A stretch of 44,708 nt of DNA from an uncultured Alphaproteobacteria bacterium (GTDB lineage Bacteria > Pseudomonadota > Alphaproteobacteria > Methylaequorales > Methylaequoraceae). A program made the translations under genes and the position numbers. How positions within the stretch are numbered: the first letter of the stretch is position 1; every line of letters begins with the position of its first letter. This document shows, one piece after another, positions 1 through 44,708 of this stretch. Location of the stretch: NCBI GenBank assembly GCA_902523675.1, contig CABZAL010000008.1, positions 1-44,708 of the forward strand, in the 5' to 3' direction. The notes below the pieces were generated by a model. That model was not told where the DNA came from. It saw only the letters and a list, made by a program, of their open reading frames with translations, and did not search any database.

Positions 1-1322
1 AATCCACCAAAAGGATTCAAATAAGTAGATATTTTTCCAGTATTTACACCAACCATTCCAAATTCTAATTTTTCAGAAATATTCCAGATTCTCTTTGAAT
101 TTTGTGAATAAAAATAGGCTGCCAGCCCGTATGATGTATCATTACACATTTTTATAAGAGATTCATCATTTTTAAAGGTTATAATTGGTACCAATGGTCC
201 AAAATTCTCGTTATTAAATGCCATCATTTTTGACGTAACATTACTTAAAATTGTTGGTTGAAAAAAAAGTTCTCCTACAGTACTTACCGATCCCCCACAT
301 AAAAGATTCGCTCCTTTTTTTAAAGCATCTTTAATATGACTTTTTAGTTTTAAAATTGCTTTGGTATTTATTAAAGGGCCAATATCACTATTTTTCATAC
401 CATCACCAATTTTTAAACTCTCAATTTTATTAATTAAAAGGTCTAAAAAAATTTTTTCTACAGATTCTTGAACAAATACTCTATTTGCTGATATGCAAGT
501 TTGACCTGCATTTCGAAACTTAGAATCTATTAATCCATTAACAGCATTTTCTAAATTTGAATCATCGAATACTACAAAAGGAGCATTACCACCTAATTCT
601 AATGAAACACTTTTAACTGTATTTGAAGCATTTCTCATTAAAAGTTTACCTACAAGTGTGGAACCGGTAAATGTTATTTTTTTTACGAAAGGATGAGTTG
701 ACAAACTTTTTCCAATAATTTTAGGGTTTCCGTTTACTACATTTAAAACACCTGGTGGAACTCCTGCCTCCAGAGCTAACTCAGCTAATTTGATTGAGGT
801 AATAGGGGTTAATTCAGAGGGTTTTAATACTACTGTACAACCACACGCCATAGCTGCAGATGTTTTTCGAGTTACCATCGCCAAAGGAAAATTCCACGGT
901 GTAATCGCTGAAACAACACCAATAGGTTGTTTTATTGTCATCATTTTTTTTTTGATATCAGGAGAATTAAAAATTTCTCCAGATACTCTTAGTGATTGTT
1001 CAATAAAACTTGCTCCATATTCTACTTCAGCCTCTGATTCTTTTAATGGTTTTCCAGACTCCAAAGTAATAATTTTAGAAATTTCTTTTTTATTTTTTTT
1101 AATTAATGAATACCATTTTTTTAGTATGTCAGATCTATACTTCGCAGTATTTCCAGACCAATTTGGAAATGCATTGTGAGCAGCCTCAATCGCTTTTTTA
1201 GCTCCCTGACTTCCAACATCATAAAAATACCCTATTATTTTTTGATTTGCTGGGTTCTCTATCGGTAGTTTCTTTGAACTCTTAACCCAATTTCCAGCAA
1301 TAAGTGAATAATAATCTTGCAT
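1..1322 (-). CDS. gabD: Succinate-semialdehyde dehydrogenase-like aldehyde dehydrogenase (partial, 3' end outside window)
   Basis: NAD(P)-dependent aldehyde dehydrogenase. The closest recognisable type is succinate-semialdehyde dehydrogenase, which oxidises succinate semialdehyde to succinate. The frame is open on the minus strand from an ATG at 1322 to the window edge, giving about 440 residues of a family usually near 480-490, so the C-terminal few dozen residues are missing. Visible hallmarks in order are PWNFPLAMVTRK (cofactor-binding loop), FTGSTLVGK, the ELGGNAPFVVFDD segment with the general-base Glu, and GQTCISANR with the catalytic Cys. The C-terminal part reads GMVGVNTGKIS, close to the GMVGVN motif typical of GabD. 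A hairpin at 1352-1383 separates it from the next gene upstream. Other semialdehyde or aldehyde substrates cannot be excluded from sequence alone. Confidence 0.9.
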   Translation of the reverse strand, partial: MQDYYSLIAGNWVKSSKKLPIENPANQKIIGYFYDVGSQGAKKAIEAAHNAFPNWSGNTAKYRSDILKKWYSLIKKNKKEISKIITLESGKPLKESEAEVEYGASFIEQSLRVSGEIFNSPDIKKKMMTIKQPIGVVSAITPWNFPLAMVTRKTSAAMACGCTVVLKPSELTPITSIKLAELALEAGVPPGVLNVVNGNPKIIGKSLSTHPFVKKITFTGSTLVGKLLMRNASNTVKSVSLELGGNAPFVVFDDSNLENAVNGLIDSKFRNAGQTCISANRVFVQESVEKIFLDLLINKIESLKIGDGMKNSDIGPLINTKAILKLKSHIKDALKKGANLLCGGSVSTVGELFFQPTILSNVTSKMMAFNNENFGPLVPIITFKNDESLIKMCNDTSYGLAAYFYSQNSKRIWNISEKLEFGMVGVNTGKISTYLNPFGG

Positions 1323-1351
1323 CGTTAACTGTAGTTGAGATTTAGAATAAA

Positions 1352-1383
1352 ATAAAAGGGATATTTAAAAATATCCCTTTTAT
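1352..1383 (-). terminator. Perfect hairpin terminator
   Basis: Left arm 1354-1366 (AAAAGGGATATTT) and right arm 1369-1381 are exact inverted repeats around a 2-nt centre, and the pairing extends one or two bases further out. A-tracts and T-tracts lie in both arms, so it could act in either direction. It sits 53 nt beyond the stop of the FMN reductase gene and just before the aldehyde dehydrogenase start, so it most likely ends the reductase/DUF2237 transcript. It is the clearest intrinsic terminator I can see in the window. Confidence 0.7.
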
Positions 1384-1435
1384 AGTTAATGGAAAACAAG
1401 CTTGCATAATTAAGAACGACATACATCTGAAATAT

Positions 1436-1960
1436 TTAATTAGGTAAATTTTTATAAAATTGTGATAATTTCTCGTTAAATTCATTTTCTGAAATAGATT
1501 GCTTTTTAGTTTGAATTATACAATCTTCCATTACCTCTGATCCAAGGTATTTTAGTTGTAACCTTAAACCCTCTACAAAATTTTTTCCATTACCTCCAGA
1601 AGAACTACAAATAAGCATTTTTTTATTAATAAAAGCCTCTTTCCAATCAGTTGTAGCCCTACTAATCCATGCAATAGCATTTGTTAATATGGGTGATATT
1701 CCACCGTTATATTCTGGCGAGCACCAAACTATAGCTTTCGAACTAAGTAGAAAATCTTTAATTTTTCCTATGTCTTCTGGGAAATCTTCATTGTTTTTAA
1801 ACTGCATTTCTAATGTTGGTGTAAATAAAGGTAAAGAAAAGTCTTCCAAACATATAAGCTCTGTAACTGTGGGCGCTAAACCATCAAAAAAGTTCTTTAT
1901 CTTTTTTGACATATCAAAATTACTGTTTCTTGTAGAAGATATAATCAATATTTTTTCCAT
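1436..1960 (-). CDS. NAD(P)H-dependent FMN reductase family protein
   Basis: A 174-residue flavodoxin-fold protein of the NADPH-dependent FMN reductase / chromate reductase type. It starts with a beta strand followed by a phosphate-binding loop (ILIISSTRNSNF, residues 4-15). At about residues 83-91 it has the family hallmark SPEYNGGIS, in which the loop packs against the flavin ring, followed by LTNAIAWISR. Length is normal for the family, which usually acts as a soluble homodimer or tetramer. The family reduces flavins, quinones, azo dyes or metals, and the physiological substrate here is not readable. It lies 15 nt downstream of the DUF2237 gene and is probably the last gene of that minus-strand run, with the hairpin at 1352-1383 behind it. 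Confidence 0.85.
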   Translation of the reverse strand: MEKILIISSTRNSNFDMSKKIKNFFDGLAPTVTELICLEDFSLPLFTPTLEMQFKNNEDFPEDIGKIKDFLLSSKAIVWCSPEYNGGISPILTNAIAWISRATTDWKEAFINKKMLICSSSGGNGKNFVEGLRLQLKYLGSEVMEDCIIQTKKQSISENEFNEKLSQFYKNLPN

Positions 1961-1975
1961 AATTAGTAAAATAAA

Positions 1976-2362
1976 CTAGTTAATATCTAATGCAAACTTT
2001 TTTAATGTTTCGATATCAATTTTTTTTAATACCAATTTATTTGTGGCTTTTAAAAAAATCTTCGGAGCAACGTTATTGTTGAGTGCTTCGATCCATCTAT
2101 CAACGCATACGCACCATTTATCCCCTTGTTTTAAACCTGGAAAATTAAATTCTGGTTTAGGTGTTTTTAAATCGTTACCTCGTTCAAATGAAAAATCCAG
2201 AAACTTTTGGTCAATCAAACAACATACAAAATGCTGTCCAAAATCACTAACTGAACCTGTACAAATTCCATTTCTTAAAAATCCAGTCAATGGTTTTTTG
2301 GAACAAATCTCTAATTTTAGTCCCAACACATTAGTATTTACTAATCCTTGTTTATTTTTCAT
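1976..2362 (-). CDS. DUF2237 family protein
   Basis: A 128-residue protein matching the DUF2237 family pattern along its length: NVLGLKLEICS near the N-terminus, TGFLRNGICTGSVSDFGQHFVC in the middle, then FERGNDLKTP, FPGLKQGDKWCVCVDRW and a hydrophobic APKIFLKATN strand. Conserved Cys residues (NGIC, HFVCC, WCVCV) suggest metal binding or redox function, but the biochemical role of this family is unknown to me. The start codon lies inside the end of the upstream gene (11-nt overlap), implying translational coupling. The family assignment is firm; the function is not. Confidence 0.85.
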   Translation of the reverse strand: MKNKQGLVNTNVLGLKLEICSKKPLTGFLRNGICTGSVSDFGQHFVCCLIDQKFLDFSFERGNDLKTPKPEFNFPGLKQGDKWCVCVDRWIEALNNNVAPKIFLKATNKLVLKKIDIETLKKFALDIN

Positions 2363-2936
2363 TAAAATTCTTTTTATTTCTTAGTTTAGATCTCTTTACT
2401 TCAGATAATCCAAATGTCTCTTTAACAAAAAAAGTCTTGGTTTTCAATTCTTTATCACTCCTTATTATTTCATTTGATTTAATCATTTTTTTTTCTTTTA
2501 AAGTTTTTATTAACTGCGAAGGTATTTTATTAATATTCCCGGCGATAAAAAGTTTAGAATTAATTTCAAAATCTTTTAAAATTACAAAATTATCAGTCAA
2601 ATTGGAATCATCAGATAAAAAATTAATGATTGGGTTACCATTAACATCTCTGTTTTTTTCTGAAAATATTTGGATAGTATCCTTTGGCTTCTCTTTTTTT
2701 TTTTCAGAAACCTTAATTTTCTTTTTTATTTTTTTTACATCCTTTTTTCTATTTAATGTTGATTTGAGAAAATCAATTCTAGCTGACAACTTACTTATTT
2801 TTAATGTTTCACTATCTAAATCTCTAAACTTATCATCTTCTGAATCAATTGACCGTGTTGGTTTCTGTTCAATTTTTTTTTTGTAATAATTTTTTGCTTT
2901 GAAGATATCTTGGTGAAATTTTGAATCTTTTGTCAT
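2352..2936 (-). CDS. Hypothetical Lys-rich protein
   Basis: A 194-residue protein I do not recognise. The first ~100 residues are very rich in Lys, Glu and Asp with a KKIKKKIKVSEKKKEKPKD stretch, likely disordered or coiled coil and possibly nucleic-acid or ribosome associated. The C-terminal half (about residues 110-194) looks folded, with alternating hydrophobic strands (NFVILKDFEINSKLFIAGNINKI) and a helical, basic tail. There is no signal peptide or membrane segment. It shares its stop/start with the GNAT gene upstream (1-nt overlap at 2936) and overlaps the DUF2237 gene by 11 nt. That favours a real translated gene in the operon rather than a chance frame. Confidence 0.6.
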   Translation of the reverse strand: MTKDSKFHQDIFKAKNYYKKKIEQKPTRSIDSEDDKFRDLDSETLKISKLSARIDFLKSTLNRKKDVKKIKKKIKVSEKKKEKPKDTIQIFSEKNRDVNGNPIINFLSDDSNLTDNFVILKDFEINSKLFIAGNINKIPSQLIKTLKEKKMIKSNEIIRSDKELKTKTFFVKETFGLSEVKRSKLRNKKNFNEK

Positions 2937-3406
2937 TACTTTATTTTATAATATAAAACTTTATGTAAACCTATGTCTTTTATAGTAAATTTATCTCCTG
3001 TGACTGTAAAGCCATTCTTCTCATAAAATCTAATACTTTCTAGCCTAGAATTACACCATAAAATTTCATAATGCATAAATTCATAGATTTTTCTTTTTAC
3101 TTCCTCTAATAAAATACTTCCAAATCCTTTTCTTTGATAAGCTAATTTTGTTGCCATACCTCTAATTTGTATTGTTTTTTTTTTAAGAAAATATTTACAA
3201 GGAGTTTCAATTAAAGATAGAATACTTAAAATTTTGTCATCCCTAGATAAACCATAATGTATAGTTTTTAAATGTGTATCAAGTTCATATCTTGCATAAG
3301 ACTTAGAAAAATTTAAATATAACACTTCCTCTCTTATCTCTCTAACATCTTCTAGATTTATGGTTGATATTTTATATTTTTTTTTTTCTTTTAGGGACTG
3401 GATCAT
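2936..3406 (-). CDS. GNAT family N-acetyltransferase
   Basis: A 156-residue GCN5-related acetyltransferase. The acetyl-CoA binding motif A is visible as IQIRGMATKLAYQRKGFGSILL (about residues 79-100; Q/R-x-x-G-x-G/S form). Motif B follows as LWCNSRLESIRFYEKNGF, with the Tyr that commonly protonates the CoA thiol. The terminal strand is HKVLYYKIK. The layout resembles small ElaA/PhnO-like stand-alone acetyltransferases, and the acceptor (amine, peptide or small molecule) is unknown. The start ATG is 35 nt inside the end of yidD, and no later Met gives a complete fold, so the long overlap is probably genuine. It is part of the cysS-yidD run. Confidence 0.85.
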   Translation of the reverse strand: MIQSLKEKKKYKISTINLEDVREIREEVLYLNFSKSYARYELDTHLKTIHYGLSRDDKILSILSLIETPCKYFLKKKTIQIRGMATKLAYQRKGFGSILLEEVKRKIYEFMHYEILWCNSRLESIRFYEKNGFTVTGDKFTIKDIGLHKVLYYKIK

Positions 3407-3611
3407 AACCTGATTTACATAGTGGGTGACATCTAAAAATTCTTTTTAAACTTAAAATACTTCCCTTTAAAAACCCAAAATCTTTTAAAGCCTGTATAGA
3501 ATAATCAGAACAGCTAGGAAAAAAACGACAATTTACTCCAATAAACGGAGAAATAAATATTTTGTAAATTTTAATAAAAAAAATAATTAGACTTGTCAAA
3601 GTTTTATTCAT
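3372..3611 (-). CDS. yidD: Membrane protein insertion efficiency factor YidD
   Basis: A small amphipathic membrane-associated protein that assists YidC in inserting inner-membrane proteins. I place the start at the ATG at 3611, giving 79 residues starting MNKTLTSLIIFF. The longer frame from 3665 only adds residues out of the cysS 3' end. The diagnostic YidD core is present: IKIYKIFISPFIG, then NCRFFPSCSDYSIQAL, then RIFRCHPLCKSGYDPVPK. All three invariant Cys-containing motifs are intact. It overlaps the cysS stop by 8 nt. In many bacteria yidD sits between rnpA and yidC; here it is instead coupled to cysS, so it has been relocated. Confidence 0.93.
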   Translation of the reverse strand: MNKTLTSLIIFFIKIYKIFISPFIGVNCRFFPSCSDYSIQALKDFGFLKGSILSLKRIFRCHPLCKSGYDPVPKRKKKI

Positions 3612-5013
3612 TATCTTTTTCAATTTTCCTCCAAATAGTTCTATTATTTTGATCCTCAATTTCAATTCCCATTTTATTTAATTTGGAACGGATATCATCA
3701 GCTAAAGCAAAATTTTTATTAATTCTTGCATTATTTCTCTTTTCAATTAGCTCTTCAATGTTAGTTAGATTTTTTGAATTTTTATTACCAATTCCTAACC
3801 ACTCTGATGGATTTTTTTTTAAAATTCCTAAAAAAACTGAAGAACTATAAATTGTTTTTTTTAAACTTTTACTGTTTAAATTACTTTTAATTGATAAGTC
3901 ATTAATGAGCTTATTTAAAACGGCTAGTGCTTTTGGAGTGTTAAGATCATCTAAGAGTGATTCTATTATATCATCAGAAATATCTTTAATATCATATTTA
4001 TATTCCTCGAAATTTTCGTCGTTCAAAAATATTCTGTAAAATCTATTAAGTGTTGCTTGTGATTGTTGTAATAAATTTTTATTCCAATTTAAAGGTTGTC
4101 TATAGTGTGAAGAAATTAAAGAAAATCTTATCGTTTCGCTTGGATACTTTTTTAATAATTCATTAACTAACTGAATATTTCCTAATGATTTAGACATTTT
4201 TTCACCATTGGATAAAACAAAACCATTATGAAACCAGTACCTAGCAAATAGTTTAGGATCTTTTTCATTATTTAACGAACATGACTGAGCTATTTCGTTT
4301 TCATGATGAGGAAATGTTAAATCTATTCCCCCTGCATGAATATCAAAGGGTAATCCTAAACAAGATTCTGACATTGCTGAACATTCAAGGTGCCAGCCTG
4401 GTCTTCCATAGCCCCATGGTGAATTCCAACCTGGCTCATTTTGTTTACTTGGTTTCCATAAAACAAAATCCCCTGCGTACTTTTTATATGGTGCAACTTC
4501 AACCCTACTGCCTGAGATTTGTTCTTCTTTAGATCTTTTTGACAAACAACCGTAAGATGAAAATGAAGGGACATGAAATAAAACGTGATTATTGGCTAGA
4601 TACGCATTTTTATTTTTAATTAGTTTTTCTACTAAAATTATCATTTCTTCAATATACTCGGTTGCTCTTGGTTGAATATCAGGTTTATTAATTCCTAAGG
4701 AATGCATATCCTGATTATAAATTTTTAAAAACTTGTTCGTTATTTCCTCAATCGGTACATTTTGATTTTTTGCCGCTAAAATTATTTTGTCGTCAATATC
4801 AGTTATATTAGAGGTATAAGTAACATTATCATAAATCAATCTTAATACTTTTACAAGAAGATCGCATACGATAGACATTCTAGCATTACCAACGTGAGCA
4901 TAATCATAAACTGTTGGGCCACAGGCATAAACTCTTATATTTTTTTTGTCTATGGGAACAAAATTAATTTTCTTTTTATCAAGAGTATTAAATATTTTAA
5001 GTTTCAGTGTCAT
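3604..5013 (-). CDS. cysS: Cysteinyl-tRNA synthetase
   Basis: Class I aminoacyl-tRNA synthetase that charges tRNA-Cys. At 469 residues it has the usual length. The N-terminal Rossmann fold carries the zinc Cys and HIGH-equivalent in CGPTVYDYAHVGNAR (about residues 31-45), then DIDDKI. The zinc-binding and substrate region WHLECSAMS plus GGIDLTFPHHENE is intact. The class I KMSKS loop reads GEKMSKSLGN (about residues 268-277). The helical DALR-type C-terminus follows and ends in the tRNA-binding NARINKNFALADDIRSKLNKMGIEIED. The first gene of its minus-strand run, it diverges from the ParA-like gene at 5118, with a 72-nt AT-rich gap before the small upstream ORF at 5086. Confidence 0.97.
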   Translation of the reverse strand: MTLKLKIFNTLDKKKINFVPIDKKNIRVYACGPTVYDYAHVGNARMSIVCDLLVKVLRLIYDNVTYTSNITDIDDKIILAAKNQNVPIEEITNKFLKIYNQDMHSLGINKPDIQPRATEYIEEMIILVEKLIKNKNAYLANNHVLFHVPSFSSYGCLSKRSKEEQISGSRVEVAPYKKYAGDFVLWKPSKQNEPGWNSPWGYGRPGWHLECSAMSESCLGLPFDIHAGGIDLTFPHHENEIAQSCSLNNEKDPKLFARYWFHNGFVLSNGEKMSKSLGNIQLVNELLKKYPSETIRFSLISSHYRQPLNWNKNLLQQSQATLNRFYRIFLNDENFEEYKYDIKDISDDIIESLLDDLNTPKALAVLNKLINDLSIKSNLNSKSLKKTIYSSSVFLGILKKNPSEWLGIGNKNSKNLTNIEELIEKRNNARINKNFALADDIRSKLNKMGIEIEDQNNRTIWRKIEKDNE

Positions 5014-5117
5014 AAATTTTTCATATTTACTTTATATTTTAATATAATTAATAAATATTAAATTTGGTCAACAAATTAAATAATTATGATTCAACAAAAT
5101 ACATCATTTTTTAAATC

Positions 5118-5720
5118 ATGAAAGTCGTAAGTGTTATGAATACCAAGGGAGGTGTAGGAAAATCAACACTCACTTCAAACCTAGTGGGCTTTACCAAACA
5201 GATGGGGTTTGAAGTTGCAATTTGTGATTTGGACAAACAAAATACGCTCACCTACTGGCATAAAAAAAGTAAACTAAACTTGCTGGAACTCAAAATCAAT
5301 GATTTAAATAAAATAAAAGAAATTAAAAATATAGATTATTTATTTATTGATACACCAGCAGCTATTAAAAAAAATCTAATTTACAAAATAACTGAAATCT
5401 CCAATTTCTGTATTATTCCATTTACTGAAAGTATGATTGATATGCGAACAACAAAAAAATTTTTAGGAAAACTTAAAAAATTTAAAAATAATAAAAAGCT
5501 CAAATTTTTTTTAGTTTTAAATAAATTGAGATTTTCAAAAAATAATATTCTTAGAATAAAAGATATTGAGGATAAATTACTAACTAAAGTCCATGTAACT
5601 ATTTTAAGTACAAAAAACTTTGATAAACAAATGGAAAAAGGATCAATAATTACAAAATCAAATTATTCAAAGACTTTTCATATTCGCGACCAATTGATTA
5701 ATTTAATAAATAAAATCTAA
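5118..5720 (+). CDS. Orphan ParA/MinD-superfamily ATPase
   Basis: A 200-residue P-loop ATPase of the ParA family. The deviant Walker A KGGVGKST lies at residues 10-17, with the signature Lys at position 10. A ParA-type DLDKQNTLTYW follows at about residues 38-48, and Walker A'/B at YLFIDTPAA. It lacks the N-terminal DNA-binding domain of plasmid ParA and no parB or centromere repeats are nearby. It is therefore an orphan that may position some cargo other than the chromosome. A 12-codon ORF (5086-5121, MIQQNTSFFKS) ends with a TGA overlapping the ParA ATG, so translational coupling to a short leader is possible. The gene has its own promoter region, is divergent from cysS, and converges with the MORN-type gene behind it. 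Confidence 0.88.
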   Translation: MKVVSVMNTKGGVGKSTLTSNLVGFTKQMGFEVAICDLDKQNTLTYWHKKSKLNLLELKINDLNKIKEIKNIDYLFIDTPAAIKKNLIYKITEISNFCIIPFTESMIDMRTTKKFLGKLKKFKNNKKLKFFLVLNKLRFSKNNILRIKDIEDKLLTKVHVTILSTKNFDKQMEKGSIITKSNYSKTFHIRDQLINLINKI

Positions 5721-5724
5721 AAAT

Positions 5725-6228
5725 TTAATCTAAAATTTCTTTGATCTTACACTCAGTTTTTTCAACTTCAATAGATTTTATTAATTCGTTATAGTGTGTT
5801 TTATTTTTTTCATTTTTAATTTCTTCTAACTTTTTTAATTTAAGTTCTTTTCGAACTAAGTAATTAATTTCCACGTAACAGTTTACGATTTCTCCTTCTT
5901 CATATAAAACTTTTTTTACTAACTTCTTATCTTCAAACTCTTTATAATATCCATCTAAGAAATTATTTTTCATGTGAAATGTTTTTGTTCTCACACCATT
6001 GTTAAATTTTTTGAAAACACCATGTTCTTCTCCATCTAAATAATTTTTAATGTTTGTTAATTTTTCGTTGTCATCAAATATATAGCAAGTTCCACTGAAC
6101 TTAATAAAGGTATATTTCAAAAGAAAAAAACCATTTTGTTTTATCACATCGTCACAACTAAAAATTTTTTCTTTCGAGTAACCACTTATAAAGCTAAAAA
6201 CAATAAAAAAAAATAAAAGTAATCTCAT
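5725..6228 (-). CDS. Secreted MORN-like (YwqK-type) repeat protein
   Basis: A 167-residue protein with a clear Sec signal peptide (MRLLLFFFIVFSFISGYS, cleavage near residue 18-20). The mature part contains short repeats of the MORN_2 / YwqK antitoxin type: KLTNIKNYLDGEEHGVFKKF, then RTKTFHMKNNFLDGYYKEFEDKKLVKKVLYEEGE. The C-terminus is a charged, probably helical tail. Cys residues at FSCDDV, SGTCYIF, VNCYVEI and TECKIKE could form disulphides after export. The biological role is unknown. It converges on the ParA-like gene with a gap of only 4 nt, and no operon partner is evident. Confidence 0.65.
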   Translation of the reverse strand: MRLLLFFFIVFSFISGYSKEKIFSCDDVIKQNGFFLLKYTFIKFSGTCYIFDDNEKLTNIKNYLDGEEHGVFKKFNNGVRTKTFHMKNNFLDGYYKEFEDKKLVKKVLYEEGEIVNCYVEINYLVRKELKLKKLEEIKNEKNKTHYNELIKSIEVEKTECKIKEILD

Positions 6229-6320
6229 TTATGATAAAAAATATACAGTCATTGGCATAGTAATTATTTTAAACCAAAAAAAAAAGATTTTTAAAAAAAA
6301 TTAAAAAATGTCGTCTAATC

Positions 6321-6437
6321 TTAATTTACTTTTTTATAACCCCATCTATTTTCAGCTAAATCCTTAAGCTTATTAATTTCTCTCGGTATTCTAATTAAAA
6401 AACTTTTAAATTTTATGATTTTTTTTGTTAATAACAT
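6321..6437 (-). CDS. Possible small basic protein (38 aa)
   Basis: An ATG at 6437 opens a 38-codon frame encoding a basic peptide with the segment FLIRIPREINKLKDLAENRW and C-terminus GYKKVN. The frame stays open upstream without an ATG for about 13 more codons. The balanced composition (Arg, Pro, Trp, Gly) is less A/T-driven than the surrounding DNA, which mildly favours coding. I see no convincing ribosome binding site and do not recognise the family. Confidence 0.25.
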   Translation of the reverse strand: MLLTKKIIKFKSFLIRIPREINKLKDLAENRWGYKKVN

Positions 6438-6569
6438 ATCTGACTCATTGTAAAGATTAAAGATATGTACTTTTTAACTCATGTACTATGAGTCACTTTA
6501 TAACCATGTGAATGGATTTATTATAATATTTAATTTTTTATATATTACAATATTAAAAAATATAACAAA

Positions 6570-6686
6570 TTATTCAGAGGAGAATATTTTATTTGTATTC
6601 ATTCTTTCAATTTTTTTTGAATAACTAGAAATCATGCCATAACAGATCAAAATTAAAATGAATATCAATGGAAAAAATTTTTTCAT
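6570..6686 (-). CDS. Possible small membrane peptide (38 aa)
   Basis: The ATG lies 5 nt after the stop of the metallophosphoesterase gene, on the same strand. The frame encodes 38 residues: a hydrophobic N-terminal segment (MKKFFPLIFILILICYGM), then a short basic/polar tail ending in SSE. It could be a single-span small membrane protein translated from the phosphoesterase mRNA. A weak AGAG element precedes it. In such AT-rich DNA, hydrophobic chance frames are common, so confidence is limited. Confidence 0.3.
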   Translation of the reverse strand: MKKFFPLIFILILICYGMISSYSKKIERMNTNKIFSSE

Positions 6687-6691
6687 TATCT

Positions 6692-7738
6692 CTACTTAGG
6701 TGCTAAATTAATTTCTAATATCTCATTACTTGATCCTAATCGCATTTTGGGCCCCCAACAACCCAAACCAGAAGAAACATATAAAGTTGATCCATACTTT
6801 TTATAAATCCCATAACAAAACTTAAATTTTAACTTTACTAGTAAATTAAATGGAAAAATTTGACCGTTGTGTGTGTGACCCGACAAAACTAAATCAACTT
6901 TATTTCTTATAAAACTCCATACTGAGGGTTTATGAACTAAAACTAAATTAAACAAATGCTCTTTTTTCAATTTTAAGGCAAGTTTTTTTTGTGATGAAAC
7001 AGTTTGATTGTCGTTCAAACCTATTATATTCAAATTTTTATATATTAACGATGAATTATTCAAATACAAAACCCCGTTTCTTTGTAAAACTTCTAATATT
7101 TCATGTGTATTATTTAAGTAATATTCATGGTTTCCAGTTACAAAAAAAATTTTTTTTTTCAAAAGTTTAAATTTTTCTAAATATTTTATTTTGAAGGAAC
7201 TTGAATCAATCAAATCTCCACCAATTAAAAGAAAATCATATTGAATTTTATTTAGAATTGAGATTACTTTATCCAAATATTCTTTTGAATTTGAACCCAA
7301 ATGGAAATCACTAAGAAATATAAATTTTAAATTATTCTTAACTTTATCGGAGGTGATCTTTATATTTTTTTTTTTTATTACACTTCCCTTAAAAATAGAA
7401 TACGTAACCAAAAAAATATTTAAACATAAAAAAACTAAAAAGATTATATTTGTACTCAAGAAAGTAGTATTTTTAATTAATATTGCGACACTCGATATGA
7501 AAAAACTTACGAAACCGATTCCAATTCCGTAGTATAGTAGTTTTTTGTTTAATAAATTCCTTCTTATTATTAATATCAAAAAAACACTCACCAAGAAAAA
7601 TAAAAAATTTGTTAACGATAATAAGTCAAAAGAGTTTGTTGCAACTAAATTGTAATAAGTTAAATAGGGAAAGAAAAATAACAAATAAAATATTACCGTA
7701 GTCATAAAAAAATTGGTAAATATTTTTAATCCCTGCAT
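6692..7738 (-). CDS. Membrane-anchored metallophosphoesterase (YkuE-like)
   Basis: A 348-residue protein with about four predicted transmembrane segments in residues 10-120, followed by a calcineurin-like phosphoesterase domain. The metal-binding blocks are all present: FLSDFHLGS (D-x-H), IGGDLID (GD), TGNHEYY (GNHE), VLVHKP and LSGHTHNGQIFP (GHxH). This is the architecture of YkuE/YaeI-type enzymes, which in characterised cases act on phosphodiester or pyrophosphate bonds of lipids or nucleotides. The substrate here is unknown. The domain is expected at the membrane face, probably in the periplasm. It lies 9 nt downstream of the photolyase-like gene and is likely cotranscribed with it. Confidence 0.88.
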   Translation of the reverse strand: MQGLKIFTNFFMTTVIFYLLFFFPYLTYYNLVATNSFDLLSLTNFLFFLVSVFLILIIRRNLLNKKLLYYGIGIGFVSFFISSVAILIKNTTFLSTNIIFLVFLCLNIFLVTYSIFKGSVIKKKNIKITSDKVKNNLKFIFLSDFHLGSNSKEYLDKVISILNKIQYDFLLIGGDLIDSSSFKIKYLEKFKLLKKKIFFVTGNHEYYLNNTHEILEVLQRNGVLYLNNSSLIYKNLNIIGLNDNQTVSSQKKLALKLKKEHLFNLVLVHKPSVWSFIRNKVDLVLSGHTHNGQIFPFNLLVKLKFKFCYGIYKKYGSTLYVSSGLGCWGPKMRLGSSNEILEINLAPK

Positions 7739-7747
7739 TGTATGAAC

Positions 7748-8890
7748 TTAACGTAAACCAAGCTTTTCAATAATCTGTGGTATATTTTTTTTAAAATTAA
7801 AAAAGCCTTTGCGAGAAAAACCCCAGCAATAGATATCTTCTTTTTTGTAAATATAATGCAAATTAATTTTATATTTTTCTTCACAATTCTTTAAATAATC
7901 ATAATTTTCTCCAACGCATGGATAAATAACGTCTAAATTATTTTCATTTATTATTGAAGAATCAAACTTTTTAAGTTTTATAATTTTTTTACTCTTAAAT
8001 TCACTGCAAAAATCATCAATAAGTTTTGATTTAAAGTTTAAAACATTTTCACTTAATTCTAAATTTCTACTTTCATTATCGAGTAATAAAATATAAATTT
8101 TTTGATATTCCTCAAAAAAATCTTTCCTGTCTAAAATATTTAGATCATTTTCAAATAAAATTAAATTATCATTTTTTTTCTGATTGTACTTTGGTAACTC
8201 CTCTTCAATATCATAGCTAACTTTTGATATAAGTGCTTTAGCTTGTTCTTCTAGAAAAATATTAGAAAATCTCCCTCCCGTAAACTTTTCAATGTTCCAT
8301 GACTTAGCTACATAGTGTTTGCCAACTGTTTGTAAACCAGCAACCCATCTCCAGCTTAATGTGTTCGATGCTGTGTCACCATCATTCAAATATTTTAAAA
8401 ATAGCTTAGCTCCTAACTCCCATGGTAATTTTAGTGTGAATATCCAAATACTAGCGAACCACATTCGAGTATGATTATGGAGGTAGTTTTTATTTTTTAA
8501 TTCTTCCATCCACTTATTGAAACAGTCTACATTAGTCTTTCCATTGTAAGCATAAGAAAATCCTCTTGGCTCAATAATTTCATTTGTTGCACTAACATAG
8601 TCTTTCCAAACTCTCGGTCTTAGTTCTAGCCAACCTTTCCAGTAGATTCTCCAGAAAACTTCATGAATAAATTTTTCAACTTTTTCATATTTGAATTCTT
8701 TTAAAACTTCTTTCAAAATATAATATTCACTTATAATTCCATGTGAAATATACTTAGAAAGATACGATACACTATTTTTTTCTTTTTTACCAAAATCAAA
8801 GTTTCTTAACTGACTATATGAAGAAAGTTTATTATCAATAAACTCTTTTAACTCTTTTTGCGATTGTGAATAATGTGTTGGATTATGCAT
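7748..8890 (-). CDS. Photolyase/cryptochrome-like flavoprotein, FAD domain first
   Basis: A 380-residue protein whose first ~210 residues match the FAD-binding helical domain of DNA photolyases and cryptochromes. The blocks are SYLSKYISHGIISE (about 42-55), FIHEVFWRIYWKGW, WMEELKNKNYLHNHTRMWFAS (about 127-147), the FAD-contacting DGDTASNTLSWRWVAGLQT (about 171-189) and FTGGRF. The usual N-terminal alpha/beta antenna-chromophore domain is absent: the FAD domain begins within a few dozen residues of the start. Residues ~240-380 form instead a C-terminal alpha/beta-looking region (KIYILLLDN strand, helix, KKIIKLK strand, VIYPCVGENYDYL, and a terminal GFFNFKKNIP). This may be a permuted antenna-like domain. 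It is probably FAD-dependent and involved in light-driven DNA repair or photosensing; activity is not provable here. Confidence 0.82.
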   Translation of the reverse strand: MHNPTHYSQSQKELKEFIDNKLSSYSQLRNFDFGKKEKNSVSYLSKYISHGIISEYYILKEVLKEFKYEKVEKFIHEVFWRIYWKGWLELRPRVWKDYVSATNEIIEPRGFSYAYNGKTNVDCFNKWMEELKNKNYLHNHTRMWFASIWIFTLKLPWELGAKLFLKYLNDGDTASNTLSWRWVAGLQTVGKHYVAKSWNIEKFTGGRFSNIFLEEQAKALISKVSYDIEEELPKYNQKKNDNLILFENDLNILDRKDFFEEYQKIYILLLDNESRNLELSENVLNFKSKLIDDFCSEFKSKKIIKLKKFDSSIINENNLDVIYPCVGENYDYLKNCEEKYKINLHYIYKKEDIYCWGFSRKGFFNFKKNIPQIIEKLGLR

Positions 8891-8921
8891 ATCAAAATAT
8901 TAATGGAAAACTTATTTATTT

Positions 8922-9383
8922 TTACTTACCAATAAAATAATCATCTTCAAAATTCCCACTTTTGGTTTTTCCATCTACATATTTTAGAGTGCCTTTACCG
9001 TGTCTTTTTCCTAACTTCCAAAATCCTTCGTAAATAACGCCATCAGGATACTTATATACCCCAAAACCATGCTTTTCACCATTCCTAAATTCTCCTTTGA
9101 AGTTTGAACCATGTTCCCAACAATTAAATTCACCCATGCCACTTTCCTTCCCATTTAAAAATTCACCTCTATACGTTGCGCCATCTGAATAAGTAAATGT
9201 TCCTTTACCATTGTAGAGACCATTTTTAAATTCGCCCACGTATGCTGTTCCGTTTTTAGCTACTGAACCAATACAATTATTCCACATCATATGGTTTTCT
9301 CCATTACACTTTATTTTCTTGGTATCTGCATTCAAAAGACCAAAAAACAGTATTAAAAAGGGAAAAAAAAAGATATTAAGCAT
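8922..9383 (-). CDS. Secreted MORN-repeat protein
   Basis: A 153-residue protein with an N-terminal signal peptide (about residues 1-20, ending near LLNADT). At least four consecutive MORN repeats follow: YVGEFKNGLYNGKGTFTYSDG, YRGEFLNGKESGMGEFN, FKGEFRNGEKHGFGVYKYPDG and YEGFWKLGKRHGKGTLKYVDG. The spacing of about 23 residues is regular. MORN repeats form an extended beta-hairpin array used for membrane or protein contacts; no catalytic domain accompanies them. It is the second exported MORN-type protein within 3.5 kb. It lies upstream of the photolyase-like gene with a 31-nt gap. Role unknown. Confidence 0.85.
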   Translation of the reverse strand: MLNIFFFPFLILFFGLLNADTKKIKCNGENHMMWNNCIGSVAKNGTAYVGEFKNGLYNGKGTFTYSDGATYRGEFLNGKESGMGEFNCWEHGSNFKGEFRNGEKHGFGVYKYPDGVIYEGFWKLGKRHGKGTLKYVDGKTKSGNFEDDYFIGK

Positions 9384-9477
9384 AAAGTTTTTTTTTTAAT
9401 TTTTAGTCAAAATGTATAATATATATAAATTGTAAAGAAAAATATGATTTACAATATATTATTAAAATCTTTACCTT

Positions 9478-9747
9478 TCATCTTAGCCAATTTTCAATAT
9501 AACATGAAAAATCTGGAAAATATCTTGAAATTTCTGATAATTCAAAAGTTCCTAGAATTGAGGTATTGTCTTCCCTTTCTAATAAAAATTCAAAACTAAA
9601 CATTAAAAGCTCTTCTTTAGTTTTAAGATTCTTCGTTAGTTTTTTTAAAGTCAGATCAGATAATACGACAACATGTTCTGTAATCGTTTTTTTTTTCACA
9701 ATCACCACAAATTCATTGTTATTAATTTTTTTGATGTTAATAAACAC
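9478..9747 (-). CDS. Conserved-looking hypothetical protein (89 aa)
   Basis: An 89-residue soluble protein beginning at a GTG (9747). An N-terminal strand pair (FVVIVKKKTITEHVVVLSD) is followed by a helix and the segment FSFEFLLEREDNTSILGTFELSEISRYFPDF. I recall that SFEFLLERE...ISRYFP pattern from short uncharacterised alphaproteobacterial proteins, but cannot name a family. No signal peptide or membrane span. It stands alone between the MORN-repeat gene and the YugP-like peptidase gene, all on the minus strand, with gaps of 94 and 40 nt. The internal composition looks like genuine coding. Confidence 0.65.
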   Translation of the reverse strand: MFINIKKINNNEFVVIVKKKTITEHVVVLSDLTLKKLTKNLKTKEELLMFSFEFLLEREDNTSILGTFELSEISRYFPDFSCYIENWLR

Positions 9748-9787
9748 TATTCTTTAATTAGTTTTAGATTCTCTAAGAAATACGAAA

Positions 9788-10468
9788 TTATCTAATTTTT
9801 GATATGATCATCCATAAAAATCTTATTGATAAAAAGTTTCTTATAACTCCAATTACATAAGTTAAAGCTGCAGCCGTAAGAATACTTTTGCAAGCCTTAT
9901 GGTATTGAATTGGTACTTTTTGTTTAATAATAGGATACGCTCTATTAAAACTAGCATCGAATTCTACATCCAATGTTAAAATTTGAATTATGATACTGAT
10001 GGATAAAGAAAACGCTGCTACCATAAAACATAATTTCAAAAAAACTATTGAACCCGTTGACAATACGATAGGCAATGCAGAGTATAAGACAATATTACCG
10101 ATATTTAATATCCATGATGTCTTTTTCACAATAATGTTTCTTCTTTCTAATGGTTTATAATTTTCTTTATGTTGAAGAGCATGTCCTATTTCATGACAAA
10201 TAATTGAGATTGCTGTCAAACTTTTTTTTGAAATTCTTTCCTCAAGCACTTTTACTTTTCTTTCTTTTAAATCATAGTGATCGCCTACTAAAGTTTTTTC
10301 AATTTTAACATTTAATAATTTATTTTCCTCTAAAACTTGATTGCCAAATTCTAATCCGTTAAAAGGCATATTTATGAGTGTCTTATTATTTTTATTTAAA
10401 ATATAATTAAGCCAAACAACTGGAAGGATAAATAAAGAAAAAAAAACTAAAATTATAAGTAACATCAT
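9788..10468 (-). CDS. YugP-type membrane zinc metallopeptidase
   Basis: A 226-residue integral membrane protein of the neutral zinc metallopeptidase (YugP) family. The N-terminal transmembrane segment (residues 1-22) is followed by a cytoplasmic domain with GDHYDLKERKVKV. The zinc motif ICHEIGHALQH (HExxH, about residues 90-100) comes next, then two or three further membrane segments and the conserved VEFDASFNRAY, which supplies the third metal ligand region. The family length is normally 220-230, so it appears complete. The substrate is unknown; membrane-protein quality control is a reasonable guess. It is 24 nt downstream of the YtoQ gene and probably cotranscribed. Confidence 0.9.
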   Translation of the reverse strand: MMLLIILVFFSLFILPVVWLNYILNKNNKTLINMPFNGLEFGNQVLEENKLLNVKIEKTLVGDHYDLKERKVKVLEERISKKSLTAISIICHEIGHALQHKENYKPLERRNIIVKKTSWILNIGNIVLYSALPIVLSTGSIVFLKLCFMVAAFSLSISIIIQILTLDVEFDASFNRAYPIIKQKVPIQYHKACKSILTAAALTYVIGVIRNFLSIRFLWMIISKIR

Positions 10469-10492
10469 TTAAACTTTCTGTAATGTAAATAA

Positions 10493-10942
10493 TTACAACG
10501 TTTCATTCAAAACATATTTTAAAATTTTTACAGCTTGATCTTGACTTTTTGCAACTGCAGATGCTGCAGCATCAACTTCCTTAAGTGCATGCTGATTAAC
10601 TTCATCATGAATTACTATGATTGATTTATTTAGAGCTGCAGCATAACCAGCATCAAAAGCTGCGTTCCACTGTCTATATTTATCTCCAAATTTAACTATT
10701 ACAACATCACAATCTTTAATTGATTTTTTTGTTTTAATAGAATTAATCTTTGCACCTTTATTGTCTTTCCAAAATTGTTTTTCTTCATTTCCTAGGATTT
10801 CAACTCCGCAATTATCTGAGGCCTCATGATTAGTAATAGGAGAAGAAAAATTCACTTCTAGATCTTCTTTTCTACATAATTCTTTAATTTCTTCTCTCCA
10901 ATTAGAATGAATTTCTCCTGACAGGTAAACATTTAACATCAT
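10493..10942 (-). CDS. YtoQ family protein
   Basis: A 149-residue protein matching the YtoQ family: it begins LNVYLSGEIHSNWREEI and continues with FSSPITNHEASDNCG, then CDVVIVKFGDKYRQWNAAFDAGYAAALNKSIIVIHDE and ALKEVDAAASAVAKSQDQ. The fold resembles nucleoside 2-deoxyribosyltransferase-like Rossmann proteins (YLSG start, FDAGYAAAL helix), so a nucleotide-related activity is plausible but unproven. The ribosome binding site is strong (AAAGGAG, seven to nine bases before ATGATG), supporting the start at 10942 or the next codon. It is a cytoplasmic protein upstream of the YugP-like gene. Confidence 0.9.
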   Translation of the reverse strand: MMLNVYLSGEIHSNWREEIKELCRKEDLEVNFSSPITNHEASDNCGVEILGNEEKQFWKDNKGAKINSIKTKKSIKDCDVVIVKFGDKYRQWNAAFDAGYAAALNKSIIVIHDEVNQHALKEVDAAASAVAKSQDQAVKILKYVLNETL

Positions 10943-11016
10943 TTAGACTCCTTTAAGTAAAATGGTATCATAAACATTTAAATAATTTTCATTTTAAAAA
11001 ATTACAAGATTAAACT

Positions 11017-12210
11017 TTAAAAGTTTTCTTTCTTCAGGATTTTCATTCCTTCATTTAGTCCATCTAAATTAAGAGAAACCATCCTATTCCTAAAAATATT
11101 TTTTACTAAAACAATTGATTCCGTATAGTCCCAGTTTTCTTTTGGAATTGGATTAATCCATAGATGATAGCGCCACTTATTGACTATCCTTTCTAACCAA
11201 ACTTTGCCAGATTCTTTATTAAAATGTTCGATGCCTGCTCCTGGTATCATTACCTCATAAGGACTCATAGAAGCATCACCTAAAAAAATACACTTATATT
11301 CCCTTCCATATGTATTTAAAACATCTTGAGTTGAATATTTTTTATTCCATCTTCTTGAATTTTCTTTCCAGACATACTCATACAAACAATTGTGAAAATA
11401 AAAGTATTCAAGATTTTTAAAAGTATATTTTGCTGCTGAAAATAAACTCTCAATTTGCTTAACGTAAATGTCCATTGAGCCACCAACATCTAAAAACAGA
11501 AGTAAATTAATTGAATTTTCTTTTGTTTTCATTTTTTTTATTTCAATAATTCCATTCCTTGCAGTGTAATCAATGGTTTCATCTAGATCTAATTCTTCGT
11601 CATTTCCCGTTCTTGACCATTGTCGAAGTTTTTTTAAAACTATTTTAAAACTCCTATTGTTTAGTTCACCTGAATTGTCAAAATCTTTAAAAATTCTTTT
11701 TTCCCAGATTTTTACTGCTTTATAATTTCTTCCGTCTTTCTGACCAATTCTAATTCCTTCTGGATTAAATCCATATGCGCCAAAATGGGATGTGCCTGAT
11801 GTTCCAATCCATTTATTCCCACCTGTATGTCTTTTTTTTTGTTCTTTAATCCTTTTTTGTAATTCTTTAATAAGTTTTTCAAAATCACCAAAAGCTTTTA
11901 TCTTTTTAATTTCTTCGTTTGAAAAATGCCTTTGAAAAAATTTTTCCAACCAATAATTTGGTACTTTTAAAAACTCAATAATATTTTCTAATTCTATAGC
12001 TTCTATCGAGTTAAAGTATTTTTCGAATATTACGTCGAAAGTATCTAGTAATTTTTCATCTTTGACAAGAATTGATCTTGCTAAAAAATAAAAATTATCA
12101 GAATTATATGAAATTGAACTTGAATTAAGTGCGCTCAAAAATATTAAAAATTCATTTAGTGATACAGGAATTCTTGATTCTTTTAATTTTAGAAAAAAAT
12201 TTAAAAACAC
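11017..12210 (-). CDS. CoxE-like VWA domain protein
   Basis: A 397-residue protein of the CoxE-like von Willebrand factor A family. The N-terminal ~200 residues are helical (FLIFLSALNSSSISYN...), containing GTSGTSHFGAYGFNPEG. The VWA domain follows, with INLLLFLDVGGSMDIYVKQIE at its metal site (DxGxS instead of the canonical DxSxS), then YFYFHNCLYEYVWK and KCIFLGDASMSPYE. It lies 2 nt downstream of a MoxR AAA ATPase, and such pairs work together as chaperone systems that insert metals or remodel protein complexes. No carbon monoxide dehydrogenase or other obvious client gene is in the window, so the client is unknown. Confidence 0.88.
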   Translation of the reverse strand: MFLNFFLKLKESRIPVSLNEFLIFLSALNSSSISYNSDNFYFLARSILVKDEKLLDTFDVIFEKYFNSIEAIELENIIEFLKVPNYWLEKFFQRHFSNEEIKKIKAFGDFEKLIKELQKRIKEQKKRHTGGNKWIGTSGTSHFGAYGFNPEGIRIGQKDGRNYKAVKIWEKRIFKDFDNSGELNNRSFKIVLKKLRQWSRTGNDEELDLDETIDYTARNGIIEIKKMKTKENSINLLLFLDVGGSMDIYVKQIESLFSAAKYTFKNLEYFYFHNCLYEYVWKENSRRWNKKYSTQDVLNTYGREYKCIFLGDASMSPYEVMIPGAGIEHFNKESGKVWLERIVNKWRYHLWINPIPKENWDYTESIVLVKNIFRNRMVSLNLDGLNEGMKILKKENF

Positions 12211-12212
12211 TT

Positions 12213-13052
12213 CTAACTTTCCCCACGAGAAAGAAAGGCAAGTTGTTCAAATAACTCAATATCTTGTTCATTTTTTATAAGAGCACCATAAAGTTTTGGT
12301 AATATATTTTTGCTACTTTTTTTTATGTCCTCTAAATTCAAGTCATCAACTAATAATAGTTTTATCCAGTCCAACGCTTCAGATGTCGAAGGTTTTTTTT
12401 TTAAACCAGGAGTTTCACGTATTGTAAAAAAACTTTTTAATGCAGAATCTAGTAATGATTTTTTAATATTGGGGTGATGTACTTGTACAATTTTTTTTAA
12501 TGTCTCAAAATTTGGAAAACGAATATAATGAAAGAAACATCTCCTCAAAAAAGCTTCAGGAAGCTCTTTCTCGTTATTTGATGTTATAATAACAATTGGT
12601 CTATTTTTAGCTCTCACGTATTCACCAGTTTCATAAACAAAAAATTCCATTTTATCTATTTCCTGAAGTAAATCATTTGGAAATTCAATATCCGCTTTGT
12701 CAATTTCATCAATAAGCAAAACAGTTTTTTTTGAAGATTCGAATGATTCCCAAATTTTTCCTTTTATGACATATTTATTTAAATTATCGATCTTAGCGCT
12801 TTTTAATTGGCTATCTCTTAGTCTATTTATGGCATCAAATTCATACAAACCCTGTTGAGCTTTTGTGGTGGATTTTATATTCCATTCTATAATATTTAAA
12901 CCTAAACCTTGGGCTATTTGTCGAGCTAATTCTGTTTTTCCAGTTCCAGGTTCACCCTTTATCAGAAGTGGTTTCTCTAGTTCAATGGAAGCATTAACAG
13001 CAACCATTAAATCCTGAGTGGTTATATAATTTTTTGTACCAGAAAATTTCAT
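12213..13052 (-). CDS. MoxR-family AAA+ ATPase
   Basis: A 279-residue AAA+ ATPase of the MoxR type. Walker A reads IKGEPGTGKTELARQIA (about residues 36-52), Walker B VLLIDEIDKAD (about 111-121), sensor 1 IVIITSNNEKELPEAFLRRCFFHYIRFP with the arginine-finger region, and a C-terminal lid with sensor 2 near KKPSTSEALDWIK. These proteins form hexameric rings and partner with VWA proteins. The CoxE-like gene follows after 2 nt, so the two are almost certainly an operon and a functional pair. The gene starts 84 nt from the divergent M23 peptidase gene. Confidence 0.93.
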   Translation of the reverse strand: MKFSGTKNYITTQDLMVAVNASIELEKPLLIKGEPGTGKTELARQIAQGLGLNIIEWNIKSTTKAQQGLYEFDAINRLRDSQLKSAKIDNLNKYVIKGKIWESFESSKKTVLLIDEIDKADIEFPNDLLQEIDKMEFFVYETGEYVRAKNRPIVIITSNNEKELPEAFLRRCFFHYIRFPNFETLKKIVQVHHPNIKKSLLDSALKSFFTIRETPGLKKKPSTSEALDWIKLLLVDDLNLEDIKKSSKNILPKLYGALIKNEQDIELFEQLAFLSRGES

Positions 13053-13136
13053 TTCAATATGTTTTTGACTATGAAAAGTTTTTAAAGCTATAAAAAAACT
13101 GCTTTTATTTATTTAAAATATATACATATTATAAAC

Positions 13137-13913
13137 ATGCAACATAACATAAAACTTGCTCTTGTAATTAGTGTTTATTTCTTTTTTATTGTTTTATTAA
13201 ATTCTTCAGTATTATTTGCAGAAAAAACAACGGATAATACTAATAAAAATTTACATAAATATTGTAAAGATTCATTACAATGGTATGAAGATCATCCAAC
13301 TTACAAGGGCGAATTTGTCCGAGTTTTAGATTATTGTATCAAATATGCTAAAGATGTCAGTCCTGAAGGTTATGAAGTTAATCCAATATTGTCTGATTTT
13401 GGTAGCATAAATGGAGTTAATACCAGACCAAGAGATAATGTTCACCAAGGAATTGATATAATTGGACCTAGTGAACAACCCATAATAGCAATTAAGGACG
13501 GTACAGTTTTAGAGACCACAATTGAAGACTGCTGGGGGTCTACTGTAATCATTGACCATGGAAAATCATTTGATGACAAGAGGCTAATTGCTATTTATGG
13601 CCATGTAGGTGATTTTAAAGTGAATGAAAACGATAAAGTTAAAAGAGGTGATGTGATTGCAACCTTACCTGAAAAAGTAAAATATAGATGCATGGCAAGA
13701 GTAAGACATCTTCATCTTCAAATAGGCCAAAGATATTGTAAAAAAGAAGAAAAAGATAACTGGGGGTGTAAATATTTTATTAAAGATTTTTATCGATCAC
13801 TTAATCCTCATAATTATTGGTCCGATGGTCCGAACAAAGTGTCATGTTTTGAAACAGAAAAAAGCTATGCCAAGGGAACAATTACGTTTCCATTACCATG
13901 CAGAAAAAATTAA
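13137..13913 (+). CDS. Secreted M23 family metallopeptidase
   Basis: A 258-residue exported LytM/M23-type peptidase. A signal peptide spans about residues 1-29 (hydrophobic core LALVISVYFFFIVLL). The zinc ligands are H103 and D107 in HQGIDI, and H193 in HLHLQIG; the AIYGHVGDF block carries the conserved GH. Between them are standard M23 elements (IAIKDGTVL, VIIDHG, VKRGDVIATL). Several Cys residues may form disulphides in the periplasm. The expected role is cleavage of peptidoglycan cross-links or regulation of an amidase. No coiled coil precedes the catalytic domain, unlike EnvC/NlpD-type activators. It stands alone, divergent from the MoxR gene and convergent with the small membrane protein gene. 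Confidence 0.92.
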   Translation: MQHNIKLALVISVYFFFIVLLNSSVLFAEKTTDNTNKNLHKYCKDSLQWYEDHPTYKGEFVRVLDYCIKYAKDVSPEGYEVNPILSDFGSINGVNTRPRDNVHQGIDIIGPSEQPIIAIKDGTVLETTIEDCWGSTVIIDHGKSFDDKRLIAIYGHVGDFKVNENDKVKRGDVIATLPEKVKYRCMARVRHLHLQIGQRYCKKEEKDNWGCKYFIKDFYRSLNPHNYWSDGPNKVSCFETEKSYAKGTITFPLPCRKN

Positions 13914-13944
13914 TGTTTTTTTTCACGTATCAATAAACCTATTT

Positions 13945-14139
13945 TCATTTTGATTCAATTAGGTCTACAAGCTTTTCCTCAATTTCATGAATATCATAGT
14001 CTAAATCTCCTATAGAGGCTTTAATCATCTCAAGATCGTCTAAAATTTGATTTTGATTAGAATGTGTGTAATTCAAGATTAATATTAAGGTTAATAGAAT
14101 AATTAAGATACCAATTAAGCCTATATTGATTTTTGTCAT
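13945..14139 (-). CDS. Small single-span membrane protein (64 aa)
   Basis: A 64-residue protein: one hydrophobic N-terminal span (INIGLIGILIILLTLILILNY, about residues 4-24), then an acidic amphipathic helix with heptad-like hydrophobics (ILDDLEMIKASIGDLDYDIHEIEEKLVDLIESK), suggesting a coiled coil. A good ribosome binding site (AGGAG) precedes the ATG by about 8 nt, which makes it a credible gene. It is divergent from sodN with a 118-nt intergenic region between them. I do not recognise a family; small membrane-anchored coiled-coil proteins often serve as scaffolds or subunits. Confidence 0.6.
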   Translation of the reverse strand: MTKINIGLIGILIILLTLILILNYTHSNQNQILDDLEMIKASIGDLDYDIHEIEEKLVDLIESK

Positions 14140-14244
14140 AATTTTCTCCTATGTATGATTTTTTTAATCAAATTATTTCTTTTTAAAGTTTAAATTTTCT
14201 TTACCAGTGTTAAATATATATAAATAATTTTAATTTAACCTAAT

Positions 14245-14251
14245 TTAAGGA
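14245..14251 (+). promoter_or_regulatory. sodN ribosome binding site
   Basis: AAGGAAA lies about 7 nt before the sodN ATG (14258) and fixes the start. The upstream 14160-14240 stretch is A/T-rich and contains TATATATAAATA-like sequence that may hold the promoter, but no clear -35/-10 pair can be called. Confidence 0.5.
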
Positions 14252-14257
14252 AACAAA

Positions 14258-14761
14258 ATGTTATACAATTTAATAGACAAGCTAAATTATAGCTACAAAT
14301 TTGAAGAAGCCAAGGCGCATTGTGATATACCATGTAAAATTTATGATCCAATAATTGCTCAAATTGCAGTATTAACTATGATTAGAACAATTGATCTAAT
14401 TAATGAATTAGAAGAAAAAGATAGTCTAACAACTACTGATAAAGCACAATTTTCTAGATTAGTTTCACAAAAAGAAGAACATGGAATTAAAGTAAAAGAA
14501 GAAGTCAGAGTAATTTGGGGAGATTATTTCAAAGAACCACAAATTTCAGCATTTCCTGAAATTCACGATCTAACTCATAAAATAATGCTTGGAGCATCTA
14601 AGTCTAAACAAAATGTTGACAAAAAAGCCTCACTTGAATTATTAGATAATGTTAATAGATTTGCTGAAATTTTTTGGAAAACAAAAAACGTAAATACTTT
14701 CAAAGCATCTTCACCGTATCCACCTTCTTTAGAATTAGTCTATCCTGATTTGAAAGGTTAA
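14258..14761 (+). CDS. sodN: Nickel superoxide dismutase
   Basis: Nickel-dependent superoxide dismutase precursor, 167 residues. The nickel hook is HCDIPC at residues 21-26, followed by KIYDP. After removal of the 20-residue propeptide the new N-terminus is His1, and with Cys2 and Cys6 it binds nickel. The family usually has Gly after the second Cys (HCDLPCGVYDP); here it is Lys. The four-helix bundle body is intact (IAQIAVLTMIRTIDLINEL, FSRLVSQKEEHGIKVKEEVRVIWGDYFK, HDLTHKIMLGASKSKQ, LLDNVNRFAEIFWKTK). It removes superoxide without iron, useful in iron-poor seawater. The adjacent sodX supplies the cleaving peptidase. It is probably expressed from its own promoter. Confidence 0.96.
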   Translation: MLYNLIDKLNYSYKFEEAKAHCDIPCKIYDPIIAQIAVLTMIRTIDLINELEEKDSLTTTDKAQFSRLVSQKEEHGIKVKEEVRVIWGDYFKEPQISAFPEIHDLTHKIMLGASKSKQNVDKKASLELLDNVNRFAEIFWKTKNVNTFKASSPYPPSLELVYPDLKG

Positions 14762-14764
14762 AAA

Positions 14765-15082
14765 TTGTTTGGATATAAGATTTATAAGGTGAGAGGTATT
14801 AGCATGTCTCCTGAAATAGTCGATAAATCCTATGTTATAGTAAAACAAAATAATAAAGCTAATTGGTTTCCAAAAAAAAACTCCATATTAATTTTTAATC
14901 ATGAAAAATATGGAATATTAGTGAAAAAATTGACAGAAGCTGATAATCATGGAAACCATTGGTTTTGTAGTAACCGGAAGTATAGTTTATCAAAAGAGCA
15001 GATCGGACCAATAAAAAAAGAAAATATATATGGCAAAGTTTTATTGGTTATATCGAAAAAAAATATAGGCTTTTATATTTAA
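14765..15082 (+). CDS. sodX: Nickel SOD maturation peptidase (S26 family)
   Basis: A 105-residue S26/LexA-like serine peptidase expected to cleave the SodN propeptide and expose His1. The catalytic serine is S13 in RGISMSPEI, and the general-base lysine is about K54 in YGILVKKLTE. The block HWFCSNRKYSLSKEQIGPI corresponds to the third conserved box of signal peptidases, and NIYGKVLLVI to the last strand. There is no membrane anchor, unlike general signal peptidases. The start is a TTG at 14765, three bases after the sodN stop, with AAAGG inside the end of sodN as ribosome binding site. The first ATG is the catalytic-site Met14, too late. Translation is therefore coupled to sodN. Confidence 0.9.
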   Translation: MFGYKIYKVRGISMSPEIVDKSYVIVKQNNKANWFPKKNSILIFNHEKYGILVKKLTEADNHGNHWFCSNRKYSLSKEQIGPIKKENIYGKVLLVISKKNIGFYI

Positions 15083-15211
15083 AACCTTCCAAAACTAATG
15101 AAAATAATTTTTTGAATTTTATTGTATAAATAGATGTTTTTAATTAATAATTTTTTTGGGTAAATCTTAGTTGAAGTTCTGACCAATTCTTAGTACCACA
15201 TCCGTTCCACA

Positions 15212-15240
15212 CTACTCCACAGTAACCGATTATATTTGAA
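15212..15240 (-). repeat. glmS 3'-end copy C (left island boundary)
   Basis: Read on the minus strand this encodes SVTVE-stop, as does the native glmS end. The core 15216-15231 matches the native site in 15 of 16 positions (TCCACAGTAACCGATT against TCCACGGTAACCGATT). It also resembles copy B beyond the glmS-coding part (TATTTGAAA against ATATTAGAAA). Upstream of SVTVE the frame is closed, so it is not a gene. Confidence 0.65.
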
Positions 15241-15523
15241 AGGTGAAAAACTCAAAGTATCTCACCTTTACTTAACATTCAGTATTTCTAAAAGATATAA
15301 TAACTTAACTAAAGACTTGTCTCAATGGACAACAAAACAAGAAGAAATTCATTCTTTAATTGAATCACTACAAGATAAAGGACTGGGTTATAGAAAAATA
15401 TCTCAGTACCTCAATTCAAAAAAAATAGAAACAAAAAGAAATACTACTTGGACTAATTCAAAAGTTCATTCTTATCTAAAAAAATATAAAGAAAGGATAA
15501 AAAGACAAAATTATAGAAATTAA
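15236..15523 (+). CDS. Small recombinase-domain-like DNA-binding protein
   Basis: A frame of 95 codons from a TTG; there is no internal Met, so the true start is uncertain and could be a later TTG/GTG. The C-terminal half (about residues 36-92) has the pattern of the recombinase domain found after the catalytic domain of large serine recombinases: a helix ending in KGLGYRKISQYLN, then SKKIETKRNTTWTNSKVHSYLKKYKERIKR (two helices joined by an R-T/G-x-x-W turn). No resolvase catalytic domain with its serine precedes it. It sits just inside the left end of the island and reads inward. A related ORF sits at the right end (18284-18496). A DNA-binding or recombination-accessory role is inferred. Confidence 0.5.
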   Translation: MKGEKLKVSHLYLTFSISKRYNNLTKDLSQWTTKQEEIHSLIESLQDKGLGYRKISQYLNSKKIETKRNTTWTNSKVHSYLKKYKERIKRQNYRN

Positions 15524-15570
15524 TTTTACGAAATGAAATGGGTTGGTAAAATGAAATTAAGGAATTTCTA

Positions 15571-16146
15571 ATGAAAAAATTATTACTAACATTTATTTGT
15601 TTGTTTGTGTTTTCTGAAACTAGGTCTAGTGAGGATACAATAGAGGGTAAAATGAATTGTGTTATCAAAGACCAAGTTGTAAAAGATATTGATGAGGGAA
15701 AAGTTTCAACTTTTAGCGGAATTAAAGGTGAATTATCAACTGGGGACTCATTTAAATTAAGTTATAAATTTATATTTCCTAGTTCTTTTGCTTTGAAAAC
15801 AAGTTTGCTTGGTGACATTGAAATGCTATTTAATTTAAAAGAAAGCACTTCTGTTTTTATAGAAAAAAAATATCAACTTATAGAGGCAATAAATAGACCA
15901 TATCAAGAAATATTTCTTCATCAAACACTTATCTTAAGAAGAAACAAATTTTCTGTTGGTTACATGGGAGAAACAATTTTTAAATTAAATAGATATTATA
16001 AAGGAGACTGGGAAGGAGCATTCATAAGTTTAACAAATTTAGCAGAACAACCCATACAATCTTGGAATTTATTTTTTGATTGCAAACATACTTCAACAGA
16101 TAACTATACAAAAGTTTTTGAATCTTTAATTAATTCAAAACCTTAG
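15571..16146 (+). CDS. Secreted protein of unknown function (island cargo)
   Basis: A 191-residue protein with a signal peptide (MKKLLLTFICLFVFSETRSS, cleavage near residue 19-20). The mature part starts with EDTIEGKMNCVIKDQ and ends with LFFDCKHTS, giving two widely separated Cys that could pair in the periplasm. In between, alternating strands (SFKLSYKFIFP, IEMLFNLKES, LILRRNKFSVGYMGETIFKLNRYYKG) suggest an all-beta domain. A weak AAGGAA lies about 10 nt upstream of the ATG. I do not recognise the family. Its signal-peptide DNA closely resembles those at 16221 and 18223, suggesting a family of island cargo genes sharing a leader. Confidence 0.6.
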   Translation: MKKLLLTFICLFVFSETRSSEDTIEGKMNCVIKDQVVKDIDEGKVSTFSGIKGELSTGDSFKLSYKFIFPSSFALKTSLLGDIEMLFNLKESTSVFIEKKYQLIEAINRPYQEIFLHQTLILRRNKFSVGYMGETIFKLNRYYKGDWEGAFISLTNLAEQPIQSWNLFFDCKHTSTDNYTKVFESLINSKP

Positions 16147-16187
16147 TGGTTGTAAACATGAATAACAAAATTCACCCAATAAATCTC

Positions 16188-16214
16188 CTCCACAGTGACC
16201 ATTAATATTAGAAA
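16188..16214 (-). repeat. glmS 3'-end copy B
   Basis: TCCACAGTGACCATTAATATTAGAAA aligns with copy C with one substitution and one missing base over the core, and continues into the flanking A/T part. On the minus strand it reads MVTVEE rather than SVTVE-stop, so it is a decayed or non-coding copy. It lies 7 nt upstream of the broken lipoprotein gene. Confidence 0.45.
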
Positions 16215-16220
16215 TCAATA

Positions 16221-16716
16221 ATGAACAAAATATTACTCATACTGATTTGTTTGTTTGTATCATCTTGTAGTGAAAATCAATCAGTTAAGTTTCTTAAATG
16301 TATTTTTTATGAGCATGAACACCATCCAGATATAAAAAGACTTTTTAGTTCCTTTTATTTAGACCAACAAAACGAATGGTTATATCTTTAGGATAAAAAT
16401 GAATGGTATGAGAAAAATAAAGAATTCAAAAATATTCAAACAAGTTTAACTCTGAAAGATGGTTATTACTCATTCATAATGAAACTTGAATCAAAAAATA
16501 ATTATAAAGACTAGGTTAATAAAGTTAAGTAAATCTTTTGACGAAATTGTTTATCAAAAGACTTTGAATTTATTTAATGAAAAAATTATAAAAAGAAAAG
16601 GTAGTTGTAAAGAAATCAATAAAATGGAATTTTATGTGAATTATAAACCTCAAGAAAAATCTATAAGTCATAAATACTTATACCCTCATTATAGTGAAAC
16701 ACCTTTGAAAAGATAA
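16221..16716 (+). pseudogene. Broken lipoprotein gene
   Basis: The ATG at 16221 opens with a lipoprotein signal (MNKILLILICLFVSSCSENQ; lipobox VSSC with Cys at residue 17). The frame is interrupted by TAG at 16389-16391 after 56 codons, stays open to a second TAG at 16512-16514, and then appears to continue in the +1 frame as KTRLIKLSKSFDEIVYQKTLNLFNEKIIKRKGSCKEI. The KGSCKEI-type ending would fit the terminal Cys of small exported proteins. Two in-frame stops plus a frameshift make this a decayed gene, unless the first 56 residues are still made. It lies between glmS-tail copies B and A. Confidence 0.5.
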
Positions 16717-16786
16717 AAAATAGTAATCTAAATGAAAAAAGATGAGTGAGAGACAAGAAAATGAACAACTCTTTTCACTTTTCTTT

Positions 16787-16828
16787 CTATTCAACGGTCA
16801 AAAATTTAACAAGGTTTCTAGGTTGATC
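16787..16828 (-). repeat. Displaced glmS 3' end (copy A)
   Basis: Read on the minus strand this encodes DQPRNLVKFLTVE-stop, against DQPRNLAKSVTVE-stop at the native glmS end (18607-18648): 10 of 13 residues match. DNA identity is only about 28 of 42, and several differences are synonymous. That is what a once-functional or foreign glmS tail would show, not a recent direct copy. Upstream on the minus strand the reading frame does not continue as GlmS. Confidence 0.75.
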
Positions 16829-16858
16829 ATATTATCTAATTAAAATTTTAACAAGAAC

Positions 16859-17788
16859 TTATCCCTTAAACCCTGTCCAGTATTTCTTTACATAGTCCCT
16901 ATCTATGGAAATTTTAAGTTCTTCAATATGTTTACTTTTCACCTTTTTTTTAATTAATATTTTTAATAATTTTTTATTTCTTGAATTTAATTTATTAACC
17001 AAATCCTCATTTGGTAAACGATTACTTTTTGAACTGTTTTCTTCCGGTTTAACATATACAAGGTTCCACAAATCATCAGAATACATATATGACCAAGGTA
17101 TTATATGGTCTACTGAAGTTGTACCTGTTATCTTTTCCCCAGTTAAAAAACATATTTTTTTTGGATTCTCAAAATCTAAAAATTTATGAAATAACTTTAA
17201 ATTTCCCCTTTTTGGTGTTTTATCCCTTTCAACACCCCTTATCTTTTTGGATATTCTTGGTGAACCATCTGTTTCCTCAAGTTTTTGAGTCCATCTATAA
17301 TTAATTATTTGATAAAGAATCTCTGAATATTCTTTTAAAAACCTTGGGTTAGAAATTTTTATCTCTCTTTTTTGAATATTAGGTTTGTAGAAGTTAGAAA
17401 CCTTTTTTTCTAAAATCAAAAACCTTTCACAGACATCTTGAGTTAATACTTTACTTATTTTTTGTATAGGAATTTTAATTTTATTTTGAACTCTAATAAA
17501 CGATTCTGGTTTATAACCAAATTTTACTTGATAATCTCTAATACAATTCTCGACTATTTGAATAATTGTGGGTTTTTTATTTCTGTTTTGTCCCTGATTT
17601 AAATCAAAAAAAATACATTGATTCCAATAGTATTTAAAAATTAGAGGAGATAAATCATCAAAATGAATAATTTTTTTTGGTGACTCTTCACAAATTTCAA
17701 CTATTGATCTAATCCATGACATCTTATAAGTATTCTCCATAGATCCATTCATTATTAGATTTAAGAGTTCTTTTAGTTCAGTATTCAT
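16859..17788 (-). CDS. HNH endonuclease
   Basis: A 309-residue protein with a C-terminal HNH nuclease domain. D227-H228 in VDHIIPWS supplies the catalytic His and first metal ligand. W241-N242 in DDLWNLVYV gives the central Asn, and K254-x-N256 in SSKSNRLP closes the motif. A single Cys (C213 in CFLTGEKI) precedes it, with no full zinc-knuckle pairs visible. The N-terminal ~200 residues are helical and open with LLNLIMNGSMENTYKMSWIRSIVEI, a layout I associate with stand-alone restriction- or defence-type HNH proteins. The start codon overlaps the HIT gene stop by 4 nt (ATGA), so the two are translated together. The target is probably DNA. No methyltransferase is nearby. Confidence 0.82.
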   Translation of the reverse strand: MNTELKELLNLIMNGSMENTYKMSWIRSIVEICEESPKKIIHFDDLSPLIFKYYWNQCIFFDLNQGQNRNKKPTIIQIVENCIRDYQVKFGYKPESFIRVQNKIKIPIQKISKVLTQDVCERFLILEKKVSNFYKPNIQKREIKISNPRFLKEYSEILYQIINYRWTQKLEETDGSPRISKKIRGVERDKTPKRGNLKLFHKFLDFENPKKICFLTGEKITGTTSVDHIIPWSYMYSDDLWNLVYVKPEENSSKSNRLPNEDLVNKLNSRNKKLLKILIKKKVKSKHIEELKISIDRDYVKKYWTGFKG

Positions 17789-18153
17789 TTATATTTTTGT
17801 TTGTTTGGTATAACACATCTTATACCTCCCGTAGGATCATCAACATCCTTTGGGTATCTTGGAATAATGTGTATGTGTAAATGATCTACTGTTTGACCAC
17901 TTACTTTTCCACAATTTATACCTACATTAAATCCGGAAGGATTAAATTTTTCATCTAGATACTTCTTGGTTTTAAAAAGTAATTTATTTAACCCAATTAT
18001 TTCTTCCTCTGTTGAATCAAAATAATCTGAATATATTCTATTAGGAATAATCAGACAATGACCCCTACTCACAGGAAATTTATCAAAAATAACAAAACCT
18101 ACAGAGTTTTCAAAAATTCTTTCTCTGTTATCTAAAAATGGACTTTCAGACAT
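17785..18153 (-). CDS. HIT family hydrolase
   Basis: A 122-residue histidine-triad protein. The nucleotide-binding motif HLHIHIIPR puts the triad at H91, H93 and H95, and upstream blocks IFDKFPVSRGHCLIIPNR and GFNVGINCGKVSGQTVDH are typical. The C-terminal extension DVDDPTGGIRCVIPNKQKY marks a subfamily I recall beside or fused to nucleases and helicases in defence-like loci; that recollection was not checked. HIT enzymes hydrolyse or transfer nucleoside monophosphates (for example Ap4A or AMP adducts). The overlap with the HNH gene suggests a functional pair in which HIT makes or removes a nucleotide signal or adduct. The ATG lies inside a truncated secretory leader ORF (18146-18223). Confidence 0.85.
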   Translation of the reverse strand: MSESPFLDNRERIFENSVGFVIFDKFPVSRGHCLIIPNRIYSDYFDSTEEEIIGLNKLLFKTKKYLDEKFNPSGFNVGINCGKVSGQTVDHLHIHIIPRYPKDVDDPTGGIRCVIPNKQKYK

Positions 18154-18223
18154 TATAGGACTTCTCTATTTTCACTTCAAAAGAAACAAATAAACAAATC
18201 AATATCAGTAATAGTTTTTTCAT
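18146..18223 (-). pseudogene. Orphan secretory leader fragment (25 aa)
   Basis: On the minus strand an ATG at 18223 starts MKKLLLILICLFVSFEVKIEKSYNV and then stops, with the TGA 8 nt inside the HIT coding region. The first 13 residues and their DNA match the signal peptides at 15571 and 16221. It is probably the remains of a secreted-protein gene cut off when the HIT/HNH pair arrived. Alternatively it is now a translated leader that couples ribosomes to the HIT start. Confidence 0.45.
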
Positions 18224-18283
18224 TTAAAAAAAATCCATAACGATCCAAATATGAGAATATCTATTAAAATCACTTTTGTAAAA

Positions 18284-18496
18284 CTACTCATAAACCAACT
18301 CACCACTTGTTATTTCACCTAACTTACTTTTATTCTTTTCTAAATGTCTATTATATTTCTTTATTAACTCAAACACTAAACTTGGATAAAACTTTTTTCC
18401 TCTATAACTCAGTAGATTAATCTTATTAAAATAATGACTTATCATTTTATAAGTATGACCACATTCTCTAAAAAATATAATCTTATCAATCAACAT
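18284..18496 (-). CDS. Small recombinase-domain-like protein (70 aa)
   Basis: A 70-residue basic protein: IIFFRECGHTYKMISHYFNKINLLSYRGKKFYPSLVFELIKKYNRHLEK. It aligns with the C-terminal half of the protein at 15236-15523 (YRKISQYLN against YKMISHYFN, KxxxxxR turn, VxxxxKKY), the pattern of the recombinase domain of serine recombinases without a catalytic domain. It may be a DNA-binding accessory factor or a degraded recombinase. It lies just inside the right end of the island, 110 nt from the glmS stop, and reads inward, mirroring the left-end ORF. The start codon is an ATG at 18496; no strong ribosome binding site was seen. Confidence 0.45.
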   Translation of the reverse strand: MLIDKIIFFRECGHTYKMISHYFNKINLLSYRGKKFYPSLVFELIKKYNRHLEKNKSKLGEITSGELVYE

Positions 18497-18520
18497 TTTT
18501 TGATATGGAGAGTACGGATA

Positions 18521-18559
18521 AGAATTCAGTCTTATGTTTGATATCTTATAGTGAATTCT
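18521..18559. repeat. Inverted repeat AGAATTCA/TGAATTCT
   Basis: An exact 8-bp inverted repeat (18521-18528 and 18552-18559) with a 23-nt spacer, located between the glmS stop and the 70-aa ORF. It could be a weak transcriptional stem-loop behind glmS or a recombinase site. The long spacer makes an intrinsic terminator unlikely. Confidence 0.3.
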
Positions 18560-18606
18560 GAGGGTGATGTTTGTATAATCTCAAAAACTATACATACAAA
18601 ACGAAA

Positions 18607-18648
18607 TCATTCCACGGTAACCGATTTTGCCAAATTTCTTGGTTGGTC
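18607..18648 (-). repeat. Native glmS 3' end (presumed attachment site)
   Basis: The last 13 codons and stop of glmS (DQPRNLAKSVTVE). Related copies lie at 16787-16828, 16188-16214 and 15212-15240 in the same orientation. This is the functional copy and would be the attachment site if the island arrived by site-specific insertion. Tn7 is the classic user of glmS 3' ends, but it inserts downstream without duplicating coding sequence. Confidence 0.55.
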
Positions 18649-20427
18649 TACATCAGTACCCTTTGAGACAGCAACATAATACGCTAAAAGTTGAACGGGC
18701 AAACAATACACTATCGGAATTACAAAATTATGTGAATTCGGCAAAATTATTTTTTTAACATTTAAATTGGAAATTTTTTTTTCTCCTTTTTTATCAGTTA
18801 ATAAGAACACTTTTCCTCCTCTTGCTAAAATTTCTTGTGTGTTTGAGATATTTTTTTCAAACAATTCATCTGAGGGTGAAATTATAATAACTGGCATTAA
18901 TTCGTCAACTAACGCGATAGGACCATGTTTCATTTCTCCTGATGCATAACCTTCAGCATGTATATAAGAAATTTCCTTTAATTTAAGTGCTCCCTCTAAT
19001 GCAATTGGATAGCATGAACCTCTTCCTAAAAAAAGTGTACTTTTTGAATTTACTATTTCAGAGGATACGTCTTTAATTTTTTCAATTGAATTTAAAATTT
19101 CAGACATTTTGGAGGGTAATTCAATCAGACTTTTGGTAAGTTCTTCTTCAGTTTTTTGTGATATTACTTTTCTTGATCTTGAAATTACAATTGTCATACA
19201 TGCCAGAAGTGCTAGTTGGGCAGTTAATGCTTTCGTAGACGCAACTCCAATTTCAGGACCAGCAGATATTGGTAAACAAATGTCAACCTCTCTTGCAATA
19301 CTACTTTCTGCAACATTAACAATTCCTATAGTCTTTGATTTTTTTGATTTAACATGCCTTAGTGCTGCCAATGTGTCAGCTGTTTCACCTGATTGAGAAA
19401 TAAAAACTAAAACATGATCATCGTTTGTTATTAACTCTTTATATCTAAATTCTGAAGCTAATTCGGCAGAACAATCAACCTTTAGATATTTTTGCAACCA
19501 ATATGTAGCAGTTAAACAAGCATAATATGAAGTACCACAAGCAATCAGATTTATTTTTTTAATATTAGACCAATCAAAATTTAAGTCTGGTATGTTAATT
19601 TTTTTTTTGGAAGGATCAATAAATCTTAATAACGAATTACCAATAACTGATGGCTGTTCAAAAATTTCCTTTTGCATGTAGTGATTGAAATTTCCTTTGC
19701 CAATATTTGAACCTGAAGTTGAAATTACGGATGTTTTCCTTTCAACTTTTTTATTGTGCGAATTTATTACGAAATATGATTGATCCTCGACATAAACAAC
19801 ATCTCCTTCTTCTAAAAAACAAACATTTTGAGTAAAAGGTGCCAAGGCTAAAGAATCTGAACCTAAAAAAATTTTCTCATCTTTGAAACCAAATGCAAGT
19901 GGACTTCCTTTTCTAGCCCCTATTAGTACATTATAATCAGAAAATAAAACAGCAATAGCGAATGAGCCTTTTAACTGAGGGAGAGTTTTTTTTATTGACT
20001 CAAGTGGATCCAATCCTTCATTTAAAAAATCTGTTAATAAATTTGCTATTACTTCACTATCGGTTTGCGACTTAAAATTATGGCCTTTTTTACTGAGAGT
20101 TTTTTTTAGTATATCAAAGTTTTCAATTATACCATTATGAACTAATGCTACTTTTTCTGTAACATGTGGATGTGCATTAATCTCAGAAGGTACTCCATGT
20201 GTTGCCCAACGGGTATGACCTATTCCAATTTTGCCGTTAATTTTTTTTTTTTTTAAAATTTTTTTTAGGTTTTCTAGTTTGCCTTCGGCTCTAACACTAT
20301 TTATTCTTTGCTTATTAAAAACAGCTAAACCAGAAGAATCATAACCTCTGTACTCCAGTCTTGAAAGACCTTCTATAATATCATCTACGACTGAGTTAGT
20401 TCCAAAAACCCCAAATATTCCACACAT
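18607..20427 (-). CDS. glmS: Glutamine-fructose-6-phosphate aminotransferase
   Basis: Makes glucosamine-6-phosphate from fructose-6-phosphate and glutamine, the first step to UDP-GlcNAc for peptidoglycan and LPS. At 606 residues it is full length. The N-terminal Ntn glutaminase starts with the catalytic Cys (MCGIFGVFG) and includes YRGYDSSG, GHTRWATHG and NAHPH. The two SIS sugar-isomerase domains carry ACGTSYYA and FISQSGETADT, then GRGSCYPIALEGALKLKEISYIHAEGY with the Schiff-base region. The C-terminal tail is DQPRNLAKSVTVE. The ATG follows the glmU stop directly, so the two are translationally coupled. The 3' end acts as an integration target (see the repeats downstream). No glmS ribozyme was recognised. 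Confidence 0.97.
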   Translation of the reverse strand: MCGIFGVFGTNSVVDDIIEGLSRLEYRGYDSSGLAVFNKQRINSVRAEGKLENLKKILKKKKINGKIGIGHTRWATHGVPSEINAHPHVTEKVALVHNGIIENFDILKKTLSKKGHNFKSQTDSEVIANLLTDFLNEGLDPLESIKKTLPQLKGSFAIAVLFSDYNVLIGARKGSPLAFGFKDEKIFLGSDSLALAPFTQNVCFLEEGDVVYVEDQSYFVINSHNKKVERKTSVISTSGSNIGKGNFNHYMQKEIFEQPSVIGNSLLRFIDPSKKKINIPDLNFDWSNIKKINLIACGTSYYACLTATYWLQKYLKVDCSAELASEFRYKELITNDDHVLVFISQSGETADTLAALRHVKSKKSKTIGIVNVAESSIAREVDICLPISAGPEIGVASTKALTAQLALLACMTIVISRSRKVISQKTEEELTKSLIELPSKMSEILNSIEKIKDVSSEIVNSKSTLFLGRGSCYPIALEGALKLKEISYIHAEGYASGEMKHGPIALVDELMPVIIISPSDELFEKNISNTQEILARGGKVFLLTDKKGEKKISNLNVKKIILPNSHNFVIPIVYCLPVQLLAYYVAVSKGTDVDQPRNLAKSVTVE

Positions 20428-21744
20428 TTATTTACTCTTCATATTTTTTTTTTTTACTAATGTAGATTTTCTAAATACTGTAGTATTTCTTGAAACATCA
20501 TTCTTGAGGACTGTCCCGGCTCCAACTATTGAGTTTTTTTTTATTTTTATTGGAGCAATTAAAGATGAATTTGATCCAATAAAACAATTTTCACCAATTT
20601 CTGTTTTATTTTTATTCTTTCCATCATAATTGCAAGTAATAGTACCTGCACCTATGTTGGTATTAAGGTCAATAGATGCGTCTCCAATGTATGATAGGTG
20701 GGAAATTTTTACATTTTGTGAAATTTTTGATTTTTTTAATTCAACAAAATTTCCAATCCTTGTATCTTTTTCAATATTCGTATGACTTCTTATTCTAGCA
20801 AATGGACCAATTTCACAATTCTCAGCAATATAAACATCTTCAAGATTTGAAAAGCTTTTGACTTTTACATTTTTATCAATTTTTACATTTTTCCCGAAGT
20901 AAACATTGGGATAAATAACTGAATCTTTGCCAATTTTTGTATCGTAACTGAAATAAACTGAATTTTTATCAAGGATTGATACCCCATTTTTGGATAAGTT
21001 TTGATATTTAAGTTTTTGAAAAATATTATTTATATGATGTAAATCTTCTCTATCATTTACACCTAAAGTTTCTTCATAATCGCATTTATGGTAAACAACA
21101 GTTTTTTTATTTTTAACAAAGATATGTACTAGATCCGTAAGAAAAAACTCCTTTTTAGAATTGTTTGACTTTAAATTAGTAAGAAAGTCAAGAAGCAATT
21201 TTGTCTTTACGGCCATCACACCTGAGTTACATAATGAAATTTTCCTATCTTCTGGTGTTGCTTCTGAAAACTCAACGATTTTTTGAACGATACCGTTCTT
21301 TAACATCACTCTTCCATAATTTTTTGGATCTTCAGGTTGCATCGCTAGAATAGTTAAATCTGCTTTGTTTTTACATTTTAAAACCAACTTTTTAAGTGTG
21401 TTTATTTTAATCAACGGTGTGTCAGCAAATAAAATAAGTGTGACATCATTAATATTAACGTACCTTAAGTCTTTGACACATTTAACCGCATGTCCAGTTC
21501 CTAATTGTTTTTTTTGTACTGAAAATTTCAAATTCTGATCTTTATATAGTTTTGAAATTTCTTTAGTTTTTTCTGCAATTTCATTTGAAACTACAATGTT
21601 GAAAGAATTTGGTTTAAGTTGCTTGATTGAATCAATAACATGGTACAGAAGAGGGTAATTGGCAATTTCATGAAATACTTTTGGTTTAGACGAATTCATT
21701 CTAGTACCTTTTCCTGCAGCTAGAATAATTACAGATAAAAACAT
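20428..21744 (-). CDS. glmU: Bifunctional UDP-GlcNAc pyrophosphorylase / GlcN-1-P acetyltransferase
   Basis: Performs the last two steps of UDP-N-acetylglucosamine synthesis. I place the start at the ATG at 21744 (MFLSVIILAAGKGTRM); an earlier in-frame ATG at 21804 would add 20 hydrophobic residues not found in the family. From there the protein is 438 residues, slightly shorter than usual. The uridylyltransferase domain has LAAGKGTRMNSSKPK at residues 7-21, QLGTGHAVK, and the LFADTPL metal site. The C-terminal left-handed beta-helix shows hexapeptide repeats (IGPFARIRSHTNIEKDTRIGNFVELKK) and the acetyl-CoA site GAGTITCNYDGKNK. It is adjacent to glmS with no gap and divergent from the HAD phosphatase gene. 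Confidence 0.96.
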   Translation of the reverse strand: MFLSVIILAAGKGTRMNSSKPKVFHEIANYPLLYHVIDSIKQLKPNSFNIVVSNEIAEKTKEISKLYKDQNLKFSVQKKQLGTGHAVKCVKDLRYVNINDVTLILFADTPLIKINTLKKLVLKCKNKADLTILAMQPEDPKNYGRVMLKNGIVQKIVEFSEATPEDRKISLCNSGVMAVKTKLLLDFLTNLKSNNSKKEFFLTDLVHIFVKNKKTVVYHKCDYEETLGVNDREDLHHINNIFQKLKYQNLSKNGVSILDKNSVYFSYDTKIGKDSVIYPNVYFGKNVKIDKNVKVKSFSNLEDVYIAENCEIGPFARIRSHTNIEKDTRIGNFVELKKSKISQNVKISHLSYIGDASIDLNTNIGAGTITCNYDGKNKNKTEIGENCFIGSNSSLIAPIKIKKNSIVGAGTVLKNDVSRNTTVFRKSTLVKKKNMKSK

Positions 21745-21813
21745 AATAATTAATATATAAGTGATTAAATATTTGTATATTATTAAAATTAAATAATTTA
21801 TCACATTTTTTTT

Positions 21814-22467
21814 ATGACAAAAATTAAAAGTTTAATATTTGATCTTGACGGCACGCTTATCAACACTGCTCCAGATTTAATGAATGCATTAAATTTTGTA
21901 CTCAAAGAAAATAATTTAAAAGAAATTGAATCTAAATATATCGGAAACCTTGTGGGTTTTGGTGCACTAAATATGATTAAAAAAGGTTTCAGCTATAATG
22001 GGAAATTTCCTAATGAATGTGAATTGATAGATCATACAAAAAAATTTCTTTACCACTATGAAAAAAATAGCTCAAAGTATTCATATCTTTATCCTGGAGT
22101 AAAAAAAACACTTTATATTCTATCTAAAAGAAATATAATTTTAAATGTTTGTACTAATAAAAATCAATTTCTTGCTAATAAAGTACTCAAAGAGTTAAAA
22201 ATCAAAAATTATTTTAAGATTATTCTCGGTTCATCAAATTCTTTAAAACTTAAACCTGATATCGAAATGATTAGTTTCATAATGAAAAAATTAAAACTAC
22301 ACAAAAATGAAACAATTATGGTGGGTGATAGTATTAACGATATACATCCTGCTAAAGTTTTAAATATAAAGTCATTTTTTGTAACTTACGGCTTTGGGGA
22401 AAATTTTGAATTTAATACAAAAAATAAAATTACAAGATTTAATCAAATCTTGAAATACATAAATTAG
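21814..22467 (+). CDS. gph: HAD-family phosphatase (phosphoglycolate phosphatase-like)
   Basis: A 217-residue haloacid-dehalogenase hydrolase with a helical cap, most like phosphoglycolate phosphatase. Motif I DLDGT is at residues 10-14 (nucleophile D10, general acid D12). Motif II is the Thr/Asn of NVCTNKN, motif III the Lys in SLKLKPDIEMI, and motif IV VGDSINDIHPAK. Gph normally detoxifies 2-phosphoglycolate from DNA-end repair. Substrate prediction within this family is uncertain, so other phosphomonoesters are possible. It is divergent from glmU across a 69-nt gap that should hold both promoters. Its stop overlaps a small ORF on the other strand by a few bases. Confidence 0.85.
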   Translation: MTKIKSLIFDLDGTLINTAPDLMNALNFVLKENNLKEIESKYIGNLVGFGALNMIKKGFSYNGKFPNECELIDHTKKFLYHYEKNSSKYSYLYPGVKKTLYILSKRNIILNVCTNKNQFLANKVLKELKIKNYFKIILGSSNSLKLKPDIEMISFIMKKLKLHKNETIMVGDSINDIHPAKVLNIKSFFVTYGFGENFEFNTKNKITRFNQILKYIN

Positions 22468-22595
22468 ATTTTTATTTTTTCAGTAAAAAAAAGATTTATT
22501 TCTGACAGAACAGAATATATTGTGACAATAGCTATTAAAAGAGCTAAAAATCCAATTAAATAAAAGTATTTGTAAAAGTTATTATTCATCACCAT
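22464..22595 (-). CDS. Possible small single-span membrane protein (43 aa)
   Basis: On the minus strand MVMNNNFYKYFYLIGFLALL continues to a 43-residue frame with one strong transmembrane segment (about residues 11-31) and a short basic end (FTEKIKI). It ends convergently, 4 nt inside gph. It occupies the only otherwise empty stretch (22468-22776) between gph and tsaC. The rest of that stretch, 22596-22776, is plain A/T-rich DNA, presumably including the tsaC promoter, with nothing else I can identify. Confidence 0.35.
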   Translation of the reverse strand: MVMNNNFYKYFYLIGFLALLIAIVTIYSVLSEINLFFTEKIKI

Positions 22596-22776
22596 AATAT
22601 ACAATTACATTACTAAATTAAAACCTAATAAAGGAAAAATTTAATAATCGATAGAGAAATAAGTTGATTTATTGTTTCTTTAATTGAAAAATCTTTTTCA
22701 CAAAAAAATAAAAATTAACTATTAAAATGATTCCAATACAGAAATAAATATTTTTAATATTAATAAGTTAAGTGTA

Positions 22777-23751
22777 TTGTTATTGGAAGAAAAGGATTTA
22801 AAGTTGAGAATATTAAATGATTCCACCAATTCTATTAATACTGCTTCTAAATTAATTTTAAATGGTGACGCAGTTGCAGTTATGGCCGAAACTGTCTATG
22901 GTTTAGCAGTCGATGCTTCAAATAAATTAGCTATTAAAAACCTTTATTCTCTAAAAAAAAGACCAAAAAATAATCCCTTAATAATTCATGTTGAATCAAT
23001 AAATATGGCGCTAGAATTTGGAAAAGAAAATAAAGATTTTTTAATTTTAGCTGGCACATTCTGGCCAGGACCACTTACAATTATTTTACCTCAAAAAAAA
23101 AATTCCTCGATCTCAAAAGAAGCAACTGCAGGTTTAAAATCTGTAGCACTTAGAATGCCTAAATCCAAAGTTTTTTTAAGACTAATAAAAAAAGTTGGAA
23201 AACCACTTGCTGCCCCAAGTGCTAATCTTAGTGGATATATTTCAGCAACGGATTCAAAGCATGTGCAAGAATGTTTTAAAAAGAATATAAAGCTAATTCT
23301 TGATTCTGGAAGATGTGAATATGGTCTTGAATCAACAGTTATCAACCTTACAAAAAAACCATACATTATAGAAAGAATGGGAGTAATTAATAAAGAAGAA
23401 ATTTTTAAAAAAACAAAAATTGTAACAATTGAAAAAAATCAAAAAAAAAAGAAAATAGTTTCACCAGGTCAATTATTCAAACATTATGCACCTAAAAAAC
23501 CTCTAAGACTAAATGCTAAATATCCAAAAATTGATGAATCTTTTTTGGCATTTGGTAGTAACTTTGTTGATTCTAAATACTGTTTAAATTTATCAAACAA
23601 ATCTAATCTTAAAGAAGCTGCATATAATTTATTCTATTATTTGAGGAGACTTGATAATTTAGAAAAAAAAAAGATTGCTGTTTCTCCAATTCCAATGAGA
23701 GGTTTGGGTAAAACCATTAATGAAAGGTTAAGGAGGGCTTCCTTCGAATGA
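22777..23751 (+). CDS. tsaC: L-threonylcarbamoyladenylate synthase (Sua5 type)
   Basis: Makes threonylcarbamoyl-AMP for the t6A modification at A37 of ANN-reading tRNAs. It has the long Sua5 form, up to 324 residues. The N-terminal YrdC domain has AVAVMAETVYGLAVDA (about 30-46), LKKRPKNNPLIIHV, FWPGPLTIILPQK, LRMPKSK, AAPSANLSGYISAT and GLESTVINL. The C-terminal Sua5 domain is introduced by the linker SPGQLFKHYAPKKP and ends PMRGLGKTINERLRRASFE. No ATG precedes the YrdC core. The start is a TTG, at 22777, 22783 or 22804, and the third gives the tightest N-terminus. The stop overlaps the next gene by 4 nt (ATGA). Confidence 0.94.
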   Translation: MLLEEKDLKLRILNDSTNSINTASKLILNGDAVAVMAETVYGLAVDASNKLAIKNLYSLKKRPKNNPLIIHVESINMALEFGKENKDFLILAGTFWPGPLTIILPQKKNSSISKEATAGLKSVALRMPKSKVFLRLIKKVGKPLAAPSANLSGYISATDSKHVQECFKKNIKLILDSGRCEYGLESTVINLTKKPYIIERMGVINKEEIFKKTKIVTIEKNQKKKKIVSPGQLFKHYAPKKPLRLNAKYPKIDESFLAFGSNFVDSKYCLNLSNKSNLKEAAYNLFYYLRRLDNLEKKKIAVSPIPMRGLGKTINERLRRASFE

Positions 23752-25157
23752 ACATAAAAAGTAAGCCAAATTTTAATAAAATTACTAACCAATTAACAAC
23801 AAAAGAGTATACTTTTGATAAAAAAATAATACATCAATATTGTGAAGATTGGCGTAAAAAATATTTCGGTGATTCTGAATTAATACTTTTTCCTAAAAAT
23901 GTTAAAAGTTTATCAAATATTGTTAAAGAATGTGCAAATCAAAAAATTTCAATTGTACCTCAAGGAGGAAATACAAGTCTGGTAGGTGGATCGGTTCCCA
24001 GAAATGGAAAGTCTGATATAATTATTAATCTAAAAAACTTAAACAAGATTAGATATTTAGATAAATTTGGATTTTCTATTTTATTAGAAAGTGGGTGTAT
24101 TCTTGAAGATATTCAGAATCTTGTTTCGAGGGAAAACCTAACTTTCCCCATTTCAATGGGCTCTAGAGGAAGTTGTCAAATAGGTGGAAATATTGCAACC
24201 AACGCTGGAGGATTAAATGTTATAAAATATGGATTGTTGAGATCTAATATAATTGGCATTGAAGCAGTAATGAGCGATGGCGGTATTTACTCAGATTTAA
24301 AAAATATAAAAAAAAATAATACAGGCTATGATCTGAAACAACTTCTAATTGGCTCTGAAGGAACATTGGGAATTATTACCGCGGCGAATATCAAATTATT
24401 TCCAAGTTACAAAGACAAAAATGTAATTTTTGCAAGCTGCAATAAATTTAAAAATATTCTTGATCTTTATTTCTTTGTACAAAATAGTTTTTCTGATCTC
24501 TTAACTAGCTTTGAGATAATCAATAATGACGCTATGGAGCTAGTAAAAAAACATAATAATGATCTTACTAAATATCCTGAAAGAGGAAAATATTATGCAT
24601 TAATTGAAATTTCTAATTTTTTAGGAATTGATTCTTTTAAGGACTTTATAATTGATAAATTTTTTAATTTAAAGATCACAGATGTTTCACTAATTTTTTC
24701 AAAATCTGAAAAAGAAAATCAAAATCTGTGGAAATTTAGAGAACTTATTCCACCATCAGAAACTTTCGAAAAACTCTGCATACAACATGATATATCTTTA
24801 CCCCTTGATAAAATGGAGAATTTTATTAATACAACAACAAGTGAAATACAAAGTTTAATCGATAATATAAATTTAATTAACTTTGGTCATATAGGAGATA
24901 ATAATCTACACTTTAATATTCTAAGTGGAGAAAATACTGACTTAGAAAAATTAAAGCAAAGAAAGAAATTGATTACTGATATTATATACAATAATACACA
25001 TCGATTTGGTGGTAGTTTTAGCGCTGAACATGGTATCGGACAATTAAAAAAGAAAGAAATGATAAAATATAAAACCAAAGAAGAGATTAAACTAATGAGA
25101 GAGATTAAAAAATCATTTGATCCATTAAATATTTTTAATCCAGGTAAAATATTTTAA
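23748..25157 (+). CDS. FAD-linked 2-hydroxyacid dehydrogenase (D-2-hydroxyglutarate/D-lactate type)
   Basis: A 469-residue flavoprotein of the GlcD / D-2-hydroxyglutarate dehydrogenase family. The PCMH-type FAD-binding domain shows IVPQGGNTSLVGGSVP, GSRGSCQIGGNIATNAGG, LRSNIIGIEAVMSDG and NNTGYDLKQLLIGSEGTLGIIT. The C-terminal catalytic domain has RELIPPSE, then NFGHIGDNNLHFN with the metal-binding His residues, and the closing FSAEHGIGQLKKKEM. It oxidises a D-2-hydroxyacid and passes electrons to a quinone or flavoprotein carrier. Which acid is used is not decidable here, though the stand-alone single-subunit form with this C-terminus favours D-2-hydroxyglutarate. Translationally coupled to tsaC; converges with the GT2 gene with a 4-nt overlap. 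Confidence 0.88.
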   Translation: MNIKSKPNFNKITNQLTTKEYTFDKKIIHQYCEDWRKKYFGDSELILFPKNVKSLSNIVKECANQKISIVPQGGNTSLVGGSVPRNGKSDIIINLKNLNKIRYLDKFGFSILLESGCILEDIQNLVSRENLTFPISMGSRGSCQIGGNIATNAGGLNVIKYGLLRSNIIGIEAVMSDGGIYSDLKNIKKNNTGYDLKQLLIGSEGTLGIITAANIKLFPSYKDKNVIFASCNKFKNILDLYFFVQNSFSDLLTSFEIINNDAMELVKKHNNDLTKYPERGKYYALIEISNFLGIDSFKDFIIDKFFNLKITDVSLIFSKSEKENQNLWKFRELIPPSETFEKLCIQHDISLPLDKMENFINTTTSEIQSLIDNINLINFGHIGDNNLHFNILSGENTDLEKLKQRKKLITDIIYNNTHRFGGSFSAEHGIGQLKKKEMIKYKTKEEIKLMREIKKSFDPLNIFNPGKIF

Positions 25158-26062
25158 TTCAAATAATCTTCATAAACAGTATTTGCTTCTTCACAAAGTT
25201 TTTCTATATCATTTGAAAAATAAAAAAAACCTTTAATATATAGTTTTAAATATTTAAAATATAAGTTTTTTGGCATATGTCTTTTTGCAAATCTCCAAGA
25301 TCTTCCAGTTAATCTTCTGAGAGCAAATTTCTTGTATTTTTTTTGAAGAGTTTTGTTATCTTTTATAAAAAATTCTAACGCTTTTGAAACTCTATATATT
25401 TGATTTACTTTTTTTTCTGAAATCTGCCCAGGAGCAGTTTGAGGTAAGATTGCAATATATTCATTTAACTTTGCAAAACCATCATATTTTGCTAATTTCA
25501 AAGTCAGTGAATATTCTTGACTATGTTTGATTCTCTCATCACATCCTCCTACATTTTTGCACAATTTAGTTCTAACTAAAAACTGAGATGGATTAAACAT
25601 TGAATTAGTCATTGCCTTTTTCAAAGGATCCTCAATAATTTTGTAAGAATTTGTATTTATTTTTAAATCAAGTTTAACCTTATCCAAATTACTAACTTTT
25701 CTTTGCAAACCAAAAACCAAATTAATGTTATTATTATTTTCAATAATTTGAATTAAGGAATCTGTTGCATTGAAAACAATGAGGTCATCTGCATCTAAAA
25801 ACTTTATATATTTATATTTTGCCAATTTAATACCTACATTTGTTGCAGCTGCAGATCCTTTATTATTTTGAGAGATTACAAATGAATTACTCATTTTTTT
25901 GATTTTTGAATTTATAATTTCCAGAGATTTATCTGTGGAACCATCATTTATAAAAATAAATTCTCTTTTAAAAGTTCCAATTTGGTTAAACAAAGAATTA
26001 AGAACTGCATTCAAATATTTTTCTTTGTTATAAACCGGAATAATAAAAGATACAGACGACAT
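25154..26062 (-). CDS. Family 2 glycosyltransferase
   Basis: A 302-residue GT-A fold glycosyltransferase. It begins SVSFIIPVYNKEKYLNAVLNSL with the nucleotide-binding strand, then REFIFINDGSTDKSLEII. The metal-binding DXD equivalent is KFLDADD (about residues 89-95). The C-terminal part has the SQEYSLTLKLAK helix and a basic, helical tail (RRLTGRSWRFAKRHMPKN) likely to contact the membrane. No strong transmembrane segment. The acceptor is unknown; surface polysaccharide is likely. It starts 2 nt after the lipoprotein stop and may be in one transcript with tRNA-Phe and that gene. Confidence 0.88.
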   Translation of the reverse strand: MSSVSFIIPVYNKEKYLNAVLNSLFNQIGTFKREFIFINDGSTDKSLEIINSKIKKMSNSFVISQNNKGSAAATNVGIKLAKYKYIKFLDADDLIVFNATDSLIQIIENNNNINLVFGLQRKVSNLDKVKLDLKINTNSYKIIEDPLKKAMTNSMFNPSQFLVRTKLCKNVGGCDERIKHSQEYSLTLKLAKYDGFAKLNEYIAILPQTAPGQISEKKVNQIYRVSKALEFFIKDNKTLQKKYKKFALRRLTGRSWRFAKRHMPKNLYFKYLKLYIKGFFYFSNDIEKLCEEANTVYEDYLN

Positions 26063-26064
26063 TT

Positions 26065-26730
26065 TTATTTATTAATACTAATGAGTTCCCTTGTGTATTC
26101 TTGAGTTCCAAAAACTAACGAGTCTGTTGATTCTATTCTTGTTTCTTTAACTATTCCAATATTAGGGCATATCCACTCATCAGAAATGATTGTAACTTTA
26201 TTTGGACTGGCTCTCGTATCAGCAATAAATTCTGTTGAACCATTACCCTTCACATGAACACACTCACTAAAATTTCCTGCTTTAACTTTAACACTTGCAT
26301 TGTAAGATACAATTTTAAAATTCATATCAAATATAGTGTTAGGTTTAAAACCTCTTAAAGGAGGTTGAAAACCTTTTGTGAAAAAAAGTTGATTCTTATT
26401 TTTCCAGTTTGTTATTTTGAAATCAACCGATGGGTTAATAATTTTTTTAACTGGCTCTAGAAAACCTTCACTATCGTTCAAAAATGCTGCTATTCTTGAT
26501 AATGAATCATCTTGTTTATTTTTAAAAAATGTAAGTATATCACCATTTGAATAAAGTTTAGAGAATGTTGTTCCTTTTCCGCCTATTACAGTTTTGATAT
26601 TTGTTACAGATAATCGCATTTCATCTTTAGAATTCGTGTAATCGGAAGTTATAGATATTTTATAGTTCCATTGTTTTCCTTGAGTATCAGGATAATAATT
26701 ATCCTCACCACTACAAGAAAACAAAAACAT
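26065..26730 (-). CDS. Putative lipoprotein next to tRNA-Phe
   Basis: About 221 residues if started at the ATG at 26730 (MFLFSCSGEDNYYPD). The lipobox-like LFSC is then unusually close to the N-terminus. An in-frame TTG at 26751, inside the tRNA-Phe acceptor stem, would give MGTFILIMFLFSCSG, a more normal short lipoprotein signal. A longer frame through the tRNA to 26838 is not believable. The mature part is rich in beta-strand pattern (YKISITSDYTN, MRLSVTNIKT, FSECVHVKGNGSTEF, SDEWICPNIGIVKETRIES). Phrases like GIVKETR resemble DUF-type exported proteins that report on hydrolysed substrates; I cannot name the family. Confidence 0.6.
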   Translation of the reverse strand: MFLFSCSGEDNYYPDTQGKQWNYKISITSDYTNSKDEMRLSVTNIKTVIGGKGTTFSKLYSNGDILTFFKNKQDDSLSRIAAFLNDSEGFLEPVKKIINPSVDFKITNWKNKNQLFFTKGFQPPLRGFKPNTIFDMNFKIVSYNASVKVKAGNFSECVHVKGNGSTEFIADTRASPNKVTIISDEWICPNIGIVKETRIESTDSLVFGTQEYTRELISINK

Positions 26731-26744
26731 AATAAGTATAAAGG

Positions 26745-26817
26745 TGCCCAAGGGAGGAATTGAACCACCGACACAGCGATTTTCAGTCGCTTGCTCTACC
26801 AACTGAGCTACTTGGGC
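26745..26817 (-). tRNA. tRNA-Phe (GAA)
   Basis: A 73-nt cloverleaf on the minus strand: 7-bp acceptor GCCCAAG/CTTGGGC, D-stem GCTC/GAGC, anticodon stem AGCGA/TCGCT around loop CTGAAAA (anticodon GAA), T-loop TTCAATT, discriminator A. CCA is not encoded. The T-stem GGTGG/CCTCC has a central T-T mismatch, which is unusual but tolerable. The lipoprotein gene starts 14 nt downstream or even inside the acceptor stem. Confidence 0.95.
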
Positions 26818-26887
26818 AAAAATATTAAATATGCTCATAGTCTTTTACATATATAAACGCATAAAGGCAAATATTCTTATTTTCTTA

Positions 26888-27475
26888 CTAACTTTTTTTC
26901 CAGCCTAAACCTAACAACATATTATTTAATTCAAATATAGATAATCCTACAACATTATAAAAGGACCCTTTAATCTTTTTTACCAATAAAGATCCTTTAC
27001 CTTGGATTGCGTATCCTCCTGCCTTACCAACTCCTTCAAACAAAAGTTCATTGTCACTAAAATCATAAGTACATAATTTTTTAAAAAAAACTTCTGTGAT
27101 GACAACTCTCTTTAATATTTTATTATTTGGGGAAATTATACATATGCTTCCATAAACATAATGTTTTTTACCCGATAATTTTTTTAAATATTTTAAAACT
27201 TCGTTTTTATTTTTAGCTTTTTCGTAAATAAATCCAGATCTATAAACAATAGTATCTGCTGCTATAATATATTTATTCTCAACTTTGTAATGCTCTTGCA
27301 CAAATTTAGCTTTTCTATAAGCTAGATCTTTTGCTTTAATTTTTATCTTGGATATTTTACTTTTTTCATCAATTTCTGGCTTTATGACTTTTTCTGGTTT
27401 TATTCCAATTTTCTCTAAAAGTTCTAATCTTCTTTGAGACGAAGATGCTAAAATTATTTCTGAAGCAATATTCAA
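26888..27475 (-). CDS. maf: Maf family nucleotide pyrophosphatase
   Basis: A 195-residue Maf/YhdE-type protein that hydrolyses non-canonical or canonical nucleoside triphosphates (dTTP/UTP or m7GTP type). The N-terminal substrate motif is ILASSSQRRLELL (residues 8-20), followed by KPEIDEKSKISKIKIKAKDLAYRKA. The catalytic aspartate lies in YIIAADTIVY (about residues 68-77). YAIQGKGSLLVKKIKGSFYNVVGL is the usual C-terminal signature. The length is normal. It lies 4 nt downstream of infA, the same order as in many alphaproteobacteria, and is presumably in the murA-hisG-hisD-infA-maf transcript. It acts in the cytoplasm. Confidence 0.93.
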   Translation of the reverse strand: MNIASEIILASSSQRRLELLEKIGIKPEKVIKPEIDEKSKISKIKIKAKDLAYRKAKFVQEHYKVENKYIIAADTIVYRSGFIYEKAKNKNEVLKYLKKLSGKKHYVYGSICIISPNNKILKRVVITEVFFKKLCTYDFSDNELLFEGVGKAGGYAIQGKGSLLVKKIKGSFYNVVGLSIFELNNMLLGLGWKKS

Positions 27476-27479
27476 TAAT

Positions 27480-27698
27480 CTATTTGAATCTGAAGGTAAT
27501 TCTGCCTTTCGTAAGGTCGTAAGGTGTCATCTCTACCGTAACTCTATCTCCAGCTAGAACTCTTATTCTAAATTTTCTCATTTTACCAGCAGTATGCGCT
27601 ATTATTTCATGATCGTTGTCTAAAAGAACTCTAAACATTGCATTAGGCAACAACTCTTTGACGGTACCGTTAAATTCCATTACTTCTTCTTTAGCCAT
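27480..27698 (-). CDS. infA: Translation initiation factor IF-1
   Basis: A 72-residue OB-fold protein of exactly the usual length. It opens [24 protein letters not shown] and contains [44 protein letters not shown], matching IF-1 end to end. It binds the 30S A site with IF-2 and IF-3 during initiation. AAGGAT precedes the ATG by about 6 nt. It sits between hisD (58 nt upstream) and maf (4 nt downstream). Confidence 0.98.
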
Positions 27699-27755
27699 AC
27701 ATCATCCTTAGTATATGGAATAACGCTTTTTTAAAATAAATCAACAAATTTTTGT

Positions 27756-29054
27756 TTATTTATTTTGTATTCTAGTACTAATTGAAAGGGCATGCGCTCC
27801 AAGCCCTTCCTCTTCAGCGAGAACAATCGCGTCTGGTCCTATTTTTTTTAAGCTTTTTAAATCGCATCTTACTACTGAAGTTCTTTTCATAAAATCTAAT
27901 ACATTTAAACCAGAAGAGAATTTTGAAGTTCTATCTGTCGGTAAAACGTGATTTGGTCCTGCTATATAATCTCCAACAGCCTCGGGAGTATATTTTCCCA
28001 AAAAAATTGCGCCTGCGTTATTAATTTTTTTTAACATTTCATTAGCGTTTGCGATTGTTAACTCTAAGTGCTCTGGTGCAATTAAATTAATTAAGTGAAT
28101 ACATTCCTCTCTATTTTGTACAACAATAATCTTTCCAAAATCATTCCAGCTTTTTTTTGCAATTTCTACCCTAGATAATTTTTTTAGTTCAATATTTATC
28201 TCAGTATTAACTTTTTCTGCGAAAGTCTTGCTTGGTGTAATCAATATTGATTGTGCTAATTTATCGTGTTCTGCCTGTGATAACAAATCAATTGCTATGT
28301 GTTTTGGGTTATTTCTTTCGTCTGCAACTACGAGAATTTCTGAAGGACCAGCTATCATATCAATACCAACCGTTCCAAATACATTTTTTTTGGCAAAAGC
28401 AACATAAGCGTTTCCTGGTCCACAAATCTTATCCACTTTTTTGATTGATTTCGTTCCAAATGCCAATGCACCGATTGCTTGAGCTCCTCCAATTTTATAT
28501 ATCTCATTAATTCCCAAAACTTTCGCTACGGCAAGGATTGTGGGATTCATCTTACCCTTTTGAGTGGGAACTACCATAACAATTCTTTTTACACCTGCAA
28601 CAATTGCAGGAATTGCATTCATCAGCACTGACGATGGATAAGAGGCAGTTCCTCCAGGAACATATAAGCCTACTGAGTTAATTGGATTCCACTTTGAACC
28701 TAATAAAACACCTTGTTTGTCTTTATAAAAATCATCTTTAGGAAATTGTCTTTTGTGATAATTTTTTATTCTTTCATATGCTTTTCTTATTGCATTTACT
28801 AGTTTTTTGTTGGTTATCTTTGATGCTTTATTGATTTCATCACTCGTAACCTTCAGCTGATCAAATGAATTAACGTTAAAATTATCAAATTTCTTTGTAA
28901 GTCTTATGACTGCCTTATCTGAATTTATTTTTACATCGTGTAAGATTTTTTGAACAACCTTCTCAATTTCAATATTATCGAATTTTCTTTTTATTAAAAC
29001 TTTTTGAAGTTCGAAATCAAAATTTTTGCTTTTTGTTTCTAAAATTTTATTCAT
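27756..29054 (-). CDS. hisD: Histidinol dehydrogenase
   Basis: Zinc- and NAD-dependent enzyme catalysing the last two steps of histidine synthesis, histidinol to histidine. At 432 residues it is full length. Motifs include GLYVPGGTASYPSSVLMNAIPA, GGAQAIGALAFGT, DKICGPGNAYVAFAKK, GIDMIAGPSEILVVAD, LLSQAEHDKLAQSILIT and APEHLEL, then GDYIAGPNHVLPT. The catalytic Glu-His pair near APEHLEL and the zinc ligands (Gln/His in SQAEHD, Asp in YIAGPN region) are present. The start overlaps the hisG stop by 8 nt. The other his genes are not in the window. Confidence 0.97.
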   Translation of the reverse strand: MNKILETKSKNFDFELQKVLIKRKFDNIEIEKVVQKILHDVKINSDKAVIRLTKKFDNFNVNSFDQLKVTSDEINKASKITNKKLVNAIRKAYERIKNYHKRQFPKDDFYKDKQGVLLGSKWNPINSVGLYVPGGTASYPSSVLMNAIPAIVAGVKRIVMVVPTQKGKMNPTILAVAKVLGINEIYKIGGAQAIGALAFGTKSIKKVDKICGPGNAYVAFAKKNVFGTVGIDMIAGPSEILVVADERNNPKHIAIDLLSQAEHDKLAQSILITPSKTFAEKVNTEINIELKKLSRVEIAKKSWNDFGKIIVVQNREECIHLINLIAPEHLELTIANANEMLKKINNAGAIFLGKYTPEAVGDYIAGPNHVLPTDRTSKFSSGLNVLDFMKRTSVVRCDLKSLKKIGPDAIVLAEEEGLGAHALSISTRIQNK

Positions 29055-29694
29055 TTATTGCTCTTTCAAATCTATTGACCCAATTAGTTATATCCGAATT
29101 CATTATTTTGTAAGCAATCTTATTCACTATAAGTCTACTAGTTATATTAAATAAAACTTCTGTTTCAACCAGATTATTTTCTTTTAGGGTATTACCTGTT
29201 GAAACTAAATCAACAATTGTTGAGCAAATACCCAATTTAGGTGCTAATTCTATGGCTCCATTAAGTTTTATGCATTCAGCTCTAATTCCCTTTTCTGCGA
29301 AGTGATTGATAACAGTTTCTTTATACTTGGTTGCAACTAGTATATGGCCTTTTTGTTCATCTGTTTGATTTATTTCATCTTTTGTCTTTGCCACTGACAA
29401 TCTACATTTTCCAATTTTTAAATCCAAAATCGAGTAAATTTCGTTATATTGAAATTCTTGTAAGATATCATTTCCTGCAACCCCTATTTGAGCAGCTCCA
29501 AAAGCGACAAAGGTAGCAACATCAAAAGATCTTACTCTAATGATTTCAAAATTTTTATAATTTGTTTTAAAATAAAGTTTTCTTGTGTTTGAATCAAAAA
29601 AATCGTTTTCAATTTTTATATCCATTTTTTCTAGTAAAGGGATGAGATCGTTTGAGATTCTACCTTTTGGTACAGCTAAAACTATTTTTTTCAT
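29047..29694 (-). CDS. hisG: ATP phosphoribosyltransferase, short form
   Basis: First enzyme of histidine biosynthesis, joining ATP and PRPP. The protein is 215 residues, the short HisG(S) form, lacking the C-terminal regulatory domain of the ~300-residue form. Motifs: IVLAVPKGRISNDLIPLLEK, DVATFVAFGAAQIGVAGNDIL, GKCRLSVAKTKDE and the PRPP loop GAIELAPKLGICSTIVDLVSTGNTLKENN. Short HisG normally needs the HisRS-like partner HisZ for activity; no hisZ is in the window. The gene lies between murA and hisD, with 7 nt to murA and an 8-nt overlap with hisD. Confidence 0.96.
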   Translation of the reverse strand: MKKIVLAVPKGRISNDLIPLLEKMDIKIENDFFDSNTRKLYFKTNYKNFEIIRVRSFDVATFVAFGAAQIGVAGNDILQEFQYNEIYSILDLKIGKCRLSVAKTKDEINQTDEQKGHILVATKYKETVINHFAEKGIRAECIKLNGAIELAPKLGICSTIVDLVSTGNTLKENNLVETEVLFNITSRLIVNKIAYKIMNSDITNWVNRFERAINE

Positions 29695-29701
29695 ATTTTT
29701 A

Positions 29702-30967
29702 TCATCCTTTAATTCTTTTTATATTTGCATTACATTTCGAAAGTTTTTTCTCAATTTTTTCGTAACCTCTGTCCAAGTGATAGACCCTATTAATAGTTGT
29801 TTTCCCCTCTGCCATCAAGCCTGCTATTATTAAACTTGATGAGGCTCTTAGATCAGTTGCCATTAGCTGAGCTCCAAAAATTTTTTTTTTTCCTTTTATT
29901 ATAACTCTTGACCCTTCAATTAAAATATTTGCACCCATTCTTCTTAGTTCTGCAACATGCATAAATCGATTTTCAAAAATACTTTCTTCAATTATGGAGG
30001 TTCCTTTCGCCTTTGTCATTACTGCTGATAATTGAGCTTGTAAGTCTGTTGGAAATCCTGGAAAGGGTGAGGTTTTGATATTGGCGCTTTCAAAAATTTT
30101 TTTACTAAATTTTACAAAAATCGAAGTATTATTCTTCTTTACCAAATCTAAATCTTTAAATTGTGCAAATGTATCTATTAAATTGTGAATAACTTCATTA
30201 TTTAAATTTACCAATTCAATACTTCCAGAACAACCCAAAACCGCAAGTAGATATGTTCCAGCCTCAATTCTATCTGGCATTATTTTATAATTACACCCCT
30301 TCAATTTTTTTACACCACTTATAATAATCTTTGAAGTTCCAAGGCCTCTTACTTTTGCACCCATTAGTTTTAGACATCTGCCAAGATCAATTATTTCTGG
30401 TTCTTGAGCAGCATTAATAATAATTGTTTTACCATCAGCTAACGTAGCAGCCATCAATAAATTTTCTGTTGCACCAACTGACTTAAAAGGTAAAAAGATC
30501 TCTGCTCCTTTTAGATTTTTTTTTACTTTTCCAATCACATACCCGTCTTTAATTTCAAAATTAGCTCCCATTTTTTCAAGACCTTTTAAATGGATATCAA
30601 TAGGTCTTGCTCCAATTGCACATCCTCCTGGCAACGAAACTTTTGCTTCACCATATCTAGAAAGTAAAGGTCCTAATACCAAAAAGGAAGCTCTCATCTT
30701 TCTAACTAGTTCATAAGATGCAAAGTTACTTTTAGGTTTCTGAGATTTTATGGTAACTTTTTCTGATTTTTTACAAATAATTGAATTTAGAGATTTTAAC
30801 AATTTAAGCATCGAGTTTATATCTGATAAATTAGGTATATTAGATAATTCTAGTATATTATTTGTTAACAATGATGCTGCCATAATTGGAAGTGCGGCAT
30901 TTTTTGCTCCACTTATAGAAATTGTCCCGACAAGAGGTTTGCCTCCAAAAATTTCAATTTTGTCCAT
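29702..30967 (-). CDS. murA: UDP-GlcNAc 1-carboxyvinyltransferase
   Basis: Transfers enolpyruvate from PEP to UDP-GlcNAc, the first committed step of peptidoglycan synthesis. About 421 residues. It opens MDKIEIFGGKPLVGTISISGAKNAALPIMAASLL, with the Lys-Asn pair for substrate. The catalytic Cys loop is SLPGGCAIGARPIDIHL (Cys near residue 116), the form sensitive to fosfomycin. It also has SVGATENLLMAATLA and FPGFPTDLQAQLSAVM, then RADLRASSSLIIAGLMAEG near the end. A GTG at 30970 precedes the ATG; I prefer the ATG at 30967, directly after the dcd stop. It uses the product of the glmS/glmU genes nearby. Confidence 0.97.
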   Translation of the reverse strand: MDKIEIFGGKPLVGTISISGAKNAALPIMAASLLTNNILELSNIPNLSDINSMLKLLKSLNSIICKKSEKVTIKSQKPKSNFASYELVRKMRASFLVLGPLLSRYGEAKVSLPGGCAIGARPIDIHLKGLEKMGANFEIKDGYVIGKVKKNLKGAEIFLPFKSVGATENLLMAATLADGKTIIINAAQEPEIIDLGRCLKLMGAKVRGLGTSKIIISGVKKLKGCNYKIMPDRIEAGTYLLAVLGCSGSIELVNLNNEVIHNLIDTFAQFKDLDLVKKNNTSIFVKFSKKIFESANIKTSPFPGFPTDLQAQLSAVMTKAKGTSIIEESIFENRFMHVAELRRMGANILIEGSRVIIKGKKKIFGAQLMATDLRASSSLIIAGLMAEGKTTINRVYHLDRGYEKIEKKLSKCNANIKRIKG

Positions 30968-30969
30968 CA

Positions 30970-31524
30970 CTAAAGTTTAGGTAAAGTTACTCCGATTTGA
31001 TGCATATATTTTCCTTTTCGTTCAGAATAAGACATTTCACATTGCTCCTTTCCTTCAAAAAAAAGAAATTGTGCGGCACCCTCATTAGCATATATTTTTG
31101 CTGGTAGTGGTGTAGTATTTGAGAATTCAAGGGTAACATGACCTTCCCAACCTGGCTCTAATGGTGTAACATTTACTATTATCCCGCAGCGAGCATATGT
31201 TGATTTACCTACACAAATAACTAAAACATTCTTTGGAATTTTAAAATATTCTACAGTTCGTGCTAAAACAAAACTGTTTGGAGGAATAATGCAATGATCG
31301 GCTTCTCTATCAACAAAACTTTCATTCATAAAGTTTTTGGGATCAACTGTTACCGAATCTACATTTGTAAAAATCTTGAACTTATTAGATACTCTTGCAT
31401 CATAACCATAAGAAGATAATCCATAAGATAAAACACCTTTATTATTTAAAGTTTTTTCAAAAGGAGTTATCATATTATTTTTTAAGGATTGCTCTTTAAT
31501 CCATTTATCAGGCATTATACTCAT
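30970..31524 (-). CDS. dcd: dCTP deaminase
   Basis: Deaminates dCTP to dUTP, feeding dTMP synthesis. 184 residues, homotrimeric family. N-terminal MPDKWIKEQ, then [16 protein letters not shown] and [56 protein letters not shown]. The catalytic Ser/Arg (KSTYAR) and Glu ([11 protein letters not shown]) are in place, and GAAQFLFF closes the site. The ATG at 31524 overlaps the TGA of an upstream 34-codon basic ORF (ATGA), which supports this start over the internal Met4. Confidence 0.96.
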
Positions 31525-31625
31525 TTAATATTAACTCTTTTTCTTTTTTTTAAGTTTTCTCTTAAAGCATTAGACCTATCAAAATCCTTTTGTAATTTTG
31601 ATTGTCTCTTTTTTTTATTCTTCAT
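31521..31625 (-). CDS. Small basic protein (34 aa) coupled to dcd
   Basis: An ATG at 31625 starts a 34-codon frame: [19 protein letters not shown], then [15 protein letters not shown]. Its TGA overlaps the dcd ATG in an ATGA junction, as expected of a real gene coupled to the next. The ALRxNLxxRK core resembles a tiny, basic, probably RNA- or DNA-binding protein that I recall as widespread but uncharacterised in alphaproteobacteria; I could not check this. There is a 22-nt gap to the MazG-type gene. Confidence 0.55.
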
Positions 31626-31647
31626 AACATTTTATAATAATTAAACA

Positions 31648-31992
31648 TCAAATTTCATTATATTTTTTTGAACTTCCCTTTGATAAGCTAATGGGATACT
31701 TTTTTTTATTTTTTTTGATTTTGTTTAAGCAAATTTCTTCTAAATTTATATCAGCAATATCAGAAAAACGGATCAGGTATAACAATATATCAGCCACTTC
31801 ATCGCTAATTTTCTCTTTTAAATTTGAATCTTTTAAATCGATGCTCTTTATTTCTCTCCATTGGAATATTTCTAAAAGTTCTGAAGCCTCTATATTTATT
31901 GAACATGCAATGTTTTTTAATGTGTGAAATTGGTTCCAATCCCTGTCCTTAGCAAACTTTCTTAACCTAGATTTTATTTTTTCACTATCCAT
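31648..31992 (-). CDS. MazG-like nucleotide pyrophosphohydrolase
   Basis: A 114-residue all-alpha NTP pyrophosphatase of the short MazG / dCTPase type. Metal-binding acidic motif: NIACSINIEASELLEIFQW (ExxE-type helix, about residues 27-45) and EKISDEVADILLYLIRFSD (second ExxxD helix). The N-terminus RKFAKDRDWNQFHT is typical. It would hydrolyse dNTPs to monophosphates as a house-cleaning enzyme; its position beside dcd fits control of the dCTP/dUTP pool. Probably the first gene of the dcd-murA-his run; a 148-nt A/T-rich gap separates it from the divergent gene at 32141. Confidence 0.88.
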   Translation of the reverse strand: MDSEKIKSRLRKFAKDRDWNQFHTLKNIACSINIEASELLEIFQWREIKSIDLKDSNLKEKISDEVADILLYLIRFSDIADINLEEICLNKIKKNKKKYPISLSKGSSKKYNEI

Positions 31993-32140
31993 TTTTTAAA
32001 TTCCAAAAGACTTCTAATTATACCCAATGAATAAACTATGTGAATTATAATTGTTTTTTAATTTTTTGTATATCAAGAAGTCAATTTGCTTTTTTTTGAT
32101 TTTTATGTTGTTTTAGAATTAAAAATTAAAGGATATTAAA

Positions 32141-32632
32141 TTGAGTAATGAACTATATTGTCCAAAATGGATATTTGATATTTGTGTGGCATCAACAGCT
32201 GAATGTTTTATTGGAAATGATATTCCCATTGATATCAGTGCGAAAAAATTCTCAAGAGGTCTCAACAAACATTACAAAGAAGTAAAATTATTAGAAATCA
32301 AATATGGAGCTGAATCTATAATTAGGTTTATGGGGGAAATTAAAAATCCACAATATAACTCATATGAAAGACTGAGACAGTTTTTATACTATACGTTAAA
32401 ATTTGAAAAAAAATTTTTTATTTCAAAAAGAAAATTCAAAAAATTTATTGGATCACCCTTCAACGGTACCAAAAAAAAAGAATATTCAGAGGATATCACC
32501 TTGGCTGATTTTAGAAAATATATTTATTCCTTGAGAGCGAATTTAGTAGAAAAAGCTCCTATGAGTTGGGATATTAGAAATGATGAGGAAGACTTGAGTT
32601 TTTTGGGGGAATTGCTAAGAAAAGATTATTAA
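32141..32632 (+). CDS. Hypothetical protein (163 aa)
   Basis: A soluble 163-residue protein I do not recognise. The start is a TTG with a good AAAGGA ribosome binding site about 7 nt before it; there is no in-frame ATG close by. The N-terminus is MSNELYCPKWIFDICVASTAECF. The middle is helical and basic (SFYTLKFEKKFFISKRKFKKFIG-like), and the C-terminus has DITLADFRKYIYSLRANLVEKAPMSWDIRNDEEDLSFLGELLRKD. No signal peptide, membrane span or known catalytic motif. It stands directly before tRNA-Thr (7 nt), so it may be co-transcribed with it. Confidence 0.6.
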   Translation: MSNELYCPKWIFDICVASTAECFIGNDIPIDISAKKFSRGLNKHYKEVKLLEIKYGAESIIRFMGEIKNPQYNSYERLRQFLYYTLKFEKKFFISKRKFKKFIGSPFNGTKKKEYSEDITLADFRKYIYSLRANLVEKAPMSWDIRNDEEDLSFLGELLRKDY

Positions 32633-32639
32633 TAATTAT

Positions 32640-32713
32640 GCCCTTATAGTTTAATGGCAAAACACGGTCTTGGTAAGACTGAGCTTCCTGGTCAGTACAG
32701 GGTAAGGGCACCA
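32640..32713 (+). tRNA. tRNA-Thr (GGT), atypical, CCA encoded
   Basis: Acceptor stem GCCCTTA/TAAGGGC with discriminator A at 32710 and CCA encoded at 32711-32713. The D-stem is GTTT/AAAC with a short 7-nt loop AATGGCA. The anticodon stem CGGTC/GACTG holds loop TTGGTAA (anticodon GGT). The variable loop is only 4 nt (AGCT). The T-stem TCCTG/CAGGG encloses GTCAGTA instead of the standard TTCRAxx, so position 54 is G and 58 is G. The acceptor pairs G1-C72, C2-G71 and A73 agree with threonine identity. Confidence 0.8.
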
Positions 32714-32722
32714 TTAGAGAAA

Positions 32723-32968
32723 ATGAATAACAAAAAAAAAATTGATTATTGGCGTTGGTTGGGTTTCATACTTGCTGTAATAGGTGCTTACATTCTTGGA
32801 AATGCAAATACTTTTTCTCAATGGTTGGGTTGGACAATATGTTCGGTTTCATGTATTATTTGGATTTCAATGGGTATTAAAGACAGAGATATTCCCAGAA
32901 CCTTGATGGAATGCATGTATCTTCTTATTGGTATCAGAGCTATATTTAATTGGTTAAATTTCGTTTAG
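32723..32968 (+). CDS. Small multi-span membrane protein (81 aa)
   Basis: Starts at the ATG at 32723, just after the tRNA-Thr CCA; an earlier ATG at 32654 lies within the tRNA and is rejected. The protein is 81 residues with about three hydrophobic segments: WRWLGFILAVIGAYILGN, WLGWTICSVSCIIWISMGI and TLMECMYLLIGIRAIFNWL. The W-x-x-W-x-G and DRDIPRTLMEC pattern reminds me of short PnuC-like or DUF-type membrane proteins of marine bacteria, but I cannot assign it. It ends 1 nt before the symporter start, so they are probably one operon and may be functionally linked. Confidence 0.65.
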   Translation: MNNKKKIDYWRWLGFILAVIGAYILGNANTFSQWLGWTICSVSCIIWISMGIKDRDIPRTLMECMYLLIGIRAIFNWLNFV

Positions 32969-32969
32969 A

Positions 32970-34199
32970 ATGGAAAAAAAAAAAACAATAACAGAAAAAA
33001 TTCTGATTGCTTTTATATTTGGAATCGTTTTTGGAATTATTTTAAACTTTTTGAAGGAATATAGTTTCACACTATATAATATTGTAACAGACACTATTTT
33101 AAGTACTGGGGGTGAGATTTTTCTCAGAGCTTTAAAAATGCTTGTTGTGCCAATTGTGTTTTGTTCTCTAATATGTGGAATATGTAATTTAAAAGATTTC
33201 ACTAGTCTAGGGCGGATTAGTATAAAAACTATTAGTTTTTATATTTTCACAACCTCTGTTGCTATATCCATTGCTATTCTATTAGCCTCTATTATTAACC
33301 CTGGTGAAGGCTTCAAATCTCAAATTATTACAAATGAAATTGAAATTAATAAAGCACCAAAAATTTCTGAAATTTTAATTAATATTATACCCCTTAATCC
33401 CTTTGAATCCTTAGTTAAAGGAAATATGTTACAAGTAATTTTCTTTGCTTTACTAATTGGAAGTGCGATTTCTATTTCTAAATCAAAGGGAAAATCAGCT
33501 AATGATTTTTTCATTAGTTTGAATGAGGTTATTTTACAGGCACTCCAAATTATTATGATTTTTGCTCCCTTTGGTATTTTTTGTTTAATTTCAAATACAT
33601 TTGCAACTCAGGGGTTTGAAATGATATTAGAATTAGGAAAATATTTTTTTACAGTTGTTATAGTCCTATTTATCCACATGTTTCTGATTTATGGATCGCT
33701 TATCAAAATTTTATCTAAGATTTCACCAATTTATTTTTTTAAGAATATAAAAGAATGTATTTTTTTTGCTTTTTCAACCTCCAGTAGCAGTGCAACAATT
33801 CCAATTACTCTAAGAAATGTAACAGAGAATCTTAAAGTTAAAAAAAAAGTTGCATCCTTCACCGTTCCTTTAGGATCTACAATAAACATGGATGGAACAG
33901 CAATAATGCAGGGTGTAGCAACTGTTTTTATAGCAAATATTTACGGTCAGAATTTATTTTTAGTTGACTATCTAACAATTATTTTAACAGCGACTTTGGC
34001 ATCAATTGGAACAGCAGGCGTGCCTGGTGTAGGTTTAATTATGCTTGGTATGGTATTAACACAAGTTGGACTGCCATTGGAAGGAATAGCCATAGTAATG
34101 GGCGTTGATAGACTTCTTGATATGCTTAGAACTTCAGTTAATGTATCTGGTGATGCGACGATAAGCTATTTAATTGATCAATCTGAGAATGATAAATGA
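32970..34199 (+). CDS. Dicarboxylate/amino acid:cation symporter (DAACS family)
   Basis: A 409-residue inner-membrane transporter of the GltP/DctA/Glt(Ph) type, using sodium or protons to import glutamate, aspartate or C4-dicarboxylates. The first hairpin-loop signature is AFSTSSSSATIPITLRN (serine-rich HP1). VPLGSTINMDGTAIMQG is the NMDGT sodium/substrate motif in TM7. The HP2 loop is ASIGTAGVPGVGLIMLGMVL, followed by LEGIAIVMGVDRLLDMLRTSVNVSGDA in TM8. About eight membrane segments fit the family. The conserved Arg/Asp of TM8 (VDRLLDMLRT) suggests an acidic substrate. It starts 1 nt after the 81-aa membrane protein and overlaps the 56-aa ORF in an ATGA. Confidence 0.95.
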   Translation: MEKKKTITEKILIAFIFGIVFGIILNFLKEYSFTLYNIVTDTILSTGGEIFLRALKMLVVPIVFCSLICGICNLKDFTSLGRISIKTISFYIFTTSVAISIAILLASIINPGEGFKSQIITNEIEINKAPKISEILINIIPLNPFESLVKGNMLQVIFFALLIGSAISISKSKGKSANDFFISLNEVILQALQIIMIFAPFGIFCLISNTFATQGFEMILELGKYFFTVVIVLFIHMFLIYGSLIKILSKISPIYFFKNIKECIFFAFSTSSSSATIPITLRNVTENLKVKKKVASFTVPLGSTINMDGTAIMQGVATVFIANIYGQNLFLVDYLTIILTATLASIGTAGVPGVGLIMLGMVLTQVGLPLEGIAIVMGVDRLLDMLRTSVNVSGDATISYLIDQSENDK

Positions 34200-34366
34200 A
34201 TTGGTATATTGTTGATTTAGAAGTTTTTATATACGGAAAATGTACAGAATATATTGAGGCACTTAACGAAGAAGATGCAAAACTAGTTGCTGTAACAAAA
34301 ATTAAGAAAAAATTTTTTTGTAATGATGAATCTATAGAAATAATTAATTGTAAAAAAAAAAATTAA
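34196..34366 (+). CDS. Small protein (56 aa) coupled to symporter
   Basis: An ATG at 34196 overlaps the symporter TGA (ATGA) and opens 56 codons: MNWYIVDLEVFIYGKCTEYI, EALNEEDAKLVAVTKIKKKF and FCNDESIEIINCKKKN. A soluble alpha/beta composition with three Cys. The tight coupling, absence of low-complexity drift, and full length to a stop favour a real gene. It converges on the dihydroorotase-like gene with a 4-nt overlap. I do not recognise a family. Confidence 0.55.
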   Translation: MNWYIVDLEVFIYGKCTEYIEALNEEDAKLVAVTKIKKKFFCNDESIEIINCKKKN

Positions 34367-35700
34367 TCAATTACTCCAAATTCAAATGGTTTTGCGTCTA
34401 TTTTTTTTAAAATTTCTCCTTCTTGCATTATTATTTCACCACCAATGACTGTATGTGAAGGCCAGCCTTTTAATTTTTTCCCATCATAAGGTGTCCAACC
34501 TGATTTACTTGCAATCCAATTATTTTCAACAATCTTTGTTTTATTTAAATCTACAATAGTAAAATCGGCATCGTAATTCTTTTTTATTTTTCCTTTATTA
34601 ATAATATTGAAAATTTTACATGGATTTTCAGATGTCAACCTTACAAAATCAAAAATAGATAATTTATTTTGGTTTACAAAATTTAACATAACCGGGACTA
34701 AAGTTTGAACTCCAACCATACCTGAAGGTGAAAAAGGATAATCTTTATTTTTTTCAGATAAAGTATGAGGAGCATGGTCCGAACCTATAATATCAATCAC
34801 TCTTTCATGAATGCCTTTCCACAAACCAGATTGATGTTTTTGGCTTCTGATCGGTGGATTCATTTGTGCTAGTGTTCCAAGTTCATTGTAACAATCAGGC
34901 GAATTAAAAAAAAGATGTTGTGGAGTTACCTCAGCCGTAATCAGTTTTTTATTTTTTTTTATTAATTGTATTTCATCTTCAGTTGAAATGTGAAGAATAT
35001 GAATTTTTCTGCCTAGTTTCCTTGATATTTTAATTAATCTTTTAGTACTATTAATTGCTGTGATTGAATCTCTCCAAATTTCATGTTCATTTACACTAAC
35101 ACTTTTTTTATTTAAAATATTTTTTCTTGCTAGTAGCCTATATTCATCCTCACTATGTACTGCAATATTTTTAAAACATGAACTAAAAATTTTTTCTAAA
35201 CTCTCGTCATCCTCTACAAGCAAACTTCCTGTCGAAGAACCCATAAAAATTTTTACTCCAGCACAACCTGAAAGTTTTTCTAAAAATCTTAAATCTTTTG
35301 CATTTTCCTTAGATGCACCAATGTAAAAACCAAAATTACAGTATGAGTTTTTTTTTGCAGACGATATTTTATTTTTAAATTGGATTTCGTTAATAGTAGG
35401 TGGATTTGTATTGGGCATTTCAAAGAAACCAGTTATTCCCCCTAAGACAGCTCCCTTAGATCCACTTTTTATGTCTTCTTTATAAGTAAATCCTGGTTCT
35501 CGAAAATGAACTTGAGTATCTATGCAACCAGGTAATACATGTAAATCTGAGATATCTAATATTTTTTTAGATTGATAGAGGGATAAATTACCCACCGACG
35601 CGATTTTAGAATCTATAATTCCTATATCACTTACTTCTGTCTTATTATCAAAGACAATTTGACCATTTTTTAAAATTAAATCAAAAGTTTTTTTTCGCAT
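34363..35700 (-). CDS. pyrC: Dihydroorotase-like amidohydrolase
   Basis: A 445-residue cyclic amidase. Residues 59-70 read CIDTQVHFREPG: the family has D-x-H-x-H here, but this protein has Gln at residue 63 in place of the first His. Other active-site elements remain: GVKIFMGSSTG (candidate carboxylated Lys), AVHSEDE, HILHISTEDE, AEVTPQHLFF and GSDHAPH with the catalytic Asp. Families with this signature are annotated as dihydroorotase (carbamoyl-aspartate to dihydroorotate) or as related non-classical forms, including inactive PyrX-type partners. Because only one His of the HxH is kept, the metal arrangement may be mononuclear. It is the last gene of the operon, sharing a TAATG junction with asnB. 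Confidence 0.8.
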   Translation of the reverse strand: MRKKTFDLILKNGQIVFDNKTEVSDIGIIDSKIASVGNLSLYQSKKILDISDLHVLPGCIDTQVHFREPGFTYKEDIKSGSKGAVLGGITGFFEMPNTNPPTINEIQFKNKISSAKKNSYCNFGFYIGASKENAKDLRFLEKLSGCAGVKIFMGSSTGSLLVEDDESLEKIFSSCFKNIAVHSEDEYRLLARKNILNKKSVSVNEHEIWRDSITAINSTKRLIKISRKLGRKIHILHISTEDEIQLIKKNKKLITAEVTPQHLFFNSPDCYNELGTLAQMNPPIRSQKHQSGLWKGIHERVIDIIGSDHAPHTLSEKNKDYPFSPSGMVGVQTLVPVMLNFVNQNKLSIFDFVRLTSENPCKIFNIINKGKIKKNYDADFTIVDLNKTKIVENNWIASKSGWTPYDGKKLKGWPSHTVIGGEIIMQEGEILKKIDAKPFEFGVID

Positions 35701-37433
35701 TATATAGTATTATCTGAAAGGATTTCAAAAGTATTTCCGTTAATTCTTCTTTTTTCCACATTGGCAATATACCATAATGCAAAAAAAATTAAATGCCAGA
35801 CAGGAATACTAGCTTTTGCATTATATTTTAACATTTTACAAAGTCTGGCTATTTCTATTTTTGAAAAAAGTTCATTCAAGCAACTAACTCTAGGAAGAAT
35901 CTTTTCTAATATTTTTGATTTTTCTGGTATCCATTTTGTAATAGGAACTGTGAAACCCTTTTTTTTTTCAAAAGCTTTATAAAATTTAAGTTTTTTATCA
36001 AGGAATTCTCTTAAAAAGTACTTTCCAAGTCCATTTTTAATTTTTAAATTATCATTAATTAAGAAAAATTTTTGAAAAATATTTTTATCTATCAAAGGAG
36101 TTCTTCCTTCTAAACCATTAGCCATTAAACATCTATCTAGTTTTATTAATAAATCATTAGGCAACCAATTGTCAAAATCAAGAAGTTGATTTTTTTGTAA
36201 CTCAGTAATTCTTTGAGGCATATTTCTAATCTTGTATTGTTTGATTTCGAAGTCCCATCCACTAAGTATATTATCAAAATATTTAAATTTTTTAAAAGCA
36301 CCATTTTTAAAAATTTCTTTTTTAAAAAAATTTCTCGTTGAAGTTCTATATCGTCCATATCCACCAAAAATTTCATCTCCTCCCTCTCCGCTTAGAACTA
36401 CTTTCAAATCATTCTTTGCCGCTTGAGCTAATTTATAAGTTGGAACGGTCGCATAATCTATTATTGGATCATCCAGTGCGTTTGCAACAATTGGTAACAA
36501 ATTCCAAAAATCATTTTTGTCAAAATTTACAAATTTTAGATTTACATTAAATTGGCTGCAGATATTTGTTATTATATCTTTATCATCACTTTCAAATATC
36601 ACACTATAACAATTTATTGGATTTGAATTGACTAAAGACATTAAATGTAGAATTAATGTTGAGTCAATTCCTCCAGAAAAAAAAAGACCATAAGGAACAT
36701 CACTCCTTTGATGCGCAAAAACTGAAGCTTCTAGCTCCTCGAAAGATTTCTCAATATTTAAATTTTTTTTTAATATTGGTTTATCTAAAATTTTAGAACA
36801 TTTAATTCTATAATCTTTAAGTGTCAATATTTCTCCAGGCCTTAATCTTAATATACCATCAAAAATTGTATTTCTTCCGGTTGTAAATTGAAGTTGTAAA
36901 AGTTCTTTTATTTTAGTATCATTAAGTTTTGTTTTAAAGATATTTGACTTTAAAATGGATTGAATTTCGGAACTGTAAACAAATGTTTCACCTTGAAAAC
37001 AAAAATAAAGTGGCTTTATGCCAAATGCATCTCTTCCCAAAATTAATTCATTTGTAATTTTATCATAGATTGCGAATGTAAACATACCTCTTAATTTTTT
37101 GAAACCCGTAACGCCAAAATTCTCATAGACACATAAAATTGACTCGCAATCAGAATGTGAGATAAAATTATAATTTTTATTCTGATTTCTAATTTCAAGA
37201 TCATTATAAATTTCTCCATTAGCAATTAATACGTATCTTTGATTTTCAATCGGTTGTTTTCCCCCTTTAATATCTATGATTGATAAGCGTTTATGAAACA
37301 TAATATTTTTGGAATTTTTGAAAAAACCATCACCATCTGGACCTCTGTGAGATAGTAAATCAAACATTTTAAAACACTTTTCTTCCATGTTTTTATTTAT
37401 TTTTTTTGAGAATATACCAGCAATTCCGCACAT
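35700..37433 (-). CDS. asnB: Asparagine synthetase, glutamine-hydrolysing
   Basis: A 577-residue two-domain enzyme. The N-terminal glutaminase starts MCGIAGIFS with the nucleophile Cys2, then LSHRGPDG, RLSIIDIKGGKQPI, NGEIYND and SDCESIL. The synthetase domain has the PP-loop YGLFFSGGIDSTLILHLMS, then VVLSGEGGDEIFGGYGRY and GLEGRTPLIDK. It makes asparagine from aspartate, or, when set in polysaccharide gene clusters, amidates a sugar acid or other carboxyl. Here it directly follows four glycosyltransferases, with TAATG junctions on both sides, so a role in decorating LPS is a fair alternative to free asparagine synthesis. Confidence 0.93.
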   Translation of the reverse strand: MCGIAGIFSKKINKNMEEKCFKMFDLLSHRGPDGDGFFKNSKNIMFHKRLSIIDIKGGKQPIENQRYVLIANGEIYNDLEIRNQNKNYNFISHSDCESILCVYENFGVTGFKKLRGMFTFAIYDKITNELILGRDAFGIKPLYFCFQGETFVYSSEIQSILKSNIFKTKLNDTKIKELLQLQFTTGRNTIFDGILRLRPGEILTLKDYRIKCSKILDKPILKKNLNIEKSFEELEASVFAHQRSDVPYGLFFSGGIDSTLILHLMSLVNSNPINCYSVIFESDDKDIITNICSQFNVNLKFVNFDKNDFWNLLPIVANALDDPIIDYATVPTYKLAQAAKNDLKVVLSGEGGDEIFGGYGRYRTSTRNFFKKEIFKNGAFKKFKYFDNILSGWDFEIKQYKIRNMPQRITELQKNQLLDFDNWLPNDLLIKLDRCLMANGLEGRTPLIDKNIFQKFFLINDNLKIKNGLGKYFLREFLDKKLKFYKAFEKKKGFTVPITKWIPEKSKILEKILPRVSCLNELFSKIEIARLCKMLKYNAKASIPVWHLIFFALWYIANVEKRRINGNTFEILSDNTI

Positions 37434-38473
37434 TATTTTTTCAAACGTTTAAAAAGTTCTTTGAATTTTTTTATCACTACATCTTTGGAAAATTGTTTTT
37501 GATAATCTTTGTAAGCATTTTCAACAATTTTTTTCTTTAAAATTTTATTAGAATTAATTTCATTTAAACACGAAATAAGGTCATTCACATTCTCAACTTC
37601 AAATTTCATTCCATTTATTTTATGTTTGATTAATCTTTTTGGTCCCATTATATTTGAGGCAACTACTGGTAATTTATGTGACCACGCCTCAATAATAATA
37701 TTTCCTAATGGTTCAATTCTTGAAGGACATATTAAATAATCTGCTAACAAATAATATTTAGATACGTCTTCAACCCAATCAATGATTTTTACTTTGTGTG
37801 AGACTCCAAGTCTTTGAGATTCATATTGATAATAATTTTTTAAATTTCCTCTTCCAATCAATATTAGTTTAAAATTTTTGAGTTTTGGTAATGCATTAAT
37901 AATAATTTCAAAAGCTTTATTTTCATGAAACCTGCCTAGTCCTAATAAAGTTTTTTCATTTACACTTTTTTTCTTTTGTGGTGAATATTTTACATTTTTA
38001 GCAACAAAGTTATTTAAACAAAAAACTTTTTTGGGATCCCAACCTTTAGAAATAATAAAGTTTTTTATATCCTCAGTATTTGCTATTAGATAATCACAAT
38101 ATATATAATTTTTTATATTATAATATCCTCCAAGTCTTCCAATTTTTATAATCGAATCGTCGAGATCTGAAATCAAATAAGAAGCTCTATTCATCCATGT
38201 TAAAATTATATCAGGTTGAAAAATATCACACTTTTTTTTTAAACTTTTTTTGGTGAATAAATCCCATTTACCATTGAAACCTAATTCTTCAATATCTAAT
38301 CCATTTTTTGCAAGTAAATTGTATCTTCTTTTATTTTTTCTAATTATAACTTTTTGCATAATATCAGATTCTTTGTTTAAAGCGATCGAGAAACGCTCAA
38401 AAAAAATTTCTGCGCCACCGTAATTTGAACCAGCTATTACATTTACAATTTTTATTTGAGAATTTTTTTCCAT
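37433..38473 (-). CDS. Family 4 glycosyltransferase
   Basis: A GT-B fold glycosyltransferase, about 346 residues from the ATG at 38473 (MEKNSQIKIVNVIAGSNYGGAE). An in-frame ATG 7 codons earlier would lengthen the overlap with the gene upstream. The N-terminal acceptor domain has the NYGGAEIFFERF loop; the C-terminal donor domain shows LLGLGRFHENKAFEIII, LIGRGNL and ICPSRIEPLGNIIIEAWSHKLPVVASN, which carries the EX7E motif, ending GMKFEVENVNDL. It is probably a core-LPS sugar transferase acting at the cytoplasmic face; sugar and linkage are unknown. It overlaps its upstream neighbour by about 22 nt. Confidence 0.9.
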   Translation of the reverse strand: MEKNSQIKIVNVIAGSNYGGAEIFFERFSIALNKESDIMQKVIIRKNKRRYNLLAKNGLDIEELGFNGKWDLFTKKSLKKKCDIFQPDIILTWMNRASYLISDLDDSIIKIGRLGGYYNIKNYIYCDYLIANTEDIKNFIISKGWDPKKVFCLNNFVAKNVKYSPQKKKSVNEKTLLGLGRFHENKAFEIIINALPKLKNFKLILIGRGNLKNYYQYESQRLGVSHKVKIIDWVEDVSKYYLLADYLICPSRIEPLGNIIIEAWSHKLPVVASNIMGPKRLIKHKINGMKFEVENVNDLISCLNEINSNKILKKKIVENAYKDYQKQFSKDVVIKKFKELFKRLKK

Positions 38474-39486
38474 TCCTTTGCTATTTCTGACCAACCTTTA
38501 TGATTTTCTAACTTTAAAGAATTATGATTTAATTTTTTCCAATCCTCATCATTCTTTAACAAATTAATTACAAATTTACTAAATTGCAAATCATTCGAAC
38601 ATATATGTCCTGTAGTTTTATCTTGAACTCTTTCTCTCATACACCCCAAATCTTTTACAACTGTTGGAAGTCCTATAACCTGTGCTTCAGCTACCGACAT
38701 ACAAAACGTTTCTTCTACACTTCCTTCATACAGGAATAACCTTGATTTTTTCATTTCTTTTATTAAATCTCCCCTCTGTACGGGTTTATTTAAAAATACA
38801 CCTTTTTTGTTCATTCTTTTCGCTCTATCCAAAACTGGTTTCATTTTGTTAACTTTTTTCTTTCCAATATTTCCATAAGTTTGTGACCCTGTGAATAGAT
38901 TTAATTTAGCTGATGGCACTTGGGGAAATATTTCATTTTCCCACCTATCTAATAACCAGTTAAGGCCTCTTAAAGGATTAGATGTAAAAATCGCATTTTT
39001 TTCTTTTGGAAAATAATTAATTTTATTTTTAAAAACAAACCTGTCTACACCATAAGGGATAACAATATTATTTTTGGAAGGAGCCCATTTAGGATATGTA
39101 GATAAGTGATAATAACTTGAGAATATTACAGTAGTTGGATTAAAGAATAGTTTAAATAAATATCTCCATTTTAATAAATATTTAGCTGGGTTATGTATCC
39201 AAAAAAATCTTTTTTTACATTCTGGTTTAAAATTTAAAAATTTATCTCCTCTATTGACAACTATAATATCAAAATTTTCTTCATCAAGAGAACATAGTTT
39301 TTTCCAAAAAACACCATTTATTTTTGTGTTTTTATCAATAGTATTAAATACAACAACTTCAAAATCTAATTTTGCTAATTCCTCAACCAAAGATACAAAA
39401 GCATTCTCAGCGCCTCCAACTGGTTTTCTTCTTACTGATTGTCCGTCAAAAGGAATACCATTATCAATAAATATTACTTTAGTCAT
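38452..39486 (-). CDS. Family 4 glycosyltransferase
   Basis: A 344-residue GT-B enzyme. The N-terminus has TKVIFIDNGIPFDGQSVRRKPVGGAENAFVSLVEEL with the GGAE acceptor loop. Then VIPYGVDRFVFKNK, FTSNPLRGLNWLLDRWENEIFP, and the donor site LYEGSVEETFCMSVAEAQVIGLPTVVKD with the EX7E-like pair; TGHICSNDLQ follows. The domain order is standard. The acceptor is presumably lipid A-core, judged from the heptosyltransferase-like and WaaE-like neighbours. It overlaps the WaaE-like gene by 8 nt on its 5' side and the next GT4 gene by about 22 nt on its 3' side. Confidence 0.9.
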   Translation of the reverse strand: MTKVIFIDNGIPFDGQSVRRKPVGGAENAFVSLVEELAKLDFEVVVFNTIDKNTKINGVFWKKLCSLDEENFDIIVVNRGDKFLNFKPECKKRFFWIHNPAKYLLKWRYLFKLFFNPTTVIFSSYYHLSTYPKWAPSKNNIVIPYGVDRFVFKNKINYFPKEKNAIFTSNPLRGLNWLLDRWENEIFPQVPSAKLNLFTGSQTYGNIGKKKVNKMKPVLDRAKRMNKKGVFLNKPVQRGDLIKEMKKSRLFLYEGSVEETFCMSVAEAQVIGLPTVVKDLGCMRERVQDKTTGHICSNDLQFSKFVINLLKNDEDWKKLNHNSLKLENHKGWSEIAKEWKKILK

Positions 39487-40234
39487 TGAAGTCCTTTGAT
39501 TTTATATAGGAAATAATTGGATATAAAGATGCCATAATTGCTATAAAAAAACCCATTTCTTTTTCTTTGTAACCTTTTCTTAAAATGTAACATTTCCAAA
39601 ATCTAGAGAATATTCTTCTCAAATTTTTTAAAAGAGATTCATTAATATTTTTTTCTTTTAAATCTAAAGCCCTAGCTGAAGAATATTTATCTAGCTTCAA
39701 AATCATATCAGACAAACTTTTACAATAATAATGACTTATATAATTTTTCAACTTACCTTTTTTTTCTGTTAAAAATTTAAGTCTAGGGTGAACTCTTTCA
39801 TTTCCCCATATCTTAATTTTTTTTTTAAACAAACCAGGATATGATGATTTTCCAAAGTATGCACCCCAACCATATTTTACTAATTTGCTCCCTACGTAAT
39901 TATTTACGTTAATTAAAAAAAAATCTCTGTCTGTATTATTTATTATATATTTTATTTCTTTTTGTAATGCGGGAGAAACTCTTTCATCAGCATCAATCTC
40001 AAAAATCCATTCATGTGAGCATTGACTTATACCAAAATTTCTTCTATCTCCTTCAATATCCCATGATCCTTTAAATATTTTGTTTGTAAATTTCTTGGCT
40101 ATGCTTTCAGAATTGTCAGTACACTTATCTAAAATAATTACAATTTCGTTTGCGAACTTTATTGTTTTTAAACATTGTAAAATTTGCTTTTCCTCATTAG
40201 AAACAACTAAAAGAATTGATAACTGATTTTTCAT
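39479..40234 (-). CDS. WaaE/KdtX-like family 2 glycosyltransferase
   Basis: A 251-residue GT2 enzyme: QLSILLVVSNEEKQILQCLKTIKFANEIVIILDKCTDNSESIAKKF is the nucleotide-binding region. WDIEGDRRNFGISQCSHEWIFEIDADERVSPALQKEI carries the metal-binding DAD (about residues 77-79) and the ADERV signature seen in WaaE / KdtX-type LPS inner-core beta-1,4-glucosyltransferases. YPGLFKKKIKIWGNERVHPRL is the usual central block, and a C-terminal amphipathic or membrane-associated helix follows (FFIAIMASLYPIISY). It likely adds glucose (or another sugar) to the first heptose. Coupled to the GT9 gene by a 4-nt ATGA overlap. Confidence 0.88.
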   Translation of the reverse strand: MKNQLSILLVVSNEEKQILQCLKTIKFANEIVIILDKCTDNSESIAKKFTNKIFKGSWDIEGDRRNFGISQCSHEWIFEIDADERVSPALQKEIKYIINNTDRDFFLINVNNYVGSKLVKYGWGAYFGKSSYPGLFKKKIKIWGNERVHPRLKFLTEKKGKLKNYISHYYCKSLSDMILKLDKYSSARALDLKEKNINESLLKNLRRIFSRFWKCYILRKGYKEKEMGFFIAIMASLYPIISYIKSKDFND

Positions 40235-41196
40235 AAGATATTTTTTTGATTAACAAATTTAATTATTTCTTTAAAAACTTTACTAGCTTTTAAACTCAAC
40301 ATTAACGATTTTTTTTGTTTGTAAGAAAATTGTTTGTTGTTCATAAGTTCTTCTGGAGTTTCTGGTGTACTTATGGTTATAGTCTTCTTACCCCAAGGTC
40401 TATACTGTCTAATATCACTAGGGCCAAAAAGACCTATTGTGGGAACATTCAAAGCTGCAGAAAAATGCATCAAACCTGAATCGTTTCCTATAAACAGATT
40501 GCACTCCTTTAAAACATAAAACATTTCATGGAGTTTTAATTTTCCAACAAAATTTATTACTTCTGTTTTATTAAAATTTTTACATATTAATTCAGCATCA
40601 GATACTTCCTGCTCAGAACCCAGAAAAATAAATTTATAATCTCTAAATTTTTTTTCTTTCATTAATTTTTGTATAAGTTCTATGAAATATTCACTAGGCC
40701 ATTGTTTTCCAATCCAATTAGCAGAGGCTGAAACTCCAACTAACTTTAATTTTTTTAAAAATCTAATTTTTTTAAATGAAGAGTGTTTCTTTTCTAAATT
40801 GATAAGGTTTAAATAAGGGTTATATACTTTGTTACTTACTAGTTTAGATGTCGATTCTACTTTATGTTGTATTTCAAATTTAGACTTTCTATAGATTTTA
40901 GTGTTTTTGGAAATTAAAAAAAAACCAGTTAATGATCCTCTTAAGTCAATGACTAATTCCCAAATATTAAAAAAAACCTTGTACCACACTAAAAACCAGT
41001 GAATTGAAAATTTTTTTTTTTTTAAAGATAAAACTCTATTTAATTGAGAATGATAACGAAATAAATCGTAAGGAATTTTTCCACAAATGAATGTTATTTT
41101 ACAATGTTCAAATTGACTTCTACAATAATCTATAAGACCTGAGGATAAAATACAATCGCCAAGACGATTAGATGAAATTATTAAAATTTTTTTCAT
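40231..41196 (-). CDS. Heptosyltransferase-like family 9 glycosyltransferase
   Basis: A 321-residue GT9 (ADP-heptose:LPS heptosyltransferase family) enzyme. The N-terminus ILIISSNRLGDCILSSGLIDYCR carries the GD motif near the acceptor. LVIDLRGSLTGF and GVSASANWIGKQWPSEYFIELIQKL lie in the middle, and the donor site is LFIGNDSGLMHFSAALNVPTIGLFGPSDIRQYRPWG. This block (GxDSGxxHxAAAxxxPxxxLFGPxDP) is the GT9 hallmark. It probably transfers heptose to the Kdo-lipid A inner core. First gene of the six-gene operon, divergent from ygfZ with a 46-nt promoter gap. Confidence 0.92.
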   Translation of the reverse strand: MKKILIISSNRLGDCILSSGLIDYCRSQFEHCKITFICGKIPYDLFRYHSQLNRVLSLKKKKFSIHWFLVWYKVFFNIWELVIDLRGSLTGFFLISKNTKIYRKSKFEIQHKVESTSKLVSNKVYNPYLNLINLEKKHSSFKKIRFLKKLKLVGVSASANWIGKQWPSEYFIELIQKLMKEKKFRDYKFIFLGSEQEVSDAELICKNFNKTEVINFVGKLKLHEMFYVLKECNLFIGNDSGLMHFSAALNVPTIGLFGPSDIRQYRPWGKKTITISTPETPEELMNNKQFSYKQKKSLMLSLKASKVFKEIIKFVNQKNIL

Positions 41197-41242
41197 ATAC
41201 TTTGAGACTATTGTATATTAAACATAAACAATAACACTTATT

Positions 41243-42115
41243 ATGATTAATACTAACCATTATTATCAATCTAAAAATAGTAAATTTTTAAAAATTGAAG
41301 GCACTGACAGAAAAAAATTTTTACAAGGTTTGATTTCTAATGACATTTATAAATTGGGACCACAAGTCGGAGTATATAGTGCTTTATTAACCCCGAAAGG
41401 GAAATTTTTGTTTGATTTTTTTTTAGCAGAACAAAGTAATAGTATTTTCCTTGAATGTGCATCAGATAAAATTGATTCGCTAAAATTAAAATTAAAAATT
41501 TACAAATTAAGATCTAATGTTGAAATTGAAAATTTTAACGAAAAACAAAGTTTCATATTATCTAAAACCTTAAAGCCCGAAATTGAAAAATTAAATCTTA
41601 ATAATCGGTTCTTTTATTTTGACGATCCTAGACTTCCTAAAAATTTTCTTAAACTCTATTGTTCGGAGAAAGATTTTAAAAAAATAAATAAAAATTTAAA
41701 TCTAAAGTTAATTGAAACAAAAGAATTTAAAAATTTTGAAATTAATAATTTTTTACCAAATTTTTCAGATTTAAAAGGAGAAGATAATTTTTTTTTACTT
41801 GAACTTAGATTTGATAAGCTAAATGGTATTTGCTGGAAAAAAGGGTGCTATATGGGACAAGAGTTAACGGCAAGAACAAAATACCGCGGGAATGTGAAAA
41901 AAAGAATATACGGAATTAAAATTGAAGGTAAATTAGATAAAAGGAAAAATGAAATTTTTTTAGATCAAAAAATAATAGGTCACTTGTTGATAGATAATGG
42001 ATATTTTGGAATTGCAATGATTAAAATTACAGATGAAGAAGTTTTAAGTTCTAAAATACAACTAAATTCTGGTAATGCAAAAATCTTTCCTATTGTTCCA
42101 AAATGGGCAATATAA
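41243..42115 (+). CDS. ygfZ: Folate-binding protein YgfZ
   Basis: A 290-residue folate-dependent protein related to the T protein of glycine cleavage. It supports repair and maturation of iron-sulfur enzymes and tRNA thiomethylation by MiaB. The YgfZ signature KGCYMGQELTARTKYRG is intact (K-G-C-Y-x-G-Q-E; Cys near residue 203), preceded by the N-terminal RKKFLQGLISNDIYKL and GVYSALLTPKGKFLFDFFL. The length is typical for alphaproteobacterial members (about 270-300). No fused domain. Convergent with meaB, 3 nt apart, and divergent from the heptosyltransferase gene. Confidence 0.93.
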   Translation: MINTNHYYQSKNSKFLKIEGTDRKKFLQGLISNDIYKLGPQVGVYSALLTPKGKFLFDFFLAEQSNSIFLECASDKIDSLKLKLKIYKLRSNVEIENFNEKQSFILSKTLKPEIEKLNLNNRFFYFDDPRLPKNFLKLYCSEKDFKKINKNLNLKLIETKEFKNFEINNFLPNFSDLKGEDNFFLLELRFDKLNGICWKKGCYMGQELTARTKYRGNVKKRIYGIKIEGKLDKRKNEIFLDQKIIGHLLIDNGYFGIAMIKITDEEVLSSKIQLNSGNAKIFPIVPKWAI

Positions 42116-42118
42116 AGT

Positions 42119-43039
42119 TTAATCAAATTTTACGTGAAGTCTATTTTCTAATTTTTTTAATAAAGAAAAAGGATTTTTTTCAATTTTAATTTGATTCTCA
42201 GTCAACTTAATACCTTCTATGCCAAATTTATTTCTTATAGTTCTTCTTATCCATTCAATATCCTGAAAAATCCTCGTATTTTTTAAAATTTTACTATTAT
42301 TCAGCCAAAGCCATCTTTTTTGAATTAAATATAATAAATCACTAACCCCTGAATTATTTTTTGATGAAATAGGTAAGATACCAATATCCCATTCAGACTT
42401 TTCTGATAGAAAACTTTTACTTGAAAGTAAATCTGACAGAGTAATTTGTGACAAATCCTTCAAGTCACTTTTTGTCACAACAATTATATCTGGAATCTCA
42501 ATTATTCCAGATTTCATAAATTGTATTGTATCCCCGCTTCCCGGTTGCACACAGTATATAACTGTATCAACAACATCCTCAATACTTATTTCAGACTGCC
42601 CAACACCAACTGTCTCAATTATAACGATATCAAATAATGATCTCATAACTATCATATAAGGGTATGTAAGTTCAGAAATTCCTCCTAGATAATCCTTAGC
42701 TGCCATAGATCTAATGAATACATGAGAATCTTTTGGATCTACATCAAATCTAGCTCTGTCTCCGAGAAGTGCACCGCCAGATTTTTGAGATGAAGGATCA
42801 ATTGCTAGAACTCCAACTGATAATGATTTATTCCTCAAGTTGGCAATTAATCTATTTATCATAGATGATTTTCCAACACCAGGAGGGCCAGTAATTCCTA
42901 ACACATGGGCATTTTGTTTGCTATGATATTTATCTAATAAACTAGCGATTTTTTTTTCATTTATTCCTTTTTCAATGTTTTCTAGAAACTTTGAAAGCTT
43001 CAGTTTTTCTTTAATATTAAACTTAATCTTATTCATCAC
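42119..43039 (-). CDS. meaB: Methylmalonyl-CoA mutase-associated GTPase MeaB
   Basis: A 306-residue G3E-family P-loop GTPase that loads and protects the B12 cofactor of methylmalonyl-CoA mutase. G1 P-loop ITGPPGVGKSSMINRL (about residues 49-64), then GVLAIDPSSQKSGGALLGDRARF. The G3-equivalent Asp/Glu block is IVIIETVGVGQSEISIEDVVD and the base-recognition motif is VVTKSDL. The C-terminal dimerisation arm is present but slightly short. This implies a methylmalonyl-CoA mutase (propionate pathway) elsewhere in the genome. The start overlaps the glyS stop by 11 nt, an odd pairing with no clear functional logic. Confidence 0.94.
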   Translation of the reverse strand: MMNKIKFNIKEKLKLSKFLENIEKGINEKKIASLLDKYHSKQNAHVLGITGPPGVGKSSMINRLIANLRNKSLSVGVLAIDPSSQKSGGALLGDRARFDVDPKDSHVFIRSMAAKDYLGGISELTYPYMIVMRSLFDIVIIETVGVGQSEISIEDVVDTVIYCVQPGSGDTIQFMKSGIIEIPDIIVVTKSDLKDLSQITLSDLLSSKSFLSEKSEWDIGILPISSKNNSGVSDLLYLIQKRWLWLNNSKILKNTRIFQDIEWIRRTIRNKFGIEGIKLTENQIKIEKNPFSLLKKLENRLHVKFD

Positions 43040-44708
43040 TGTCTTTGAGTTTTGAAAAATCGCATAATTGATTGAATGTGTTTATTGTAAAGGTTAATAA
43101 AGCTATTCTGTTTTTTTTTTTTAATTTATCATCGATATTAACCTTAACATTTTCAAAAAAAAGATTAATAAGTGGAGTAAGTTCAAAGATATTTTTTAGA
43201 CCTTCATCTAAATTCTTATTTAAATTCAGTTTTTTAATTTTATTGCGAATTTCGTTTACCTTGTCATATAATTTTTGTTCATACTTATCGCATAATTCGC
43301 TTTTCCTAATATCATTTTTTAATACCGGTTCTTTTAATATTGAGTCTATCCTTTTATAAGCAGCTAAAAATTTTCGTCCCTCTTTTTTATTCATTAACAT
43401 GCTTAAAGTTTTACTTTTATGAAATATTACATACGGATTTAATTCATCAATTTTGATGATAGAGCCTATAAAATCCTGTTTTATGCCTATAGATTGAAAA
43501 TAAACAACCATTCTTACGGTAATAAAAGTTATTATTTCATCAAGAATATATTTTTTTTTGCTTGATTCATGAAGATACAATGATAACGAATAATTAAGAA
43601 TTTTATAAAGATTAAAATCTATTTTATTTTCTAATAAAATACGGATTATACCTAAGGCTGATCTTCTTAACCCATATGGATCTTTTGAGCCAGTTGGTTT
43701 TTTTCCAATAAGGAATGCACCAACGATATCATCAATTTTGTTTGCTAGTGAAAGACAAATAGATAATTCAGATTTTGGACAAAAATCTTTTGCGGATATC
43801 GGTTTATACTGCTCAGTAAGTGCATCAGATTCCATAGTACTGTATCCTTGCGATCTTGAATAGTAAGACCCAACTACGCCTTGAAGAGAGGTAAATTCTT
43901 TAACCATTTCAGTAGTCAAATCACATTTTGAAATTAAAAATATTCTTTTGAAAATATCTTTAAAAGAGAAATCAAATATTACTTTGAGATGACTAGCTAA
44001 ATTCGAAATTCGTTGAGCTTGATCATGCAAAGAACCTAATCCCTCAAAATATGTTATTTTTTTTAACATATCTAATCTATCTATTAACTTGATCTGAAGA
44101 TCTTCTCTTATATAGAATAAGGCATCTTCAAATCTTGCCTTTAACACTTGTTCATTACCTCTTTTAATTTCATTTTTTGTATCTTTAGAATGATTACTAA
44201 CAAATGCAAAAACATTACTCAATTTGCCTTTTTGATCTTTAAAAGAGAAGTAATTTTGTTGGCCAGAAATTACTGTAACAAGAAAATCTTCAGGCATAGA
44301 AAAGAATCTTTTGTCAAATGTACCAAAAAAAATATTAGGTGATTCAACCAGTCGTGAAATAGTTTCAGTAAATTCCTCAGAAAAATTAAATTTAAGATTT
44401 AAAGAATTTGATACTTTTCTTAACTTTTCCTTTATTATTGTTTCTCTATCTTTATTGCTTAGAATAACCAATCTCTCCTCAAGTAACTTTCTGTAATTTT
44501 CAAAAGAATTACATTTAATTTTTTTTGAAGAGTAATAATAATTACCTATTGTTTCATTCGATGATTCAATTCCTGAAAATTGAAAAGGAATAATTTTGCT
44601 GTCCAATATACACAAAATATTTTTTATTGGTCTAATCCACTTTTCTCTAAGATTTGACCATCTCATTGACTTTTTCCAATTAAACTCTGACAAACATTTT
44701 GGTATAAA
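43029..44708 (-). CDS. glyS: Glycyl-tRNA synthetase beta subunit (partial, 5' end outside window)
   Basis: The beta subunit of the alpha2beta2 bacterial glycyl-tRNA synthetase, which carries tRNA-binding and HD-like domains. The frame is open to the right edge of the window (IPKCLSEFNWKKSMRWSN), matching the IPKxMRW region about 130 residues into full-length GlyS. A TTG at 44693 is therefore not the start, and about 130 N-terminal residues lie outside. Visible parts: KARFEDALFYIREDL, YFEGLGSLHDQAQRI, KCDLTTEMVKEFTSLQGVVGSYYSR, then LANKIDDIVGAFLIGKKPTGSKDPYGLRRSALGIIRIL and a helical anticodon-binding C-terminus. The alpha subunit gene glyQ is presumably just upstream, outside. Confidence 0.95.
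   Translation of the reverse strand, partial: FIPKCLSEFNWKKSMRWSNLREKWIRPIKNILCILDSKIIPFQFSGIESSNETIGNYYYSSKKIKCNSFENYRKLLEERLVILSNKDRETIIKEKLRKVSNSLNLKFNFSEEFTETISRLVESPNIFFGTFDKRFFSMPEDFLVTVISGQQNYFSFKDQKGKLSNVFAFVSNHSKDTKNEIKRGNEQVLKARFEDALFYIREDLQIKLIDRLDMLKKITYFEGLGSLHDQAQRISNLASHLKVIFDFSFKDIFKRIFLISKCDLTTEMVKEFTSLQGVVGSYYSRSQGYSTMESDALTEQYKPISAKDFCPKSELSICLSLANKIDDIVGAFLIGKKPTGSKDPYGLRRSALGIIRILLENKIDFNLYKILNYSLSLYLHESSKKKYILDEIITFITVRMVVYFQSIGIKQDFIGSIIKIDELNPYVIFHKSKTLSMLMNKKEGRKFLAAYKRIDSILKEPVLKNDIRKSELCDKYEQKLYDKVNEIRNKIKKLNLNKNLDEGLKNIFELTPLINLFFENVKVNIDDKLKKKNRIALLTFTINTFNQLCDFSKLKDSDE

Follow-up and report, generated by a model that had tools for sequence, protein, structure and literature searches.

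A mobile HIT-HNH gene pair at the glmS site of marine bacteria as a candidate antiviral defence system

Introduction

When a nucleotide hydrolase and a nuclease are encoded by overlapping genes, the question arises whether the two proteins work together and, if so, to what end. One such pair is found in the window, i.e. the whole stretch of 44,708 nucleotides analysed here, which comes from an uncultured alphaproteobacterium. A HIT gene (17785-18153, 122 aa) and an HNH gene (16859-17788, 309 aa) lie on its minus strand and, according to their ORF coordinates, the HNH start falls within the HIT stop (ATGA, 17785-17788, minus strand), as an earlier note on this DNA had read them. The same note suggested a two-gene defence or mobile module. 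The mobile part of that suggestion is borne out by pairing across phyla, by an exact cassette and by identical copies, and for the defence part the evidence comes from gene neighbourhood. Judged from sequence, HIT-HNH is most likely a candidate antiviral defence system, of a kind that has had no name so far.

The locus and its two proteins

The glmS gene (18607-20427, minus strand) is directly followed on its 3′ side by a small ORF, HIT and HNH, and its 3′ end (18607-18651, minus strand; VDQPRNLAKSVTVE and the stop) is the insertion point of the cargo. In a sister genome (G028), whose glmS is 98% identical, the segment 15561-18603 is replaced by an unrelated 0.94 kb carrying a GIY-YIG gene, with the breakpoint on the glmS side, as determined by blastn, at most a few bases away from the glmS stop. 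At this sister site (L055:9062-9952) the other nuclease is a GIY-YIG protein of 297 aa (E 4.5e-6). Within the variable segment HIT and HNH are the sole genes with a clear enzymatic match in Pfam, which agrees with the earlier description of them as the only clearly enzymatic genes in the island; genes for a Ni-SOD and an S24-like peptidase lie just outside it. Small ORFs that resemble a serine-recombinase-type HTH recur at the borders of variable segments, namely at 15236-15523 (plus strand) and 18284-18496 (minus strand) in the window, at L056:9350-9679 and at L010:14300-14686. The first of these (95 aa, at the distal end) is significant in Pfam (PF07508, 27.3 bits, cut-off 21.1), and the other three were judged by eye. 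The ORF at 18284-18496 (70 aa), which lies between glmS and HIT, is weakly recombinase-HTH-like (Pfam Recombinase, E 0.16, not significant), and its membership is uncertain.

The HIT protein matches PF01230 (Pfam, E 1.7e-20), and the proposed triad H91/H93/H95 is intact and unchanged in 9 homologues, which gives it both the H-x-H-x-H motif and the fold that define the HIT superfamily. Its long tail (GG[IV]RxVIPxK) is conserved in the form D-x3-P-x-GG-[IV]-R-x-VIP-x-K. The association of this tail with nuclease or helicase neighbours, drawn in the earlier note, had to be given up as too general: in a reverse search, with HIT as the query, the seven best plasmid matches include four that adjoin an HNH of this superfamily, i.e. 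about half, the other three having none beside them.

The HNH protein combines an N-terminal domain of about 200 aa, for which no relative is known, with a C-terminal HNH domain of the Cas9 type. The latter matches PF13395 (HNH_4) with E 1.4e-10 and 41.4 bits against a cut-off of 22, and has the catalytic D-H/N residues of an HNH_4 nuclease. D227, H228, N242, N251 and N256 (codons within 17021-17110, minus strand) are invariant in 23 homologues; the first three had already been named in the earlier note, whereas K254, named alongside them, is not conserved, being Met in Pelagibacteraceae. In the PDB, it is the C-terminal part alone that is matched, by Cas9 HNH domains (E 1e-5 to 1e-7). For the first 200 or so residues there is no sequence match in Pfam, NCBIfam or the PDB and, in an AF2 model of the protein (mean pLDDT 84), no fold match to this part among PDB or viral folds. 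A phage origin of HNH is not supported, given that viral contigs hold no close relative and phage records gave one partial match only. Compared with the three nearest kin, HIT has a dN/dS of 0.03-0.06 and HNH one of 0.11-0.13; both genes are thus under purifying selection (0.03-0.13) and neither is a chance ORF.

Recurrence of the pair and its defence neighbours

A search with the HNH query over 84,980 species genomes returned 26 loci with 37-89% identity, spread over Pseudomonadota, Thermodesulfobacteriota, Bacteroidota, Bacillota and Mycoplasmatota. HIT immediately precedes HNH in three genomes of SAR86, in one of Pelagibacteraceae, among the alphaproteobacterial kin and in Acholeplasmataceae/Erysipelotrichaceae, with the two genes overlapping by 1 base in the SAR86, Pelagibacteraceae and Acholeplasmataceae kin. 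It is directly downstream, with an overlap of 11-14 bp, in three distant HNH (29-34% identity), which were retrieved with the HNH query alone. Among the plasmid pairs reached from the HIT side, HIT comes first in Polaromonas and Aromatoleum, and HNH in Hymenobacter and Persicobacter. Pairs occur in three classes of proteobacteria (alpha, beta and gamma) as well as in Bacteroidota and Mycoplasmatota/Bacillota, and either gene may come first. In the HNH tree (the deep branches of which are long and of unsure order) HIT partners occupy four separate branches, three with HIT first and one with HIT last. The pairing is real and recurrent, and its occurrence across several phyla excludes that it is confined to this clade, an outcome that the earlier note would have counted against its reading.

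The HNH family is rare. Counting the seeds, it is present at high identity in four of the 32 genomes of the window's family, a fifth genome having a distant member, in 1 of the 40 SAR86-family genomes and in 4/398, 1/395 and 1/398 genomes of the phylum samples (about 1% or less). Several close kin (L008, L010, L011, L012) have an HNH with neither HIT nor a MazG-like gene (see below) adjacent, so that such a partner is either not strictly required or acts from elsewhere. In two Pelagibacteraceae loci (L012, L014) an HNH without HIT lies 3′ of an rpoD-like sigma-factor gene, which is perhaps a second cargo site.

Relatives of HNH adjoin a number of known defence genes. These include Druantia DruE1 (L025, E 0), a PtuA-like ATPase (PDC-M01) accompanied by an HNH gene (L109), BREX genes (L113), McrBC together with type I RM (L115) and DUF4007 genes (L112, L114). 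Another relative (L122) adjoins a gene in whose translation a DGQHR motif was read by eye. A DpnI_C+T5orf172 nuclease (PDC-S57) is the third gene in L022 and also follows HNH in L024. In these Acholeplasmataceae (L022:8842-16572, and L024) HIT-HNH and the DpnI_C+T5orf172 protein are succeeded by a 1600-aa DpdF-like + UvrD-like double helicase, a set that is possibly a larger defence operon. These are individual cases, collected locus by locus, and since most of the defence-linked relatives are without HIT, what they link to defence is the nuclease superfamily. Around the pair in the marine genomes there are small cargo genes of unknown function, and no known defence gene is adjacent. On the strength of the neighbours, a role of HIT-HNH in defence appears rather probable.

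Exchange of the partner and the proposed mechanism

In Clostridia, Bacilli and Paenibacillus a MazG-like NTP pyrophosphohydrolase is found in place of HIT, either upstream (L015-L018, L020, L026) or downstream of HNH (L110, L111, L122). Two of these genes were scanned, the one in L110 being PRA-PH by Pfam and the one in L015 not, and the remaining ones were assigned via their 40-49% identity to the genes of L110 or L015. Two further loci have a methyltransferase downstream instead. While the MazG-like/PRA-PH protein stands next to HNH in Bacillota just where HIT stands here, its fold is unrelated to that of HIT and it can be a functional equivalent at most.

This exchange bears on the two mechanisms that the earlier note had offered, namely signal-gated nuclease activity and the removal of AMP adducts during DNA end processing. 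Given that HIT and MazG both hydrolyse a small nucleotide, control by a ligand is, by inference, favoured over repair of DNA ends; AMP-adduct removal is weakened by a MazG-like enzyme replacing HIT in other branches, and a signal-gated nuclease is preferred. In this preferred reading the HNH protein would be a DNA-cutting effector, with cleavage by its C-terminal Cas9-type HNH domain, and its conserved N-terminal domain would sense or bind the trigger. The nuclease would be under the control of a small nucleotide (adenylated nucleotide or dinucleotide) for which HIT would be the hydrolase; by removing this activator, HIT would hold the nuclease inactive as long as the cell is healthy, or reset it, a job that the MazG-like enzyme may do in other branches. 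The translational overlap would balance the two proteins. No signal synthase is present, a point against this reading. The exchange of HIT and MazG beside one nuclease offers a way to test directly for nucleotide gating that has no cyclase of its own. Taken as a whole, defence with gating by HIT, the latter suggested by the identity and the exchange of the partner, is put forward tentatively and is about as likely to be wrong as right.

Two alternatives have to be weighed against the same evidence. An overlapping two-gene unit on mobile DNA, which forms a compact cassette and has its partner in either order, is also what would be expected of a toxin-antitoxin-like system, where HNH would be a DNA-damaging toxin, HIT or MazG would neutralise it by removing a nucleotide modification or ligand, and the benefit would lie in maintenance of the cassette and not in phage defence. 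Such a system is unlikely, because in close kin HNH often has no partner next to it, a condition that would not be expected of a toxin, because the partner class switches between HIT and MazG, and because the relatives adjoin defence systems. Somewhat less probable still is a stand-alone restriction-like HNH, possibly modification-dependent, whose HIT would be a repair helper removing the 5′-AMP of abortive ligation in the manner of aprataxin. HIT belongs to the superfamily that includes aprataxin, and HNH relatives are located near restriction genes, with the DpnI_C/T5orf172 gene after HNH in L022/L024 as a further point of agreement; but the MazG-like class that replaces HIT elsewhere has, to our knowledge, no activity on DNA 5′-AMP, and the PDB matches of HIT, the best ones included, are spread over the Hint, Fhit and Ap4A phosphorylase types, aprataxin not having been compared separately.

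Mobility at the glmS site

Within the window's own family the unit of exchange (16859-18224, minus strand) spans 1366 bp from the HNH stop codon to a leader repeat and is about 90% identical in the loci compared by blastn (L056, L058, L059). The leader repeat, 45 bp long, begins with ATGAAAAAACTATTACTGATATTGATTTGTTT, encodes the signal-peptide-like MKKLLLILICLFVS and is vestigial before HIT (18180-18224, minus strand), where it matches at 43/45 positions against a shuffled maximum of 32. A second copy (15569-15613, plus strand, 39/45) stands at the start of the ORF 15571-16146 and a third one (16219-16263, plus strand, 38/45) at the start of the ORF 16221-16391; scrambled windows never match these scores. 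The repeat opens unrelated cargo genes in the window and in several relatives from several genera (L060, L068, L069), and in two related loci (L004 of G020, L003 of G031) another copy begins at most some 15 bp after the HNH stop. Near-exact copies are few per genome (the window's own has three), and most of the relatives searched have none. Another genome has five copies within 2.3 kb (G030:C2:112713-115040), on a contig other than its glmS contig. We infer that genes could be exchanged by recombination at such repeats.

Traces of the glmS 3′ end are also present. Shortly after the HNH stop there is a degenerate copy of the glmS tail (16787-16831, minus strand; YDQPRNLVKFLTVE and the stop), which is recognised by its retained reading frame and not by DNA identity to the local tail: its translation retains DQPRNL, K and TVE with the stop, and it agrees in 33/45 bases with the glmS tail of another genome (G025), as against 28/45 for the local tail, which is not significant (shuffled maximum 29). 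A distal copy of the tail core (15212-15232, minus strand; AATCGGTTACTGTGGAGTAG) has 1 mismatch to the degenerate core and is found at the same site in the sister genome (L055:8697-8717).

The most exact case comes from SAR86, where the HIT+HNH cassettes of two loci (L005, L007) agree in 1375/1375 bases, whereas identity is 68% in the glmS genes beside them and the DNA downstream is different. The inserted unit consists of exactly HIT+HNH and lies at the 3′ end of glmS, flanked by copies of the tail of that gene. Although both genomes share a plate prefix (AG-337), contamination is argued against by the junctions with two different chromosomes. The borders of this unit are formed by glmS-tail copies (GTYACNGTNGARTRR) and inverted ends (TTGGTTGTACC / GGTACAACCAA), and many SAR86 loci have one to three such cassettes in tandem 3′ of glmS, bounded by tail copies. 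Ends belong to individual cassettes: pairing within a cassette has a mean score of 11 versus 5.7 between different cassettes, and 15 of the 22 cassettes score at least 9, compared with 5% of control pairs. Tandem cassettes with their own inverted ends can be seen, for example, in the 3′ flanks (1.5 kb) of glmS in L082, L100, L103 and L105. No integrase was seen beside the SAR86 cassettes, the flanks covering 1.5 kb for most loci. HIT-HNH moves as a unit between divergent hosts, and it is very probably a real, mobile and functionally coupled module.

Movement of this kind might also be that of a selfish homing element, in which HNH would cut empty glmS 3′ sites, the cassette would spread by recombination and HIT would be a passenger. 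HNH copies are indeed located on the 3′ side of glmS in alphaproteobacteria, SAR86, Thermodesulfobacteriota and Flavobacteriales, and an identical cassette is shared by divergent SAR86, but homing is improbable, since the same cassette ends enclose other cargo without HNH (L095), HNH relatives occur at unrelated sites (rpoD, plasmids, Clostridia), and the SAR86 glmS 3′ site is a general cargo site whose content differs in nearly every species. A pair with an accessory part in metabolism or DNA repair, and none in conflict, might be proposed on the grounds that HIT proteins are often housekeeping enzymes and that the marine genomes have no known defence gene adjacent; it is very improbable for a unit that is rare, patchy (1/40 SAR86-family genomes, 1/398 in a phylum sample) and horizontally transferred.

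SAR86, Pelagibacteraceae and related small-genome alphaproteobacteria are abundant in the ocean, and their immune repertoire is poorly known. If the preferred reading of a gated defence nuclease were confirmed, these bacteria would possess in HIT-HNH a defence system of minimal size (1.4 kb). In its widest form, this reading would make the widespread HNH superfamily, with its shared and structurally uncharacterised N-terminal domain, a nucleotide-gated immune effector with an interchangeable control enzyme (HIT or MazG-like), which in streamlined marine bacteria would take the form of a minimal cassette and be passed on by integron-like exchange at glmS, with cassette-specific inverted ends and an integrase acting in trans. 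This wide form is speculative and, on balance, doubtful.

Comparison with known systems

In agreement with the earlier note, no named system of exactly this composition is found in PADLOC, NCBIfam, PHROGs or the literature, and nothing on point was found in the literature on HIT+HNH, on glmS islands in SAR11 or on SAR86 cassettes. When the pair is run through PADLOC, the only similarities are those of HNH to Cas9 and of HIT to ThsC, the latter being partial (E 6.8e-9, 69 residues) and possibly a general HIT similarity. ThsC of Thoeris ('Thoeris type II' in PADLOC) is a HIT protein, for which the authors propose an action on a nucleotide messenger (PMC8565338). The likeness to Thoeris would consist in a HIT protein as a defence accessory. 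However, neither ThsA nor ThsB, with their NAD-binding and TIR domains, is present here: HIT is partnered by an HNH nuclease, and its neighbours are HNH, the small ORF and glmS. With Septu (PtuA ATPase and PtuB HNH) the pair shares the two-gene layout and an HNH protein as the effector, here a presumed one, but the unit contains no ATPase, and HNH does not match PtuB models, its matches being to Cas9 models only. The HNH domain of Cas9 itself is similar in its C-terminal HNH_4 match, its D-H...N...N arrangement and the best PDB matches, whereas the present protein, at 309 aa, has HNH only, with no RuvC, guide or CRISPR features, 200 N-terminal residues unrelated to solved structures, and 25.8 bits to the NCBIfam Cas9 model against a cut-off of 100, which sets it apart from type II CRISPR.

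Because the insertion is at glmS, Tn7-like elements were also considered; no tns-like gene was recognised among the ORFs inspected, and the repeats are 15-bp copies of the glmS tail, not a 5-bp target duplication. Integron gene cassettes, CALINs and additive genomic islands (e.g. PMC10872708) likewise consist of small cargo units that follow one another at a single site, every unit having its end repeat. In SAR86, however, the cassette core follows the glmS tail (GTYACNGTNGARTRR), so that integron cassettes were rejected on core sequence (GTYACNG vs GTTRRRY), and inverted ends are present at both cassette borders, with no integrase seen next to the cassettes. Thoeris, Septu, Cas9, Tn7 and integrons are therefore excluded as classes by their membership criteria. 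The SAR86 cassette arrays, while lacking the integron core and any integrase seen to adjoin them, have an integron-like architecture and, if this is confirmed, the arrays at glmS would provide an integron-like route for swaps of small genes in streamlined marine bacteria.
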